A DNA stretch of 64,000 nucleotides. It comes from Bacteroidota bacterium (GTDB taxonomy: Bacteria; Bacteroidota; Bacteroidia; AKYH767-A; OLB10). Position 1 is the first letter of the stretch. Each line of letters begins with the position of its first letter. Location: positions 62,001 through 126,000 of the forward strand of contig JAHEYP010000003.1 of the NCBI GenBank assembly GCA_023251535.1. The letters are read 5' to 3'. Below the pieces are notes generated by a model that worked only from the letters and a program-made list of their open reading frames with translations, had not been told where the DNA came from and ran no database searches. Positions 1 through 64,000 of the stretch are shown one piece after another. A program made the translations under genes and the position numbers.

Positions 1-641
1 GTGAAAAATCGCTTTGGATAATAGGAGGTGACGGTTGGGCATACGATATTGGATTTAGTGGACTAGATCATGTGCTTTCAACTGGCGAGAATGTAAATAT
101 TTTGGTGTTGGATACTGAAGTATATTCAAATACCGGTGGACAAAAATCGAAATCTACTCCGATGGGATCTAGTGCGAAATTTGCGGTTAAAGGAAAACAA
201 ACCTCTAAAAAAGATTTAGCATTACAAGCCATTGCTCATGGTAATGCTTACGTTGCTCAAATTGCGATTGGTGCTAATGATCAGCATACGGTACGCACAT
301 TATTAGAAGCAGAAGCATACAATGGTCCATCAATCGTGATTGCATATAGTCATTGTATAGCTCACGGATATGATATGGCGAAAGGAGCGGAGCATCAAGT
401 GAACGCTGTTAAATCGGGTTACTGGCCATTGTTTAGATTTAATCCTAGAAAAGCAAGAGGAGAACGCTTCACACTTGATTCAAAAGAGCCAACATTGGCT
501 GTAGGTGATTTTATGTATAAAGAAAATCGATTTGATGTAATTCGTACAAGTAATCCTGCTCGCGCTGAAGACTTCTTACATCGCGAAGAATCAGAAGTTG
601 CCAATCATTGGGAACGCTTACTTACCTTAAAAGGATTGTAG
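1..641 (+). CDS. nifJ: Pyruvate:ferredoxin (flavodoxin) oxidoreductase, C-terminal part
   Basis: The reading frame is open from position 3 and the 5' part lies outside the window. About 212 C-terminal residues remain, from a family of about 1170-1200. The enzyme oxidatively decarboxylates pyruvate to acetyl-CoA and passes electrons to ferredoxin or flavodoxin in the cytoplasm. The visible part is the thiamine-diphosphate domain: the GGDGWAYDIGFSGLDHV stretch at the left edge and the LDTEVYSNTGGQKSKSTP stretch are diagnostic for NifJ-type enzymes, followed by SHCIAHGYDMAKG. A strong terminator follows the stop codon. The family assignment is very secure. The physiological acceptor is inferred. 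Confidence 0.95.
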   Translation, partial: EKSLWIIGGDGWAYDIGFSGLDHVLSTGENVNILVLDTEVYSNTGGQKSKSTPMGSSAKFAVKGKQTSKKDLALQAIAHGNAYVAQIAIGANDQHTVRTLLEAEAYNGPSIVIAYSHCIAHGYDMAKGAEHQVNAVKSGYWPLFRFNPRKARGERFTLDSKEPTLAVGDFMYKENRFDVIRTSNPARAEDFLHREESEVANHWERLLTLKGL

Positions 642-688
642 TTAATTAAATAGAGTGTTATCAGACACAAAAAATGTTGAATTAAAAT

Positions 689-712
689 GCCTCCCGAATG
701 GGAGGCTTTTTT
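689..712 (+). terminator. Rho-independent terminator after nifJ
   Basis: A perfect 7-bp stem (GCCTCCC/GGGAGGC) with a GAAT loop is followed by six T residues, 47 bases after the nifJ stop. Confidence 0.9.
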
Positions 713-852
713 GTGAGATGTAAAAATCTAAATGAGTTAAATGAATTTCATTGGACAACTAAAATATTAAGTAATTTTAATCTTAGTGTACATTATTATT
801 TATATAACCTGTTTCTGTTGATTTAAAGAATGTTTATTGGATGAGTAGATTA

Positions 853-900
853 AAACAAAAGAAGGTTGAACCTCATCGAGATTCAACCTTCTTTGTTTTT
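853..900 (-). terminator. Terminator after amt
   Basis: A long stem (GAAGGTTGAA at 861-870 with TTCAACCTTC at 882-891, extended by A/T pairs with one bulge) has an 11-base loop. Read on the minus strand it ends in a T-rich run. It sits about 80 bases beyond the amt stop and between two convergent genes, so it may work in both directions. Confidence 0.7.
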
Positions 901-978
901 GGTAACATAAAAATACCCTAGAAAAACATAAATAAAATTTTGAAAATAATTAGGATTATCGTTTGTCAATTATTTTTT

Positions 979-2202
979 CTACAATACTCCTTCATCATAA
1001 GCTTTTTCACCATGAAGTGAAATATCGAGTCCACTATCTTCATCTGCTTGAGATACTTTAACTGGAGTAATCAAATTGATTATTATAAGCATGGCGTATG
1101 TAAAGACGAAAGCATAGATACAAGCACTAACAACTGCAACTACTTGTTTTATAAAAAACATTGAATCGCCGTTTAACAATCCGTTGGCGCCGGCTGCATT
1201 CATCGCTTTTGATGCAAATACGCCAAGTAAAATGGTTCCTAAGCATCCTCCAACACCATGCACTCCCCAAACATCTAAAGCATCATCCCAACCCATTTTG
1301 TTTTTCATGTGAACTGCTACATAACAAACAATGCCTGCAATTATTCCTATTAAACATGCCGCAGGTAAAGTGACATATCCCGCAGCAGGAGTAATCGTTG
1401 CTAATCCCGCAACAGCTCCTGTCAATAATCCTACAAACTTAGGTTTTCTTACAAAGTACCATTCAATTGCTAGCCATGTAATAGCTGCGAACGATGCTGC
1501 AACGTCAGTATTTAAAAATGCTAATCCTGTTACAGCGTTAACGTCTAATGCGCTTCCTGCATTGAATCCATACCAACCAAACCATAATAATCCTGTTCCA
1601 ATGGCAATTAACGGAACACTGTTAGGAGTTGATTCTTTATCCCTTCTTTTTCCTACATAAATTACTGAAGCTAACGCTGCGAATCCTGCAGTTGCGTGAA
1701 CAACAATTCCTCCTGCGAAATCCATTACTCCCCATTTAGCTAATAATCCGCCACCCCATACCATATGAGCGAAAGGATAGTAAACTAATAGTTGCCAGAA
1801 AACAAGGAAAAGTAAATATGATTTAAATGTGATACGATTAATAAAGGCTCCAGTAATTAATGCAGGTGTAATAATTGCAAACATCATCTGGTATGCCATA
1901 AATACAAATTCCGGGAGCTTCGTGTTTCCAGCAAATGGTGTATTTAAATCTACTCCTTGCATGAATGCTTTATCGAAATTTCCGATTATTCCTCCTAATG
2001 AATCGCCACTGAAGCAAAGTGAATATCCACAAACAAACCACAGGATCGTGGTAATGCCCATTGATACAAAACTTTGAATCATAATTCCTAGGATATTTCT
2101 TTTTCCGGCTAATCCTCCGTAGAAGAATGCTAATCCCGGTGTCATTAGCATAACTAGGCTTGTCGCTAATAGCATGAAGCCTGTGGTACCTGTGTCAAAC
2201 AT
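979..2202 (-). CDS. amt: Ammonium transporter Amt
   Basis: A 407-residue inner-membrane protein of the Amt/MEP/Rh family with about 11 membrane segments, which imports ammonium or ammonia. The start (MFDTGTTGFMLLATSLVMLM) and the LAFFYGGL motif are typical. The twin pore histidines are visible in the contexts IVVHATAGFAALAS and WGVHGVGGCLGT. The gene lies 52 bp downstream of an OmpL-like porin on the same strand, so the two are probably co-transcribed. No glnB/glnK P-II gene, the usual partner, is adjacent. Control may act through the palindrome upstream of the porin, which is an inference. Confidence 0.95.
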   Translation of the reverse strand: MFDTGTTGFMLLATSLVMLMTPGLAFFYGGLAGKRNILGIMIQSFVSMGITTILWFVCGYSLCFSGDSLGGIIGNFDKAFMQGVDLNTPFAGNTKLPEFVFMAYQMMFAIITPALITGAFINRITFKSYLLFLVFWQLLVYYPFAHMVWGGGLLAKWGVMDFAGGIVVHATAGFAALASVIYVGKRRDKESTPNSVPLIAIGTGLLWFGWYGFNAGSALDVNAVTGLAFLNTDVAASFAAITWLAIEWYFVRKPKFVGLLTGAVAGLATITPAAGYVTLPAACLIGIIAGIVCYVAVHMKNKMGWDDALDVWGVHGVGGCLGTILLGVFASKAMNAAGANGLLNGDSMFFIKQVVAVVSACIYAFVFTYAMLIIINLITPVKVSQADEDSGLDISLHGEKAYDEGVL

Positions 2203-2254
2203 ATTTTATAGTATTTAGGTTAGTACTTAATTTTCGTTTTGATGAATTCAATTT

Positions 2255-3385
2255 TTAAAATGAAATCCCCATGTTTATAAGAAATTCTGTGCGGCTAGAA
2301 GTAGATTCTTTATCCCAATAAAATATTTCTTCGTTTTTGTCCATTTGAATTTGTCTGGCTTCTAATCGGATATACGCATTATCGATTGGTATGTATTCTA
2401 TTCCCAATGTTGCTCCCCACATATTATAACCGGTTGACTTGCCAGCTTTATCGACTATGACTGCCGACATAAATCCTTGCGGATCACTAAATAGTTCACC
2501 TCTTGCTGCAATTGCAAATTTTTTGACAACTTGATACTTTGCTGTAATAATCCCGCTAAACATATTAGCGGATTTTGAATGTGTAGTATCGCTATTGCTT
2601 TGTGTACAATAATCAATACCAATTTGATATTTCATCTTATTCATTTGATAGTTCATAAATAAGTTGTTGTGAATTCGCATATGTGATATTGAATCGGCTT
2701 CAGGCGTGTCGTCTCCAATATAATTGCTGTATCCAATATTGCCTTTATCACTCAATGCATATGTTGCAAGCAGTCCGAAAGATTTCTTTTTATTATTGTC
2801 TTCAAAGGTGTTGTAACCATTAAGAGCATAAAGACTTATAGAAATTTTATCGTTAGGTATATAGTTTAGTCTAGCGCCTGCTTCAAATGCTATTTCATAA
2901 AAAGTATTTATCGAAATAGAGCTTAGTAAATTTTCTTTCGGCATTAATCCCTCTGTTCCAAAGTGTGTCCTGAATAGTCCTGCATCAAGCCAAATTTTCG
3001 GGTGGATTTTAATGCCTGCATGAGCTTCCATGATTGCATTATATTTGCTAGACCACATTGCTTGTGGTATATCTCCATAATGAAGAGTTACAATACCTCT
3101 CGCTTTGTTAGAATTGTATTCGGCTGAAAGTACAGCGATGTTTATTCCAAATTGATTACTAACTGGAGAAATAGTTGGAAATTTTTGGAAATCACCAACT
3201 CCCACTGAATCTGTGTAGTAAGAGTAGTATGCATCAACATAGCCAGATATCTTAAAATTCGATTCGACTTTATTTATTTCAATTGATATTGTTGAGTCTG
3301 CAATTTGAGCGATGCCTGTATTATTGCTCGTTAATGCTACCAAAAGCAAGATTATGTTGCGTTTGATGTTTTTTAATCTTATCAT
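2255..3385 (-). CDS. Outer-membrane beta-barrel porin, OmpL-like
   Basis: A 376-residue protein with an N-terminal signal sequence (basic start, then a hydrophobic stretch ending near GIAQIADS). The rest has alternating aromatic and polar residues typical of a beta-barrel and ends in a hydrophobic residue (INMGISF), as outer-membrane barrels do. The sequence SGYVDAYYSYYTD near residue 50 and the barrel pattern match the putative beta-barrel porin-2 (OmpL-like) family of Bacteroidota. The place directly upstream of amt suggests passage of small nitrogen compounds across the outer membrane. That role is inferred. The substrate is unknown. Confidence 0.75.
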   Translation of the reverse strand: MIRLKNIKRNIILLLVALTSNNTGIAQIADSTISIEINKVESNFKISGYVDAYYSYYTDSVGVGDFQKFPTISPVSNQFGINIAVLSAEYNSNKARGIVTLHYGDIPQAMWSSKYNAIMEAHAGIKIHPKIWLDAGLFRTHFGTEGLMPKENLLSSISINTFYEIAFEAGARLNYIPNDKISISLYALNGYNTFEDNNKKKSFGLLATYALSDKGNIGYSNYIGDDTPEADSISHMRIHNNLFMNYQMNKMKYQIGIDYCTQSNSDTTHSKSANMFSGIITAKYQVVKKFAIAARGELFSDPQGFMSAVIVDKAGKSTGYNMWGATLGIEYIPIDNAYIRLEARQIQMDKNEEIFYWDKESTSSRTEFLINMGISF

Positions 3386-3777
3386 AATATTATTGTGATT
3401 GATGAGTCTAATAGTACAATTGATCAGTACTTTAAGTATTGATCAATTTCATTTTATTGATTATGTAAAGCAATTTATTTGCATTGTGATTTGTAAATCG
3501 AAATTTAAAATTATACATTAAAAATTTGAAATTCGACTAAATACAATGCATGTAATAACAATCATAACTTGATATGAGCTACGACAAAAATGTTACTTCA
3601 AAGGATGATATTTGTTAGGGAAAATTATGCTAATTCGCAGTTTGTTGGGTAGGGATGTAGTGAAATAATTTTGTTGAAACCTTTACTGAAAACTAGGTTT
3701 AATTGAAAAATATCTTAGTATTCGAAAATATTTATCTGAAGAAAATTTAAAGCACGTTTATTTAAAAACGTAAAAAG
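3386..3777. other. Intergenic region upstream of porin-amt
   Basis: This gap of 392 bases has no credible ORF on either strand. It is very AT-rich. It holds the large palindrome at 3418-3448 listed separately. The rest should contain the porin-amt promoter and the end of the nuclease transcript, but I see no clear terminator or TAnnTTTG box. Confidence 0.6.
3418..3448. promoter_or_regulatory. 31-bp palindrome, candidate operator of the porin-amt operon
   Basis: The arms AATTGATCAGTACTT (3418-3432) and AAGTATTGATCAATT (3434-3448) are reverse complements except for one position, with a single central base. The site lies 33 bp upstream of the porin start codon. No T-run follows it on either strand, which argues against a terminator. 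The regulator is unknown. Confidence 0.5.
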
Positions 3778-4491
3778 TCAGATATCAAATTTTATAATAA
3801 TTGGCATATGATCACTATAACTTATCCAATCAGAGTAATCGCCGTATTCAATATGAGTTATTTTATCTTGTAAATGAGCAGATGCAAAGCAATAATCAAG
3901 ATGATATGGTTTTTCAAGATTACGGTACAAATAGAATGTTGGATGTAATTCTTTTCCTTGTTGTTGATTTAGCAAAGTGTGATAAACACTTTGAATGTTA
4001 TAAGATTCAAGTTTTTCTACAACATGTGAGTGATTGCCAATTCTCTTTGGTTTATCCCAAATAGTGTTACTATTAAAATCTCCTGTTAAAATAGCGTGAT
4101 TGTTTTTTATTGTGTTTTTGTAGTATTGAATTGCCTTCCAGACTTGCTCCACATATTGGCCTTCGGGATCGTTTTTATTATTTGCCCAAATTGCTAAAAG
4201 GTTAAAAGAATTAGTTGACGCTTTTACATTAATAGGCAATACAAATTTTATATTGGGATTGTATTTCTTGTGAATTTTAATGTCATACTCGCTATAAGAA
4301 ATTACCGCTAATCCCTTATGATGATTATCTCCAATCCAAAAAATAACTTTGGGTTTTTTAAGATCATTGTCGAATTTAAGACGTGATGGATGTTCACATT
4401 CTTGAATCACCAATATGTCCGGCTCATATTTTAAAATATGCTTTGCTTTAGTTCGAAAAGCTCCTTGGCAATTCCATGTAATTAATTTCAT
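3778..4491 (-). CDS. Endonuclease/exonuclease/phosphatase family protein
   Basis: A 237-residue protein of the EEP fold (DNase I / exonuclease III / sphingomyelinase superfamily). The ordered motifs are visible: LITWNCQG at the start with the metal-binding Asn, LVIQECE near residue 30 with the metal-binding Glu, TGDFNSN near residue 140, and SDHMPII near the C-terminus with the catalytic Asp-His pair. No signal peptide is seen, so it should be cytoplasmic. It is shorter than exonuclease III (about 255-270 residues). The substrate (DNA, RNA or phosphoester lipid) cannot be told from sequence. It lies 32 bp downstream of the metallo-beta-lactamase gene and may share its transcript. Confidence 0.8.
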   Translation of the reverse strand: MKLITWNCQGAFRTKAKHILKYEPDILVIQECEHPSRLKFDNDLKKPKVIFWIGDNHHKGLAVISYSEYDIKIHKKYNPNIKFVLPINVKASTNSFNLLAIWANNKNDPEGQYVEQVWKAIQYYKNTIKNNHAILTGDFNSNTIWDKPKRIGNHSHVVEKLESYNIQSVYHTLLNQQQGKELHPTFYLYRNLEKPYHLDYCFASAHLQDKITHIEYGDYSDWISYSDHMPIIIKFDI

Positions 4492-4523
4492 GAAAAAATT
4501 TAAGTGGATTTGATTAAATAGGT

Positions 4524-5273
4524 TTACTTTTTTTGAAATCTTTTCAGAATCTTTAAAGTATGTTCTAAAGCACTTTTTTTATTGAAAGATTGGTGCCCTG
4601 GTATTATGATAGAGGGATTAGGAAATTTCGTTAGAACCCTATTGGCTGATTCGATCCATTTTGGAATATTGGCATCAGATAGATTTCCGGGACTGTCTGA
4701 ATCACAGCTCTTGATAAAGCAGCCTCCGTAGAGTGTCCTTTCGTTGTTAAACCAAATTACAATATTATCGGGACTATGTCCGTGCCCTGGATAAAATGTT
4801 TCAAATGAATATTGACCTAAATGAAATGTTGTATCGTTCACTAATAAAAATTCCGCCCTTGGTTTATTCCGCAAAATAGATAGGCTATCGGTTTTATTTG
4901 TTGTGTATGTTTTTATTCCTAATGAACGATAATAATATAATCCCGCAGTTCTATCTTCATGGAAATGTGTTGCAATACAAATGGAAACTGATTTGTTATG
5001 TTTTATTTTAATACTTTCTAATAAGGGCTGAAATTGTGTTGTGTCCCATGGAGTGTCTATTAAAACGACTCCATCATTGGTAACCACATACATGCCATTG
5101 GCGGGAAACAATTCGCCATTTCCAGGGTCTCCATAAGTTGTATAAACGTAAAAATCCTTTTTGATCTCTTTTATTTCAAGTTTTTTGTTTAATTGCTGCG
5201 AAAAACTAAAAATGGGCAAAAGAAATACAATTGTTGCCATTAGAAAATGGTTCTTTTTATTATTCCAGCTCAT
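4524..5273 (-). CDS. Subclass B1 metallo-beta-lactamase
   Basis: A 249-residue protein with a Sec signal peptide (cleavage near FSFSQQ, about residue 26), so it is periplasmic or exported. All six zinc ligands of subclass B1 are present in order: His103, His105 and Asp107 in HFHEDRTAG, His166 in GHGHSPDN, Cys185 in GGCFIKS, and His227 in PGHQ. The lysine three residues after the cysteine (Lys188), used in B1 enzymes to bind the substrate carboxylate, is also present. The sequence resembles BlaB/IND-type enzymes of Flavobacteriia along its length (VYTTYGD, VVLIDTPWD, LGIKTYTT). The family hydrolyses beta-lactams, including carbapenems. Actual activity is inferred. No mobile element is nearby, so it looks chromosomal and intrinsic. 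Confidence 0.9.
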   Translation of the reverse strand: MSWNNKKNHFLMATIVFLLPIFSFSQQLNKKLEIKEIKKDFYVYTTYGDPGNGELFPANGMYVVTNDGVVLIDTPWDTTQFQPLLESIKIKHNKSVSICIATHFHEDRTAGLYYYRSLGIKTYTTNKTDSLSILRNKPRAEFLLVNDTTFHLGQYSFETFYPGHGHSPDNIVIWFNNERTLYGGCFIKSCDSDSPGNLSDANIPKWIESANRVLTKFPNPSIIIPGHQSFNKKSALEHTLKILKRFQKK

Positions 5274-5374
5274 ATTAAAGGTGATTATGTTAATTGTAGA
5301 ATGAAAATATTAAAAAGTAAATTTGAACCTGAATTTAATGTTAAAATTGTAATTACATAGTTTGTGAATTGGAT

Positions 5375-5698
5375 TTATTTTTTCTTCAAAAGTTGCTTGG
5401 CTAATCTCCATTCGATGAATTCTTTTCCTTCTATTCTTAATGATTTTATATTGGATGAAAAGTGCTTTGCTGATTTCATAGCTTCCTTATGATTACCATT
5501 TCGATAAAATTGGTTGATTTCTTCATCATTTTCCCAAACTGACATTGTATACCAAATCTTTAAATTCCAGCTTCCAATCGCTTTGTATTTTATACAGTTG
5601 GAATTCTTTAGTTGTTGAAATATCTTGCTATTCATTTTTAAAAATGAAGGCAATTTTGAGTAAGAAATTATTTCAATCTGTGTTATTGAAATTGGCAT
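5375..5698 (-). CDS. Small dimeric alpha-beta-barrel-like protein (DUF3291-like)
   Basis: A 107-residue cytoplasmic protein with no signal peptide. The middle part (WNLKIWYTMSVWENDEEINQF, given as a pattern across residues 44-64) followed by HKEAMKSAKHF resembles the DUF3291 and antibiotic-biosynthesis-monooxygenase group, whose members form dimeric alpha/beta barrels and often act on small molecules. The function here is unknown. It lies 101 bp upstream of the metallo-beta-lactamase on the same strand and has a lysine-rich C-terminus. Confidence 0.5.
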   Translation of the reverse strand: MPISITQIEIISYSKLPSFLKMNSKIFQQLKNSNCIKYKAIGSWNLKIWYTMSVWENDEEINQFYRNGNHKEAMKSAKHFSSNIKSLRIEGKEFIEWRLAKQLLKKK

Positions 5699-5744
5699 AG
5701 TTGAGTAATTGCAAGTATTATTGAAATTGAAATTTGCTGCTTAA

Positions 5745-5780
5745 AACAAAGACAAACTAAATAATTAGCTTGTCTTTGTT
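5745..5780 (-). terminator. Terminator at the end of the nuo operon
   Basis: A perfect 11-bp inverted repeat (AACAAAGACAA and TTGTCTTTGTT) with a 14-base loop, followed on the minus strand by a short T-run. It lies about 65 bases beyond the stop of the small gene that ends the nuo operon. Confidence 0.65.
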
Positions 5781-5845
5781 GTACTTTAAAGAATTAAATT
5801 ACTCTTATGATTTAATATTATCGCAATTTTGTAAGAATGTAAATG

Positions 5846-6217
5846 TTAGCCATAATACGGCACATCACTTGCTTTTTCTTCCTCTTGTTTCCAATACCTC
5901 AATGTAACTACGTCGCCTTCTTTGGTGCGTAATAATCTTCCGAAAATTGCATTGGTACTGTTAAAGGTCATATCAGTTACGCCAACGGTGAATTGTGTTG
6001 GAGCAGGTGGCGGCGGAGGTGGAACGGCTTCTTCTCCTTCAGCAGGCGCAGGTGCTGGAGCAACTTTTGGAATAATTCCACTTACAACTACTGTATAGCC
6101 ATTGCCTTCTAATAAATTTTTTAAAAATTCAGCTCGCGTTGCTGTCACAGCTTTTTCGACGATGCAACATTTAGTGCCTTCAAGATCTTCGAATTCGTGA
6201 TTTTTATTGATTGCCAT
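5846..6217 (-). CDS. Hypothetical protein with proline-rich linker, last gene of the nuo operon
   Basis: A 123-residue protein with no signal peptide and no membrane segment. An N-terminal part (residues 1-50, containing CCIVEKAVTATRAEFLKNLL and GYTVVVSG) is joined to a C-terminal part (about 80-123, TQFTVGVTDMTFN to VTLRYWKQ) by a linker rich in Pro, Ala and Glu (PAPAPAEGEEAVPPPPPPAP). It starts 16 bp after nuoN on the same strand and a terminator follows it, so it is very likely co-transcribed with complex I. I do not recognise a named family. A role in assembly or as an accessory peripheral protein is possible but unproved. The Cys-Cys pair near residue 17 might bind metal. Confidence 0.7.
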   Translation of the reverse strand: MAINKNHEFEDLEGTKCCIVEKAVTATRAEFLKNLLEGNGYTVVVSGIIPKVAPAPAPAEGEEAVPPPPPPAPTQFTVGVTDMTFNSTNAIFGRLLRTKEGDVVTLRYWKQEEEKASDVPYYG

Positions 6218-6233
6218 TGTTCCTTCGGTTTTA

Positions 6234-7646
6234 TTAGATTCCGCTGCTTAATGAATAGATATAATTGTAAACTCCTCCTGCGAATCCTGTTACCAGAATT
6301 CCTATAACACAAATTGCAATTGCTATTCCCGGGATAATTCCCGCTTTGATATTTGCTATCGGCATTGCATTTTCATCCATAAAGATGGCTTTAACAATGC
6401 GTAAATAGTAGTACATCGATACAATCATGTTGATAGCAGCATATCCTACTAACAAATAATTCCCTGTTGATGCTCCTGATGTTAATAGGAATAGTTTCCC
6501 GAAGAATCCGGCAGTTGGTGGTACTCCTGCAAGTGAGAATAATGATATCGTTAAGAACCAACTTAACGCTGGATTTGTTTTGTAAAATCCTTTGTAGTCG
6601 CTGATGTTTTCTTTTCCACTCATTGAACTTACAACATTCACTACTCCGAATGCTCCAAGGTTAGAGAATAGATAAATCAACAGGAAGTAAATCATCGATG
6701 CTTCTCCTGCTTGTGTGCCTGAGCTAATACCTACTAATATAAATCCTACTTGTGCTATCGATGAGAATGCTAAGAAGCGTTTAATGTTTTCTTGTCGTAC
6801 GGCAAAAATATTTCCGATTCCTATTGTTAGTACTGAAGTAAGGAATAGCAGCACATACCAGATGTTCGCCATTGTGCCAAATACTTTATAGAGTACTGTG
6901 ATAAATACAAATGCTACCGCAGCTTTCGATACTACTGATAAGTAGGCCGCTACTGGTACCGGCGCTCCTTCGTAAACATCGGCTGTCCAGAAATGAAATG
7001 GTACTACCGAAAGTTTGAATGCAAATCCTGTGAACAATAATACAAATGCAAATACTTGTAATGCGTTATTGTCGAGTTGTGATGTGATTTGCACAAAGCT
7101 GAACGATCCTGTGGTTCCATAAATAAATGATACACCCATCAATAATAACGCTGAGCTAAATGCCGATGATAATATCATTTTCATTCCCGCTTCAGATGAG
7201 CTTGATTTGTTCAAGTTGAAATTGGCTAATGCTGCCATCGGTATAGTGCTCAATTCTAATCCTACATAAAACAGTAACAGGTTCCCTGATGATATCATAA
7301 AGAACATCCCAATTAATGTTGAGATGATTAACATGTAGAATTCAGGTAAGTGCTTATGTGTCTTAATACATGGATGCGCCATCAATGAAACTACTAATAA
7401 ACCTAAGTTTAACATATTCTTCTCGAATATCATTAACTCCGTTACTTTGTACATTCCGTTGAATAACTCTCCTGTAGTTGGTAGGATAAATCCCGCAAGG
7501 AAATTGATGAGCAATAAACTGTTAACGATACCTGCCCAATTTCTTGGACTGTTTTCATTGTCGCTTATTTTTAATATGAGTGTAATGAATAAGATGATGC
7601 ATAGTAGCAACTCTTGTTTCATCAATATGAGGAATTCGTTTAACAT
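6234..7646 (-). CDS. nuoN: NADH-quinone oxidoreductase subunit N
   Basis: A 470-residue inner-membrane protein with about 14 hydrophobic segments, one of the three antiporter-like proton-pumping subunits of complex I. Family signs are the LSVVPFHFWTADVYEGAP motif near residue 215, the conserved Lys in LSVVSKAAVAF, and LAFSSIAQVGF further on. It follows nuoM by 10 bp in the operon. The length is usual for NuoN. Confidence 0.96.
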   Translation of the reverse strand: MLNEFLILMKQELLLCIILFITLILKISDNENSPRNWAGIVNSLLLINFLAGFILPTTGELFNGMYKVTELMIFEKNMLNLGLLVVSLMAHPCIKTHKHLPEFYMLIISTLIGMFFMISSGNLLLFYVGLELSTIPMAALANFNLNKSSSSEAGMKMILSSAFSSALLLMGVSFIYGTTGSFSFVQITSQLDNNALQVFAFVLLFTGFAFKLSVVPFHFWTADVYEGAPVPVAAYLSVVSKAAVAFVFITVLYKVFGTMANIWYVLLFLTSVLTIGIGNIFAVRQENIKRFLAFSSIAQVGFILVGISSGTQAGEASMIYFLLIYLFSNLGAFGVVNVVSSMSGKENISDYKGFYKTNPALSWFLTISLFSLAGVPPTAGFFGKLFLLTSGASTGNYLLVGYAAINMIVSMYYYLRIVKAIFMDENAMPIANIKAGIIPGIAIAICVIGILVTGFAGGVYNYIYSLSSGI

Positions 7647-7656
7647 ACCCTAATTC

Positions 7657-9192
7657 TTATGATAATATGGTGCGTCCAATGTTTGCCATTAATCCGTGGA
7701 CACCCGGACCAATTAAATCACTTAACCAAAATGGAGCAATACCAATCGTTACAATTCCGATTAATAGTACTATTGCAGCTAATTTTTCATTCCATGTTGC
7801 ATCGCTGAGATGCAGATGATGATCGTCTACTATCGGTCCCATGATCGATTTTCCAGCAGCTCTTAGTATATACACTGCCGTTACTACGATTGAAGCACAT
7901 GATAATATGGTTGCGATTCTATATCCTGTTTCTACATGTTGCCATGAGCCCATAAATACTGTCATCTCTGCTACGAATCCGCTAAAACCTGGTAATCCTA
8001 ACGAGCATAAACCTGCAATCACAAATATGCTGCTGATGAACGGCATCACTTTTAATAGTCCTCCTAATTGCGCCAACATTCTGGTATGCGTTCTTTCATA
8101 GATCATACCGATAGCGGCGAAGAATAGGGCTGTCATTAATCCGTGAGAGATCATTTGCATCACCGCTCCTGTAATTGCTGTTTCGTTCATCATTCCGATT
8201 CCGAGTAAAACAAATCCGCAGTGACTTACAGATGAATACGCATTGATGTATTTCAAATCGGTTTGCATCATTGTAGCAAATGCTCCGTAAATAATAGCTA
8301 TTGCCGCCAATAATATTATGTAGGGTGAATAAGCATGTGCCGCTTCTGGCATTAAATATGTAGCAACTCTTAAGCAACCATATCCACCTAATTTCATTGA
8401 GATTCCTGCAAGAAACATCGATGCTGCTGTAGGAGCAGAGCTATGTCCGTCGGGTACCCATGTATGGAATGGGAATAAAGCACCAAAGATTCCGAAGCCT
8501 ATAAATGCAAATGGGAAGAATAACATCTGCGCCGATAAAGGAAGATGTCTTACCGATAGTTCAAGTATATTGAATGTATGCTGACCGTGAATATCTGCAC
8601 TGTTAAAATAGATGCCCATCAATCCTAAGAATACTAATGCAGATCCTCCCATTAACATCAACGCAAGTTTCATGGCGCTATATTCTTTTCTTCCGCTGCC
8701 CCATACTCCGATTAATAAGAACTTCGGTATTACCGCAATTTCTAAGAAGAAGAACATCACGAATAAGTCGAGGGAGATGAAGAATCCGTAAGCTCCTGCA
8801 CTTAATAACATAAGTAAGAAGAAAAATTCGCGACTTAATTTTTCCATCTTCCACGATACTAAGACTCCTGCTAGTACAACAAATGCTGAGAGTAAGATCA
8901 TAGCCATTGCTATTCCGTCAATTCCTGTTGTATAAGCAATGCCTAACGACGGGAACCATTGGAATGAAGAGTAGAATAACATGGGAGCTAAATTTCCTGC
9001 TGCACGTTCTGCATAGAATGCTGCTAATAAGGCAAAACTTAATAGTAGCTGCAAAGCAGATCCTAGGAAGGCAATCATGCGTACTTGCTTTAACTCTTTA
9101 AAGAAGAGAGTAGCTAAAGCTGTAAGTACTGGTATAAGGACTAATATATGTAGGTTCATGGCTTGACGATCATTTAACGAGATAAATAGCAA
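7657..9192 (-). CDS. nuoM: NADH-quinone oxidoreductase subunit M
   Basis: A proton-pumping antiporter-like subunit of complex I with about 14 membrane segments. Signs include FFLEIAVIPKFLLIGVWG with the conserved Glu, FPFHTWVPDGHSSAPTAASM, and a Lys in GISMKLGGYG. The longest ORF (511 residues) overlaps nuoL by 23 bp. A start at the methionine at 9159 (MNLHILVLIPVLTALATL, 500 residues) begins directly with the first membrane segment and removes the overlap, so I prefer it. Co-transcribed with the rest of the operon. Confidence 0.95.
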   Translation of the reverse strand: MLFISLNDRQAMNLHILVLIPVLTALATLFFKELKQVRMIAFLGSALQLLLSFALLAAFYAERAAGNLAPMLFYSSFQWFPSLGIAYTTGIDGIAMAMILLSAFVVLAGVLVSWKMEKLSREFFFLLMLLSAGAYGFFISLDLFVMFFFLEIAVIPKFLLIGVWGSGRKEYSAMKLALMLMGGSALVFLGLMGIYFNSADIHGQHTFNILELSVRHLPLSAQMLFFPFAFIGFGIFGALFPFHTWVPDGHSSAPTAASMFLAGISMKLGGYGCLRVATYLMPEAAHAYSPYIILLAAIAIIYGAFATMMQTDLKYINAYSSVSHCGFVLLGIGMMNETAITGAVMQMISHGLMTALFFAAIGMIYERTHTRMLAQLGGLLKVMPFISSIFVIAGLCSLGLPGFSGFVAEMTVFMGSWQHVETGYRIATILSCASIVVTAVYILRAAGKSIMGPIVDDHHLHLSDATWNEKLAAIVLLIGIVTIGIAPFWLSDLIGPGVHGLMANIGRTILS

Positions 9193-11113
9193 GAATGGCT
9201 AAGCCGAATACTCCGATATAGAAGTATAAAGCATAATCTTGGACTTTCCCCGATTGAATTGATTTGATGAGATTCGCTTTCCACATCACTAAACTTGCAA
9301 TTCCATTCATGGCACCATCAACAATGTTCTTGTCGATCCATGCTGCGGGACGTCCAATTAAGTTGAAGAGGATTTTCTTAGTGACAAACAAGTAAATTTC
9401 ATCAATGTAGAATTTGTGATAAGCACCTTTGTATATTCCGCCTAAAGCAGCAACAATTTTATCGGACTTATCATTTTCTTTTTTGTAAAGGGCAGTCGCC
9501 ATTAATATTCCGGCAATGGCTACACCAATTGGCATAATAGCATTCGCTATTTCAAATGGAAGATGAAGATGATGTCCGTCGCTGCTAACAAAATTTCCGA
9601 AAGGAATAAATCCTGCTCCGATTGCTCCTATACTTAAAATCAATAATGGAATTTTCATTGTTAGCGTTCCTTCGCCGTGCGAATGCTCATCATGAATGTG
9701 ACTATCATGTTTTGCCTCTTTCGACCAGAAAATATTATAATATAATCGGAACATGTAAAATGCTGTAATGCCTGCAGTAATTAATGCGATATAGTAAATG
9801 GCTTTATTGGCATTCCATGCCGCACTTAATATTTCTTCTTTACTGAAGAATCCAGCGAATGGAGGAATTCCGGCAATAGCTAAACATGCAATCAAGAAGG
9901 TAATATGTGTTATAGGCATCGATTTACGTAAGCCACCCATATCTTTCATCTCGTTGCTATGTATCATGTGAATTACCGCACCAGCACCTAAGAACAATAA
10001 TGCTTTGAAGAAGGCATGCGTAAATAAATGGAACATAGAAGCAGTGAATCCTAATCCATTTTCTCCACCATATCCCGCAACTCCTAAAGCAAACATCATA
10101 TAACCGATTTGCGACATGGTAGAGTAGGCGAGCACACGTTTAATATCTGTTTGTGTACACGCGATGATTGCTGCGAACATTGCAGAGATTGCTCCCGTCC
10201 ACATAACAAGTTCTAATGCCCCCGGACAAGATATTGCGTAAATCGGGAATAGTCTGGCTACTAAGAATACACCGGCAACAACCATTGTCGCTGCGTGAAT
10301 CAAAGCTGATACTGGCGTTGGACCTTCCATCGCATCGGGTAACCAAATGTGTAAAGGGAAAATTGCACTTTTACCTGCACCACCCATAAACACTAATACT
10401 AGTCCCCATGTGAGTGCACTAAATCCTAAGAATGATGATCCGATAGCAGAAGTAAGATACGTTGAGTCACTTGCAGTTAATCGTTGAATCAAAGTTGGAA
10501 AATCTAATGTATGAGCATGATACGATAGAATTAAAATTCCGATAAGGAATCCTAAATCCGCAAATCGCGTTACAATAAATGCTTTTTTAGATGCAGCAAC
10601 TGCACTTGGCTTATCGAAGTAGAATCCGATTAATAGGAAAGATGAAACTCCTACAAGCTCCCAAAACATGTAGATCTGGAAGATGTTTACAGAAACTACT
10701 AATCCTAACATCGAAAAAGTAAAGAGCGATAGAAATGCATAGTAAGTTGCAAATCGATCTTCTCCTTTCATATAGCCAAGACTGTAAAGATGTACCATTA
10801 ATGATACAACAGTAACTACCACCAACATCATTACTGATATTGGGTCAAGCATAAAGCCGATATCGATAGAGACATCTTGCGAGAATGGAAGCCAAGTCAT
10901 TTTCCATGCAACAATAGAAGTATATACTTCTCCAGTATGTTGAATAAAGTAGCTATAAGCAGCTTGTAGCGATAATATCGCTGATACTAACAGTGACGTG
11001 GTACCGATAATTCCGGCTACTGGCGACAAATATTTTCGACCGAATATTCCCAGCAACAAGAATGTTGCAAAAGGCAATAAAGGTATTAACAGAAGGTTCA
11101 TTGGAAGATTCAT
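9170..11113 (-). CDS. nuoL: NADH-quinone oxidoreductase subunit L
   Basis: A 647-residue inner-membrane subunit, the most distal proton pump of complex I, with the long lateral helix at the C-terminus. Signs include FWELVGVSSFLLIGFY, FPLHIWLPDAMEGPTPVSAL and HAATMVVAGVFL. A histidine-rich loop (KHDSHIHDEHSHGEG, near residue 465) is exposed between membrane segments and may bind metal, which is variable in the family. The start may be residue 1 or residue 5 (both Met). It follows nuoK by 7 bp. Confidence 0.96.
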   Translation of the reverse strand: MNLPMNLLLIPLLPFATFLLLGIFGRKYLSPVAGIIGTTSLLVSAILSLQAAYSYFIQHTGEVYTSIVAWKMTWLPFSQDVSIDIGFMLDPISVMMLVVVTVVSLMVHLYSLGYMKGEDRFATYYAFLSLFTFSMLGLVVSVNIFQIYMFWELVGVSSFLLIGFYFDKPSAVAASKKAFIVTRFADLGFLIGILILSYHAHTLDFPTLIQRLTASDSTYLTSAIGSSFLGFSALTWGLVLVFMGGAGKSAIFPLHIWLPDAMEGPTPVSALIHAATMVVAGVFLVARLFPIYAISCPGALELVMWTGAISAMFAAIIACTQTDIKRVLAYSTMSQIGYMMFALGVAGYGGENGLGFTASMFHLFTHAFFKALLFLGAGAVIHMIHSNEMKDMGGLRKSMPITHITFLIACLAIAGIPPFAGFFSKEEILSAAWNANKAIYYIALITAGITAFYMFRLYYNIFWSKEAKHDSHIHDEHSHGEGTLTMKIPLLILSIGAIGAGFIPFGNFVSSDGHHLHLPFEIANAIMPIGVAIAGILMATALYKKENDKSDKIVAALGGIYKGAYHKFYIDEIYLFVTKKILFNLIGRPAAWIDKNIVDGAMNGIASLVMWKANLIKSIQSGKVQDYALYFYIGVFGLAILAIYLVK

Positions 11114-11120
11114 AGGATAA

Positions 11121-11435
11121 TTAATTCTTCAGTTGATCAGCGTCTTCGGCATCGATTGAACGCGTATTTCTGAATAGATTAATAATGATAGCGATGGCTA
11201 CTGCCGCTTCTGCCGCCGCGATGGCAATAATGAATATGGTATATACTAGTCCGTCGAGGTTGTCGGGGAATAAGTATTTGTTGAACGCAATGAAATTGAT
11301 GTTGACACTATTTAACATAAGCTCAACACTCATAAGCATAGCTATCAAATTTCTTCGTGTCAAAAATCCGTAAGCGCCTATAAAGAATAGGAGTGAGCTT
11401 ACAATAATTATATGTGTTAATGGTACGCCGCTCAT
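11121..11435 (-). CDS. nuoK: NADH-quinone oxidoreductase subunit K
   Basis: A 104-residue membrane subunit with three segments. The conserved Glu in SVELMLNSVNINF and the second acidic residue in IAAAEAAVAIAI, both part of the proton path, are visible. It overlaps nuoJ by 4 bp (ATGA type), which suggests translational coupling. Confidence 0.96.
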   Translation of the reverse strand: MSGVPLTHIIIVSSLLFFIGAYGFLTRRNLIAMLMSVELMLNSVNINFIAFNKYLFPDNLDGLVYTIFIIAIAAAEAAVAIAIIINLFRNTRSIDAEDADQLKN

Positions 11436-11950
11436 TTTTCTTCAGGTCTAGCTTTGATGGCAATTACGATTGCACCAATCATGGCAGCAAGCAATAATAT
11501 ACTTACAACTTCGAATGGTAATACATAACTGTCGGGTGAATTGCTCACTAATAGATATCCGATTTTCTTTACAGAAGGATCATACGCGTTTGCTGAATGC
11601 GCCATCCATACATGTTGATCGAGTAACATAACCGTATATCCTGCTCCGCATAATACGGCAATTGCAGAAAAGATCTTTCTCTTACTCAATGGAGCAGGCA
11701 TGCTAACTCCTTCATTGTTGGTAAGGAAAATTGAGAAGATGATTAATACTACTATCCCTCCAACATAAACAATGATTTGAACCGCTGCGGCAAAATCCAC
11801 TTCCATTACGAAGTATAAAGCAGCTATGCCGATCAATGATGATAACAACCAAATTGCGGCTCTAAATAGTTTTTTCGTGAATACTGTCAATAATCCCGTT
11901 ATAAGGATAAATGCAGAGATCAGATAAAATGATAGTGCTGATGTTTCCAT
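11432..11950 (-). CDS. nuoJ: NADH-quinone oxidoreductase subunit J
   Basis: A 172-residue membrane subunit with five hydrophobic segments. FAAAVQIIVYVGGIVVLIIFSI is the hallmark (third membrane helix that changes shape during turnover). It overlaps the nuoI stop by one base and the nuoK start by four bases. Confidence 0.95.
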   Translation of the reverse strand: METSALSFYLISAFILITGLLTVFTKKLFRAAIWLLSSLIGIAALYFVMEVDFAAAVQIIVYVGGIVVLIIFSIFLTNNEGVSMPAPLSKRKIFSAIAVLCGAGYTVMLLDQHVWMAHSANAYDPSVKKIGYLLVSNSPDSYVLPFEVVSILLLAAMIGAIVIAIKARPEEK

Positions 11951-12453
11951 TATTCTACGCCCTCCATAATTTTAGATCCCGGTTTATTAAGGACTTTAGT
12001 AAGTAATCGTCGATCATAAACACTATGCTCAAATGCATTCGACATGATGATAGCATCCGAAGGACAAGCTTGCACGCACAAATTACACATTGTACAAAGT
12101 TCTAATCGATATACAAATGTGTCGATCGCTTTTTTCTTCTTACCTTCGGCATTGATTTCGTTTTTTGTAACGATTTTAATAGTGCCATTCGGACAAGCTA
12201 GTTCACATGCGGTGCATCCAGTGCATCGATGTTCGTTCGTCTCATTATGAGGCATTATTACTTCTCCTCTGAATCGATCTGCTAATACCGGTTTAGTCTC
12301 CGGATATTGTTGAGTAATGATTTCTTTGGTATGAGTAAAGTAATAACCGGTCAATCGCATTCCCGTTAATAGGGAGCTGATTGTTTGATAGACGGTTTTG
12401 AAATATTCTTTGAGAAACATTTTTTCGCTTCGTTGGGTTCTTATAAATGCCAT
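11950..12453 (-). CDS. nuoI: NADH-quinone oxidoreductase subunit I (two 4Fe-4S clusters)
   Basis: The peripheral arm subunit that carries clusters N6a and N6b. Both ferredoxin-type motifs are complete: CTGCTACELACP and CTMCNLCVQACP. The longest ORF (167 residues) overlaps nuoH by 13 bp; the methionine at 12420 (MFLKEYFKTVYQTISS, 156 residues) matches the usual NuoI start better. In an EFG-less complex this subunit, with NuoB, is the natural entry side for electrons. Confidence 0.95.
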   Translation of the reverse strand: MAFIRTQRSEKMFLKEYFKTVYQTISSLLTGMRLTGYYFTHTKEIITQQYPETKPVLADRFRGEVIMPHNETNEHRCTGCTACELACPNGTIKIVTKNEINAEGKKKKAIDTFVYRLELCTMCNLCVQACPSDAIIMSNAFEHSVYDRRLLTKVLNKPGSKIMEGVE

Positions 12454-13517
12454 CCCATGATTGCCATGAGCGTTACTACAAGAAGGTTAACCATACTGAT
12501 TGGTAATAGATATTTCCACTCTAAATTCAGAAGTTGATCTACACGTAAACGTGGGAAGGTCCATCGGAACCACATGATAAGGAAGATTAGAAATACTGTT
12601 TTCCCGATAAACCATAATGATGATGGAATAAAGTCCATTACATGATTAAAGGCTTCCCAGTTACCTATGTGGAACGGCATCCAACCGCCTAAGAAGATGG
12701 TGGCTCCAATTGCACATCCGATAAATATGTTGATGTATTCGGCAAGAAAGAACAATGCGAATTTCATTCCTGAGTATTCAGTGTGAAATCCTGCTGTTAG
12801 TTCTGATTCTGCTTCTGCTAAGTCAAACGGTGCTCTGTTGGTTTCTGCTGTAACTGCAATTATGAAAACGATAAATGCGATGATTACAGGGATATGTCCT
12901 TTGATGATCCACCATCCATCAGCTTGCGAGTTGATGATATCACTAATCTTTAAACTTCCACTTAATATTACAATAGCAAGTATTGAGAGACCTGCCGATA
13001 ATTCATAACTCACAATCTGTGCTGCACTACGCATCGCTCCTAATAATGAGTATTTGTTGTTACTCGACCAGCCTGCCATCAATATTCCGATAACTGCTAC
13101 CGAAGAGACAGCTGCAACATATAATACGCCGATGCTGATATCCCATATTTGAAAATTCTTCGCAAACGCAATAGGAGCGAGGATGAGCATTGCCGCTATC
13201 ATCACCATGAATGGAGCAAGGTTAAAAAGGAATTTATCAGCTCCATCAGGAGTTAATCCTTCTTTCATTACCAATTTTAATGTGTCGGCTGTGGTTTGAA
13301 AGAGTCCCATCGGACCAACACGATTAGGCCCTAAACGGATTTGCATATGAGCCGCAACCTTACGTTCCATATATACCAGCATCAATCCCAAAATAGCAAA
13401 GAGTGCAATCGCAGCAACTCCTACCATTACGCATACTACAACATAAGCCCACGGATCTCTCAATGTGCTTTGCAGCCATGCTTGTATGATACTTACTAAT
13501 TTCTCAAGACTAAACAT
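12441..13517 (-). CDS. nuoH: NADH-quinone oxidoreductase subunit H
   Basis: A 358-residue membrane subunit with eight to nine segments that helps form the quinone site. Signs are YMERKVAAHMQIRLGPNRVGP near residue 50 (given as contiguous pattern in the first loop) and ETNRAPFDLAEAESEL near residue 230. It is the first gene after a 249-bp gap downstream of nuoD; in 14-subunit operons nuoE, nuoF and nuoG stand there. Confidence 0.96.
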   Translation of the reverse strand: MFSLEKLVSIIQAWLQSTLRDPWAYVVVCVMVGVAAIALFAILGLMLVYMERKVAAHMQIRLGPNRVGPMGLFQTTADTLKLVMKEGLTPDGADKFLFNLAPFMVMIAAMLILAPIAFAKNFQIWDISIGVLYVAAVSSVAVIGILMAGWSSNNKYSLLGAMRSAAQIVSYELSAGLSILAIVILSGSLKISDIINSQADGWWIIKGHIPVIIAFIVFIIAVTAETNRAPFDLAEAESELTAGFHTEYSGMKFALFFLAEYINIFIGCAIGATIFLGGWMPFHIGNWEAFNHVMDFIPSSLWFIGKTVFLIFLIMWFRWTFPRLRVDQLLNLEWKYLLPISMVNLLVVTLMAIMGWHL

Positions 13518-13766
13518 ATTAATGTTTTATTGCGTTTTTATTCACTCTGTACTTTGTTTTTTTTTGATGATTGATAATCGATGTTCGATGATCGATGATC
13601 GATTTTTAATTTAGAGATTCTTTAATCTTTAATCGTGTATCTTTCATCTTGCCTCTTTTATCTTTATTCGTTCATCTTGAATCTTTCATCTTGATTCACC
13701 AACCCACTCCGTCAAGTTGATTCGGCTTTGCCGAACCTCGAACTATGAACTTCGAACTAATAACTT
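13518..13766. repeat. Gap in the nuo operon filled with degenerate short repeats
   Basis: No ORF is visible. Read on the plus strand, 13566-13603 is built of ATCGATG-like heptamers, 13620-13697 of about eight variants of ATCTTTC/ATCTTGA, and 13733-13765 of GAACT/GAACTT units. A hairpin TTCGGC-TTT-GCCGAA lies at 13721-13735. The gap sits exactly where nuoEFG stand in longer operons. Confidence 0.7.
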
Positions 13767-14888
13767 TTACCTATCTATATCCGGTATCACCAAATCCAAT
13801 GTTCCCATCGTTGCCATTAAGTCTCCTAATTTTCCTCCAACAGCCAAATCGTTCAATGCACTTAGGTTGGAGAATCCTGGTGAGCGATATTTAATTCTAT
13901 AAGGGGTTGTTCCGCCTTCCGATACAATATATACTCCTAATTCTCCTCGTGCAGTTTCTACGCGACTGTAGAAATCACCTTTCGGTAATTTTAATACAGC
14001 TTTTGTTTTTGCTTGAAAATCGCCTTCAGGAATATTGTCGATGAGTTGCTCAATGATATTCATACTTTGTTCCATTTCTCTGATGCGAACCATATATCGT
14101 GCAAATGCGTCTCCACCTTCTTCGGTGATTTCTTCGAATTTTAATTGATCGTAGAGTTCATATGGATGTAGTTTTCTTACATCGCATTTAAATCCGCTTC
14201 CTCTTCCCGAAGGTCCTGTCATTCCGTATGAAATGGCATTTTCTTTCGAGATATATCCAACGCCTTTTGTTCTGTTCTGGAAAATAATATTCCCTGTAAC
14301 TAATTCGTTGTATTCGTGTATTTTCGATTTGAATTCAGCTAGGAATATTTTCACCTTCTTTTGGAAATCAGGATGAAGGTCAAACATCACTCCGCCGGGA
14401 ACAATATAATTCATTGTTAATCGAGCACCGCATGTTTCTTCCATCACTTCATTAATCATTTCTCTTTCTCTGAATGAATAGAAGAAAGGAGTGAATGCGC
14501 CTAAGTCCATTGCCAATGCTCCCCACCAAAGTTGGTGTGATGCTATTCTTGTCAATTCGTCAAGTATAACTCGAATGTATTGGGCTCTTCCTGGAATTTC
14601 TAGTTGTAGTCCTTTTTCTACCGCTAGCGCACATGCATGGTTGTTGATATGCGATGAGAGGTAATCCATTCGACTTGTTACATAAGAAAATTGTCGGTAG
14701 GAGAGGCTCTCACTCATCTTTTCTATCGAACGATGAATATAACCTAAGTGGGGTTCAACTTTTTTTACGGTTTCACCGTGAAGGGTGATAACGAGGTGCA
14801 ATACTCCATGTGTTGAAGGATGTTGCGGCCCTACGTTTATGATCATATCCCCCTGATCGTTTGTTCCTAATTCTTCGAGCATAATCAA
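13767..14888 (-). CDS. nuoD: NADH-quinone oxidoreductase subunit D
   Basis: The 49-kDa subunit of complex I, which with NuoB and NuoH forms the quinone-binding site. GPQHPSTHGVLHLVI near the N-terminus and the C-terminal LVIPDIDR are diagnostic. At 373 residues it is slightly short but complete. The first codon of the longest frame is TTG at 14888, which overlaps the nuoC stop; the ATG at 14882 gives a 371-residue protein and is an equally good start. It is separate from nuoC, not fused as in some enterobacteria. Confidence 0.95.
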   Translation of the reverse strand: MIMLEELGTNDQGDMIINVGPQHPSTHGVLHLVITLHGETVKKVEPHLGYIHRSIEKMSESLSYRQFSYVTSRMDYLSSHINNHACALAVEKGLQLEIPGRAQYIRVILDELTRIASHQLWWGALAMDLGAFTPFFYSFREREMINEVMEETCGARLTMNYIVPGGVMFDLHPDFQKKVKIFLAEFKSKIHEYNELVTGNIIFQNRTKGVGYISKENAISYGMTGPSGRGSGFKCDVRKLHPYELYDQLKFEEITEEGGDAFARYMVRIREMEQSMNIIEQLIDNIPEGDFQAKTKAVLKLPKGDFYSRVETARGELGVYIVSEGGTTPYRIKYRSPGFSNLSALNDLAVGGKLGDLMATMGTLDLVIPDIDR

Positions 14889-15340
14889 AGTTTTATCATG
14901 TTAATAGGATCTTCGTAATCTTTCCTCAGTGGAAATCCTACATGATCGTCTTCGAGAAATAGTCGTCGTAAGTCGGGATGTCCAGTAAATGAAATCCCCA
15001 TTAAATCATATGCTTCTCTTTCATGAAATTCGGCTGTTCGCCATATATCACAAACCGTTTCTACCGCAGGATCATTCTTGTCGAGTTTTACTTTTACTAC
15101 TAGCGTATGACGTATATCCGTCGACGTTAGATGGTAAACAACACTGAAATGCGTTTTCCAATCTACCGCCGTCAAACAAAACAAGTAATCAAATTTTAGT
15201 GACTCGTTATTTCTAAGTTGGAGTGCAAAAGGTTTGAATCCTTCTGCTTCCATATTTAGCGTGAGCCACTCCGTTCCTTCTTCAAAAGCAAATCCGGGTA
15301 ATAGCTCTTCTATTTTTAATTTTAATTCTTCGTTCGTCAT
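14885..15340 (-). CDS. nuoC: NADH-quinone oxidoreductase subunit C
   Basis: The 30-kDa peripheral arm subunit, 151 residues. The signature near residue 108 (FHEREAYDLMGISFTGHPDLRR, spread over residues 103-125) and LRKDYEDP at the C-terminus identify it. It starts 9 bp after nuoB and is followed at once by nuoD. Confidence 0.94.
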   Translation of the reverse strand: MTNEELKLKIEELLPGFAFEEGTEWLTLNMEAEGFKPFALQLRNNESLKFDYLFCLTAVDWKTHFSVVYHLTSTDIRHTLVVKVKLDKNDPAVETVCDIWRTAEFHEREAYDLMGISFTGHPDLRRLFLEDDHVGFPLRKDYEDPINMIKL

Positions 15341-15349
15341 TGCCCTTGG

Positions 15350-15886
15350 TTAAAGTGGTTTCTGTTCACGGATTTGTTCTCTCGTTTGGCCGCTTTTGAT
15401 TTTTTCTTGAAGCGCCATTAATGCATGAAGTAAAGCTTCAGGTCGCGGAGGACATCCAGGAATATAAACGTCAACCGGAATTACATGGTCAGCACCTTTC
15501 ACGACAGAATATGTATTGTAGAAAAACGGACCACCGCTTATTGCGCATGCTCCCATAGCAACAACATATTTCGGATCTGCCATTTGATCATAAAGTCGCT
15601 TAAGCACCGGAGCCATTTTATTCACGATTGTTCCAGCAATTATGATTACGTCGGCTTGTCGTGGAGTAGCACGCGCTACCTCGAATCCGAAGCGAGAGAA
15701 ATCATATTTTGCACCTGCTACCGACATCATCTCGATACCGCAGCAGCTAGTAGCAAATGTTAATGGCCATAATGAATTGGAGCGAGCCCAATTAATTACA
15801 TCGTCAAGTTTGCTAGTTACGATTCCTCCTCCCGGTACTTCGTGTATTGTTCCGGGGAAAGTAGTAGGAGTGGTTTTTATATCCAT
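15350..15886 (-). CDS. nuoB: NADH-quinone oxidoreductase subunit B
   Basis: A 178-residue subunit that carries cluster N2, the last iron-sulfur cluster before quinone. The four cysteine ligands are present: the adjacent pair in [10 protein letters not shown], one in [10 protein letters not shown] and one in [10 protein letters not shown]. It overlaps the nuoA end by 10 bp. The subfamily fits NuoB of complex I rather than a hydrogenase, given the operon. Confidence 0.96.
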
Positions 15887-16227
15887 TTTAATGCGCCTTT
15901 TTTATGAGCATACAAGAAGCCCAGAAAGAGAATAAAAAAGAAAATTAGGATGTCGATGAAAGCAGGCCATCCGATTTCTTTCACCACAGTTGCCCATGGG
16001 TAGAGGAATACTAATTCGACATCGAAAATGAGGAATACCAATGCGAACAGGTAATAACCAACCTGAAATTGCATCCATGTGGTCCCAATGGTTGGAACTC
16101 CACATTCATAGGCTTCACCCTTTTGGGGATTTGTAGAACCTTTGACAAACAGTTTCGATACGAGAATGCCTCCCGCCGAAAATGCTATTGCTGCCAAAGT
16201 GAGTATAAGTAATGCTATAGGACCCAT
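15877..16227 (-). CDS. nuoA: NADH-quinone oxidoreductase subunit A
   Basis: The first gene of the operon. The open frame extends up to 16428, but the natural start is the ATG at 16227 ([16 protein letters not shown]), which gives 116 residues and three membrane segments, the usual size. Signs are [13 protein letters not shown] in the first loop and [14 protein letters not shown] with the conserved acidic residues. The 67 residues upstream in frame have no NuoA-like sequence. Confidence 0.93.
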
Positions 16228-16458
16228 ATATGGCTCAAATTTAACACGTTTTCGATATAAGAGGCTCGAACTTGTAAATATTACCCATATTGTACTCAAA
16301 TACAATCGTATATTTTGACGGTGATTATTATCATCGAAATAAAAGTACTTTTTGGCCTCTCTTCTCTCTGAAAATGCCGATTGTTTTAGGCTGTTTTTAC
16401 AACAAAAAAAGGCACATAAAATATGCACCTTTTGTCACTTTTTTTGTTGATAATTTCG
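16228..16458 (-). promoter_or_regulatory. Presumed promoter region of the nuo operon
   Basis: 231 bases between the nuoA start and the next gene upstream on the same strand. The upstream gene is closed by a terminator, so the nuo promoter must lie here. A TAAATTTG box lies only about 8 bases before the nuoA start without a clear TTG partner, so I cannot fix the start point. Confidence 0.35.
16410..16433 (-). terminator. Terminator after the T9SS protein gene
   Basis: On the minus strand, GGTGCATA and TATGTGCC pair through G-C, A-T and two G-U pairs around a short AT loop, followed by a run of seven T. Confidence 0.7.
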
Positions 16459-17109
16459 TTAGTCAGCTCGAAGTATTGAAGCGACTGATCTTTTCCCATG
16501 CTCAGAGGTGAAAATTAATTGATATACACCAGGTGCTATGTCGCTTAAATCGATTGAGACTTCTGAATTCGAAGTAATCCATTCTTTCAAAAGAGCCCCC
16601 GCTAAATTCCTAATTTCCATTTTTCCAGTAAAATCGGTCCCGGAAATACTAATTTGTGATTTCCCTCTTGTTGGATTGGGTGAAATTTTTACTTGACTTT
16701 TTCCGATTTCCGTAATTCCTGTTGCCGACTGCACTGTAAAGGTTAATGAATCAGATGGTCCGGGAACGATTCCAGGTGAACAAGGAACAGGTCCGGCACC
16801 TGCATTGAGTTGAAAATTAACATGGTAGGTGCCTGCCGGCAAATATCCGATGGTGAATGAATCCGTTTCATTGCAGATGTAGGAAAGCATGCCAAGGCAA
16901 TGAATGGCTGATGCCGAAATTTCACTTCCGTTGACACTGATATATTGTGATTTTTGATCACAAGTACCTGAGCCGAAATAGCAATTTGCAATGAAATGGA
17001 TTTCATCGTTAGTAGTTGGATTTGGCGGGAAAACGGATATTTGATCGATGAATTGAGCCTGCGCGAATAAAATACCACAGGTAAAGAGTAGGGTAAGTTT
17101 AGCTTTCAT
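16459..17109 (-). CDS. Secreted protein with T9SS type A sorting domain
   Basis: A 216-residue exported protein. A signal peptide covers about residues 1-18 (MKAKLTLLFTCGILFAQA). The middle part (about 20-130) is cysteine-containing and has no family I recognise, with a motif FPPNPTTNDEIHF that looks like an Ig-like start. The last 75 residues are a T9SS type A C-terminal domain: KISPNPTRGKSQISI, then MEIRNLAGALL and IAPGVYQLIF. It should be secreted across the outer membrane and anchored or released. It lies upstream of the nuo operon but has its own terminator. Confidence 0.8.
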   Translation of the reverse strand: MKAKLTLLFTCGILFAQAQFIDQISVFPPNPTTNDEIHFIANCYFGSGTCDQKSQYISVNGSEISASAIHCLGMLSYICNETDSFTIGYLPAGTYHVNFQLNAGAGPVPCSPGIVPGPSDSLTFTVQSATGITEIGKSQVKISPNPTRGKSQISISGTDFTGKMEIRNLAGALLKEWITSNSEVSIDLSDIAPGVYQLIFTSEHGKRSVASILRAD

Positions 17110-17216
17110 GTAATTGGCTTTTAGGTTGATAAGGGTAAAATTATCGATTTATATCGAATAATTTTAAGGGATTGAATAATTAAGTAACAGGAACGTAAAA
17201 GTAATATTGGATATGG

Positions 17217-17244
17217 TTATTTATCGTAATATTGCGATAAATAA
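17217..17244. promoter_or_regulatory. 28-bp palindrome, candidate ArsR-type operator
   Basis: The arms TTATTTATCG (17217-17226) and CGATAAATAA (17235-17244) are perfect reverse complements, and the 8-bp centre is itself nearly symmetric (AATATT), so only one pair breaks the symmetry. The site ends 9 bases before the acr3 start codon. The form fits ArsR/SmtB-family operators. No arsR gene is in the window. Confidence 0.65.
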
Positions 17245-17252
17245 TATTTGGT

Positions 17253-18323
17253 ATGTCAGCTAATAATTGTGCTCCTGCAAATCAGCGAAAGCAGCTTGGA
17301 TTTTTAGATAGGTATTTAACCCTGTGGATATTTGCTGCCATGTTGGTGGGAGTTTTAATCGGTTATCTTAATAACGATTCAGCCGCCTTTATCAACTCAT
17401 TTTCAATAGGTACCACCAATATTCCAATTGCAGTTGGCTTGATTTTAATGATGTATCCTCCTTTCGCAAAAGTGAAATATGAGAAGTTGAAGGAAGTATT
17501 TAAGAATATTAAAATTTTGGGTATTTCATTGCTTATCAATTGGGTAATAGGACCGATATTGATGTTCTTTTTAGCTATCACTCTTCTACATGATTATCCT
17601 CATTACATGGTCGGATTAATATTAATCGGCCTTGCTCGTTGCATCGCAATGGTGATAGTATGGAATGAATTGGCTGAAGGGAGTAGGGAGTATGCTGCGG
17701 GATTAGTAGCGCTTAATAGTATATTCCAAGTCGTTTTTTATAGCATTTATGCCTATCTATTCGTGACGATTTTGCCGCCTTTCTTTGGTATTACCAGCGT
17801 TGAAGTAAATATCTCGATGGGGCAGATTGCCGAAAGTGTAGCTATCTATTTAGGATTACCATTTGTTATGGGATTTGTTACACGGTTTTTCCTCTTAAAA
17901 GTTAAAGGCGAAGATTGGTATAATTCAGAGTTTATTCCGAAGGTTAGTCCGATAACTTTAGTCGCACTCCTTTTTACAATTTTAGTTATGTTTAGTTTGA
18001 AAGGAGATTTGATTATTCAAATTCCTTTTGATGTTCTTCGTATAGCCATACCGTTAGTAATATATTTCATTCTAATGTTTGTTTTTTCTTTCCTCATTGC
18101 CAAACGAATGGGAGCCGACTATAGCACTAATACAGCAATAGCATTTACTGCGACAGGAAATAATTTCGAACTTGCCATTGCAGTATCTATTGCAGTATTC
18201 GGAATAAATTCAGGTGAGGCTTTTGCCGGAGTTATTGGCCCATTGGTTGAAGTTCCGGCCTTAATAGCATTGGTAAATTTGGCCTTCTATTTTAGAGGGA
18301 AATTGTATAAAAACAATATTTAG
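17253..18323 (+). CDS. acr3: Arsenite efflux transporter of the ACR3 family
   Basis: A 356-residue inner-membrane protein with about ten membrane segments that exports arsenite. The essential cysteine of the fourth segment is present in [18 protein letters not shown], and the conserved acidic residue of the ninth segment in [18 protein letters not shown]. The N-terminal part ([21 protein letters not shown]) is typical. It stands alone: the usual arsR and arsC neighbours are missing. The strong palindrome just upstream suggests control by an ArsR protein encoded elsewhere. Confidence 0.93.
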
Positions 18324-18460
18324 AAGGATTCTAAACTGATGAAATCCGTACCACTTATTCTGTTTAATTGAAAATATGAGTTATATTTGATTTTACAGGA
18401 GTGCCAGGGATCAATGATCTACATAGCATTTTTGCTTTTTAACCTTCACCTAAAAGCTAA

Positions 18461-18799
18461 ATGACTATGGAACCTCAATTAAAAGAGTGCTATAATCGAG
18501 CACTGAATTATTACAATCAAGGTTATATTTCACACGAGATACACGAAATGCTTAAAAAGGAAGGCGTGGCAGAGCATCTTCTTGCAGAAACTATGTGTAA
18601 TTTAAAGCTCACCATTTACAAGAAAAGAAAAAGTAAAGGTGTTGCTATTGGTGCAATTGGCGGGATAATGCTATTACTTGGATTTGTAGTTTCAGTAATT
18701 ATGTTTCGCAGTGGATATGAGTATGAAATATTCATGTACGGTTTTACCTCAATTGGGACTATTCTCCTTTGTTGGGGAGGATATGAAGTTTTGCATTAA
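18461..18799 (+). CDS. Small membrane protein with N-terminal helical domain
   Basis: A 112-residue protein (or 110 from the second Met). Residues 1-60 are polar and helical (LKECYNRALNYYNQGYISHEI), and look like a short tetratricopeptide-like or helix-turn unit. Two membrane segments follow (about 64-82, GVAIGAIGGIMLLLGFVV, and 89-109). I do not recognise a family. It lies 137 bp after acr3 on the same strand, but co-transcription is uncertain. It converges with the MsrA-like gene. Confidence 0.6.
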   Translation: MTMEPQLKECYNRALNYYNQGYISHEIHEMLKKEGVAEHLLAETMCNLKLTIYKKRKSKGVAIGAIGGIMLLLGFVVSVIMFRSGYEYEIFMYGFTSIGTILLCWGGYEVLH

Positions 18800-18854
18800 T
18801 TGATATGAAATTTTGCCATTCGTTCGTTTAGCCTAATCTATCTCTCATTGGTTG

Positions 18855-19394
18855 CTAAAAGCTGTCAATAATTTTATCTTCAAATCTTCTTTTCATATAT
18901 TTCAACTTAGGCTCAATAACGAATATACTGTAACCGCTTTCGCGATTGAACTTGTAGAAATTTTGATGCAGAGGTTCCGCAGGGTAAAACTGTTTGTATT
19001 CCGAAACTTCAGTAACGATTGGATTTAAATATTGAGTCTTGCATTGATCGATTATCTCGAAAGCCAATTTTCGTTGGTCATCGTGGTGATGAAGGATGAT
19101 AGATCGGAAATGCGTTCCTTTATCGGGGCCTTGAGCATTAAGTGTGGTAGGATCATGTGAGGTGAAGAAAATATTCAATAAGTCGACATAAGTTATTAGT
19201 TCGGGATTATAGATAAGTTGAACTACTTGTGCATGTCCTGTCTTGCCTGAACATATATCCATGTAAGTTGGATTTTCGGTATTTCCTCCAGAATAGCCAC
19301 TGATGCAATTTTCAACACCTTTTACGTTTCTAAAAATGGAGTCAATACACCAAAAGCTACCTCCCCCAAAGGTTGCAAATTCTTTATTATGCAT
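18855..19394 (-). CDS. MsrA-like protein lacking catalytic residues (predicted pseudoenzyme)
   Basis: A 179-residue protein clearly homologous to peptide methionine-(S)-sulfoxide reductase A over its full length (GNTENPTYMDICSGKTGH, THFRSIILHHHDDQ, HQNFYKFN). Aligned by eye to E. coli MsrA, the nucleophilic Cys51 is Ser13 (GGGSFWC instead of GGGCFW), Glu94 is Gln56 (GHAQ), Tyr134 is Phe96 (THFRS), and the resolving cysteine near the C-terminus is Ser (GYSIFVIEPKL). Phe and Trp of the methyl pocket (Phe14, Trp15), Tyr44 and Asp91 remain. The reading frame is intact, so it is not a decayed gene. It probably cannot reduce methionine sulfoxide but may still bind it. It is downstream of an AraC regulator and a DUF417-like gene. 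An alternative is that Cys16 serves as nucleophile. Confidence 0.85.
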   Translation of the reverse strand: MHNKEFATFGGGSFWCIDSIFRNVKGVENCISGYSGGNTENPTYMDICSGKTGHAQVVQLIYNPELITYVDLLNIFFTSHDPTTLNAQGPDKGTHFRSIILHHHDDQRKLAFEIIDQCKTQYLNPIVTEVSEYKQFYPAEPLHQNFYKFNRESGYSIFVIEPKLKYMKRRFEDKIIDSF

Positions 19395-19414
19395 TATAAT
19401 GTTATGAGTTGTAT

Positions 19415-19870
19415 TTAATTTTCTTGATTGGTGATCATATATCCAAAAAGAAGTAATCCTATGCCTAATAAAGTGAAATCCTTAATTAGTAAGGCGTTTT
19501 TAAACAAAGCTTCGGATGCTAAGTTTGCATGTTGAGTTACGTGACTAAATGAAAGTGTTGTTGCAAACAAAATGGTATTCATTGAAATTCCGAGCAATGC
19601 TTTGGTTTTACTCTTGTAATAATAATAAAGTAGATATCCGCTGAGAATTTCAATAGTGCCAAATAATATAACGGTTATGTTGTGGCCTAGTTGATATGAT
19701 ACTTTGGTTAATATTGTATCAGAACACAGTATTTCACTGAACAGTCCATTATTTCTGTTTATAAGAAAAAACAATCCGAAACATATATGAAATGTTCCGA
19801 TTATTGCCAGTGTTATAAAAAGTGAAATAGATAAATTTCTCCTCCAATTTATAATAGATAAAGAGCTCAT
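19415..19870 (-). CDS. DUF417/RclC-like small membrane protein
   Basis: A 151-residue protein with four hydrophobic segments. The pattern GTIEILSGYLL in the second segment region, LFATTLSF in the third and NALLIKDFTLLGIGLLL in the fourth resembles the DUF417 family, which includes RclC, an inner-membrane protein of the reactive-chlorine response in E. coli. That identification is by eye and moderate; a DoxX-like protein is the other option. It lies 20 bp upstream of the MsrA-like gene on the same strand, so the two are probably one transcript, under an AraC-type regulator as in the rcl locus. Confidence 0.55.
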   Translation of the reverse strand: MSSLSIINWRRNLSISLFITLAIIGTFHICFGLFFLINRNNGLFSEILCSDTILTKVSYQLGHNITVILFGTIEILSGYLLYYYYKSKTKALLGISMNTILFATTLSFSHVTQHANLASEALFKNALLIKDFTLLGIGLLLFGYMITNQEN

Positions 19871-19927
19871 TTTTTGAATTAGTTATTTGCAATAATATCT
19901 CTCGAGAAGCTAAAAGATTAATTATTT

Positions 19928-20272
19928 TTAGACTCCGAATTCTCGATTTTTTACCGAATAGAATATTTTCCCATTATTTCTATTCTCTATTACATATATT
20001 ATGCCGAAATTATACTTAAAAACTTGTTTTGTGTTTGTTGGAAATTCCTTTCTCATTGTTAATTGTTCCAGATAAAATATGATAAAAATCATGCCAATAA
20101 CTAACAAATTTGCATGATATTCCCATTTGTTTTGAGGCAAATAATAAATCGGATCTATTTGTCTGAATACAGGCACATAGCTTTCACAAAACTTTTGGAT
20201 GTTTTGTTGTGAATTGTTCCTGAAAAAATATTGATCGTTGTTAGTAAATGTCAGGATTGACCTATATCCTTT
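19928..20272 (-). pseudogene. Hypothetical ORF, probably truncated at the 5' end
   Basis: The frame is open from about 20275 down to a stop at 19928, but it has no ATG before an internal methionine; the first plausible start is GTG at 20176, which gives 82 residues. The sequence upstream of that GTG reads like protein (LTFTNNDQYFFRNNSQQNI), so the coding part probably once began further upstream. The C-terminal part has one hydrophobic segment (NLLVIGMIFIIFYLEQL). I do not recognise a family. It stands between the AraC regulator and the DUF417-like gene on the same strand. Confidence 0.4.
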
Positions 20273-20313
20273 ACGTTAAAAGAAGGATAAAATTATAAGT
20301 CAAATCTCAATCT

Positions 20314-21156
20314 TTATGCTTCTGCTTTTGAAGAGGTATTCTCTCGATATTGAGAAGGTGAAACTCCTTCTCTAGTTTTGAAAAAGTGGCTAAATGCTTG
20401 CAAGTCGTTAAAGTTCATTTCGCTCGCAATTTCTTGAATTGGAGCCGTCGTAAATGTTAACATTCGCTTGGCTTCCAACATTTTTCTATCATTAATAATT
20501 TGCAATGGAGTTTTGTCGATATGTTGCGTAAATAAATTTGAAAGTGTTTTCGGTGATTTATTCAATAGTGAAGCATATTCCGAAACTTTATGTAGTGTTT
20601 TAAAGTTTTTTTCTACCAAGTAGTTAAATTCTCTTATTAAGGCTAGACTTGAATTGTCTACTGGGAGATTTAAGTTATTGTTTTTATACACTCTAATACT
20701 TAAAATCAAGAATCGCTTAAGCAGTGTTTGAAGAATGTCAAGCGTGAAATTGTCACGTTCTTTTATTTCCATTAAAAAACTTTCCCAAATAAAGTTAAAC
20801 TGCTCTTTACGTTCGATGGGGATGGCAATTTTAGGGATATCGGATGCTCCATAAAATAACATTCCTTTACATCCGATATCGTCGTCGTGGTTCTCTAAAC
20901 AATAGAAATGTCGATTAAATTGAATTAAGTTTAGCTTTTCAAAGCAGAAATTTTCGATTTGATGGTACTCGGTGATAAAGATAATATTGTCGGTTTCAAT
21001 TTTGATGGATTGCTTGTCAATATTAAAGTGCGCAGGATTGCCTCTGTTCCAGATTATGCAGAGTCCCTTTCGAAACTCTTTGTCGAATATATGTCTCTGC
21101 TCCGGGAGTATTTCGGATACAAAGATTGTTTCTTCGTGTTGTCCTATAAATTTCAT
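20314..21156 (-). CDS. AraC family transcriptional regulator
   Basis: A 280-residue cytoplasmic DNA-binding protein. The C-terminal hundred residues hold two helix-turn-helix units: HKVSEYASLLNKSPKTLSNLF and PIQEIASEMNFNDLQAFSHF, followed by the family signature GVSPSQYRE. The N-terminal 165 residues form the variable sensor domain with cysteines and histidines (for example HDDDIGCKGM), and look cupin-like. It is the most upstream gene of the locus that contains the DUF417-like and MsrA-like genes. By analogy with RclR it may sense an oxidant, which is inference. Confidence 0.88.
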   Translation of the reverse strand: MKFIGQHEETIFVSEILPEQRHIFDKEFRKGLCIIWNRGNPAHFNIDKQSIKIETDNIIFITEYHQIENFCFEKLNLIQFNRHFYCLENHDDDIGCKGMLFYGASDIPKIAIPIERKEQFNFIWESFLMEIKERDNFTLDILQTLLKRFLILSIRVYKNNNLNLPVDNSSLALIREFNYLVEKNFKTLHKVSEYASLLNKSPKTLSNLFTQHIDKTPLQIINDRKMLEAKRMLTFTTAPIQEIASEMNFNDLQAFSHFFKTREGVSPSQYRENTSSKAEA

Positions 21157-21797
21157 AGTGATTGATTTTACTTGTTTAAATTTCCTTTGAGTTCAGATGG
21201 TCATTTTATCATAGGCAGAGTATGTGGATAGCTTCATTAGCGAAAATGTAAAATAAATTCGAATAATAAAATTTCTTTCCAGCTACCTATGTTTCAAACA
21301 ATAATGTGTTTTGTTTCTTTATTTGAACTTAAATGAGATATAAATCAAGTTATTGTGTTAGTTTGTTGAGTTGGTTCTTTGTTAAATTCCTTTGCTACTA
21401 GGATTTTTTGATGTATATATATTATGCTGAATGAGCATAATTAGCTGTTGATCGGGAAATATTTTTCCTGATCATATTTTTTAATTTGGAGGTATGGAAT
21501 CTTGCTGTTTTTTTAATAGGATTTCAATGATCCTAATTTCACTTTCTTGCATCGATAATGTTTTTATCTCCTACCTTTATTTTATTTCCAAACTGATTAT
21601 TCTATTCAGTCATTTGTTTTTTGAACTATCTCGATTTCTGAATGGAAATTTTAATTTGATCTTCATCTTCCTTTATTTCTTCCATTTTTAAAGGCGACGC
21701 GCAGATTACAATAAGTGTGCCTAAATTTTTTATCTATGGCACAAAAAAAAGGTGACGATTATTTTCGCCACCTTATATTGATGTAAATGATTGAAAT
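21157..21797. other. Long intergenic region with two hairpins and a terminator
   Basis: 641 bases without a credible gene. The only plus-strand ORF (21494-21691) is a low-complexity run of hydrophobic residues and looks random. The region holds the promoter side of the araC gene, two close inverted repeats (ATTATGC/GCATAAT at 21421-21441, and a GATC-bounded one at 21450-21473) and the terminator of the next minus-strand gene. Confidence 0.5.
21749..21774 (-). terminator. Terminator after the arylsulfotransferase-like gene
   Basis: On the minus strand, AGGTGGCG and CGTCACCT pair (one G-U) around an AT-rich loop and are followed by eight T. It lies about 25 bases beyond the stop. Confidence 0.8.
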
Positions 21798-23492
21798 CTA
21801 ATCGGTAATAATTATTTTAAAAACATCTGCTTTGTTGTTACTTTGTTTAATCTGAACTGTGTAAATCCCCGAACCAAATTCTTTCAAGTTGATTTGGTAG
21901 ATGGTTTTGTTGTTAAGAATCTTCTTTCCCATCATATCAAATACTTCTAATTCAAATTGCTTTCCGCTATTTTCTAGTTCTGATATATTTACAATTCCTG
22001 ATGATGGATTTGGAAATACGTTAAATGTACTCTTAGTGTTTTCTTTAATTCCTGTTGCTGTTGTAAAATGATAGCCTTTTGAATATTGATAAACACAACC
22101 GTTATTGTCAGTAATTCTTACTAAATAGATTCCATCAAGAGTTGGAGTAATATTCTGATTTGTTTCTCCAGGAATTAATTGTCCGTTGAAATACCATTGA
22201 TAGGTAGTTGCAGGATCAGAACTTAATGTACCCACATTTTCTGTTATACTCGGTATTGATGGCGCCGCATTGTTTGTATAGCATTCCGAATATCTAAATG
22301 CTTTGGCAGAACTTCCTGATAATATTTTTGTCCAAATTAGTGTGCCACTTGAATCAAATTCCTTTATGTATCCAGATATACCCATGTTTATGAGAATATT
22401 TCCGTTAGGTAGTTGTTGTACACTTCCTTCATTACTGTTATATCCTCCCGATGCTTGTCGTTTGTTGTAAGTTGATGGCGTATATGCTGATCCTAATGTT
22501 ATTGAGTAATTATATCCATTTACAGGAGGCGTAAAGAAGTCTGCGCATGATGCCAATGTTGATATGCCTTGGTTGTTATATCCTGATAAATCGCCCGCAT
22601 TTGTATTTCCTTCTGGTACCCAATGAGCATTATGCACTACGTTGAAAATTTTTGTTCCTGCAGCACCATAGGCTCCAGGATTTCCCCAACGATACAAAAG
22701 ATCTCCTCCTTTTCCGGAATTTCCTCCCGAATGTGTTGCAGCCTCAGCAGTTGTAGTGCTATGATCTATAACATAAACTTCGCTTAAGTTATGCGAACTG
22801 AATGTTATTTGATCTAATATCGGATTGTAATCGACTCCATTCGCATGAAGCCAGTCTTTTGTTGAATTATAGTTGATGTTTAATAGTTCAGGATGATTGA
22901 TTATCGATGTTTGATAGTTTGCCGCCGATGAGTTTGTGTTTTGAACCAAATGATCCCAAGCGTGCCATTCCCATACTACTGTTCCTGTTGTTGCTCCTGT
23001 TGGTTGCACTTCTACAATTTTATCGGGCCACATAATTCCGCTATATGCACTGCATCCTGCTGCCGCTACTTCTGCTGCCGATTTGGATTCATATGCGATC
23101 ATTAGAACGTTGCCATTGGGCATCGGACAAATATCATGATGTGTGCAATACGTTGTTGTTGAATAAACATAGTCCCACAAAACATTTCCGGCATAATCCA
23201 ATTTTTGAACTTCACCTGATATCGGTCCTCCGGAAAATGAATTTCCTGCACGATTGATTGTTCTCCATAAATCTCCTCCAGGCATCATGTATGTAGAATA
23301 ACAATTGGTTTTACCTGCGTTGGTCCATGTATGATAGGGCGTTCCGTTAGTATCTACTAAAACGGCCGATGAATTATTTTTTAATCCGTAAAGTGTATAT
23401 CCAGGATATTGTTGGGCCTTTAAACTTCCACTTAGGATGATCATAAAGGCAATTAGGGTTGGGGTTAATTTCTTTTGTAACAGGGTTCTCAT
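21798..23492 (-). CDS. Secreted arylsulfotransferase-like beta-propeller with T9SS type A domain
   Basis: The open frame reaches 23558, but the natural start is the ATG at 23492 (MRTLLQKKLTPTLIAFMIIL), which gives a signal peptide ending near SLKAQQ and a protein of 564 residues. The propeller part resembles the ASST (arylsulfate sulfotransferase) family: GTPYHTWTN, CTHHDICPMPNGNVLMIAYE, VVWEWHAWDHLVQN, DWLHANGVDYNPILDQI and YRWGNPGAYG. The histidines of the ASST active site are plausibly among these. Residues about 450-490 are Ig-like, and the end is a T9SS type A domain (VFPNPSSGIVNI to GIYTVQIKQS). The enzymatic role is inferred; related proteins often have unknown substrates. Confidence 0.8.
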   Translation of the reverse strand: MRTLLQKKLTPTLIAFMIILSGSLKAQQYPGYTLYGLKNNSSAVLVDTNGTPYHTWTNAGKTNCYSTYMMPGGDLWRTINRAGNSFSGGPISGEVQKLDYAGNVLWDYVYSTTTYCTHHDICPMPNGNVLMIAYESKSAAEVAAAGCSAYSGIMWPDKIVEVQPTGATTGTVVWEWHAWDHLVQNTNSSAANYQTSIINHPELLNINYNSTKDWLHANGVDYNPILDQITFSSHNLSEVYVIDHSTTTAEAATHSGGNSGKGGDLLYRWGNPGAYGAAGTKIFNVVHNAHWVPEGNTNAGDLSGYNNQGISTLASCADFFTPPVNGYNYSITLGSAYTPSTYNKRQASGGYNSNEGSVQQLPNGNILINMGISGYIKEFDSSGTLIWTKILSGSSAKAFRYSECYTNNAAPSIPSITENVGTLSSDPATTYQWYFNGQLIPGETNQNITPTLDGIYLVRITDNNGCVYQYSKGYHFTTATGIKENTKSTFNVFPNPSSGIVNISELENSGKQFELEVFDMMGKKILNNKTIYQINLKEFGSGIYTVQIKQSNNKADVFKIIITD

Positions 23493-23636
23493 GGTTATTA
23501 TTTCTGCTGATATACAATATTGGATAAAACAATCTAAACTATCAATTTTTAAGGACAAAGTATTGGTTTTTGTAGGTTAATTTTAGATTTCTTCTTAAAT
23601 AATGGGTCTGATTAATAGCAAACTCCTAAAAGTTTG

Positions 23637-23667
23637 TTGCTTCGAACATAAAAGAATTTTACCTTTG
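23637..23667 (+). promoter_or_regulatory. Bacteroidota-type promoter of the sensor kinase operon
   Basis: TTG at 23637-23639, a 20-base spacer, then TACCTTTG at 23660-23667, which matches the TAnnTTTG -7 box. A strong purine-rich ribosome site (GGGGGAGG, 23679-23686) sits 7 bases before the ATG at 23694, rare in this phylum. Confidence 0.7.
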
Positions 23668-23693
23668 GATGTAATCATGGGGGAGGTTAATTT

Positions 23694-25247
23694 ATGCTAA
23701 TCAATGTTCGGATACGCGGTCTCGTTATGGGACTGTTTTCGCTAATTGTCTGCATAAATATTTGTTTAGCTCAAGTCCCGGCTGAGCATCTTTCTGTTTG
23801 GCTTAGAGCCGATAAAAATGTGATTATCGACAGGGATTCTGTTTTGCAATGGAATGATTGCAGCGCGAATCAAGTGACGACATTTTCTGTGATGCAGTTG
23901 AAGCCTTTGTTTGTTTCCAACGCTATCAATGGTAAACCTGCTGTTCGCTTTAATGGTCGAAATAATGGTTTGTTAAGCACTCAACCAATTAACAGTTTTG
24001 AGAAACTAAGAGGTACTATCATCATAGTGATGAAAACTAATGGCAGAAGCTATCAGTCGAGTGTAGGTTCCGGAAATGTTTTGTCGACTTATATTGGAAA
24101 TGGGATGGCCTGGCAGTTTAGTTCTACTACTACTAAGTTTTCCTTTTATGATGGTAATGGAGGAGAAGGTACCCAAGTTGGACTTGGGACACCTAGCGAT
24201 TGGTGTATTACATCTTTAGTTAGGATAGAAGATACACTAGTCGATTTTTATTTTAATGGTAGAGTTCAAAATAATTTCCCTGTTAAGGGCATCCCTTCAA
24301 CAATCAATACACTGAAAATCGGATATAATGGATCTAAGTCTTTAAATCCATCTGCTGTAACTGAAGTGTTTAATGGCGATATCGCGGAAATTCTGATATA
24401 CGATATTGCGCTCTCAGAAGATCAATTAGCATCATTGCATGACTACCTTTTTAATAAATATGCAATTAATCAAGCTCCAAAACCATATTACCAGCAGTTT
24501 TGGTTTTATGCATTAATCGGACTAATTATAGTGCTTATGATTTTATTGATTTGGAAGTTTAACCAAACGAGAAAAATTAAAAAGCAATTAGCCATACTTG
24601 CAGTCCAACAAGCATTAGATAAGGAAAGAAAGCGTATAGCCGGTGATATGCACGATGAAATTGGTAGTGGTATAAGCAGAATTGCTTTACTTACTCAGGT
24701 GTTAAAGCAGCAGATCAAGGATGAAAATTTACATGGCAATCTCGATAAATTAAAATCAATTTCACAAGATCTAGGAGGGCAGTTAAATGAAATGATTTGG
24801 AGTGTTAATCCGGAACAAGATAAACTCGATCGCTTGTTAGGTTATATTCGATATTATGTCGTAGAGCTGATGGAAGAAAATAATATCAATGTCTCAATCG
24901 ATTTCCCTGATGTTGTTAATGATAAAAATATTCTACCAGATTTTAGAATGCATTTGTTCTATATTACGAAGGAATCGGTTAATAATGCGCTTAAATATTC
25001 TGGAACTGATAAACTTGAGATGTATTTTAGAATCGATGAGAATGATAATTTTTATTTCTCTATAAAGGATTTCGGTAAAGGATTTGATCCTGAAAATGTA
25101 CGTGCTTTTAGCAATGGATTATCCTCACTTAAAAATAGAGCTAAGACAATTGGATGTGAGTTAGAAATAGTAACTGAGCTTGGAAAAGGTACTGAAATAC
25201 GAGTTTCTGGTATAGTTAAATACTACGAAAGTAGTAGTGTGGGGTAG
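23694..25247 (+). CDS. Sensor histidine kinase with extracellular LamG-like domain
   Basis: A 517-residue inner-membrane kinase. Signal peptide at about residues 1-26; a LamG/concanavalin-like domain at about 30-255 (HLSVWLRADKN, KPAVRFNGRNNGLL, FNGDIAEILIYDIALSEDQL); one membrane segment at 269-288; a short coiled linker; then the dimerisation/phosphoacceptor domain with His320 in AGDMHDEIGSG; and the ATPase domain with the N box KESVNNALKYS and G boxes DFGKGFDPE and GLSSLKNRA. This is the NarL/LytS-type (HisKA_3) kinase class. The periplasmic LamG domain suggests recognition of a carbohydrate or cell-surface polymer, which is inferred. It is paired with the response regulator 39 bp downstream. 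Confidence 0.88.
   Translation: MLINVRIRGLVMGLFSLIVCINICLAQVPAEHLSVWLRADKNVIIDRDSVLQWNDCSANQVTTFSVMQLKPLFVSNAINGKPAVRFNGRNNGLLSTQPINSFEKLRGTIIIVMKTNGRSYQSSVGSGNVLSTYIGNGMAWQFSSTTTKFSFYDGNGGEGTQVGLGTPSDWCITSLVRIEDTLVDFYFNGRVQNNFPVKGIPSTINTLKIGYNGSKSLNPSAVTEVFNGDIAEILIYDIALSEDQLASLHDYLFNKYAINQAPKPYYQQFWFYALIGLIIVLMILLIWKFNQTRKIKKQLAILAVQQALDKERKRIAGDMHDEIGSGISRIALLTQVLKQQIKDENLHGNLDKLKSISQDLGGQLNEMIWSVNPEQDKLDRLLGYIRYYVVELMEENNINVSIDFPDVVNDKNILPDFRMHLFYITKESVNNALKYSGTDKLEMYFRIDENDNFYFSIKDFGKGFDPENVRAFSNGLSSLKNRAKTIGCELEIVTELGKGTEIRVSGIVKYYESSSVG
25221..25236. promoter_or_regulatory. 16-bp palindrome (copy 1), candidate response-regulator site
   Basis: TACTACGAAAGTAGTA lies inside the last codons of the kinase gene, 50 bases upstream of the response regulator start. 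It differs in one base from the copy at 25938-25953. Confidence 0.55.
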
Positions 25248-25286
25248 ATAATTAGCTGTTACATTTGTCGTAGAAAAATCAAAATT

Positions 25287-25913
25287 ATGTCGATTCGCTT
25301 TTGTATTGTAGAAGATGATGAGTTAATCAGAGAAGGGTTTACTCAGGTATTGTCGAATGCCGACGGACTTGAATTTATTGCTTCATATTCCTCAGCAGAG
25401 GCATTTATGAAAGATATTCGAACTTCTCGCCCTGATGTAGTTTTGATGGATATTCAGCTGCCGGGCAGAAGTGGTATTGAATGTGTTTTAGAAATGAAGT
25501 CTAAATACCCCGCTATTCAATTCTTGATTTGTTCTGTTTTCGACGATAATGACAATATTTATGATGCCTTATGTGCAGGTGCAACCGGATATCTTCTGAA
25601 AAGTTGCAATGCTGATCAACTGGTGAACTCTATTTTTGAAATTCATAGAGGAGAGTCTCCTATGAGTGGCACAATTGCTCGTAAGGTAATTGCCAATTTT
25701 CATGGATCGAAAAAGGCGAATGAATATTTGGAGTTACTTTCAGAACGAGAAAGGGAAATATTAGAATTGCTTTCGCGTGGATTTAGATATAAGGAAATAG
25801 CTGATAAATTGTCGTTGAGTGTAGAAACAATACGGACTCATATTCGCAATATTTACCTGAAACTACAAGTGAGCTCGAGAACCGACGCAATCAATAAGGT
25901 TTTTCCTAAGTAA
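25287..25913 (+). CDS. Response regulator, NarL/LuxR family
   Basis: A 208-residue cytoplasmic regulator. The receiver domain (residues 1-120) has the acidic pair Asp10/Asp11, the phosphoacceptor Asp55 in VLMDIQLPG, Ser/Thr near residue 79 (CSVFDD) and the lysine in YLLKSCN. The C-terminal LuxR-type helix-turn-helix (about 142-208) reads LSEREREILELLSRGFRYKE and SVETIRTHIRNIYLKL. It is co-transcribed with the sensor kinase just upstream. The two palindromes at its upstream side and downstream of it are its likely binding sites, which would mean autoregulation and control of the next gene. Confidence 0.93.
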   Translation: MSIRFCIVEDDELIREGFTQVLSNADGLEFIASYSSAEAFMKDIRTSRPDVVLMDIQLPGRSGIECVLEMKSKYPAIQFLICSVFDDNDNIYDALCAGATGYLLKSCNADQLVNSIFEIHRGESPMSGTIARKVIANFHGSKKANEYLELLSEREREILELLSRGFRYKEIADKLSLSVETIRTHIRNIYLKLQVSSRTDAINKVFPK

Positions 25914-25937
25914 TTTACATCATTTTTTGTTCGAGAT

Positions 25938-25953
25938 TACTACTAAAGTAGTA
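25938..25953. promoter_or_regulatory. 16-bp palindrome (copy 2), candidate response-regulator site
   Basis: TACTACTAAAGTAGTA lies 54 bases upstream of the start of the T9SS protein gene at 26008. It is a full palindrome except for its central two bases and equals copy 1 at 15 of 16 positions. Confidence 0.6.
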
Positions 25954-26007
25954 TAGCCTTTACGATTTAATCATCTGATTTTTGTTGCACTATCTAATCG
26001 TATTGCA

Positions 26008-26991
26008 ATGAAAATAAAATCTACTCTATTACTTATCTTAGTTACTTGTTTGGCAAATGCGCAAACACTTACGTACTCGGCTTATTCCTCCAATTTAACT
26101 GGTGCGTTTAATGTAATTATAGCCGATAATTCAACCTTTAATCCTTTGCTTTTGTCGGTGTCAGGAACCGGAGCAATATGGAACGCTTCATCGTTACTGC
26201 CTCAATCTGGATATCCTGTTATCCACTTCCAATATTCTGCTCCTTCATCAACTCCCAATGGCAGTCTATTTCCTTTGAGCAATTATGCTCAATATGATCC
26301 TGCTTTAACATCGGTTCTACAATATGATTATTACAATTTTTCCGCTGATAGTCTGGTAATGGTAGGGGAGTATAGTCCAAGCGGAGCTCATGAGATTTAT
26401 CAAAATCCTGATAAACACTTAATCTTTCCTTTTAGCTATAATCAATCGTTTACTGATAGCTATGCAAAAACAAATTATAGCAATGCAACAACGGTAAGTA
26501 GCTACCAAACAGGTACTAGGACGGTCCAGTTTAATGGTTATGGTACCCTGATTTTGCCGCAAGGAACTATTTCGGACGTTGGAATGATTACAGAGATCAG
26601 AACGAATAACTTGGGACCTAATTCAACGGATATTACTTGGATAAAAGTATCATCAGGAAAACCATTAATGAAATATTCCGAAAATGCAGGTGACGTTACT
26701 ATTGGATACAATGCCGATTTAAACGTTTCTGTTAATGAGTATTCTTCCTTTTTTCAAACTGAAGTTTCCCCAAATCCTTGTCGCGAAAAAACATTTATTC
26801 ACTTAAATAATGTTTTAGGCAAGAACGCTGTTGTTGAAGTCTTAAATATGCTTGGTAAAACTGTACTTACTATAAAAGACAATTCATCGAATATTGAAAT
26901 TCCAATGACTGGCTTAGCAAGTGGATATTACTCATATCGATTGTTGTTAGGTGAGTCGCAAATTTCTACAGGAAAAATCATTGTTGAATAA
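26008..26991 (+). CDS. Secreted protein with T9SS type A sorting domain
   Basis: A 327-residue exported protein: signal peptide at about 1-18 (LLLILVTCLANAQ), a beta-rich body with many Ser, Thr, Asn and Tyr (about 20-245) that I cannot assign to a family, and a T9SS type A domain at the end (EVSPNPCREKTFIHL, VVEVLNMLGKTVL, LASGYYSYRLLLG). The palindrome upstream makes it the best candidate target of the LuxR-type regulator. It is followed after 16 bp by the propeller protein, so the two may form one transcript. Confidence 0.8.
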   Translation: MKIKSTLLLILVTCLANAQTLTYSAYSSNLTGAFNVIIADNSTFNPLLLSVSGTGAIWNASSLLPQSGYPVIHFQYSAPSSTPNGSLFPLSNYAQYDPALTSVLQYDYYNFSADSLVMVGEYSPSGAHEIYQNPDKHLIFPFSYNQSFTDSYAKTNYSNATTVSSYQTGTRTVQFNGYGTLILPQGTISDVGMITEIRTNNLGPNSTDITWIKVSSGKPLMKYSENAGDVTIGYNADLNVSVNEYSSFFQTEVSPNPCREKTFIHLNNVLGKNAVVEVLNMLGKTVLTIKDNSSNIEIPMTGLASGYYSYRLLLGESQISTGKIIVE

Positions 26992-27007
26992 TTTGAATAA
27001 AATAAAT

Positions 27008-28588
27008 ATGAAACTCAAATTAATTACAATAGCCATTTTATTGTCGAGTACAATGGCTTTCTCCCAATCGGAATTTACAAAGATGTGGGAAATGAAATCC
27101 CAAGTTCCAAATAAATGGAATGATCAAAACGCTGACCTCTCAATGATCTTGATGGGTGATTTGAAAAAAATCGAAATGATCGACGGGACAAACGGAAAGT
27201 CGTTATGGACATTCGATGTGAAAAAGAAATTAGGCGTTAAATCAATGGAGGATTGGTTTTTCTTATGGGCAATGGAAGGTGAACCTGTTGAAATAGTTTA
27301 TAAAAAAGACGATGATAATAAAGTAAGTGTTTATCTGAATTCTAAAACTGGTGAAATTGAAAACTCAATCAATGAAAGTACTTTAAAGGAAAAAGATGTT
27401 CCTCTTGCACCTTCAAAGAAAAAGAACATCATTTTTGCTAGCTCTGCTTACGATGAAAGTGGAAATACCCAAGTGTTTATCGATTACAAGGATAAAACAT
27501 TTAAAAGTGCATTAAGTGGGACTGAACTCGAGCTGAAAATTAATGCTAGAGGTAGTAATCACTGGACAACACGAATTAAAGGTAAATGTGTACGACATCT
27601 TTGCACTGAATTGCTAAGCAATGATGAATCAGAAATGATGGTGAACGTAAGTGTTTCTCACGGTAAAGTATTTGTGGTTTATGAAGGAATTACAGTACTT
27701 GATTTGAAAACAGGCAATGTACTTTGGAATACAACATTTGATAATGTTCAAACGAGTGTTGGATTAAAGGCAAAGCAAGAAATTGGACGTAGTCCGATGC
27801 CAGTGGCTGATGATAATGCCGTTTATGTTTGTGATTTTTCGAAAGGAGAGAAGGCTATTAAAAAGCTTGATATTAATACCGGAAATGAAATTTGGAGAAG
27901 TGAAAAGCTCAGCGGAAATGATGTTATTTCACAATTATTAGTCGTTGATAATACATTGATCGCTAAGATGGGTGGTGTTATTAGAGTAGAGAAGTTTATT
28001 CCCGATGCAAATGGAGGTATTGGAGCGGGCACTTACAAAGTCGAATATTCTTATGAAGGTAGCTCAGAGATAAGAGCTTTTGATGTTTCATCAGGAAAGC
28101 AAAAATGGACATCTGATGGATTTAGTAATGGTGACAAATTTTCAAAGTCACATTGCGCAATATTGAATGTGAATAATTCAATAGTTGCTTGTAGCGATAA
28201 GAATTTTTATCTATTAAATCCTTCAACAGGAACAGCAACTGCAAAATCTGAACTTGGAAAAGAAATAGGTGATCCTAAATCCATATTTCTATATAAGGAT
28301 AATTATATTGTTCAGGGAGAAGAAGGAATTGCTTCCTTTAAATCATCAGGCGCGAAAAATTATTCTGTTTCAACCGATAATTGCTATTTCACGGAATTTA
28401 GAGGTGATGCGTTTATTGTATGGATCGGTAAATCAATAGATGATTTAAATGAGTTTATTCGATTTGATTTAGATAGTGGTAAAATATCAGGCAAATTGAA
28501 AGGAACTTACCGCCCAAGATTTGATACTACCGGAGATTATTTTATTCGTTTTAAAGATGAAACCGTAACTAAGTTTACTACTAAATAA
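27008..28588 (+). CDS. Secreted PQQ-like beta-propeller protein
   Basis: The open frame begins at 26951, but the natural start is the ATG at 27008 (MKLKLITIAILLSSTMAFSQ), which gives a signal peptide and 526 residues. Repeated blades carry the pattern DxxxGxxxW of PQQ-like and BamB-like propellers (DGTNGKSLWTFD, DLKTGNVLWNT, DINTGNEIWRS, DVSSGKQKWTS). No T9SS domain is seen, so it is probably periplasmic. Enzymatic PQQ binding is not shown; a scaffold or binding role is as likely. A strong terminator follows. Confidence 0.8.
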   Translation: MKLKLITIAILLSSTMAFSQSEFTKMWEMKSQVPNKWNDQNADLSMILMGDLKKIEMIDGTNGKSLWTFDVKKKLGVKSMEDWFFLWAMEGEPVEIVYKKDDDNKVSVYLNSKTGEIENSINESTLKEKDVPLAPSKKKNIIFASSAYDESGNTQVFIDYKDKTFKSALSGTELELKINARGSNHWTTRIKGKCVRHLCTELLSNDESEMMVNVSVSHGKVFVVYEGITVLDLKTGNVLWNTTFDNVQTSVGLKAKQEIGRSPMPVADDNAVYVCDFSKGEKAIKKLDINTGNEIWRSEKLSGNDVISQLLVVDNTLIAKMGGVIRVEKFIPDANGGIGAGTYKVEYSYEGSSEIRAFDVSSGKQKWTSDGFSNGDKFSKSHCAILNVNNSIVACSDKNFYLLNPSTGTATAKSELGKEIGDPKSIFLYKDNYIVQGEEGIASFKSSGAKNYSVSTDNCYFTEFRGDAFIVWIGKSIDDLNEFIRFDLDSGKISGKLKGTYRPRFDTTGDYFIRFKDETVTKFTTK

Positions 28589-28623
28589 ATTAATTGCCCA
28601 GCATTTTTATTATTGCAATTTTG

Positions 28624-28656
28624 AAAGCGTCCGTTTTTTATACGGACGCTTTTTAC
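28624..28656 (+). terminator. Terminator after the propeller gene
   Basis: A perfect 11-bp stem (AAAGCGTCCGT and ACGGACGCTTT) with a 7-base loop, followed by a T-rich run, 36 bases beyond the stop. Confidence 0.9.
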
Positions 28657-28706
28657 TTTTCTTTATTCAGAAAACAAAATTGGAATTTCCTTTTGTATTG
28701 ACTAAA

Positions 28707-28714
28707 TAATTTTG
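28707..28714 (+). promoter_or_regulatory. -7 box (TAnnTTTG) before the SDR gene
   Basis: TAATTTTG matches the Bacteroidota -7 pattern. The nearest well-placed TTG is at 28680-28682 with a 24-base spacer, slightly long. The leader would be about 50 bases. Confidence 0.4.
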
Positions 28715-28769
28715 GTTGATTCGTTTCAATTCAATATAATTACACAACGAAATACTGAAATTTAAAAAA

Positions 28770-29513
28770 ATGAATTGGAAAAATACTGTAACGATTATCA
28801 CTGGAGCGGGATCAGGCATCGGTAAAGCTACAAGTGATTTGCTTATGAAAGAGGGTGGTATAGTTTATAACTTAGATCTATGTACACCTGATATTATTGA
28901 TCCTTATTTTATAAAATGTGATGTTAGTAATCGTGATGATATTGCTAGTGCTGTGAATGAAGTATTTATAAAAGAAGGAAAGATTGATTATGTATTTTCT
29001 AATGCAGGAGTGCATTTATTCGCGACTCTTGAAGAAACATCCTTTGAACAAATGGAGTCTGTTGTTTCGATAAATATATTTGGCACATTTTATCTGCTTA
29101 AGTCGGTCATCCCGATTATGAAAAAGCAAATGAATGGCAGCATAGTACTAATGGGATCTGACCAAGCTTTAGTTGGAAAGGCTTCTAGTTCAGTATATGG
29201 CTTTACTAAAGGTGCAATAGGTCAATTAACAAAGAGTACAGCAATTGATTATGCTCCTTTTAATATTAGGGTAAATTGTGTTTGTCCAGGTACTATTCAA
29301 ACACCATTGTTGGATAGAGCCGTGGCACAGTTTTCGATTAAATCAGGAATTAACACAGCAGAAGTATTTGATTCGTTAAATTCTGTTCAACCTTTGGGGC
29401 GAATTGGACGACCTGAAGAGATTGCTAAGACAGTTATGTTTTTATTGTCTGATGACAGCTCGTTTACTACCGGAAGTTTGGTTTCGGTTGATGGAGGATA
29501 TGTTTGTCAATAA
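28770..29513 (+). CDS. Short-chain dehydrogenase/reductase (SDR)
   Basis: A 247-residue cytoplasmic NAD(P)-dependent oxidoreductase of the classical SDR type. The nucleotide-binding motif TGAGSGIG (about 11-18), NAG (about 78), the catalytic Ser in VLMGSDQ, and the YGFTK tetrad (Tyr-x-x-x-Lys) are all present, as is the VNCVCPGTIQTPLL stretch and the C-terminal VSVDGGYVCQ. Asp in NLDLC after the second beta strand suggests NAD(H) preference. The substrate is unknown. The gene stands alone between a terminator and the tRNA region. Confidence 0.88.
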   Translation: MNWKNTVTIITGAGSGIGKATSDLLMKEGGIVYNLDLCTPDIIDPYFIKCDVSNRDDIASAVNEVFIKEGKIDYVFSNAGVHLFATLEETSFEQMESVVSINIFGTFYLLKSVIPIMKKQMNGSIVLMGSDQALVGKASSSVYGFTKGAIGQLTKSTAIDYAPFNIRVNCVCPGTIQTPLLDRAVAQFSIKSGINTAEVFDSLNSVQPLGRIGRPEEIAKTVMFLLSDDSSFTTGSLVSVDGGYVCQ

Positions 29514-29590
29514 TTCTGTTTTAATTAATGCTATTACTTTTTAGTATAGCCGTATTAAAAAGCTTTTGCCTCATATTATCTCATATAAGA

Positions 29591-29622
29591 AAAAAGCCCT
29601 GACTTTTACCGTCTGAGCTTTT
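29591..29622 (-). terminator. Hairpin closing the tRNA-Ser-like array
   Basis: On the minus strand, AGCTCAGAC and GTCAGGGCT pair imperfectly around GGTAAAA and are followed by six T. It is a diverged relative of the two hairpins between the tRNA-like units. Confidence 0.6.
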
Positions 29623-29632
29623 CGAAATACTT

Positions 29633-29711
29633 TGGCGGAGAGTTACCCCGATTGGGGAACCGCAGGACTTGTTACAGTCAACAGTTTTTTTCGAAGGGAC
29701 CGCAATCTCCC
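29633..29711 (-). pseudogene. Degenerate tRNA-Ser copy 2
   Basis: This 79-base unit keeps the 3' half of the adjacent tRNA-Ser (ACTGTTGACTGTAACA of the anticodon and variable arm, and TAACTCTCCGCCA at the 3' end), but the acceptor 5' strand and D-arm are reduced to GGGAGA. The T-arm is rebuilt as GTTCCCC-AATC-GGGGTAAC. It is unlikely to be a working tRNA. Confidence 0.75.
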
Positions 29712-29719
29712 ACAAATTA

Positions 29720-29750
29720 AAATGTCCTGACGATTACTGTCAGGACATTT
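29720..29750 (-). repeat. Repeated hairpin between tRNA-like units (copy 2)
   Basis: AAATGTCCTGACG and its complement form a stem of about 12 bp around a 5-base loop. On the minus strand a T-run follows. It is the same as the hairpin at 29848-29878 apart from loop changes, and probably terminates transcription. Confidence 0.75.
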
Positions 29751-29760
29751 CGAAATACTA

Positions 29761-29839
29761 TGTCGGAGAGTTACCCCGAAGGGGGAACCCCAGGACCTAT
29801 TACAGTCAACAGTTTTTCCCGAAGGGACCGCAATCTCCC
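29761..29839 (-). pseudogene. Degenerate tRNA-Ser copy 1
   Basis: A 79-base unit of the same form as copy 2. It keeps the tRNA-Ser variable arm region and the TAACTCTCC acceptor strand but ends in GACA instead of GCCA. Two UUCG-type hairpins are visible (CCCTTCGGG and CCCCTTCGGGG on the minus strand). The 5' acceptor strand and D-arm are missing. Confidence 0.75.
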
Positions 29840-29847
29840 ACAAATTA

Positions 29848-29878
29848 AAATGTCCTGACGTTTACCGTCAGGACATTT
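29848..29878 (-). repeat. Repeated hairpin between tRNA-like units (copy 1)
   Basis: A perfect 13-bp stem (AAATGTCCTGACG and CGTCAGGACATTT) with a 5-base loop, followed by a short T-run on the minus strand. It lies directly after the true tRNA-Ser and is its likely terminator. Confidence 0.8.
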
Positions 29879-29888
29879 CGAAATACTT

Positions 29889-29976
29889 TGGCGGAGAGTT
29901 AGGGATTCGAACCCCAGGACCTGTTACAGTCAACAGTTTTCAAGACTGCCGCAATCGACCACTCTGCCAACTCTCC
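29889..29976 (-). tRNA. tRNA-Ser (anticodon UGA)
   Basis: On the minus strand the 7-bp acceptor stem GGAGAGT/ACTCTCC, the discriminator G and an encoded CCA are visible. The anticodon loop CTTGAAA, closed by CAGT/ACTG, gives anticodon TGA, which reads UCA. A long variable arm (GACTGTAACAGGTC) is typical of class II tRNA-Ser, and the T-loop is TTCGAAT. Length 88 including CCA. The two units downstream are degenerate copies. Confidence 0.95.
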
Positions 29977-30195
29977 GGGGGCGAAATTAGTACATTTCTT
30001 CATTCACCAAAAACTTTTTTAAATATTAATGCTTCTGCCTTGAAAGTCAGGATTATAAACATCATTTCAAGGCCTTTTCCGGGTGAAATTCAGTAGTCGA
30101 GGCAACGTTTTAAACATTAAAAATGTCATTTATTCGTCTAACCGGCGCCAAGCGCCACCTATAATTAGTATTTTTATAGTCCAAAATCACACGCC
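29977..30195. other. Intergenic region between tRNA-Ser and the GWxTD gene
   Basis: No gene is visible. It should contain the divergent promoters of the tRNA and of the GWxTD gene. It also holds an inverted repeat GCCTTGAAA/TTTCAAGGC (30037-30045 and 30065-30073) with a 19-base loop and a small GC-rich hairpin GGCGC-CAA-GCGCC at 30143-30155 inside the leader of the next gene. Confidence 0.5.
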
Positions 30196-31671
30196 ATGAA
30201 AAAGTTCTTATTCTTATTATCTGTATCGGTAATGTTGCTCGTTCCGTCGTTGCAGGCAAAGAATTTGCAGGCTAAATTTGCTTATTGCTCCTATTTTGCC
30301 CCGGAGAAAGGTCCTTATATGGAAACTTATATGGAAGTCGCGGGTAAGTCGGTAGTTTACAAGGCTTTACCTTCCGGCTTGTTTCAAGCTGCTATTGAAG
30401 TAACTCAATTGTTCCGACAGGGTGATTCGATCCGATATTATAATAAGTACAATTTATTGAGTCCGGAATCGAAAGATACCATAACATCATTATTCAATTT
30501 TACCGACCAACAGCGAATGTCGTTGGCCAATGGTACCTATACTATGGAATTGATTATCCGAGATAAGAACAATCCGGATGCGAAACCATATAATCTAACT
30601 GAGTCGGTTACCATGGCTTATTATCCTAATATTATTGGAATTTCAGATGTTGAGTTGCTTTCGTCTTTCAAGCCTTCTGTCGAAACAAATAAAATCACTA
30701 AAAATGGATACGAACTAATTCCTTTAGTCGATAATTTCTTTGGCCCGAGTGTCAATAGCCTTAAGTTTTACGCAGAGGTTTATAATACATCCTCTATTAT
30801 TTTGAATGATGCTTTCTTGCTTTCATATCATATCGAAACCCTCGAAAAGAAGAGAGTAATTGATGCTTATACGCGCACCTCTCGTCAAGCCGCTAAACCA
30901 GTAAATATCCTACTTGCCGACCTCGATATTACTGACCTTCCTTCGGGAAATTACAACTTCGTTATTGAAGTTAGAAATCGTTTGAATGAATTATTAGCTG
31001 TTAAAGAATCTTTCTTTCAAAGAAGTAAAGGTGCAGCACCTGTTTCTGAATCGGGAGTGGTTTCTTATAACAATATTGATGTTAGAAATACATTCGTTGC
31101 AGATTACACATCAAAAGATACCTTGGCTGAGTATATCCGTTGCTTATATCCGATTTGTTCAACGAATGAAAATACATTTGCAACGAACCAACTTGAGATA
31201 GCCGATCTTAAGTTAATGCAGCAATTTTTTTACGACTTCTGGAGCCGTCGAAATCCTTTAAATCCTTCGGAAGCTTGGTTAGCATATAGCTCAGAAGTTG
31301 ATAAGGTTAATGCGGAATATTCTGCAGGCAAGAAAAAGGGATATATGACTGAACGTGGTCGCGTTTATTTAGCTTATGGAGCCCCAAATCAGATCTCTAA
31401 ACAATATGCCGAGCCAACATCATATCCGTATGAGATATGGCAATATTACAAAGTGAAAGATGAGACGAATCGTAAGTTCGTTTTCTGGAGTCAGCAGATA
31501 GCTACTAACGACTTTGAGTTGCTGCATAGCGATGCAAAAGGCGAAATCTTCAATGCCAACTGGCAGGTTGAATTACGACGTCGTACTGAAAAAATGAACG
31601 ATCTCGACAAAACATCGCCGAATAATAATTTCCAGAATCAATCAAATCAGTTGTTCCAAAATCCTAGATAG
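30196..31671 (+). CDS. GWxTD domain-containing exported protein
   Basis: A 491-residue protein with a signal peptide (about 1-21, MLLVPSLQAK). The first half is beta-rich. The C-terminal domain (about 340-460) contains KGYMTERGRVYLAYGAPNQI and PYEIWQYYKV, which fit the GWxTD domain found in many Bacteroidota exported proteins, although the Gly-Trp part is changed here to Gly-Tyr-Met-Thr-Glu. The function of the family is unknown. The last 30 residues are Asn- and Gln-rich. The glycosyltransferase follows after 69 bp. Confidence 0.8.
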   Translation: MKKFLFLLSVSVMLLVPSLQAKNLQAKFAYCSYFAPEKGPYMETYMEVAGKSVVYKALPSGLFQAAIEVTQLFRQGDSIRYYNKYNLLSPESKDTITSLFNFTDQQRMSLANGTYTMELIIRDKNNPDAKPYNLTESVTMAYYPNIIGISDVELLSSFKPSVETNKITKNGYELIPLVDNFFGPSVNSLKFYAEVYNTSSIILNDAFLLSYHIETLEKKRVIDAYTRTSRQAAKPVNILLADLDITDLPSGNYNFVIEVRNRLNELLAVKESFFQRSKGAAPVSESGVVSYNNIDVRNTFVADYTSKDTLAEYIRCLYPICSTNENTFATNQLEIADLKLMQQFFYDFWSRRNPLNPSEAWLAYSSEVDKVNAEYSAGKKKGYMTERGRVYLAYGAPNQISKQYAEPTSYPYEIWQYYKVKDETNRKFVFWSQQIATNDFELLHSDAKGEIFNANWQVELRRRTEKMNDLDKTSPNNNFQNQSNQLFQNPR

Positions 31672-31740
31672 GAGGAAGGCAATTATTCAATGATATAATT
31701 TAGTTTTGCAGGGTCGTCGTAATGGCGACCTTGCTTCTTT

Positions 31741-32778
31741 ATGAAAACCCTCAATACTGCGATCGTTATCCTTAATTGGAATGGTGAAAATTTCCTTCGG
31801 AAGTTTTTGCCAAGCGTTATCGCTTGTAGTAAAGGGATTGCTCGTATAGTTGTAGCCGACAATGCATCTTCAGACGCTTCTTTGGACGTTTTAAAGCAGT
31901 TCGGTGAAGATGTTGAAGTACTTTTGCTCGACAAAAACTACGGCTTTACAGGAGGCTATAATCGCGCATTGAAGCTAGTTGATGCCGAATATTACGTACT
32001 TCTAAATTCGGATGTTGAAGTCACTGAGGGTTGGCTTGAGCCGATCTTAAATTATATGGCTGCTCACCCAGATGTGGCCGCTTGCCAGCCTAAAATTCGT
32101 TCATATGCTGATCGTCACCTTTTCGAACATGCTGGTGCATCAGGAGGGTATATCGATTGGTTGGGCTATCCTTTTTGCCGTGGACGATTGTTTTTGTCGC
32201 TCGAAGATGACCATAACCAATATAATTCTCCATCTGAAATTTTCTGGGCTACCGGTGCATGTATGTTTGTACGGGCTTCCGTCTTTCACCAGTTAAACGG
32301 ATTTGATGAGGAGTTCTTCGCTCACATGGAAGAAATTGATTTGTGTTGGAGGATGCAGATAGCGGGATATAAAATCATGTCGCTGCCTGAATCGGAGGTG
32401 TATCATGTAGGAGGAGGGACCTTGCCAAAGACTAATCCCAGAAAAACCTTTTATAACTTCAGAAATAACTTGATGATGTTGCATAAAAATCTCCCCGGAC
32501 ATCAAGCGTGGGTAATAATTCCGATTCGTTTAGTATTGGATGGTGTTGCAGGAGTTAAGTTTATGATGGATGGCGACTTTTCGGATACGCTTGCCGTTAT
32601 AAAGGCTCACTTCGCGTTTTATGCTTCTATTCCCAATCGACTTAAAATTCGAAAAGTAGTTCAAGAGAATTTGCATAATAGTAAATTTAAAGGTGTTTAT
32701 CATGGAAGTATTTTGATGGCCTATTACCTTAAAGGAGTTAAGCAATTCTCTTTATTGAATACCGAAAAATTCAGTTAA
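31741..32778 (+). CDS. Glycosyltransferase family 2
   Basis: A 345-residue membrane-associated GT-A fold enzyme that transfers a sugar from a nucleotide donor, likely in cell-surface polysaccharide synthesis. The start AIVILNWNGENFL, then VADNASSDASLD, NYGFTGGYNRAL, and the metal-binding LLNSDVEVTEGWLEP are typical of the rhamnosyltransferase-like branch. GFDEEFFAHMEEIDLCWR is the acceptor-side motif with the catalytic acid. A C-terminal hydrophobic patch may contact the membrane. A TAGTTTTG box (31701-31708) lies upstream. Donor and acceptor are unknown. Confidence 0.9.
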   Translation: MKTLNTAIVILNWNGENFLRKFLPSVIACSKGIARIVVADNASSDASLDVLKQFGEDVEVLLLDKNYGFTGGYNRALKLVDAEYYVLLNSDVEVTEGWLEPILNYMAAHPDVAACQPKIRSYADRHLFEHAGASGGYIDWLGYPFCRGRLFLSLEDDHNQYNSPSEIFWATGACMFVRASVFHQLNGFDEEFFAHMEEIDLCWRMQIAGYKIMSLPESEVYHVGGGTLPKTNPRKTFYNFRNNLMMLHKNLPGHQAWVIIPIRLVLDGVAGVKFMMDGDFSDTLAVIKAHFAFYASIPNRLKIRKVVQENLHNSKFKGVYHGSILMAYYLKGVKQFSLLNTEKFS

Positions 32779-32795
32779 TCGATAATAAACAGGAT

Positions 32796-33407
32796 ATGAA
32801 AATTATTTGTGTTGGAAGAAATTATGCTGCTCATGCTAAAGAGCTAAACAATGCAGTGGAAGAAGAACCGGTAATATTTATGAAACCGGAAACCGCGTTG
32901 ATTCCTTCAAAATTTCCATTTTTTTATCCTGAATTCTCTACTGATATTCATTACGAAACAGAACTCGTTATAAAGATAAATCGAATTGGAAAAAACATCT
33001 CCGAAAAATTTGCTCATCGTTATTATGATGAGGTTTCTTTGGGTATCGATTTTACTGCTCGTGATTTACAATCTAAATTAAAGGCAAAAGGACTTCCTTG
33101 GGAACGTGCAAAAGCTTTCGATGGCTCGGCGCCGGTTGGAGAATTTGTTTCATTAAAGGAAGTTGGTAATGTTGGTGATTTGCATTTTACTTTATTAGTG
33201 AACGATGAAGTTCGCCAGCAAGGTCATTCTGCAAATATGATTTTCTCGGTCGATAAAATCATTGCTTTTGTATCGACATTCGTTACTCTTAAAAAAGGCG
33301 ATTTGATTTTTACTGGAACTCCGGAAGGTGTTGGACCAGTGAAACCGGGAGATAAATTAACGGCTCTTCTTGGCGATAAACAGTTGCTATCGCTCGATAT
33401 TAAGTAG
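32796..33407 (+). CDS. Fumarylacetoacetate hydrolase family protein
   Basis: A 203-residue cytoplasmic enzyme of the FAH fold, which cleaves or decarboxylates beta-diketo acids with a divalent metal. The metal ligands are visible as Glu-x-Glu in HYETELVIKI and Asp in LGIDFTARDLQ. The lid residues KAFDGSAPVGEF and the C-terminal GDLIFTGTPEGVGPV are typical. At about 200 residues it is of the short type (FAHD1-like, acylpyruvase or oxaloacetate decarboxylase activity in relatives). It is 17 bp after the glycosyltransferase, and its 3' end overlaps that of the convergent RND gene by 8 bp. Confidence 0.88.
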   Translation: MKIICVGRNYAAHAKELNNAVEEEPVIFMKPETALIPSKFPFFYPEFSTDIHYETELVIKINRIGKNISEKFAHRYYDEVSLGIDFTARDLQSKLKAKGLPWERAKAFDGSAPVGEFVSLKEVGNVGDLHFTLLVNDEVRQQGHSANMIFSVDKIIAFVSTFVTLKKGDLIFTGTPEGVGPVKPGDKLTALLGDKQLLSLDIK

Positions 33408-35793
33408 TCTTATCTTCTTGATCAAGATCCATATTATCATCGACTTCTTCACTGTCGATATCAATGAATGCAGCATCCGTAATATCTTTTCTTTTCACCC
33501 ATTGATCAATAGAAATTAAAATACTTGGAAGTAAAACCAAGTTTGTTACCATCGCTACTAATAGAGTGATTGAAATAAGAATTCCCAGTGCTTTCGTTCC
33601 GCCAAAACTCGATGCCGCAAATATCGAAAATCCGAAGAAGAGGATAACTGCAGTATAAATCATACTTAACCCTGTATCGTAGATTGTCGCTGAAATTGCC
33701 TCTCCAACATTTTTGAATCTCGTTTTTAATTCTTGACGGTATTTTGTGAGGAAGTATATGGTACCGTCAGATGAAATCCCGAACGCAATACTGAAAATTA
33801 ATATTGTTGATGGCTTAAATCGTATTCCTAAAAATCCCATGATTCCCGCAGTAATAGCCAAAGGAATTAAACATGGAAGTTTCGATAAAATGATGATTCG
33901 GAACGAGCGGAATAATGCCATTCCAACCATTGTGATAAGCAATATTTCGATGAGTAAACTTTCTAGAAGATTCTCTAATAAATAGTCGTTTCCTTTTAAG
34001 AACATTAAGCTATGTCCTGTGAAGTGTACATTATAATCTTCTTTAGGGAAAATGGAATCTACTCGAGGTTGTAATTCAGCTAATAGCTTTTTAATTTTTG
34101 CTGAACCAATGTCGGTCATCTGCAAACTTACTCTGGTGTATTGTTTTGTGGTATCGATAAAGCCCGCGAATTTTCCTTCAGTACCACTCACGCTTTTGCT
34201 GTAGTTAGAAAGCTCTTTAAGTTCACTTAATGCAGGAAGTACGTAATATTTTGGCTCTCCTCCTTTGTATGCTTGATAAGAGAATTTTACAGCTTCGGTT
34301 AGCGAAAGGGCTTTGCTTAATTCAGGGTAGTTGGCAAGCTTGTTTTGAAGTGATTTTATTTTGTAAAGTGTGCGTGCGTTGTTCTCAAATACTCCGTTTG
34401 GCTGCTTGGTATCAATTACTATTTCAAATGGTAATACTCCATGGAAATTACTTTCGAAGAAATGTAGATCGGCATAAATGGGGTCATTCTCAGGTAGGTC
34501 ATCAACTACATATCCTGTAATGTCAATTTTAGTCATTCCATACAATGAAACCAATAGTAGCGACCCGATAACTATGTAAACTGCTTTCCTGTGATTATGC
34601 ACAATAATATCTATTAGGTTAAGCATTTTGTTAATGCGTTTCCCTTCTAAATGGCGCATATGCTTTTCAGTAGGTGCAGGTAAATAGGTAAGGATAATCG
34701 GAATAAGTATTAGCGTGATCAAATACGTGATCATTACATTCAATGCTGCAATGACTCCGAATTGTACCAAGAATGAACTGTTGGTGAAATATAGTACTCC
34801 AAAGCCAATCGCTGTAGTGATGTTTGCAAGGAATAAGGAGATTCCAATAGTGCTTATCGTTCTCGATAGTGCTTTAATTTTATTACCATGCTTGAAGTAT
34901 TCTCCTTGATATTTGTTGATAAGGAAAATACAGTTGGGAACTCCAATTACTAAAATAAGTGGTGGGATTAGTCCTGTGAGAATAGTTATTTTGTAATGAA
35001 AGAGATCAATTGTCCCCATACTCCATACTACTCCAATAGCAACTACGAGTAACGAGAATAATACACTCGTAAATGATCTAAAGAAGGCCCATAAAATGAC
35101 TGCAGTAATCAACAGAGCAAGTATCAAGAACAATTTCATTTCTCCCGATACTTTCTTCATTACAGCGGTTCTGATATACGGCATGCCCGAATATTTTAAT
35201 GCTGTGTGATGAGTTGCTTCGAACTGCTGACAAAGTCCTTTGATCTCGTCAACGATGGCGATTCGTCTCTTTGAGTCGAGATCTTTTTTCTTAAAGGTAA
35301 TTGCTAAAAGATGAGCTCCTGTTTCTTTGTTAAAGAGTAAGTTGTTGTAAAAAGGAAGATTGAAAATGACATTCTTCAAACTGTCGACTTCTTGTTGTGA
35401 TTGCGGTTCATGAGCAATTACAGGTTGAAGATCGAATTTTGTTAGGCTGTCGTTTCGTTGCAGATTGTAAACTTGTGTAATACCTAATACATTTTGTATT
35501 CCACTAATGTTCTGGATGTTCTTGCTCAGGCGATACCAGTCCCTGAATTTTTCGTAGGTAAAAAGATTCTGATCTTGAATCCCGATAACCATAACATTAC
35601 CGTCTTCACCAAATAGTTTAGTGAATTGCTCGTATTCAATATAAGCCGGATCGGTAGTAGGAAGTACTTTAGCAAACTCATACGAAAGCTGAATTTGCGA
35701 AGCTTTGTATCCCATGAAAATGGTCAACAATGCTAAAGTGACTATAAGAGCGATTTTATTTCGGAGTATTATTCTTGCTATTCTATTCCACAT
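33400..35793 (-). CDS. RND/MMPL family exporter
   Basis: The open frame begins at 35841, but the ATG at 35793 (MWNRIARIILRNKIALIVTL) is the natural start, giving 797 residues. Two halves each have one membrane segment, a large periplasmic domain and a bundle of five further segments, typical of RND proteins with sterol-sensing-like domains (GLIPPLILVIGVPNCIFLINKY in the first half, AFGISSDGTIYFLTKYRQEL in the second). It probably exports lipids or hydrophobic compounds. The C-terminal tail is very acidic. No adaptor gene is adjacent. Confidence 0.85.
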   Translation of the reverse strand: MWNRIARIILRNKIALIVTLALLTIFMGYKASQIQLSYEFAKVLPTTDPAYIEYEQFTKLFGEDGNVMVIGIQDQNLFTYEKFRDWYRLSKNIQNISGIQNVLGITQVYNLQRNDSLTKFDLQPVIAHEPQSQQEVDSLKNVIFNLPFYNNLLFNKETGAHLLAITFKKKDLDSKRRIAIVDEIKGLCQQFEATHHTALKYSGMPYIRTAVMKKVSGEMKLFLILALLITAVILWAFFRSFTSVLFSLLVVAIGVVWSMGTIDLFHYKITILTGLIPPLILVIGVPNCIFLINKYQGEYFKHGNKIKALSRTISTIGISLFLANITTAIGFGVLYFTNSSFLVQFGVIAALNVMITYLITLILIPIILTYLPAPTEKHMRHLEGKRINKMLNLIDIIVHNHRKAVYIVIGSLLLVSLYGMTKIDITGYVVDDLPENDPIYADLHFFESNFHGVLPFEIVIDTKQPNGVFENNARTLYKIKSLQNKLANYPELSKALSLTEAVKFSYQAYKGGEPKYYVLPALSELKELSNYSKSVSGTEGKFAGFIDTTKQYTRVSLQMTDIGSAKIKKLLAELQPRVDSIFPKEDYNVHFTGHSLMFLKGNDYLLENLLESLLIEILLITMVGMALFRSFRIIILSKLPCLIPLAITAGIMGFLGIRFKPSTILIFSIAFGISSDGTIYFLTKYRQELKTRFKNVGEAISATIYDTGLSMIYTAVILFFGFSIFAASSFGGTKALGILISITLLVAMVTNLVLLPSILISIDQWVKRKDITDAAFIDIDSEEVDDNMDLDQEDKTT

Positions 35794-35818
35794 ATGGGCG
35801 TAGGAGTAATGAATTAGA

Positions 35819-35848
35819 AAAGAGGATGGAATTAACCCCATCCTCTTT
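35819..35848 (-). terminator. Hairpin terminator between the small peptide gene and the RND gene
   Basis: A perfect 11-bp stem (AAAGAGGATGG and CCATCCTCTTT) with an 8-base loop and T-rich flanks on both sides. It begins 11 bases after the stop of the 35-residue ORF. Confidence 0.75.
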
Positions 35849-35859
35849 CGTTTTGTTGA

Positions 35860-35967
35860 TTAGCCGATGATCAGCTTTAAGATCAGGATTGCCGCTGTAA
35901 ACGTGACCACTAGGATCACAGGAAACAGAAACGGACGTCCCTGGTTTTTATCTTTTTGAACTTCCAT
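35860..35967 (-). CDS. 35-residue single-pass membrane peptide
   Basis: A short ORF that starts with ATG at 35967 and ends with TAA at 35860. The N-terminal 13 residues are polar and basic (MEVQKDKNQGRPF), followed by one hydrophobic segment (FPVILVVTFTAAILILKLI). A clear terminator starts 11 bases after the stop and separates it from the RND gene. The upstream 33 bases are A-rich with no SD, as usual in the phylum. The amino-acid pattern, the position and the terminator support a real gene. The function is unknown; it may be a small accessory peptide for a membrane complex. Confidence 0.6.
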   Translation of the reverse strand: MEVQKDKNQGRPFLFPVILVVTFTAAILILKLIIG

Positions 35968-36016
35968 GTTTTTGCTTTTATAAATGAGAAATATAATTAC
36001 CTAAGGGTAATTCTTC

Positions 36017-36394
36017 TTATATCAGCAATACACAGTTTTTAATGTTTAAAGGAACGGATAACAGGACTGAAATTGCCTTGCCATAGCTTCTTGAAATTGG
36101 TAGAAGTAGATGATTAAAGCAATGTAAGTAATTGATATTGTTGTCAGTATGGAGATTCCTTAACTGCTTTTGAAGAGAAGGTGTTTTCCTCTGAAATGAT
36201 GAAATAGTTGCATTGTCAATTGTAATTTTTGAATGATCAGAGTTGAAAATTGAAGACTCCTGCAAGCTACTTTCATTGGGTTTGTTACTTTCATTCAATG
36301 CAGGAGCATGAAGAATGAATAACATTCCTACTATGAAAAAAAGGAATTTAATCCCTTGGTGTATGAGTCTGAGAAAAGGCTTAATCTGAGTCAT
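36017..36394 (-). CDS. Hypothetical protein with N-terminal membrane segment
   Basis: A 125-residue protein with an N-terminal hydrophobic segment (about 13-30, GIKFLFFIVGMLFILHAPAL) that may be a signal anchor. The rest is polar, Ser- and Asn-rich, without a recognised family and with a Cys and several His near residue 92. It lies upstream of the small membrane peptide on the same strand. The composition is plausible but support is weak. A few such ORFs arise by chance. Confidence 0.45.
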   Translation of the reverse strand: MTQIKPFLRLIHQGIKFLFFIVGMLFILHAPALNESNKPNESSLQESSIFNSDHSKITIDNATISSFQRKTPSLQKQLRNLHTDNNINYLHCFNHLLLPISRSYGKAISVLLSVPLNIKNCVLLI

Positions 36395-36574
36395 TAATGC
36401 AAAGATATTATTTCCTTCAATGCGATTTCAATACTTGTAAGTTGTATTCTGATGACTTCTTGTAACTATCTGTTAATCATATTTGTACTTGATGATTTGA
36501 CCATGAAGAAATAAATTTTCATTGATCGTAGCTTTTAGATAAACCTTTCCGTCTTTTTTTTGTTATTTTGACCT

Positions 36575-37081
36575 ATGAGCCTTGAGTACGTAATTTTGGT
36601 AGATTCGAACGATTCTGAGTTAGGAGTGATGGAGAAAATGGAAGCCCACGAAAAGGGTGTTCTTCATAGAGCTTTCTCTGTAATTATTTACAATTCGAAA
36701 GGCGAGATGCTTCTTCAGCAAAGGGCTTTGCATAAATATCATTCAGGCGGATTGTGGACGAATGCTTGTTGTAGTCACCCTCGTCCTGGAGAAAATATTG
36801 TTGACGCTGGCAATCGTCGGTTGAGTGAAGAAATGGGACTTTCAGCCGAACTTTCTATCAAGAATCACTTTATCTACCAAGCATCATTTGATAATGGTTT
36901 AATTGAGCACGAATTCGACTATGTTTTAGAGGGTAAAACTGACTTGGAACCTGTTATTAATCCAGAGGAAGTAAATGCCTACAAATGGGTGGGTCCAGAA
37001 GAATTGAAGCAATCCATCGTAGACGATCCTGAGCTTTATACATTTTGGTTTCGCGAATTATTTCATCGAAAATTAATCTGA
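36575..37081 (+). CDS. idi: Isopentenyl-diphosphate delta-isomerase, type 1
   Basis: A 168-residue cytoplasmic Nudix-fold enzyme that interconverts isopentenyl diphosphate and dimethylallyl diphosphate for isoprenoids (quinones, carotenoids). The catalytic cysteine is present in WTNACCSHPRPGE, the second catalytic Glu in IEHEFDYVLEG, and the metal-binding residues in HKYHSGGLWTN. RRLSEEMGLSAEL corresponds to the Nudix helix. Length is normal. It stands alone. Confidence 0.93.
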   Translation: MSLEYVILVDSNDSELGVMEKMEAHEKGVLHRAFSVIIYNSKGEMLLQQRALHKYHSGGLWTNACCSHPRPGENIVDAGNRRLSEEMGLSAELSIKNHFIYQASFDNGLIEHEFDYVLEGKTDLEPVINPEEVNAYKWVGPEELKQSIVDDPELYTFWFRELFHRKLI

Positions 37082-37474
37082 TTGGCACGATTTTTTCAAT
37101 GTGCATATTCAGGGGTCATCATCTATTTCGTATTTAGTAAGATTTTTAAGCTGCATTCACAATTTCGAATCTGTAATGTTTTTGCGTTTTGTTACTGTCG
37201 TTCCTGTGTTTACAGTTGAAGATTAGATTTCATCTCTTTTCTTACACATTTATTGCATACTCCGAAGCTGCGTTTTGACAGTTTGCTTTTCTGTTTTCAG
37301 AGGTAAAGTATGATTTAGACATCAATTCTAATCGTCAAAACCTTACATAGCTGATATACCTGCAATAAATAAAAAATTTAGGCTTTTAGTTGAGGTTAGA
37401 TTTGTTTTTGCCATAAAAGTATTCGAGCGAATTCGCACGAACAATTATGGCCTAAACACGAAAAACATGATGTT
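37082..37474. other. Upstream region of the giant surface protein gene
   Basis: 393 bases without an ORF on either strand. Close to the gene, TAGATTTG at 37397-37404 fits the -7 box but has no good TTG partner. A 20-bp near-palindrome lies at 37422-37441. The rest shows no recognisable signal, and no terminator follows idi. Confidence 0.5.
37422..37441. promoter_or_regulatory. 20-bp near-palindrome in the leader of the giant gene
   Basis: TTCGAGCGAATTCGCACGAA is symmetric except for one A-A pair. It lies 33 bases before the start codon and could be an operator or an RNA hairpin in the leader. Confidence 0.4.
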
Positions 37475-40400
37475 ATGAGCCGAAATCTACATCGTTGGTA
37501 CATCTTCCTTCTCTTAGCATTCCTGATGACTTCCGGTTATCAAGCGAATGCAAGTCACGCTATGGGAGCTGACCTGACTTATCAGTGCTTGGGCGGAAAT
37601 ACATATAAAGTGCGATTCTCTTTCTATCGCGACTGTATAGGGATTCCTGCACCTGCCAATGTTTACATTAGCGTGCGTTCAGCAAGTTGCAACCAGAACT
37701 TGGGTGTAACTGCTAACCCAATTCCGGGGACGGGACAACAAGTTACTTACTTGTGTCCTACTGCAACGTCTACCTGTAATGGTGGAACGTTTACCGGTAT
37801 CCAAGAATGGGTATACGAAGGAATTATTACGCTACCTATGCAGTGCACCGACTGGCAATTTTCATATTCACTATGCTGTCGTAATGCTGCAATCACTACA
37901 ATTACAAATCCAGGCTCAAACACATTTTATATTTATGCAAATCTGAATAACGTTGCATCTACTTGCAACAGTTCACCAGTATTCTCTAACAAACCTGTTC
38001 CTTTCGCATGCTTAGGTCAGCAACTTTGCTTTAATCACGGAGCCGTTGATGCGGATGGTGATTCATTAGTTTATTCATTAGTTAATCCAAAGCAAACTGC
38101 AACTACGAATGTTTCTTATATCGGACCTTATTCAGCTACTTCTCCATTAAATTCAAGTCCGGCAATGCAGTTCAATACTGCTACCGGAGATGTTTGCTTT
38201 ACACCCCAGCAGCTTCAAGTAACTGTTATGGCAGTATTAGTTCAGGAATATAGAAATGGTGTTTTAATTGGATCTGTTGTTCGTGATATTCAAGTTACGG
38301 TTTTAAATTGTAACAATAGTTTGCCAACATTAACTGGTATAAATGGTACTAACGATTTTGATATTACTGTTTGTGCTAATGATCCATTATGTTTTAATGT
38401 ATTCTCTAACGATCCTGATGCCGGACAGCAATTATCAGTATTCTATAATAATGCTATTCCTGCAGCAACATTTAATACAGCAGGTACTCCGCATCCAACA
38501 GGCACTTTTTGCTGGACACCTAGTCAAGCTGATATAAGTTCCAATCCTTATTGCTTCACTTTAAGAGTTGGTGATGATGCTTGTCCTTATATTGGTTCTC
38601 AAACTTATTCTTATTGTATAACGGTAACAGGTATTAATGTGGATTTAGGTCCGGATCAATATATCGCTTGTAGTGACTTAGCAACAATAACAGCTAATGC
38701 AACTGGGGGAAATGCCCCGTATACATATTTATGGAGTAACGGCTTTACAGGTCCTACACAAACAGTTCCGGTAGGAACTTATGTTGTTACTGTTTCCGAC
38801 GGAACTTGTTCAAGTACTGATACAGTAAATGTTGTTAGTGCTTTTGAACCGACAGCAGATTTTACATGGTCAGGTGCATGTATTAATTCACTTGTTTCAT
38901 TTACCGATCAAAGTGTTGTTGCTGGAACAATTCAATATTGGAATTGGAATTTTGGTGACGGATCAACATCAACGCAACAAAATCCTACGCATACATACAC
39001 AGCTGCCGGAACTTATAACGTTTCATTAGCAGTTGAAAATATTTATGGTTGTATTGATACAATTATAAAGCCTGTTACAATTGTTCCTTTACCAATTCCT
39101 GCATTTACTGTTGATACAGCTTGTGCCGGTTCCGGAATAAATATCATCAATACGAGTACTCCTCCAGGATCAGGTTATACTTGGATATTTAGTAACGGTA
39201 CTACTTCATCATCACAAAATCCTGTGTTAGTTGTTGGTGCTAGCGGAACATATACAGCAACTTTAATAGTTGAAGATACATTAGGTTGTTCTGATACATT
39301 AACACAATCATTTGTTGTGCATGCACAACCTGTTGCTGCATTTTCGCATACAGGTGCAAATTGCTTAAACAGTGGAATAAGCTTTACCGATAATTCAACA
39401 GGTGGTCCGGTTTCATGGAGCTGGAATTTTGGTGATGGAGGAACTTCTACATCTCAAAATCCTTCGCATACTTATGGATCAAGCGGAACCTACAATGTGT
39501 CATTGGTTGTAGGAAATGCATTCGGTTGTACAGATACTATTGTTCAGCCTGTATTTATTAATCCGCCGCCATTCGTTAATGCAAGTGCGAACGTTGCAGT
39601 ATGTTTAGGTAGTTCAGTGAACTTATCGGCTACCGGTGGAGTTTCATATACTTGGAATCCTGGTGGACTAACAGGTAATCCTGTTTCAGTATCACCATCA
39701 TCAACTACAACATATGTGGTAGTTGGAACGGATGCTAACGGATGTACTGGCACCGATTCAGTGACTGTTACTGTTAATCCATTGCCGGTGCCTACTGTAA
39801 CACCTGATCAAACAATCTGTGCAGGTCAGAGTGTAACGTTCACCGCAGGTGGTGGAGTTAGTTATTACTGGAATCCATCGGGAAGTACAACCTCTACAAT
39901 TACTGTTACACCGGGATCATCTACAACCTATGCAGTTGATGTAGTTGATGGAAACGGATGTCAAGCTACAGCCTTCGTTAACGTTACAGTTAATCCGAAT
40001 CCAGTTATTTCGTTACAACCTGCAGTGTTTATTTGCTCAGGTGTTAATGCTACTCTTGATCCGGGAACAGGTGTTTCATGGTTATGGAGTACAGGCGATA
40101 CAACTCAAACTATTTCGGTAGGAACTCAAGGAAGCTATTCTGTTACCGCAACTAATCAATATGGTTGTACATCAAGTGCAACTACGCAAGTAACAGTAGG
40201 AGGACAGGTTGTCAGCAATAACAATGCAATATCAATTTGTCAAGGACAAACAGCTACATTAAATGCGGGTTATGCTGGAAGTACATATCAATGGAGTACA
40301 GGTTCTACATCTCAAACAATATCAGCAACAGTTTCTGGTGTTTATACTGTGACTGTTACAGATCCTAGCGGTTGTAGCGGAACGGTAATGCATACGGTAA

Positions 40401-43400
40401 ATGTTCATCCTTTGCCTGTACCTAACTTTACTCCTTATGATGTATGTATAAATACTGCAGTGCAATTTACCGACATTTCAAATGTAAATGGTGATACAAT
40501 CGTTTCATGGTCATGGAATCTTGGTGATGGTAACGTGTCATATCAACAAAATCCTTTACATAATTATCTTACTTCTGGAGTATATCCTATTGCCTTAACA
40601 GTAACAACAAATGCAGGATGTACCGCATCATTAAATGATACAGTAAATGTTTATCCTTTGCCGCAATCTCTATTCTCATTCGTAAATGCTTGTGAAGGAA
40701 ATGCTGTTACTTTCCAAGATAATTCAACAACTGGAATGGGTAATATCAATTACTGGTCATGGAATTTTGGGGATGGAACATCATCATCAACACAACATCC
40801 TAGTCATCTTTACTCAACACCTGGAACCTATAATGTAATGCTAACAGTTGGTACCGCGGGTGGATGTCTCGATTCAATAGTTAATCAAGTAATAGTATTT
40901 CCTAGTCCGGTATTGTCGTTTACTACTTCAACACCGTCGAATTGTGCAGGAACATACGTGACGTTTAGCAATACAAGTACAACTACGAATGGCGCAATTA
41001 ATAGCTGGGATTGGAATTTCGGTAATGGAGTAACATCTACATTGGCGAATCCTTCAGCGATATATTATACAGCAGGAAATTATTCTGTTTCCTTAATTGC
41101 TACTACTTCTCATGGATGTACAGATACCGTAACACAGTCGATCGTAATTAATCCATTGCCAACTGTTGACGCAGGTTCAAATACAAATTTATGTAAAGGA
41201 TCAAGTGTTACTTTAACAGCAACTGGTGGTAGTTCATATGTTTGGTCACCGGGAGGAAATACTACTGCATCGATTACTGTAACTCCGATATTAAGTACAA
41301 CATATTATGTAGTTGCAACAAATTCGTTTGGTTGTACTGCACGTGATTCAGTAAATATTACATTACTTAATTTACCTACGCCATCTGCAGGAGCAGATAA
41401 AAGCGTTTGTGTTGGTGGTTCTGTAAATTTAACTGCAACAGGCGGAGGAACATATGCTTGGACACCGGGAGGAATGGCGGGTGCGAATGTTTCAGTTACT
41501 CCAAATGCTACGACAAATTATATTGTTACTGTTACTGCAAGTAATGGATGTAGTGCCAAAGATACAGTTAGAGTAATTGTGAATCCTTTGCCAACTGCGA
41601 GTGCTGGTCCCGATCAAGTGATTTGTGAAGGAACAACAGCTACACTCACTGCATCCGGCGGATCGACCTACTTATGGCAACATAATGGAGCAACAACACC
41701 TACGGTTTATGTTAATCCTTTGGTAAATACCTCGTACATTGTAACAGTTACTTCATCGGCTGGATGTTCTAAGAAAGATACAATGAATGTGTCGTTGAAT
41801 CCGACTCCAGTTGTGAACTTGAATAATGAATTCTTCTGTACAGGATATAGCGCAGTTTTAGATGCAGGAAATCCTGGTATGACTTATGAGTGGATTCCAA
41901 CTACTGAAACAACACAAACTATTGTTGTTTCAACTCCTGGAATCTATCAAGTTGTAGTAACAAATAGCTACGGATGTCAAGGAACAGGTGCATCAACAGT
42001 AATTGAAGGAGGAAACGGAATCGTTTCGAATCCGATAAATGTTATGGCTTGTCAAGGATCGAATATCGTACTCGATGCAGCTAATCCAGGATCAACTTAC
42101 CTATGGAGTACAGGTGCAACTTCACAAACTATCAATGTATCGAATTCTGGTTCATACTCGGTAACGGTTACCGATGCAGGCGGATGTTCTGCTACATTTA
42201 CAAATGATGTGACAGTTAATCCTTTGCCAGTAGTTAATTTCGTTAGCTCTCCTGCTTGTTTCGGTGATCCGACAACGTTAGTAGATCAAACTTCCTTATC
42301 AACAGGAAATATACTTTCATGGCAATGGACATTACCGAATGGTGGTGTTTCGAATGCTCAAAACCCTAATTATGTATTTGCTTCTGCAGGAACATTCCCT
42401 GTAACATTAGTTGTTACTTCTGGATCAGGTTGTGTTGATTCTGTGACTAATAATGTTACTGTTAATCCACTTCCAATTGCTGGATTCACAGCTTCTACTG
42501 AATGTCTTGGTGGTCCTTCGTTATTTGCCGACAATTCTACTATACCATCTGGTTCAATTAATAATTGGAATTGGAACTACGGAGATGGATCAACAGGAAC
42601 AGGAAGTACTTCTTCACACTCATATACATCACCAGGTAATTATGTAGCTACATTGATTGTTTCAAGTACTGCAGGTTGTATTGATACTGCAACAGCTTCA
42701 GTAAATGTTAATCCTGTGCCACAAGCAAGATTTAACGCTCCTGAAGTTTGTGAAGGCGACTCAATGAGTTTCTACAATACAACGATCATTAACAACGGAA
42801 TAATTAGTGATATCGCTTGGGATTTCGGTGATGGAGCAACATCAACACTTTCTGATCCGAAACATATTTATCAAAATCCGGGACAGTATGTTGTTACATT
42901 AACTGTAGGATCAGATCAAGCTTGTCAAGATACATATACTGATACAGTAACAGTAAACCAACGTCCTGTAGCGGCAATATTAACTGCTGCTTCATGTAAT
43001 GGGTCTGCTGCGACATTTACCGATAACTCTACTGTTGGAATTGGTTCAGTAACGGGATGGTATTGGGATTTCGGTGATGGTACAGGAAGTAATGATCAAA
43101 ATCCATTACATACTTATGGTAATTCAGGTGCTTATCCAATCTCATTAATTGCAATTAGTGATAAAGGATGTTCTGATACTACATCATCAAATACAACTGT
43201 ATTTAATTTACCTGTTGCAGCATTCACTACAGGTGCAAACTGTTTGGGAAATGCAACTAACTTCAACGATGCATCTTCAGTTCCTTCAGGAACGATAACA
43301 GGATGGAATTGGGATTTAGGTGATGGTTCTACTTCATCTGCGGCAAGTCCGTCTCATACGTATGCAGCAACTGGAACTTATCCTGTAACATTAGTCGTGA

Positions 43401-45226
43401 CATCTTCAACAGGATGTACCGATACAGTTACTCAAAGTATCAATGTTTATCCTGTGCCAACAGCTAATTTCGCAGGATCGAATGTTTGCTTAAATGATCA
43501 AACAGCTTTCTTTGATCAATCGCAAGTAGTAGGAGGTAGTGCATTCTCATTTGCATGGACATTTGGTGATGGATCAACTGATACATCAGGAACTCCAACT
43601 CATACTTATGCATCAGCAGGAAGCTATAATGTTACATTAGTGGTTACAACACCATTTGGATGTACAAATACAGTTTCTAAACCTATTCAAGTATATGATT
43701 TGCCTACTGCAAATTATGTTTCAGGTGATGTTTGTTTAAACAGTCCTACCTTGTTCATGGACGCTTCAACGATTAGTAGCGGTACAATTACAGGATGGTC
43801 ATGGAATCTTGGGGACGGAAATAGTTCATCAGCTCAAAATCCTTCGCATTTCTACGGAACTCCTGGAACTTATCCTGTAACTTTAGAAGTGACATCCAAC
43901 TTTGGTTGTAAAACAACGGTTGTAGATTCAGTGCAGATTTTCGCACAACCAACACCGTTACCAACATCAGGAACTGACTGTGTAAACAATAGTATATCTT
44001 TTGCTGATACTTCATCAGGTCCTGATAATATTATCACTACCTATGATTGGGATTTCGGTGGCGGAAATACTAGTGCATTAGCAAATCCTTCTTATGTATT
44101 TACTTCTGCGGGTACACATACCGTTAGTTTAACAACAACAAACGCAAGCGGATGTAAAGCAACTTCAACAGTTGATGTTACAGTTAGTCCATTGCCTATT
44201 GCAGGATTCTTACCTGCCGATGGTTGCGCAAGCAGCTCAATGACGTTTACGAACACATCAACAATTGCATCGGGAACTATCTCGGGATATCAATGGAATT
44301 TTGGTGATGGTACAGGAACATCGACTGCAACAAATCCTTCGTATTCATATTCGCAACCGGGAACTTACACAGTTACATTGGTAGCAACAAGTGTTGAAGG
44401 TTGTACAGATACAATTACGCATACTGTTATAGTTCATCCTCTACCTGTAGCTAACTTCTTACAAATATCTGCAGCAGGATGTGGTCCGTTAGTAGTTCAA
44501 TTTACTGACTCATCATATATCGCAACAGGAAATGTTATTTCATGGTTCTGGGATTTTGGTGATGGATCATCATCTACCGATCAAAATCCTTCGCATACGT
44601 ATCAAACAAGTGGTACATACTCAGTAACACTTACAGTGACTAGTGATTTCGGTTGTCAGAATTCAACTACGTTCCCGAATATCGTTACTGTATTCCCTGG
44701 ACCAACAGCTGAATTCCAACCTGATCCTGCAACACAATCGATATTACATCCTGAATTCAATTTCATTAATCAGTCAACAGGAGCCTTAATGTATCATTGG
44801 ACATTTGGTGACGGAGCAAGTTCAATACAATTCGAACCGAATCATGTTTATGCAGATACAGGAAATTACATGGTGACATTATGGGTGGTAAACTCATACG
44901 GATGTAGAGATACCGTTCAACATCCAGTTAGAGTAGAACCTGAGTTCCATTGGTGGATTCCAAATGCCTTCTCTCCAAACGAAGATGGTGTTAATGATGG
45001 ATTCAACGTTACAGGTATTAGTATTGTAGATGTGAAATTGTCAATCTTTAATCGTTGGGGAGATCAAATCTTTTACAGTGAAGGAAGAAACAATCGCGAT
45101 TGGGATGGAAGTGTAGTAGGTATGCCTGATAAAGCACAAGAAGGTGTGTATGTTTACCAAGTAGTTGTAAAAGATGTTTGGGGTAAAACACACGAAAAAG
45201 TTGGACAAGTTTATCTTGTACGATAA
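37475..45226 (+). CDS. Giant PKD-repeat surface protein with T9SS type B sorting domain
   Basis: A 2583-residue exported protein. Signal peptide at about 1-26; a head domain (about 27-390) that starts SHAMGADLTYQCLGGNTYKV and is common in Bacteroidota surface proteins; then about 27 tandem Ig-like folds in alternating blocks. I count one Ig-like, three PKD, four Ig-like, three PKD, five Ig-like and eleven PKD units. PKD units share W-x-WNFGDG, QNPSHTY and GTYxVSL; Ig-like units share CxGxSVxLxATGG and SxTTxY. Most repeats have one Cys near the start and one in a final GC pair, so one disulfide per domain is likely. The end (FHWWIPNAFSPNEDGVNDGF to GVYVYQVVVKDVWGK) is a type B sorting domain. 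It is probably an adhesin or gliding-type fibre; the ligand is unknown. Confidence 0.92.
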   Translation: MSRNLHRWYIFLLLAFLMTSGYQANASHAMGADLTYQCLGGNTYKVRFSFYRDCIGIPAPANVYISVRSASCNQNLGVTANPIPGTGQQVTYLCPTATSTCNGGTFTGIQEWVYEGIITLPMQCTDWQFSYSLCCRNAAITTITNPGSNTFYIYANLNNVASTCNSSPVFSNKPVPFACLGQQLCFNHGAVDADGDSLVYSLVNPKQTATTNVSYIGPYSATSPLNSSPAMQFNTATGDVCFTPQQLQVTVMAVLVQEYRNGVLIGSVVRDIQVTVLNCNNSLPTLTGINGTNDFDITVCANDPLCFNVFSNDPDAGQQLSVFYNNAIPAATFNTAGTPHPTGTFCWTPSQADISSNPYCFTLRVGDDACPYIGSQTYSYCITVTGINVDLGPDQYIACSDLATITANATGGNAPYTYLWSNGFTGPTQTVPVGTYVVTVSDGTCSSTDTVNVVSAFEPTADFTWSGACINSLVSFTDQSVVAGTIQYWNWNFGDGSTSTQQNPTHTYTAAGTYNVSLAVENIYGCIDTIIKPVTIVPLPIPAFTVDTACAGSGINIINTSTPPGSGYTWIFSNGTTSSSQNPVLVVGASGTYTATLIVEDTLGCSDTLTQSFVVHAQPVAAFSHTGANCLNSGISFTDNSTGGPVSWSWNFGDGGTSTSQNPSHTYGSSGTYNVSLVVGNAFGCTDTIVQPVFINPPPFVNASANVAVCLGSSVNLSATGGVSYTWNPGGLTGNPVSVSPSSTTTYVVVGTDANGCTGTDSVTVTVNPLPVPTVTPDQTICAGQSVTFTAGGGVSYYWNPSGSTTSTITVTPGSSTTYAVDVVDGNGCQATAFVNVTVNPNPVISLQPAVFICSGVNATLDPGTGVSWLWSTGDTTQTISVGTQGSYSVTATNQYGCTSSATTQVTVGGQVVSNNNAISICQGQTATLNAGYAGSTYQWSTGSTSQTISATVSGVYTVTVTDPSGCSGTVMHTVNVHPLPVPNFTPYDVCINTAVQFTDISNVNGDTIVSWSWNLGDGNVSYQQNPLHNYLTSGVYPIALTVTTNAGCTASLNDTVNVYPLPQSLFSFVNACEGNAVTFQDNSTTGMGNINYWSWNFGDGTSSSTQHPSHLYSTPGTYNVMLTVGTAGGCLDSIVNQVIVFPSPVLSFTTSTPSNCAGTYVTFSNTSTTTNGAINSWDWNFGNGVTSTLANPSAIYYTAGNYSVSLIATTSHGCTDTVTQSIVINPLPTVDAGSNTNLCKGSSVTLTATGGSSYVWSPGGNTTASITVTPILSTTYYVVATNSFGCTARDSVNITLLNLPTPSAGADKSVCVGGSVNLTATGGGTYAWTPGGMAGANVSVTPNATTNYIVTVTASNGCSAKDTVRVIVNPLPTASAGPDQVICEGTTATLTASGGSTYLWQHNGATTPTVYVNPLVNTSYIVTVTSSAGCSKKDTMNVSLNPTPVVNLNNEFFCTGYSAVLDAGNPGMTYEWIPTTETTQTIVVSTPGIYQVVVTNSYGCQGTGASTVIEGGNGIVSNPINVMACQGSNIVLDAANPGSTYLWSTGATSQTINVSNSGSYSVTVTDAGGCSATFTNDVTVNPLPVVNFVSSPACFGDPTTLVDQTSLSTGNILSWQWTLPNGGVSNAQNPNYVFASAGTFPVTLVVTSGSGCVDSVTNNVTVNPLPIAGFTASTECLGGPSLFADNSTIPSGSINNWNWNYGDGSTGTGSTSSHSYTSPGNYVATLIVSSTAGCIDTATASVNVNPVPQARFNAPEVCEGDSMSFYNTTIINNGIISDIAWDFGDGATSTLSDPKHIYQNPGQYVVTLTVGSDQACQDTYTDTVTVNQRPVAAILTAASCNGSAATFTDNSTVGIGSVTGWYWDFGDGTGSNDQNPLHTYGNSGAYPISLIAISDKGCSDTTSSNTTVFNLPVAAFTTGANCLGNATNFNDASSVPSGTITGWNWDLGDGSTSSAASPSHTYAATGTYPVTLVVTSSTGCTDTVTQSINVYPVPTANFAGSNVCLNDQTAFFDQSQVVGGSAFSFAWTFGDGSTDTSGTPTHTYASAGSYNVTLVVTTPFGCTNTVSKPIQVYDLPTANYVSGDVCLNSPTLFMDASTISSGTITGWSWNLGDGNSSSAQNPSHFYGTPGTYPVTLEVTSNFGCKTTVVDSVQIFAQPTPLPTSGTDCVNNSISFADTSSGPDNIITTYDWDFGGGNTSALANPSYVFTSAGTHTVSLTTTNASGCKATSTVDVTVSPLPIAGFLPADGCASSSMTFTNTSTIASGTISGYQWNFGDGTGTSTATNPSYSYSQPGTYTVTLVATSVEGCTDTITHTVIVHPLPVANFLQISAAGCGPLVVQFTDSSYIATGNVISWFWDFGDGSSSTDQNPSHTYQTSGTYSVTLTVTSDFGCQNSTTFPNIVTVFPGPTAEFQPDPATQSILHPEFNFINQSTGALMYHWTFGDGASSIQFEPNHVYADTGNYMVTLWVVNSYGCRDTVQHPVRVEPEFHWWIPNAFSPNEDGVNDGFNVTGISIVDVKLSIFNRWGDQIFYSEGRNNRDWDGSVVGMPDKAQEGVYVYQVVVKDVWGKTHEKVGQVYLVR

Positions 45227-45250
45227 TCTAATTTCATTAAAAATAAAAAA

Positions 45251-45277
45251 GGCTACTTCATCGGTAGCCTTTTTTTA
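45251..45277. terminator. Bidirectional terminator between the giant gene and the lolA-like gene
   Basis: GGCTAC and GTAGCC form the stem around a 7-base loop, with A-run before and T-run after, so it works for both convergent transcripts. Confidence 0.85.
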
Positions 45278-45293
45278 TGGATTGAAGTTTCTT

Positions 45294-45938
45294 TTATCGT
45301 AAGTCAACTACTTCAACTCCGGGATATTTTGCTTTATTGAATGTAAACATATCTTCAGTTACTTTAGCATTAGGAGTAAACTTCACGATGCTATAAGTAT
45401 AAACATTACCGCTTTTGTCGAACACTTTTGCTTCACTTACATACTTATCTTTTTTATCGATTGTAAGTTGAATTTTGAAATAATTCTTTTTAGCATCATC
45501 TGGAGTTAATTCAATTAACTGAACTGCTTTTCCTCCGGCTGATTTATCAGAAAGAAACTTCGATTTAAATCCTTTTTCATACATCGTAAAGATGTTAGTT
45601 GGAGTAATTGCATCTGCCGAAGGCTTGTTTTCGCTCACCTGAACTTCATTTGATTCCTTCAAATATGTCCAAGTTGTTTTGCCGTCGCACATCACTGTTT
45701 GGTCGCTCATGAATAAATTGAAGGCATTACCACGAATAGTAACCGATCCGTTTTGAGCAGACGTTTTTTTCGTCTTTTGATCAAGAATTCCAAGTTTGAA
45801 GCTGGCAGTCAATGTCTTATATGACTTATACTTAGCACTTACACCTTTTAGGATTTCCTGTGCTTTAGGGTCGTTTTGCGCAGATAACTGACTGGTTATC
45901 AATACTAGAGCAATTAGAGCGCTGAATAATCTGGTCAT
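45294..45938 (-). CDS. LolA-like outer-membrane lipoprotein carrier
   Basis: The open frame starts at 45962, but the ATG at 45938 (MTRLFSALIALVLITSQLSA) gives a clean signal peptide; the protein is 214 residues. The mature part has the LolA fold pattern: QEILKGVSAKYKSYKTLTASF, then SGSVTIRG-like NGSVTIRGNAFNL, and WTYLKESNEVQVSE. It should carry lipoproteins or lipids across the periplasm. It lies 18 bp after ftsK in one operon, an order seen in many Bacteroidota. Confidence 0.85.
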   Translation of the reverse strand: MTRLFSALIALVLITSQLSAQNDPKAQEILKGVSAKYKSYKTLTASFKLGILDQKTKKTSAQNGSVTIRGNAFNLFMSDQTVMCDGKTTWTYLKESNEVQVSENKPSADAITPTNIFTMYEKGFKSKFLSDKSAGGKAVQLIELTPDDAKKNYFKIQLTIDKKDKYVSEAKVFDKSGNVYTYSIVKFTPNAKVTEDMFTFNKAKYPGVEVVDLR

Positions 45939-45980
45939 GAATGATGATAATAAGAATGGCAAATATAACGTTTGGTTAAA

Positions 45981-48596
45981 TTAAACCCCTGAAGGTGATT
46001 TGAGGTTTTTCAATAATTGTTCCAAACTCATAATGTCTTTGCATCGTACCTCGCGTGCTTTACTGCCTTCGAACGGTCCGATGATGCCTGCAGCTTCCAA
46101 TTGATCAACCAATCGTCCGGCGCGATTATATCCCAATTTCAACCTACGTTGAAGTAATGAAGCCGAACCTTGTTGGAACTGAACCACCATATGGGCAGCT
46201 TCATCAAATAATGGATCGAGATCATCGGAACCCATATCGCGGCTTCCGCCTGACTCTTCACCTTCGCTAACATATTCAGGAAGTTGATAAGGATTTGAAT
46301 ATCCGCGTTGATTACCGATAAAGCTTGTGATAGCATCCACCTCCGGTGTATCAACAAAAGCACATTGTACACGAATCAAATCAGAGCCATTGCTTAATAA
46401 CATATCACCTCGTCCAATTAATTGATCTGCGCCGCCAGTATCAAGAATTGTTCTTGAATCGATTTTTGAAGAAACTTTAAATGCTAAACGAGCAGGGAAG
46501 TTTGCTTTAATTGTTCCTGTGATAATATTAACTGAAGGACGTTGTGTAGCGATGATTAAGTGAATACCGATAGCACGAGCAAGCTGAGCAAGACGAGCAA
46601 TAGGAGTTTCGATTTCTTTACCTGCAGTCATAATTAAATCGGCAAACTCATCTACTACTAGAACGATATAAGGTAAGAAACGATGTCCGTTGTTTGGATT
46701 TAACCTTCGCGAAATAAACTTCGCATTATACTCGCGAATATTTCTCACTTGAGCATCTTTCAATAACTCGTAACGATTATCCATTTCAATACAAAGCGAA
46801 TTAACAGTATTCACTACTTTCTTTGTATCAGTAATAATTGCATCGCCATCACCAGGAAGTTTAGCAAGGAAATGTCGCTCTATAGTTTTGAATAAAGTTA
46901 ATTCAACTTTTTTAGGATCGACTAATACAAACTTTACTTGTGCAGGATGCTTTTTATAGAGGAGAGAAACGAGAATTGCATTTAATCCTACCGACTTACC
47001 TTGACCTGTTGCACCCGCCATAAGTAAGTGAGGCATCTTAGCAAGGTCAGCAATAAATACTTCGTTCGAAATAGTTTTTCCTAATGCTATTGGTAATTCA
47101 TAATCTGAATTTTGGAACTTCTCCGATGCCATAACAGAACGCATACTTACTACATCCGGATTTTGATTCGGTACTTCGATTCCAATAGTACCTTTTCCTG
47201 GAATAGGAGCAATGATACGAATACCTAGCGCTGCTAAACTTAATGCGATATCATCTTCTAAGTTTTTGATTTTAGAAATACGAATACCAGCTTTCGGAAC
47301 AATCTCAAATAATGTTACTGTAGGTCCTACGGTAGCTTTTATCTTTTCGATTTCGATATCGTAATGTCCTAATGTTTCAATAATTCTTTTCTTATTCGCT
47401 TCAAGCTCTGCCATCAATTCATCGCGACTCATTTGCGAACGATTAGAAGTATAGTTTTCTAAAAGATCAAGAGTAGGATATTGATAACTGCTTAAGTCGA
47501 GTGTTGGATCATATTCGCCCAATTGCTCTACCAAACTAGCTTCCTCATCTGATACAACTTCTCCAGTCATTACAGGTTGCTCGGTAACTTGAGGCGCTAC
47601 TTCTAAAGCTAACGGAGTATCATTTGATTTTATATCAAGTTCAAGTTCGTTTGTAGGTAATTCGATTGGAGTAGGAGGGAGTATAACCTCTGGTTTAGTA
47701 ATGATTTCAGGTTCCAGAAATAAACCTTGAATATCATCATCCTCCATTATTGTTGAGGCAGGAATGATAGCTGGAATAATTTCATCTTCTTTATCTTCTT
47801 CTTCTTCCTCATCGTCATCCTTCCAACGATTACCTATTGGATCGGGAACTATCAATGGTGCAGAAGCTTCTTCCATTATAGGTTTAAGTGTGCGTTTTGG
47901 CAAACGAAAAGCAAAGTTGAATACTGCTACCGCGAATGCCAATCCAACAAAAGCAATTAAGAATCCTGTACCTGCCACACCAAGTGATAAACTCAACCAG
48001 GTATTAATTTGATAACCTAATCCACCACCCATGTAAAGCAAATCTTCATGGTTACTGAAGATAAATGACATTGCAGGAGGGACGTACAATAAAGTAAACA
48101 AACAATAACGAATAGTTTTCTTGTAAGGAAGTACATCTTCGTTAAAGAGAATTCTAAATCCTGGAAGGAATAATAATAACACAAAGCAATAAGATGCAAT
48201 TCCAAACCAAGTATGCATAAATTGATGTGAAGCGATTGCCCCAAACTTGCCAAGCCAATTCTCTACATGCTTATCGGAGAACCTAAGTAAATCGAACCAA
48301 GATCCCATTACTAAATTCTGGTCGTTTTTCCATGTAAAGAAATACGATGTGAAAGCAATTAAAAGAAATACCGATAACAGGATAAAAAACAAACCTGTGA
48401 TTTTATGGGTACGTTCATCTTTCAATAAATGAACTAATCCTCTTGAATTATCAGTTGATTTCGAAGGTTTCTCGGATTTTTCTGATTTCTCTTTTCGCTG
48501 GCGAATCTTCTTTTCCGGCTTTGGTTCATCAACAGCAATCTCTTCTGCTTCTGCCTCAATCGGTTTCGCTTTTAATACATTTCCTTTCCCTGCCAT
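45981..48596 (-). CDS. ftsK: DNA translocase FtsK
   Basis: An 871-residue inner-membrane motor that moves chromosome dimers to the division site. A basic N-terminal tail, four membrane segments (about 65-235), an acidic, low-complexity linker (about 245-380), then the RecA-like motor with Walker A in GATGQGKSVGLNAIL and Walker B in IVLVVDEFADLIM, and the C-terminal gamma winged helix (ASLLQRRLKLGYNRAGRLVDQL), which reads KOPS. All parts are complete. Confidence 0.96.
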   Translation of the reverse strand: MAGKGNVLKAKPIEAEAEEIAVDEPKPEKKIRQRKEKSEKSEKPSKSTDNSRGLVHLLKDERTHKITGLFFILLSVFLLIAFTSYFFTWKNDQNLVMGSWFDLLRFSDKHVENWLGKFGAIASHQFMHTWFGIASYCFVLLLFLPGFRILFNEDVLPYKKTIRYCLFTLLYVPPAMSFIFSNHEDLLYMGGGLGYQINTWLSLSLGVAGTGFLIAFVGLAFAVAVFNFAFRLPKRTLKPIMEEASAPLIVPDPIGNRWKDDDEEEEEDKEDEIIPAIIPASTIMEDDDIQGLFLEPEIITKPEVILPPTPIELPTNELELDIKSNDTPLALEVAPQVTEQPVMTGEVVSDEEASLVEQLGEYDPTLDLSSYQYPTLDLLENYTSNRSQMSRDELMAELEANKKRIIETLGHYDIEIEKIKATVGPTVTLFEIVPKAGIRISKIKNLEDDIALSLAALGIRIIAPIPGKGTIGIEVPNQNPDVVSMRSVMASEKFQNSDYELPIALGKTISNEVFIADLAKMPHLLMAGATGQGKSVGLNAILVSLLYKKHPAQVKFVLVDPKKVELTLFKTIERHFLAKLPGDGDAIITDTKKVVNTVNSLCIEMDNRYELLKDAQVRNIREYNAKFISRRLNPNNGHRFLPYIVLVVDEFADLIMTAGKEIETPIARLAQLARAIGIHLIIATQRPSVNIITGTIKANFPARLAFKVSSKIDSRTILDTGGADQLIGRGDMLLSNGSDLIRVQCAFVDTPEVDAITSFIGNQRGYSNPYQLPEYVSEGEESGGSRDMGSDDLDPLFDEAAHMVVQFQQGSASLLQRRLKLGYNRAGRLVDQLEAAGIIGPFEGSKAREVRCKDIMSLEQLLKNLKSPSGV

Positions 48597-48795
48597 TTTT
48601 CAAATAAGCTTTAAGAGGTAAAAGTACCAAGACAGCCCTTGTGTAATTCGGCAGGTATCAGAGTATAATCAACAATTTTGTGTGTAAAACTATATGCCTC
48701 TTTAGCCCTGATTTTGCCTCGATTACGGTCAGTTTCTTGTAATTCATTCACAAATTGCCGTATTTTTACCTCAATATGTTTCCATAACGTCGATT

Positions 48796-48828
48796 TTGTC
48801 GGTTTATGGTCTACATTCCTTATTTTTG
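48796..48828 (+). promoter_or_regulatory. Bacteroidota-type promoter of the crp-sulfur operon
   Basis: TTG at 48796-48798, a 22-base spacer, and TATTTTTG at 48821-48828, a full match to TAnnTTTG. The start codon is at 48842, so the leader would be very short (about 7 bases). Confidence 0.6.
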
Positions 48829-48841
48829 TAGTCTGCAAATT

Positions 48842-49486
48842 ATGATTCAATCCTTAACCGAAGATAAATTATTGGCTTCGTTTCCTTCTTTCGATAAGGA
48901 ACTGGCCGATTTAATAATGGAACACGGTTCCATTAAGACCTTTGCTGCCGATGATTTGATCATGCGCCCCGGACAATTTATTCGTTCTACTATTCTCGTT
49001 TTGAAAGGCCGAATTAAGGTTAGCAAACAAGGAGAAGAGGGTGATGAATTGTTTATGTATTACCTCGAACCCGGAAATGCTTGTGCCTTATCGATGATTT
49101 GTGCTTCTAAACAAGAAAAGAGTGAACTTTTGGCTAAAGTGATTGAAGATACTGAAGTTATCATGCTTCCAGTTGCGTTGATGGACGAGTTGATGAGTAA
49201 CTACAAATCTTGGTATTATTTCGTCTTAGAAACATATCGTCAACGATTTGAAGAATTACTTACGCTTATAGATCATACTGTATTCAGAAGCATGGATGAG
49301 CGATTGTTGTTTTATTTGAAGAAGCAGCAAGAGGCGATGAAGTCGAATGAGTTGAAGCTTACACACGAGCAAATAGCTGAGGATTTAGGTTCTTCACGTG
49401 TTGTTATATCTCGTCTACTAAAACAAATGGAGAAGGATGGTAAAGTGAAGCTATTCAGAAGTCATCTTGAATTGGTTAATATTTAA
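48842..49486 (+). CDS. Crp/Fnr family transcriptional regulator
   Basis: The natural start is the ATG at 48842 (MIQSLTEDKLLASFPSF), which gives 214 residues; the frame extends 12 codons further upstream across the promoter. An N-terminal cyclic-nucleotide-binding-like beta-barrel (about 15-125, with LVLKGRIKVSKQGEEGDE) is followed by a long dimer helix and a C-terminal winged helix (LTHEQIAEDLGSSRVVISRLL). The usual cAMP-binding residues are not evident, and one Cys pair region (NACALSMICAS) may sense redox or sulfur species. It starts the operon with the persulfide dioxygenase gene, so it is the likely local regulator. Confidence 0.9.
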   Translation: MIQSLTEDKLLASFPSFDKELADLIMEHGSIKTFAADDLIMRPGQFIRSTILVLKGRIKVSKQGEEGDELFMYYLEPGNACALSMICASKQEKSELLAKVIEDTEVIMLPVALMDELMSNYKSWYYFVLETYRQRFEELLTLIDHTVFRSMDERLLFYLKKQQEAMKSNELKLTHEQIAEDLGSSRVVISRLLKQMEKDGKVKLFRSHLELVNI

Positions 49487-49520
49487 TTAATAGTATATAT
49501 AAAAGATCGTTAATACGAAA

Positions 49521-50933
49521 ATGAAGTTAGAACAAATTTATACAGGTTGTTTAGCTCAAGGAGCTTATTATATTGAATCAAATGGTGAGGCAGCAGTAAT
49601 CGATCCTTTGCGTGAAACGCAACCTTATTTGGATCGTGCGGCGAAAGGAAATGCTAAGATCAAATATGTATTTGAGACGCATTTTCATGCTGATTTTGTT
49701 TCGGGACATGTGGATCTTGCTAAAGAGTCGGGAGCGGATATCGTTTTCGGTCCGAATGCAGCACCTGATTTTAAAGCAATTATTGCAAAGGATGAGCAAG
49801 AATTTAAAGTCGGAAATTTGACAATAAAAGTTTTGCATACTCCTGGACATACAATGGAGTCGTCGTGCTTTTTATTGATTGATGAAGATGGTAACAACAA
49901 AGCTATTTTTACAGGCGATACGCTCTTTATTGGTGATGTTGGACGACCTGACCTTGCTCAAAAGAGTGATATCACAATGGAAGATCTTGCAGGATTTTTA
50001 TACAACTCTCTTCGTACTAAAATCATGACATTGCCTGATGATTTGACGGTTTATCCTGCGCATGGTGCTGGATCTGCTTGCGGAAAGAATATGAGTAAAG
50101 AAACCTTTGATACTTTAGGTCATCAAAAGGAAGTGAATTATGCTTTAAGAGCAAATATGTCGAAAGAGGAATTCGTAAAGGAAGTTACTGACGGATTACT
50201 TCCTCCTCCTGCATATTTCCCTCTTAACGTAATGATGAATAAAAATGGCTATGATAGTATTACCGAAGTAATTAAACGCGGAACGCAATCATTAAGTCCA
50301 GAGGCTTTTGAAGCGGCAGCTAATGAAACAGGAGCATTGATTTTAGATACTCGTGCACCGCAAACTTTTGCGGCAGGATTTGTTCCTAATTCAATTAACA
50401 TCGGTATAGATGGAGGATTTGCTCCATGGGTTGGTGCTTTAATACCAGATATAAAACAACAACTGTTAATTGTTGCCGATGAAGGTCGCGAGGAAGAAGT
50501 TGTTACGCGTTTAGCTCGCGTTGGATATGATCATGCTATCGGATTTCTAGCCGGAGGATATAATGCATGGCAATCTGCAGGAAAGGAAACAGATTCAATT
50601 GTATCAATTACCGCAGATGAATTAGCTGTAGCAATGCAAAATGATAGTTCTACTTTAGTTATTGATGTTAGAAAGCCTGGCGAGTATAGCGCTGAACATA
50701 TTGCTGATGTTGATAATCTACCGCTCGATTTTATTAATGATAATATGGCTTCCGTTCCTAAAGACCGTCCTGTTTATGTACATTGTGCCGGAGGTTATCG
50801 TTCAATGATTTATACTTCAATTCTTAAAGCTCGCGGATACAACAATTTGATTGATGTTAAAGGCGGATATAAGACAATAAAAGATTCAGGTAAGTTTGAA
50901 TTAACTGATTTCGTTTGTAGCAGTAAAAAATAA
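49521..50933 (+). CDS. Persulfide dioxygenase-rhodanese fusion (CstB-like)
   Basis: A 470-residue cytoplasmic enzyme with three parts: an ETHE1-type metallo-beta-lactamase-fold domain (about 1-240; iron ligands in ETHFHADFVSGH, HTPGHTMES and FTGDTLFIGDVGRPDL), a rhodanese-like domain without the catalytic cysteine (about 260-355), and a true rhodanese domain (about 365-465) with the active Cys in VHCAGGYRS. The same order is known for CstB of Staphylococcus aureus, which oxidises persulfides and makes thiosulfate. It lies 34 bp after the Crp gene and 4 bp before the transporter genes. A role in sulfide/persulfide detoxification is well supported by family. Confidence 0.9.
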   Translation: MKLEQIYTGCLAQGAYYIESNGEAAVIDPLRETQPYLDRAAKGNAKIKYVFETHFHADFVSGHVDLAKESGADIVFGPNAAPDFKAIIAKDEQEFKVGNLTIKVLHTPGHTMESSCFLLIDEDGNNKAIFTGDTLFIGDVGRPDLAQKSDITMEDLAGFLYNSLRTKIMTLPDDLTVYPAHGAGSACGKNMSKETFDTLGHQKEVNYALRANMSKEEFVKEVTDGLLPPPAYFPLNVMMNKNGYDSITEVIKRGTQSLSPEAFEAAANETGALILDTRAPQTFAAGFVPNSINIGIDGGFAPWVGALIPDIKQQLLIVADEGREEEVVTRLARVGYDHAIGFLAGGYNAWQSAGKETDSIVSITADELAVAMQNDSSTLVIDVRKPGEYSAEHIADVDNLPLDFINDNMASVPKDRPVYVHCAGGYRSMIYTSILKARGYNNLIDVKGGYKTIKDSGKFELTDFVCSSKK

Positions 50934-50937
50934 ATTT

Positions 50938-51495
50938 ATGGATTTTATTCTTCAACCCTGGTCATGGTACATGTCCGGGATCGTAATTGCTTTGGTGATG
51001 TTTTTGATGCTTTACTTTGGTAAAGTTTTCGGAGTGTCATCTTGCTTCAGAACTTTTTGTGCTGCTTGCGGAGCTGGTAAGCGCATCAAGTATTTTGATT
51101 TCGATTGGAAATCGCAGCTATGGAATGCATGGTTTTTAGTTGGAGCAATTATTGGCGGATTTATTTCTGCTCATTTTCTTTCAAGCGGAAATCCAGTTTT
51201 AATAAGTGATGCAACTATTGCAGATTTGAAGAATTTAGGTATAGCTGCACCTACGGGTATGCAACCTGACGAATTGTTTGGCCTTCATGTGTTGGCTTCA
51301 GTGAAAGGTTGGTTGATTTTATTGGGTGGTGGACTTTTAATCGGTTTCGGTACCCGTTATGGTAATGGTTGTACATCAGGACATGCCATCAGCGGCTTAT
51401 CAAATCTTCAATTGCCCTCTTTAATCGCTGTAATCGGATTTTTTATCGGAGGATTAATCATGACTCATTTATTACTTCCTTATTTATTACCATAA
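50938..51495 (+). CDS. YeeE/YedE-type sulfur transporter subunit, first half
   Basis: A 185-residue inner-membrane protein with about five hydrophobic segments. The conserved cysteine in GFGTRYGNGCTSGHAISGL marks the YeeE/YedE (TsuA-like) family, which takes up thiosulfate or related sulfur compounds. Two more cysteines near the N-terminus (SSCFRTFCAACGAG) are notable. It is split from the second half, which follows by one base, as in many Bacteroidota and Proteobacteria pairs. Confidence 0.85.
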   Translation: MDFILQPWSWYMSGIVIALVMFLMLYFGKVFGVSSCFRTFCAACGAGKRIKYFDFDWKSQLWNAWFLVGAIIGGFISAHFLSSGNPVLISDATIADLKNLGIAAPTGMQPDELFGLHVLASVKGWLILLGGGLLIGFGTRYGNGCTSGHAISGLSNLQLPSLIAVIGFFIGGLIMTHLLLPYLLP

Positions 51496-51496
51496 C

Positions 51497-51910
51497 ATGA
51501 AAGCGCTAAAATTTATCTTCGTTGGAATTATTTTCGGCATTGTGATGTCGAAATCAGAGGCTATTTCTTGGTACAGAATTCAGGAAATGTTCAGATTTCA
51601 AGCGTTTCATATGTACGGAATTATCGGTACTGCGGTAACGTTAGGAATTCTTATTGTTCAGTTAATTAAAAAGTTCAATATAAAAGATTACGCTGGTAAC
51701 CCAATTGTTATAGCACCTAAGGAAAAAGGGTTTGTGAGAGCAATTGCCGGTGGTACTATCTTTGGATTAGGTTGGGCACTTACTGGTGCTTGTCCTGGAC
51801 CATTATTTGTGAATTTAGGATACGGATTTCTTACAGTAGGTATTGTTATTATTGGTGCTGTGGGAGGAGCTTGGTTGTATGGATATTTTCAAGATAAACT
51901 TCCGCACTAA
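51497..51910 (+). CDS. YeeE/YedE-type sulfur transporter subunit, second half
   Basis: A 137-residue inner-membrane protein with about four segments. IFGLGWALTGACPGPLFVNLGYG carries the second conserved cysteine of the family. It starts one base after the first half and ends the operon at a strong terminator. Together the two halves equal one full-length YeeE protein. Confidence 0.85.
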   Translation: MKALKFIFVGIIFGIVMSKSEAISWYRIQEMFRFQAFHMYGIIGTAVTLGILIVQLIKKFNIKDYAGNPIVIAPKEKGFVRAIAGGTIFGLGWALTGACPGPLFVNLGYGFLTVGIVIIGAVGGAWLYGYFQDKLPH

Positions 51911-51928
51911 AAAAAACTAGAACAATAA

Positions 51929-51962
51929 AAAAAGCCGCATTCTGTTGAGTGCGGCTTTTTCG
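51929..51962. terminator. Bidirectional terminator
   Basis: A-run, AAAGCCGCA, a 10-base loop, TGCGGCTTT and a T-run. It closes the sulfur operon on the plus strand and the peroxiredoxin gene on the minus strand. Confidence 0.9.
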
Positions 51963-51965
51963 TTT

Positions 51966-52601
51966 TTAGAAATTTGGTTGAGGTGTTATCCTCAAATATG
52001 GTTTTACAACTTCAAATCCTTTCGGGAATTTTTCTTTCGCTTCTTCATTACTTACAGATAATGCAATGATGCAATCATCTCCATACTCCCAATCAGCAGG
52101 TGTTGCTAAACTGAATTCAGCAGTCAGTTGAAGAGAATCAATGACACGCAATAATTCATTGAAATTTCTTCCTGTAGAAGCAGGGTAGGTGAGCGTTAGT
52201 TTTATTTTCTTATCAGGGCCAATAATGAATACCGATCTAACTGTATGTGTCATGCTTGCATTCGGATGTATCATGTCATATAGCAAACTCACTTTCTTCT
52301 CTGGATCAGCGATGATAGGGAAGTTCATTTTTGTGTTTTGCGTTTCGTTGATATCAGGTATCCATTTATTATGCGATTCTAAAGTATCAACGCTAATTGC
52401 TATTGTTTTTACATTTCGCTTGATGAACTCAGGTTGAAGCCGAGAGGTAGCACCTAGTTCAGTAGTACAAACCGGTGTGAAATCTGCGGGATGTGAAAAC
52501 AGGATGGCCCAGCTGTCGCCTATCCATTCATGAAAATCAATTTTTCCTGCAGTAGTATCTGCTTGGAAGTTTGGGGCGATGTCGCCAAGATGTAATCCCA
52601 T
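51966..52601 (-). CDS. 1-Cys peroxiredoxin (Prx6 family)
   Basis: A 211-residue cytoplasmic thiol peroxidase that reduces H2O2 and organic peroxides. The peroxidatic cysteine is in FSHPADFTPVCTTELG, and the family-specific C-terminal part (SVFIIGPDKKIKLTLTYPASTGRN, DCIIALSVSNEEA) is present. No second conserved cysteine for a 2-Cys mechanism is seen apart from one in GDDCIIA. It follows the thioesterase gene by 11 bp. Confidence 0.93.
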   Translation of the reverse strand: MGLHLGDIAPNFQADTTAGKIDFHEWIGDSWAILFSHPADFTPVCTTELGATSRLQPEFIKRNVKTIAISVDTLESHNKWIPDINETQNTKMNFPIIADPEKKVSLLYDMIHPNASMTHTVRSVFIIGPDKKIKLTLTYPASTGRNFNELLRVIDSLQLTAEFSLATPADWEYGDDCIIALSVSNEEAKEKFPKGFEVVKPYLRITPQPNF

Positions 52602-52612
52602 AAAATTGTTAT

Positions 52613-53026
52613 TTATTGTGTAAGTACTGATGTTAATGCATTATGTCGAGCACGCACTGAATCTCCAATAGGAGTAGGAGAGCCATCATCGTCGATTCTA
52701 ACAAAGACCATGTTGGTTGTACATACCGTTGTTTCTTCGCCACTGTATAAATTATATTTGGTTGCTTCGATAGCTAAAGTTAGTGATGTTTTCCCTAAGT
52801 GGGTTACTTCGCAATATATTCGAACGTGATTCCCTGCTTTTAATGGTTTCTTAAAGTAAAGTTCACCTACTTTCAGTGTTACCATATTGGGCGTATTGCA
52901 GTATTCGGTAGCAAAGGCAGCGCCGGCTTCGTCGAGCCACGACATTAATATTCCTCCGAAAACATTTCCGTGTATGCCAATATCTTTGGTCATGCAAATT
53001 TTCTTGTTCACTAAATTTCTGTTCAT
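52613..53026 (-). CDS. Acyl-CoA thioesterase, hotdog fold
   Basis: A 137-residue cytoplasmic enzyme of the YciA/acyl-CoA thioester hydrolase group. IHGNVFGGILMSWLDEAGAAFA holds the catalytic acid of the family, and FKKPLKAGNHVRIYCEVTHLGKTSLTL forms the conserved strand pattern. It probably cleaves medium or long acyl-CoA. It is the first gene of a two-gene unit with the peroxiredoxin. Confidence 0.88.
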   Translation of the reverse strand: MNRNLVNKKICMTKDIGIHGNVFGGILMSWLDEAGAAFATEYCNTPNMVTLKVGELYFKKPLKAGNHVRIYCEVTHLGKTSLTLAIEATKYNLYSGEETTVCTTNMVFVRIDDDGSPTPIGDSVRARHNALTSVLTQ

Positions 53027-53042
53027 TGTTTATAGGTATAAA

Positions 53043-53073
53043 AAAAGCCCTTCAAATAAATTGAAGGGCTTTT
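53043..53073 (-). terminator. Terminator between the SlyD-like gene and the thioesterase gene
   Basis: A perfect 13-bp stem (AAAAGCCCTTCAA and TTGAAGGGCTTTT) with a 5-base loop, with an A-run before and T-rich flank after. It lies 16 bases before the thioesterase start, so it separates or attenuates the two transcripts. Confidence 0.85.
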
Positions 53074-53101
53074 ATATGGTTATATAATTTCATATAGCAT
53101 A

Positions 53102-53152
53102 GCTATTCCCTTCCTCTATGGAGGTGACAACACATGTGCATTGGGAATAGAT
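53102..53152. ncRNA. Candidate small structured RNA
   Basis: An outer stem CTATTCCC/GGGAATAG encloses a second hairpin CCTC-TATG-GAGG and the segment GTGACAACACATGTGC. On the plus strand the outer stem is followed by ATTTTTC. On the minus strand it precedes the terminator at 53043-53073. No ORF overlaps. Strand and identity are uncertain. Confidence 0.35.
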
Positions 53153-53230
53153 TTTTCATTTCGATGGCAAAATTAAGGTGCTAACGTTAAATGATGCAAG
53201 TTATTTTATGAATTTATTTTTATCAAATGA

Positions 53231-53743
53231 TTAATGATCGTGCATTCCGTCATGATGAGCATGACCATGATCTAATTCTTCTGATGTTGCTTCGCGAACT
53301 TCAACAACTTCACCAACAAAGTGAAGGTTATGTCCCGCTAAAGGATGATTGAAGTCTAATAAAACTGTTTCTTCTTCTATCGAAACAATTTTCGCAGCTA
53401 ACTGATTTCCGTCGCGATCTAATAAAGGTATAACATTTCCTACGCGTAGGATTTCCATATCCATTACTCCGTCAACTTTGAACATATCCATTCCTACTCT
53501 TACGAATGCTTCGTCGTCAATCATTCCGTATGCATTTTCTGCATCGATGCTGAATTCGAATTTGTTTCCTACAACCATTCCGCTAAGATTCTTCTCGAAT
53601 TCAGGGATTAATTGTCCTGATCCGAATAAGAATGTTAATGGATTGTCTGTTCCGGTTTCTTCAACTATTTCCGGTGCTCCGCCGTTTTGGCTACTTTTTA
53701 AACTGTAGGTAACCGCAACTACCTTGTTCTGTCCGATTTGCAT
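53231..53743 (-). CDS. SlyD-like FKBP-type peptidyl-prolyl isomerase
   Basis: A 170-residue cytoplasmic protein-folding factor. The FKBP domain is interrupted by the insert-in-flap chaperone domain (about 70-130) as in SlyD: FLFGSGQLIPEFEKNLSGM before, ENAYGMIDDEAFVRV within, DFNHPLAGHNLHFVGEV after. The C-terminal tail is histidine-rich (DHGHAHHDGMHDH) and probably binds nickel or other metals, also a SlyD trait. It stands alone. Confidence 0.93.
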   Translation of the reverse strand: MQIGQNKVVAVTYSLKSSQNGGAPEIVEETGTDNPLTFLFGSGQLIPEFEKNLSGMVVGNKFEFSIDAENAYGMIDDEAFVRVGMDMFKVDGVMDMEILRVGNVIPLLDRDGNQLAAKIVSIEEETVLLDFNHPLAGHNLHFVGEVVEVREATSEELDHGHAHHDGMHDH

Positions 53744-53861
53744 GGGATTTTTTAATTTTTCAAAGGACAGACATTAGGATTTAATCGTAAAATACTATCG
53801 CTTTGGTGTAAGCGGCAAAATTACATCAAATAAGCGATTTTTAGGTGAAAATGGTCTGTAT

Positions 53862-54566
53862 TTATCTCAAAACGCTCAAATTACCTGAAAATGGGTCTAA
53901 AACAGCCCATTCTATCGATGAATTGAGGCAATCGGTTAAAATAACTTCGATGCCACCAATTTCTGATTTTTCTATGCTTTTTACACGAAAATGTCCGATT
54001 ATTTGCTTGATATTTAAGGGGATACCAGTTCTTAGCTCGCTAATATCCGCACGAAATGGCCCACCGGTTTCTAATCCGCCTTTAGCTTTACCAATACTGT
54101 AAAGGACCTCACGTTTATTCGATTTATGCCAATTGTTTAATGTAGCGGCAGGGGAATTCTCGAAGTCTAATTTGAATCCTGGATACTTATTTTCTGCGAA
54201 ATCAATCCAACGATTACTTATTCCGGCATGCGTCCATAGATAATTGTTTGCCTGAAATGCAACATCAAATAAGTCGTCGTTTTCTTTGAGTATTTTCAAA
54301 AAGGAATCACTTAAACGATGATTGAATTTTTTGAGCGTGCTTTCAGGATGCCAATAATATTGTATTTCGTGGTTCCCGATGAGCAATTTGAATTTTTGAG
54401 GATTTGAAATTTTTAATCGAATAATTTGAAGAAGATTTTCGATTTCATCGGTAGAGCCATCACCATCTAAATAGTCGCCAATAAAAACAATATGGTCATA
54501 TTCATCGAATGATAAATTAGACCAACATGTTTTTCCGTGAAGATCACCGATGGTTATAATTTTCAT
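53862..54566 (-). CDS. Metallophosphoesterase of the PPP (Ser/Thr phosphatase) family
   Basis: A 234-residue cytoplasmic enzyme with two metal ions. The three family motifs stand in order: IGDLHG (about 7-12), FIGDYLDG (about 30-37) and LIGNHEI (about 62-68), followed by THAGIS and a histidine in GHFRV. The substrate may be a phosphoprotein or a dinucleotide such as Ap4A. It overlaps the PPC gene by 4 bp, which suggests coupling. Confidence 0.88.
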   Translation of the reverse strand: MKIITIGDLHGKTCWSNLSFDEYDHIVFIGDYLDGDGSTDEIENLLQIIRLKISNPQKFKLLIGNHEIQYYWHPESTLKKFNHRLSDSFLKILKENDDLFDVAFQANNYLWTHAGISNRWIDFAENKYPGFKLDFENSPAATLNNWHKSNKREVLYSIGKAKGGLETGGPFRADISELRTGIPLNIKQIIGHFRVKSIEKSEIGGIEVILTDCLNSSIEWAVLDPFSGNLSVLR

Positions 54567-54985
54567 TTCTTTGGGCGAATCACTAACTCATTATAACCGT
54601 AAGTATCATCTTTCTCTCTGGTAAAATTAACATCAGCAAGAACTCCGATAACAATTTCAGCAGTTGTGTAGATTTCATTTCCTTCTTTAAGATGTCCACC
54701 AATAGTATTGCCTGCTTTGTCGGAACAGCTAATATGAATGTGAGAACCAGTTTCGGATAGGGTACCTGTTAGTGATACAATTTCTAATGGACCTAGAACA
54801 ATACTCGGCTCTGGTTGATTAGCGAAACGTACGGCCAATTTATTTAAGCTTCCAACGCATGATAAAATACATCCAGCAGAGATATGATAATCTTTACACA
54901 TTGTATCGAGTGCGGTTTTGATATCATCACCTGGGCGTAATCTCACTGTATAAGTGAAGATTGTAGAAGGAACAAGATTGTGCAT
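54563..54985 (-). CDS. PPC (DUF296) domain protein
   Basis: A 140-residue cytoplasmic protein that is all PPC domain. TGTLSETGSHIHISCSDKAG and GGHLKEGNEIYTTAEIVIG are the hallmark. In plants the domain sits next to AT-hooks in nuclear proteins; stand-alone bacterial members form trimers, with unknown function, and the conserved histidines look able to bind metal. It lies 10 bp after the AlkA-like gene. Confidence 0.85.
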   Translation of the reverse strand: MHNLVPSTIFTYTVRLRPGDDIKTALDTMCKDYHISAGCILSCVGSLNKLAVRFANQPEPSIVLGPLEIVSLTGTLSETGSHIHISCSDKAGNTIGGHLKEGNEIYTTAEIVIGVLADVNFTREKDDTYGYNELVIRPKK

Positions 54986-54995
54986 AGTTTAATTT

Positions 54996-55604
54996 TTATT
55001 GATCTTTCCACATCCATAAATGGCGACATGCAATACTTCTATATGGTTTCCATGCCTCTGAAATTTCTAACATTTGTGAGTGAAGTTGTTTTCCTTTTCC
55101 CTCGAGCTTGTAAAGATGTTTCATTGCATTTTGAATTCCGCCGTCATCTAATGGCATTACATCCGCACGATTTAATGAAAACATTAAAATCATTTCAGCT
55201 GTCCACCGGCCTACACCTTTGATTTGTGTTAAATAGGTAATTAATTCGTCGTCACTTTTTCTATAAAGCTTTTTATACTCAAGTGTATTTTCAAGGGAAA
55301 ATCGAGCAATGTTTTTTAGATAGCCTGCCTTTTGATAAGATAAGCCGCAAGCTCTCAATCGATCATCTTCAATTCGCAGAAGAACATTTGCTTCAGGATA
55401 ATTATCTGGAAAAAGTTTTTCAAATCGCCCGTAAATAGTATCTGCAGCTTTTACTGATAATTGCTGACTCACTATAGAAACCATTAGTGAAACATAGAGG
55501 TTTTTTCCAGGAGAAGGATCAATTTTTCCTGTCGTTTTTATCACTTCCTTCATGATAGGATCTTTCCTTAAAATCCGATACGCTTTATCGATATCTTGTT
55601 TCAT
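54996..55604 (-). CDS. DNA-3-methyladenine glycosylase II (AlkA-like)
   Basis: A 202-residue cytoplasmic base-excision repair enzyme of the HhH-GPD superfamily. The helix-hairpin-helix with the catalytic Asp is clear: LTQIKGVGRWTAEMILMF followed by RADVMPLDDGGIQNAM (the Asp near residue 152). SIVSQQLSVKAADTIYGR is the typical first helix pair. It has no N-terminal AlkA extra domain, so it is a short type. It removes alkylated purines. It lies 8 bp after the rRNA methylase gene. Confidence 0.9.
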   Translation of the reverse strand: MKQDIDKAYRILRKDPIMKEVIKTTGKIDPSPGKNLYVSLMVSIVSQQLSVKAADTIYGRFEKLFPDNYPEANVLLRIEDDRLRACGLSYQKAGYLKNIARFSLENTLEYKKLYRKSDDELITYLTQIKGVGRWTAEMILMFSLNRADVMPLDDGGIQNAMKHLYKLEGKGKQLHSQMLEISEAWKPYRSIACRHLWMWKDQ

Positions 55605-55612
55605 CAGATCAG

Positions 55613-56947
55613 TTATTTGATGTCCATTTTTATTCTTAGCTCCTTTGGAAAGTAATTATTTACTCGACCTGGTACTAATTTAATCCAGCCTAATCCTTGA
55701 TTTTGATAAGTTACTACTGCCCATCCTTTGTAATCACTATCAACTTTAATTGTGTCACATTTCATGTAAATTAATGCATCTTCTTTTGATAATTCAATGC
55801 GTTTGATTTCAGGGTTTATGTCGATCGATAGCGCAAGTTCATGAGCGGGAATAAAATCTTTTCCCTTAAGAGTTCCTAGAGTAAGTCCCGCCGATTTAAC
55901 ATGTAATTTTGAATTTAATTGCTGAAATATCGAATTGGTATGATGCGGAATTGCAAGTACGAATTCCTTGAATTGCATGGAAGTGAATTTACCGGGATTT
56001 TTTAAGTAAGCACTTAAATATTGATCAGTAGTAGACTTACTTGATTTTGATTTGGCTTTATCCTTAGAAGTTGGACTTTCTGTTATTTTTTTCAAAACGG
56101 CTAAATAAAATCCTTCCCCTTTTGTTTTATGCGGATAAAATTGATATCCGTATTTTGTTAATGTTATACTCTCAGGTATATCTTTCAATTTTATGATTTC
56201 AAATTCATTCGATGCTAGTAATCGTTCTATTTGATCGTCGTTTTCGGAAGGCTCATAAGTACAAGTAGAGTAGAAGAGTAGTCCATTTTCCTTCAAGCAT
56301 TCTTTAATTTCGTCCAGAATATTTGATTGACGAGCGCTACATAAATTTACATTGTCAACACTCCATTCATCAATAGCTGCAGGATCTTTTCTAAATAATC
56401 CCTCTCCACTGCAAGGAGCATCAACAACAATAACGTCGAACTGCATTTCGCTTGCTGCAAATTGCGAAGCATCATTTTGAGTAACAATTGAATTAGCGTA
56501 TCCCCACTTTGTTAAGTTTTCGCGCAAAATTTTATTACGATTGGGAATAATTTCATTACTGATCAAAGTACTATCGTCTGATATGCTTGCGAGTATATGA
56601 GTTGATTTACCTCCTGGTGCCGCGCATAAGTCCAATGCAGTAATTGAATCCTCTTGATTCACGGTTTGTTTTAATGCAAAGCCAAGAAACATAGATGCTG
56701 CTTCTTGAACATAGTAACAACCGGCTTGGAATAATGGATCTAGAGTAAATTTCGGACGTTCCTGAAGATAGATTCCTGATTCGCACCAGGCAACTTTTTC
56801 ATTCGTTTCAATATCGATTTTCTTCTTTGAGTTAAGTCGAATTGAAGTTGGCGCAGATGTTTTTAAAGACTGTAATAATGCAGAGGCATCATCACCTAGA
56901 TAATTATTTACTCTTGCAATAAATGCTTCAGGAATCGTATGACTCAT
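55613..56947 (-). CDS. rRNA cytosine-C5 methyltransferase, RsmF/sun family
   Basis: A 444-residue cytoplasmic enzyme that methylates cytosine in rRNA with S-adenosylmethionine. The SAM motif ALDLCAAPGGKSTHIL, the two catalytic cysteines in VVDAPCSGEGLFRKD and FYSTCTYEPSEND, and the N-terminal SIRLNSKK are diagnostic. The C-terminal domain (about 300-444, with AGLTLGTLKGKDFIPAHELAL) is the RsmF-type RNA-binding extension. The stop of the upstream S8 protease overlaps its start. Confidence 0.9.
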   Translation of the reverse strand: MSHTIPEAFIARVNNYLGDDASALLQSLKTSAPTSIRLNSKKKIDIETNEKVAWCESGIYLQERPKFTLDPLFQAGCYYVQEAASMFLGFALKQTVNQEDSITALDLCAAPGGKSTHILASISDDSTLISNEIIPNRNKILRENLTKWGYANSIVTQNDASQFAASEMQFDVIVVDAPCSGEGLFRKDPAAIDEWSVDNVNLCSARQSNILDEIKECLKENGLLFYSTCTYEPSENDDQIERLLASNEFEIIKLKDIPESITLTKYGYQFYPHKTKGEGFYLAVLKKITESPTSKDKAKSKSSKSTTDQYLSAYLKNPGKFTSMQFKEFVLAIPHHTNSIFQQLNSKLHVKSAGLTLGTLKGKDFIPAHELALSIDINPEIKRIELSKEDALIYMKCDTIKVDSDYKGWAVVTYQNQGLGWIKLVPGRVNNYFPKELRIKMDIK

Positions 56948-58482
56948 TAGTGTGAGCTTAATTTTGCTGCAGCTTCCATAGCTTTTTCAGCATTAATTAT
57001 TCCACCAGTTATACTTAAAGAACTAAATGGAACTGTTTTCTTATTCGATCCAGGTTTTAATGTTGTAGTCGTTTCCGGTGTAGCTGATGAAAGTAAAACA
57101 GATTTTAATTGCGTCATTGAAAGTTGAGGATAATGTGACCATATGAGCGCTGCAACACCTGCAACTACTGGAGACGCCATACTTGTTCCGCTTTCAGCTC
57201 CATATTTGTTAAATGGTAAGGTAGAATAAATTTGAAGTCCCGGAGCAAATAAATCAACCGAGGTTTTTCCGTAATTCGAAAAAGAAGCAGCATTTCCTCT
57301 TGGGTCGCTTGCGCCGACTTCAATCCAGTTGTTTACTCTCTTTCCATTTACTAATGCTGAAGGGAAATTAGGTTCTTTGTCATTGTCGGCGGCTTCGTTA
57401 CCTGCTGCATGAACTATTAAAACGTTTTTCGATTCAGCATATAAAACAGCATCATCAACCACTTTCTTAAAAGGTGAATATGATTTGCCGAAACTCATGT
57501 TTATAATTTGAGCTCCGTTATCAACTGCATAGCGAATTGAATTAGCTACATCTTTATCTCTTTCATCTCCATCAGGAACAGCTCTAACAATCATGATTTT
57601 AACATGATCGGCTACTCCGTCCATTCCTGTTGCATTGTTTCTTATAGCTCCAATGATTCCGGCTACGTGGGTTCCATGTAAAGCATCGGGACCAGCATAA
57701 TGGTTGTTTCCGTATAAATGCTCATTGGGATCGGCATAATTATCGCCAACTATCTTTCTCGCTTCAAAATCAGTGTTGGTATGATAGTCAACTGCATTTT
57801 TTACTTGTGGAAGTCCTTCCAAAATTGAACTTTTAAGATTGGAATATTCAACTCCTTGGGTGAGGGCTTTGGAAATTGCATTTCTCAAAATTTTCAACAT
57901 TCCACCTGATACGGGATATGATTTTAATTCCGGTCCGGTGAGTTCCGTTTTTCCATATTTCTTTTCAGCTCCGTTCAACATGTCATTCAGTTTCATTACG
58001 AGTTCGTAATTCTTTTTGTTGGACTTAAGCTCTTTCTTGTACTTCTTTTTTATCGATCTCCATTTGTACTCCTTAGGAAGGTTTTCTTTTCCTCCTTTGT
58101 AAAGCCTTGTTAATTCAATATTGTCGCCACCAACATCGCCACTTATTCCACCGATGAAATTCCAACCATGGATATCATCAATATATCCGTTGTTGTCGTC
58201 ATCAATTCCGTTACCTTCAATTTCTTTTGTATTTGTCCAAAGGTTAGATTTCAAATCTTCATGATCAGCATCGGTACCTCCATCTATTACTGCCACAACA
58301 ATGTCTTTAACAGGTTTCGTGGAATCGAACTTAGCGTAAACAGAATTTGAAGCAACACCATGAAACTTTTCTGTTGATGGGTCTTCATGTTGCCAGTTTT
58401 TTAATTTCTCATTAACAGATTGAGAAAAAACTGATTGCGTAATAAATAGTAATGGTAATAAAAACCGATTAATTGATTTCAT
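56947..58482 (-). CDS. Subtilisin-like serine protease (S8)
   Basis: A 511-residue exported protease with a signal peptide (about 1-20, LLLPLLFITQSVFSQ). The catalytic triad is present: Asp in VAVIDGGTDADHEDL (about 68), His in LHGTHVAGIIGA (about 271), and Ser in GTSMASPVVAGVAALI (about 434). A large insert of about 130 residues, rich in Lys, lies between Asp and His, and is typical of one Bacteroidota S8 branch. No T9SS sorting domain is seen, so it may be periplasmic. Confidence 0.9.
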   Translation of the reverse strand: MKSINRFLLPLLFITQSVFSQSVNEKLKNWQHEDPSTEKFHGVASNSVYAKFDSTKPVKDIVVAVIDGGTDADHEDLKSNLWTNTKEIEGNGIDDDNNGYIDDIHGWNFIGGISGDVGGDNIELTRLYKGGKENLPKEYKWRSIKKKYKKELKSNKKNYELVMKLNDMLNGAEKKYGKTELTGPELKSYPVSGGMLKILRNAISKALTQGVEYSNLKSSILEGLPQVKNAVDYHTNTDFEARKIVGDNYADPNEHLYGNNHYAGPDALHGTHVAGIIGAIRNNATGMDGVADHVKIMIVRAVPDGDERDKDVANSIRYAVDNGAQIINMSFGKSYSPFKKVVDDAVLYAESKNVLIVHAAGNEAADNDKEPNFPSALVNGKRVNNWIEVGASDPRGNAASFSNYGKTSVDLFAPGLQIYSTLPFNKYGAESGTSMASPVVAGVAALIWSHYPQLSMTQLKSVLLSSATPETTTTLKPGSNKKTVPFSSLSITGGIINAEKAMEAAAKLSSH

Positions 58483-58530
58483 TTTAAATGATTTGAAGTT
58501 GTAAAGATAATACGTGAAGATGAATTATAG

Positions 58531-59751
58531 CTATTCTTCAATAAACTCGAGGTTTTTTCCGTAGGTTTCAGGGAGAAGTAAGGTTGGGATTAACGCAAAA
58601 ATCCATACAATTATTCCAGTAATAGCCAGTCCTTGAGTTAAAGGTAAGTTAAAGCGATGTTCTATCCACTGATGAAGGGGAATTAATAAGGTTACAGCTC
58701 CTCTCATAAAGTTTGTTACTGTTGCCGTTACTGTTACTCTTAAATTAGTTCCGAAATGTTCGGCGGTTGACGTTACGAATACTGATAAATATCCGCATCC
58801 TAATCCCATTAAAAACGAAGTAAAGGACAGGTTCTCTGAATTGTAAATTTTGTTGAAGTGCAGAATAGTAGCAGCTATGGCTAAAAACATGTAGGAAATT
58901 AAAATCTTCCTTCTGCTTTTGAAATATTGGCTTAATATTCCGCTTGATAAATCTCCTGAAGCTATTCCTATTTGAAATAAAATAAAACAGGTCGAAAGTT
59001 TCAATCCGTCAATATGGTGTAAGGTTGCTATCTCAGGTGAAAGAGTAATCAGGATACCGACACTATACCAGATCGGAATTCCCATTAGAATACATCCTAT
59101 ATACTTGGCAATTCTTTTGGGCGATGAAAATAGAAGTTTGAATGATCCTTTTTCTGCTTCACTTTTTTTAGCATGTTCAAACATTGTAGTCTCCATCGAC
59201 TTTACTCTCATAAGTAACAGGAAAAATCCCGCTATCCCTGCTGTTATGAATGCCGACCGCCATGGTAGGAAATCCCCTGCTAATCCCGCTGTCACTGCTC
59301 CCAATGCGCCTAATGTTGCTACTAAAATAGTTCCATATCCTCGCTTCTCTGGCGACATGCTCTCTCCAACCAAAGTAATTCCTGCTCCTAATTCTCCGGC
59401 AAGTCCAACACCTGCTAAGAATCGAATTATAGCATAAGTATTTACATCATGAACAAATCCGTTAGCGATATTGCATAATGAATACAATACTATCGAGCCA
59501 AACAAAGCAGTTACTCTTCCTTTCTTATCAGCAATAATACCCGATAAAATTCCACCGATCATCATGCCAGCCATTTGAATGGCCAGTAATTTTTCGCCTG
59601 CTATACGTAATTCATCTCCACTTAATCCTAAATCTTTAAGTGACGGAATACGGTAAACATTAAATAAAAATAAATCAAATGCATCGATGAAGAATCCGAG
59701 GCCCGCAGCTAAAACCGCAATGTTAAATGGCGACTGATATGTTTTTGACAT
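58531..59751 (-). CDS. MFS transporter (sugar/metabolite:H+ symporter type)
   Basis: A 406-residue inner-membrane protein with twelve hydrophobic segments. FFIDAFDLFLFNVYRIP, GGILSGIIADKKGRVTALFGS (signature between segments 2 and 3) and RFLAGVGLAGELGAGITLVGE fit the branch that takes up organic acids, sugars or aromatic acids. The substrate is unknown. It follows the PIG-L gene by 9 bp. Confidence 0.85.
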   Translation of the reverse strand: MSKTYQSPFNIAVLAAGLGFFIDAFDLFLFNVYRIPSLKDLGLSGDELRIAGEKLLAIQMAGMMIGGILSGIIADKKGRVTALFGSIVLYSLCNIANGFVHDVNTYAIIRFLAGVGLAGELGAGITLVGESMSPEKRGYGTILVATLGALGAVTAGLAGDFLPWRSAFITAGIAGFFLLLMRVKSMETTMFEHAKKSEAEKGSFKLLFSSPKRIAKYIGCILMGIPIWYSVGILITLSPEIATLHHIDGLKLSTCFILFQIGIASGDLSSGILSQYFKSRRKILISYMFLAIAATILHFNKIYNSENLSFTSFLMGLGCGYLSVFVTSTAEHFGTNLRVTVTATVTNFMRGAVTLLIPLHQWIEHRFNLPLTQGLAITGIIVWIFALIPTLLLPETYGKNLEFIEE

Positions 59752-59760
59752 GCAATATTT

Positions 59761-62223
59761 CTATTGTGAAATTAAGTTTACAAATAATCTAGTAGCTCCA
59801 TCTACTCCTGCAGGGATTTCTCTGAAAAACGAAAGTCCTGTATAGATGTATGTTCCTTTTCCGTATTTACAATACAACAAACTGCCTGATAAACTTTTTT
59901 CTCCGTTATCATTCATTTGTATTGGTTGGACATAGTTATTATCGCTTGTTTCAGCAAAATAAATGCCTCGTTCTTGAATCCAATTACTAAAGTCGGCATT
60001 CGTGATTTTGTTAGGCGTTGTAAAAATTGGTAGAGTAGTATCACTAATCGCCACTATAGCATCTTCTTCCGTTACTCTGTTTTTACCCACAATAAATGGG
60101 TATGGTCCTAAATTCTCGGGATGGGAATTGGAAGGAGTGTTGTATTGAATAACTAATCGTCCCCCGTTTTTTACATAGTTTAGTAGCTGCGGCTGAAGAA
60201 TTGATAATCGGTTCTCTACGTTATAAGCTCTAATACCTGTTATGATAGCAGTATACTGCGACAAATCTTTGCCCTCTAATTGTGACGCAGAAAACTCTTC
60301 AATGTTGAATCCAATAGCTCTTAATGAAGCTGGAATAACGTCTCCTGCACCTTTTATGTATGCAATTTTATTTTTTGGAATGATTAAGTCTATTGCTTTG
60401 AGACTTATTGTTGCCTCTGGAAACCATGATAAAGAAGGGATGTGATCGTAATGAATTTCTTTAAAACCTCTTACTTCTGCTTTTATAGACTGTTCATTTG
60501 TAAGATAAAATCTAAGTAATTCTGATTTGGCTCCAGGCGATTTTTCAATTGTGTATTCAATTGTCTTTTCGTCGCCGTTTTTAGAGAATTGGATTGTAGT
60601 TTCATTAGAAGTAACATTCCATCCTTTTCCTGAGACTTCATTTGATAACTGGAATTTTGCTTTAGTATTTCCGTGGTATTGATAAGTTATACTAATTGTT
60701 TTTTTGTTTTCTGAATTGAAATACAATAAAGGATCATTGATTTTTAGTGTTACTTTAGGAGCTATAGCTAATGGATCAGTTAATTCGCCTTTTACCGGAT
60801 CGGTATGATTATATTCAAGAGGTAAGGTAACCGAGATAGGAGCAATGTCGACATTAAAACTTAAAGTAAATGAGATGGAATTGGGAGCGTCATTTCTTGG
60901 CTTTCCAATTTGGCTCAGATCATTTATCGTGAACATTCCTTTGCTATGTTCTTCGCCTAACCAATATGGTTGAGAAAGCGAATTTGAAGCAATGCTCTTG
61001 ATTGAAATAGTTATTAAATTGTTGTTAGATGGGCTGGTGTTATTTAAACTGTCGCCTGCAATTCCTTTTAGTCCTCCAATAAATACTTCAACATTACTTC
61101 TAACTAATATTTGCAATTTCGTTTCAATAGTATCATTGGTAGATACTACAGGAACTGCAGCTGTATACGATGCATAAAATCCGATAGTAGAAAGTATGAT
61201 TTTATCGAGATCTTTAAGTTTTCTTGATTTAAAACTACTTTCAGGAATGGAGGATATTTCTTTTCTCAACTTTAATAAATCAGCAACAGATTTTGACGGA
61301 TTGTCGGTTTTAAATTGAGAAATAATGTTTTTGAATAGTATTTCAATTTCCTTTCCGTTCTTAAATTCCTTCCACATTGAATTGACTCCTTCCATGATGT
61401 CAACAGTAGTGGTATCTCCCTTTAAAAGTTTGAAATACTCTTTTCGTTTGCCCCTTTCTGCTGCTGAACCAAAGCCTTGGCACTTATGCTGTGATCTGCT
61501 TTGTGCAGCTATTTCGCCGTATGATTTTCCTAGTAGAGCATTATAACCGCCGACTTCTAGTTGCAATTGATCTGCTGCGGTGGTATTGTTTTCTCCAAAG
61601 TTGAAAGTGTTCCAGAATAAACGTTTTGGCTGCCATACACCGAATTCTTTCACTTGATCAGGATAAATGTTTGCGTTTCCAGCTAAATCGAATGCTTCTG
61701 AAGCTAGAATTGCACTAGCTGAATGATGGCCGTGTCCTGCTCGGCTATCCTCCGGAAAACGACAAATGATCACATCCGGTTTATACTGACGAATACACTT
61801 CACTACGTCCTTAAGTAAAGAATCTTTGTTCCAGATTGTAAATGTTTCTTTCGGATTTTTCGAAAAGCCGAAGTCGAATGCTCGGGTGAAAAATTGTTCT
61901 CCTCCATCTATCCTTCGCGCAGCCATCAATTCTTCTGTACGGATTAGTCCGAGGTTAACTCCTAATTCGCTTCCAATAAGATTTTGCCCACCGTCGCCTC
62001 TAGTTAAGGCTAAATATCCGGTACGGTAGTGACGTTCATTTGATAAATAGGCTATTAAGCTCGTGTTTTCATCGTCGGGATGAGCAGCTAGGTATAATAC
62101 AGAACCTGTTTCTTGAAGTTTTAGAATGTGATGTAATATTTCCGAACTGTTCTGCGAATACGCCTTAAAAGAGAACAAGAGGAGAGATGAAACGATTATT
62201 GTTTTGAATTTGCGAAAGTCCAT
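59761..62223 (-). CDS. Large PIG-L family deacetylase
   Basis: An 820-residue exported protein with signal peptide (about 1-23, VSSLLLFSFKAYSQ). The N-terminal domain (about 35-300) is the LmbE/PIG-L fold, which removes acetyl groups from N-acetylglucosamine-type sugars; the metal site is AAHPDDENT, and HGHHSASAILASEAFD carries further ligands. The middle part (about 390-600) is beta-rich and NPCBM- or Ig-like. The C-terminal part (about 630-815) with VKNGGRLVIQYNT resembles a glutamine-amidotransferase-like fold. Substrate and location on the cell surface are inferred. Confidence 0.85.
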   Translation of the reverse strand: MDFRKFKTIIVSSLLLFSFKAYSQNSSEILHHILKLQETGSVLYLAAHPDDENTSLIAYLSNERHYRTGYLALTRGDGGQNLIGSELGVNLGLIRTEELMAARRIDGGEQFFTRAFDFGFSKNPKETFTIWNKDSLLKDVVKCIRQYKPDVIICRFPEDSRAGHGHHSASAILASEAFDLAGNANIYPDQVKEFGVWQPKRLFWNTFNFGENNTTAADQLQLEVGGYNALLGKSYGEIAAQSRSQHKCQGFGSAAERGKRKEYFKLLKGDTTTVDIMEGVNSMWKEFKNGKEIEILFKNIISQFKTDNPSKSVADLLKLRKEISSIPESSFKSRKLKDLDKIILSTIGFYASYTAAVPVVSTNDTIETKLQILVRSNVEVFIGGLKGIAGDSLNNTSPSNNNLITISIKSIASNSLSQPYWLGEEHSKGMFTINDLSQIGKPRNDAPNSISFTLSFNVDIAPISVTLPLEYNHTDPVKGELTDPLAIAPKVTLKINDPLLYFNSENKKTISITYQYHGNTKAKFQLSNEVSGKGWNVTSNETTIQFSKNGDEKTIEYTIEKSPGAKSELLRFYLTNEQSIKAEVRGFKEIHYDHIPSLSWFPEATISLKAIDLIIPKNKIAYIKGAGDVIPASLRAIGFNIEEFSASQLEGKDLSQYTAIITGIRAYNVENRLSILQPQLLNYVKNGGRLVIQYNTPSNSHPENLGPYPFIVGKNRVTEEDAIVAISDTTLPIFTTPNKITNADFSNWIQERGIYFAETSDNNYVQPIQMNDNGEKSLSGSLLYCKYGKGTYIYTGLSFFREIPAGVDGATRLFVNLISQ

Positions 62224-62376
62224 ATTGTCAAATTATCCCTCAAAAATAGTCGATTCATCGAATTAAAGTGCCTAAATTTGAAAATCCTGTTCTTGCATTA
62301 ATGTTGAAAATTTTGGTATTTTGGATAGATGTCGTTGAATATTCAGCTTATATCAAATTTATTTGTCAACTTTGCA

Positions 62377-62399
62377 AACAGTTGTATTTGTAAACTGTT
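62377..62399. promoter_or_regulatory. Inverted repeat, candidate MarR operator
   Basis: AACAGTT (62377-62383) and AACTGTT (62393-62399) are reverse complements with a 9-base spacer, and end 8 bases before the marR start. A further CAACT/AGTTG pair overlaps the left arm, so there may be two sites. Confidence 0.5.
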
Positions 62400-62407
62400 A
62401 ATAATTT

Positions 62408-62899
62408 ATGAGTTCAATTTGCATTAATAAGTTTCCTTTAGGTACCATTTTTACACTGATTACTAAAAAGTATGTTTCATCACTTTATAGTAAATTGGAA
62501 GGGATGCCTATCGACCGATATTTTTCGGTATTGATGCTATTGGATAAGGAGCAGCGAGCGTTAAACCAGCAATACATATCAGATGAACTGGGCTTCGATA
62601 AAACAGCCATGGTTCGTATGATGGATTATCTGATGGAAGAGGGTATGGTTGAAAAGGAATTGAATCCTGAGAATAGGCGCGAATATTTAGTGTCTCTTAC
62701 TTCAAAATCCAGAAAAGTTTTACCTGAAATCAAACAAGTTGTTTGCGATTTGAACAAAAAAGCATTTGCAGGTGTAAGTTCAGCTGATACTAAGATGTTT
62801 TTTGAAGTCCTTGAAAAGTTAAATGAGAATTTAAGTCACCATCAAGGTGATGAAGTTATAATTGAAGTTAAATCCCTTCGAAAAAAGAAAAAGAAATGA
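62408..62899 (+). CDS. MarR family transcriptional regulator
   Basis: A 163-residue cytoplasmic repressor with a winged helix: YISDELGFDKTAMVRMMDYL and the wing ELNPENRREYLVSLTSKSRK. The N- and C-terminal helices form the dimer. It is the first gene of an RND efflux operon and overlaps the adaptor gene by 4 bp. The inverted repeat just upstream suggests autorepression, relieved by a small-molecule ligand, usual for the family. Confidence 0.9.
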   Translation: MSSICINKFPLGTIFTLITKKYVSSLYSKLEGMPIDRYFSVLMLLDKEQRALNQQYISDELGFDKTAMVRMMDYLMEEGMVEKELNPENRREYLVSLTSKSRKVLPEIKQVVCDLNKKAFAGVSSADTKMFFEVLEKLNENLSHHQGDEVIIEVKSLRKKKKK

Positions 62900-63969
62900 A
62901 GAATTACAAACCGATTATTATAGTCGTTATACTAGCTGTGGCTTTGTTTGCACTTAAAGCTATGTTTTTTCCGGCATTAAAGGAGGATTCTCCTGGCGGC
63001 TCTGGTAAACCGGGAGCAGGAGGAAAGCCATCAGCTAACGTTGAAGGCTATATTGCTAAAACCTCAGTTGTTGATAATGACTTATATGTTACTGGTACCG
63101 TTGTCGCCAATGAGGCCGTAGAGGTTCGTTCTGAAATATCGGGAAAAGTGATTGCTGTATATTTTAAAGACGGACAACAAGTTAAAGAAGGCGAACTTTT
63201 GTTGAAAATGGAGGATGCTGATTTAAAAGCTCAACTTCGAAAAGTTCAAGCTCAAATCGTTCTTATAAAGGACAAGAAAGATCGCTACGAGAAATTATTT
63301 AAAATTCAAGGTGTAAGTAAAGAGGAGTTGGATGCTTCTCTTAATGAATTAGAATCTCTTCAAGCTGATGCTGATGTGTTGAATGTTCAGCTAAAGCGTA
63401 CTTCTCTTTTTGCTCCTTTTAATGGTGTTATCGGATTAAAGAATATTAGTGTGGGTGCTTATATTTCTCCTCAGCAAATTGTAGCATCTATCCAACAAAT
63501 TAACAAGGTAAAGATTGACTTCGCTGTTCCTGAAAAATATTCAACTCAAGTAGTAAAGGGATCAAAAATTAATTTCTTCATAGATGGATCTGATAAAGTT
63601 TTTTCTGCTGATGTCTTGGCAGCAGAGTCTTCAGTTGATGTAAATACTCGTACGCTTATGATCAGAGCTTTGGCAGATAATTCGAATGGTTTATTAAAAC
63701 CAGGAGTATTTGTTAAGGTTACTATTAAGTTAGCTACAACAAATGATGCATTGATGGTTCCTAGTATTGCTATTGTGCCAATATTAAAAGGACATCAAGT
63801 TTTTGTTTCGCATGATGGTGTAGCTACAGCAACAAAAGTGAAATTGGGTGTTCGTAACGATACCACAATTCAAGTAATTGAAGGTATTAATCCCGATGAT
63901 ACGATTGTCACAGTAGGAGTAATGGGTGTGCGCGATGGTACTCCTTTGAAATTTACATCTGTCCAATAA
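62896..63969 (+). CDS. RND efflux pump periplasmic adaptor (HlyD/AcrA family)
   Basis: A 357-residue membrane-fusion protein with an N-terminal membrane anchor (about 6-22). The lipoyl half-motifs are VEVRSEISGKVIAVYFKDGQ and SLFAPFNGVIGLKNISVG, with a coiled-coil hairpin between them (about 110-160). The beta-barrel and membrane-proximal domains follow (VPEKYSTQVVKGS, VNTRTLMIRALADN). It joins the inner-membrane pump to an outer-membrane channel. It lies between marR and the pump gene. Confidence 0.92.
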   Translation: MKNYKPIIIVVILAVALFALKAMFFPALKEDSPGGSGKPGAGGKPSANVEGYIAKTSVVDNDLYVTGTVVANEAVEVRSEISGKVIAVYFKDGQQVKEGELLLKMEDADLKAQLRKVQAQIVLIKDKKDRYEKLFKIQGVSKEELDASLNELESLQADADVLNVQLKRTSLFAPFNGVIGLKNISVGAYISPQQIVASIQQINKVKIDFAVPEKYSTQVVKGSKINFFIDGSDKVFSADVLAAESSVDVNTRTLMIRALADNSNGLLKPGVFVKVTIKLATTNDALMVPSIAIVPILKGHQVFVSHDGVATATKVKLGVRNDTTIQVIEGINPDDTIVTVGVMGVRDGTPLKFTSVQ

Positions 63970-63978
63970 TTTTTCTAT

Positions 63979-64000
63979 ATGAGTTTATCAAGTATAAGTA
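63979..64000 (+). CDS. RND efflux pump permease, first codons only
   Basis: The ATG at 63979 opens a frame MSLSSIS that runs off the window. It lies 9 bp after the adaptor stop, and this start is typical of AcrB-type permeases of Bacteroidota. The rest is outside. Confidence 0.7.

Follow-up and report, generated by a model that had tools for sequence, protein, structure and literature searches.

Results

The window, by which we mean the whole 64,000-nucleotide stretch of DNA analysed here, contains an intact open reading frame on the minus strand (18855-19394) that runs from ATG to TAG and encodes a protein of 179 amino acids, as had been predicted from the sequence. This protein matches the PMSR/MsrA family PF01625 with E=8e-53 and 179.2 bits (Pfam cut-off 23.7) and also passes the TIGR00401 msrA equivalog, scoring 168.8 bits against a cut-off of 108.1. 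Upstream and on the same strand lie a gene for a small membrane protein of 151 amino acids (19415-19870), at a distance of 20 bp, and, separated from this pair by a 443-bp gap, a gene for an AraC-family regulator of 280 amino acids (20314-21156; PF12833, 6.3e-22). The locus had been described as containing an AraC regulator and a DUF417-like protein. The former was confirmed, whereas the small membrane protein is weakly DUF417-like (RclC-like), with a match to PF04224 (1.5e-4, 21.8 bits) that falls below the Pfam cut-off of 27.

All three genes are conserved in a second species, represented by a Bacteroidota metagenome-assembled genome (MAG), which we refer to as G003, the window genome being G000. 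The AraC orthologue is 94% identical (dN/dS 0.02) and the DUF417-like orthologue 81% identical (dN/dS 0.09), with the same 20-bp spacing to the MsrA-like gene; no DUF417-like protein of this kind was found in 296 other genomes of the phylum or in plasmids. Alignment of the two species additionally revealed a non-coding block of ~104 bp between the AraC and DUF417-like genes (19989-20092, minus strand), which is about 93% conserved and thus exceeds the adjoining genes (about 79-84% identical). A mechanically called ORF of 82 amino acids overlaps this block. Inspection of the alignment showed that nearly all base differences within it are nonsynonymous and that the second species has an upstream stop, and for this reason we read the block as regulatory DNA and as a candidate regulatory region of the DUF417-like/MsrA-like gene pair. 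Rfam returned no match in the locus, the conserved block included, and promoter-like sites in the locus were no more frequent than in shuffled sequences.

On the other strand, at 17253-18323, the window carries a gene for an ACR3 family arsenite efflux transporter (437 bits against a cut-off of 282.8), and a gene for a 112-amino-acid membrane protein with no family assigned lies between it and the locus. Both G000 and G003 encode NuoB twice, the two types being 53% identical (window 15350-15886 and G000:C25:40203-40652), while the five remaining genomes of the genus yielded the second type alone. This distribution indicates that the nuo cluster of the window is specific to the G000/G003 pair, and the region as a whole may be so too.

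The MsrA-like protein is most similar to canonical Bacteroidota MsrA (44-52% identity), and its residues were equated with those of E. coli MsrA by a constant offset of 38 up to Phe96, with Ser156 corresponding to Cys198. Four catalytic residues, each present in 53/53 canonical Bacteroidota homologues, are replaced: the nucleophile Cys51 by Ser13 (C13S; codon AGC, 19356-19358), the catalytic Glu94 by Gln56 (E56Q; CAA, 19227-19229), Tyr134 by Phe96 (Y96F; TTC, 19107-19109) and the recycling Cys198 by Ser156 (C156S; AGT, 18927-18929), all read on the minus strand. The corresponding motifs are GSFWCID, TGHAQ, THFRS and GYSIFVI, compared to GCFWCxE, TGHAE, TQYRS and (P/G)YCxxVI in the usual enzyme. 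Further conservative changes, which the original prediction had not named, affect near-invariant sites (E18D, Q95H, Y102H and Y146F). Most of the substitutions are near-isosteric, comprising two C-to-S and two Y-to-F changes besides E to Q and E to D. All 53 relatives agree at 42 positions, and at eight of these (13, 18, 56, 95, 96, 146, 156 and 166), half of them catalytic, both species differ, so that changes are enriched at known catalytic or pocket positions, a set that we chose from the literature (4/8 versus 4/34 other invariant positions; one-sided Fisher p=0.03). Retained are Phe14, Trp15, Tyr44 (E. coli Tyr82) and Asp91 (E. coli Asp129), together with the complete segments HDPTTLNxQGxD and TGHA. 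Residue roles other than that of Asp129 follow published work (PMC6316033, PMC6210582).

The original prediction had named the same four replacements and the same four retained residues, and alignment with the 53 canonical MsrA proteins bore out each of them. Its wording that all key catalytic residues are replaced was slightly too strong, because Tyr44 and Asp91 are unchanged. It had also proposed a pocket kept without chemistry, and this held in part: the fold is retained along with half of the pocket, but Y96F alters the pocket and a side chain that holds the sulfoxide oxygen is gone. In MsrA the sulfoxide-oxygen subsite consists of Tyr82, Glu94 and Tyr134 (PMC6316033); of its tyrosine pair, Tyr44 is retained and Tyr134 has become Phe96. 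AlphaFold2 models of the two orthologue sequences had a pLDDT of 36, which is too low for use.

One close relative of the protein emerged when 84,980 species genomes were scanned by pattern; it lies on MAG contig JAKPPP010000398.1 (L003, 5001-5540; G003:C178 has the same sequence at the locus). This orthologue is 85% identical in protein and 82% in nucleotide sequence, shares every change, and has identical codons at positions 13, 56, 95, 96, 102 and 146, with serine also at 156. An orthologue with the four catalytic changes and the same neighbours had been named as the comparison to seek, and a sequencing error at codon 13 combined with unchanged orthologues as a counter-indication; the orthologue carries the changes. 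Identical codons and shared changes in species 18% apart in DNA reflect neither chance nor sequencing error, and we accordingly rejected an error or frameshift as the source of the pattern. Selenocysteine or other recoding at codon 13 was likewise rejected, the codon being AGC, not TGA, in both species.

The window genome also encodes an ordinary MsrA on contig 16, with GCFWC, HAE, TQYRS and PYC motifs, which would make a repair function of the MsrA-like protein redundant. The ordinary MsrA proteins of the two species (L001 in G000 and L020 in G003) are 99% identical with a dS of 0.155, whereas genes at the window locus have dS values of 0.66-1.6. Such a low value could stem from recombination or transfer, or from one MAG being a mixed bin.

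A tree built from 59 MsrA proteins places the pair of MsrA-like proteins on a stem 1.51 changes per column long, while the tips measure 0.07 and 0.13 (median tip 0.15). A long stem with short tips would fit a burst of change followed by constraint, as after a change of function. When four remote paralogues were omitted, the pair grouped with the MsrA of a flavobacterial gene module described below, with a support of 91/51 that is not significant and leaves the alternatives standing; in AU tests, grouping of the pair with the family's or the genus's own MsrA was not rejected (p-AU 0.64 and 0.45).

Three alternatives to a pseudoenzyme that binds methionine-S-sulfoxide or methionine-like side chains are weighed here, in the order of a scaffold or other-ligand role, relocated chemistry and decay. 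The long stem, together with non-catalytic changes at near-invariant sites (Q95H, Y102H, Y146F) and the 20-bp spacing of the MsrA-like and DUF417-like genes in both species, is compatible with a fold that has been kept as a scaffold, for a protein partner (the DUF417-like protein, the AraC regulator or a chaperone client) or for another small molecule, recognition of the sulfoxide having been lost. We regard this as somewhat unlikely, given that a pure scaffold would have no need for the full retention of Phe14, Trp15, Tyr44, Asp91 and the HDPTTLNxQGxD and TGHA segments.

The second species additionally encodes a thioredoxin-like protein of 167 amino acids, the gene for which starts 2 bp after the MsrA-like gene (L003 5543-6046). 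At the equivalent position the window has a 55-bp intergenic gap (18800-18854, minus strand), and a search for the thioredoxin-like gene gave no match anywhere in G000, so that a hidden partner elsewhere in the genome was rejected. Within the order, no genome other than G003 yielded the protein. Its relatives (30% identity) occur in genome G227 and in 30/400 genomes of the family of G227, which we infer from its genomes and gene content to be the Flavobacteriaceae. Of the 20 loci that were read, 16 have the thioredoxin-like relative beside a canonical MsrA, usually in the order MsrB-MsrA-thioredoxin-like-glutaredoxin and in several cases with SelO next, which suggests that this recurrent neighbour is a dedicated reductant for MsrA. 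This gene order (L080 6035-7900; loci L083-L101) recurs in that one family of the class, and the MsrB-MsrA module loci often include, in addition, SelO or a second, remote MsrA (23-30% identical). All 20 homologues have a C(P/R)GC motif (CPGC, with one CRGC); the G003 protein has CRGS, the first cysteine being kept. With CRGS in one species and the gene absent in the other, both partners have lost their thiol chemistry, yet the MsrA fold has been retained under selection.

The remaining cysteine of the thioredoxin-like neighbour, and the conservation of Cys16, Cys30 and Cys48 of the MsrA-like protein in both species, also suit a relocation of the chemistry, in which Cys16 alone or with Cys30 or Cys48 would act as a slow or altered reductase or as a thiol redox switch. 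Other pseudoenzymes are known in which catalytic residues have migrated (PMC10211241). We nevertheless consider relocation improbable, as the general acid, the recycling cysteine and the CxxC of the partner have all been lost, and Cys16 and Cys48 are found in 53/53 and 52/53 ordinary Cys13 enzymes, respectively, so that their conservation needs no new role.

Finally, we examined selection on the gene and its distribution. Between the two species dN/dS is 0.079 (bootstrap 0.043-0.131) at a dS of about 1.1, within the range of the neighbouring genes of the same species pair (0.02-0.09), so that the gene is under purifying selection. The protein is known from these two species, residues having been read for the loci that were fetched, and no further orthologue was seen in the genus or family. 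MsrA copies from the five remaining genomes of the genus and from the rest of the family score as ordinary enzymes, and those read are canonical, as are all best-scoring MsrA relatives fetched from 396 genomes of the phylum. A scan of 149 genomes of the class for a GG-Ser-FW DNA pattern, covering AGY and not TCN serine codons, led to 30 loci, among which only that of the window has an MsrA fold. Viral contigs contained no MsrA. A gene specific to one lineage, with a long stem and, in G000, beside a partner gene that is already lost, might be taken for a redundant copy of MsrA that had been transferred or duplicated and is now decaying. With a dN/dS of 0.08, a frame that is intact in two species 18% apart in DNA, mostly near-isosteric changes and short tips, we judge decay very improbable and rejected it as the main reading.

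Discussion

Taken together, these sequence comparisons favour a maintained pseudoenzyme that works by binding, with methionine-S-sulfoxide or methionine-like side chains as the first candidate ligands, in an AraC/DUF417-like locus; we give this reading about one chance in two. The loss of MsrA-type reduction is very likely. During reduction by MsrA, a cysteine thiolate attacks the sulfoxide sulfur, for which serine is no substitute. Since a general acid, a tyrosine and the recycling cysteine are missing as well, MsrA-type reduction by this protein is very unlikely, and the earlier proposal that it is not a working reductase is supported by catalytic-site losses common to both species.

The putative ancestor would have been a working MsrA, perhaps from a Flavobacteriaceae-like MsrA-thioredoxin-like module, whose dedicated thioredoxin-like reductant was subsequently disarmed in G003 and lost from the window genome. 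Thiol and sulfenic-acid chemistry would have disappeared through near-isosteric replacement of the nucleophile, the general acid, one of the two tyrosine proton donors and the recycling cysteine, while the aromatic Phe-Trp site, Tyr44 and Asp91 persisted and Gln56 could still donate a hydrogen bond. Such a protein would most likely bind methionine-S-sulfoxide, whether free or within a peptide, or else methionine-like side chains, and could serve as a binder or regulatory partner in its small AraC/DUF417-like locus.

Binding without chemistry is the best-supported class of function, because part of the pocket is retained and an engineered C51S mutant of Neisseria MsrA has been crystallised with bound MetO (PDB 3bqf, PMC6210582); this structure is among the nearest PDB chains to the pseudoenzyme. 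Y96F, Q95H and Y102H reshape the pocket region as well, and the ligand may be something other than a sulfoxide. We therefore put a methionine or MetO group as the ligand at about even odds at best. A sensor role is a plausible conjecture, and we hold it rather doubtful that the protein is a natural methionine-S-sulfoxide reader that reports oxidation to the AraC/DUF417-like locus, with the disarmed thioredoxin-like partner as its former reductant.

In contrast to the writers and erasers of methionine sulfoxide, its readers are, to our knowledge, hardly known. An MsrA that is naturally dead yet strongly selected is a candidate reader, with a possible use as a reagent to detect Met-S-sulfoxide. 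If the binding reading is true, evolution has made the enzymologists' own set of dead mutants (C-to-S, E-to-Q, Y-to-F, C-to-S) so that what was a repair enzyme now serves for binding or signalling. A literature search, which covered few subscription journals, found no natural MsrA pseudoenzyme. New here is that the thioredoxin-like neighbour of the pseudoenzyme carries CRGS in the second species and that its gene is gone from the window genome; the joint loss of chemistry from both proteins would be a compact example of a redox pair that was repurposed with the MsrA fold kept.

Compared to MsrA as defined by PF01625 and TIGR00401, the protein shares the whole domain, the fold residues, the Phe-Trp pair and the equivalents of Tyr82 and Asp129, and scores above both curated cut-offs, but the equivalents of Cys51, Glu94, Tyr134 and Cys198 are all replaced and the locus lacks an MsrB gene. 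The adjacent AraC regulator and DUF417-like small membrane protein recall the Rcl system of E. coli (RclR AraC, RclC DUF417), in which RclR-RclC are needed against hypothiocyanite (PMC12096828). Inspection of the ORFs in the locus revealed neither rclA nor rclB, and the AraC protein fails the RclR equivalog NF040475 (19.9 bits against a cut-off of 400). As both the AraC and the DUF417-like protein score below curated cut-offs, we do not claim membership of the Rcl system.

The MsrB-MsrA-thioredoxin-like-glutaredoxin-SelO module of the Flavobacteriaceae (for example L080) likewise has a homologous thioredoxin-like gene directly after MsrA. In contrast to the locus described here, with CRGS or no such gene and without MsrB, glutaredoxin or SelO, that module consists of canonical enzymes and a CPGC protein. 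For the G003 partner protein alone, a parallel is offered by the chaperedoxin CnoX of E. coli (SXXC; PMC6282202), a member of an unrelated family with a thioredoxin fold that has lost oxidoreductase activity and has another protective job. The closest likeness to the change at the nucleophile is the C51S form of Neisseria PilB MsrA, in which the nucleophile is also replaced by serine and the pocket is otherwise kept; PilB moreover joins MsrA to a thioredoxin-like domain, resembling the MsrA-thioredoxin-like pair of the second species. Whereas the Neisseria protein is a laboratory mutant with its other catalytic residues intact, the pseudoenzyme described here is natural.
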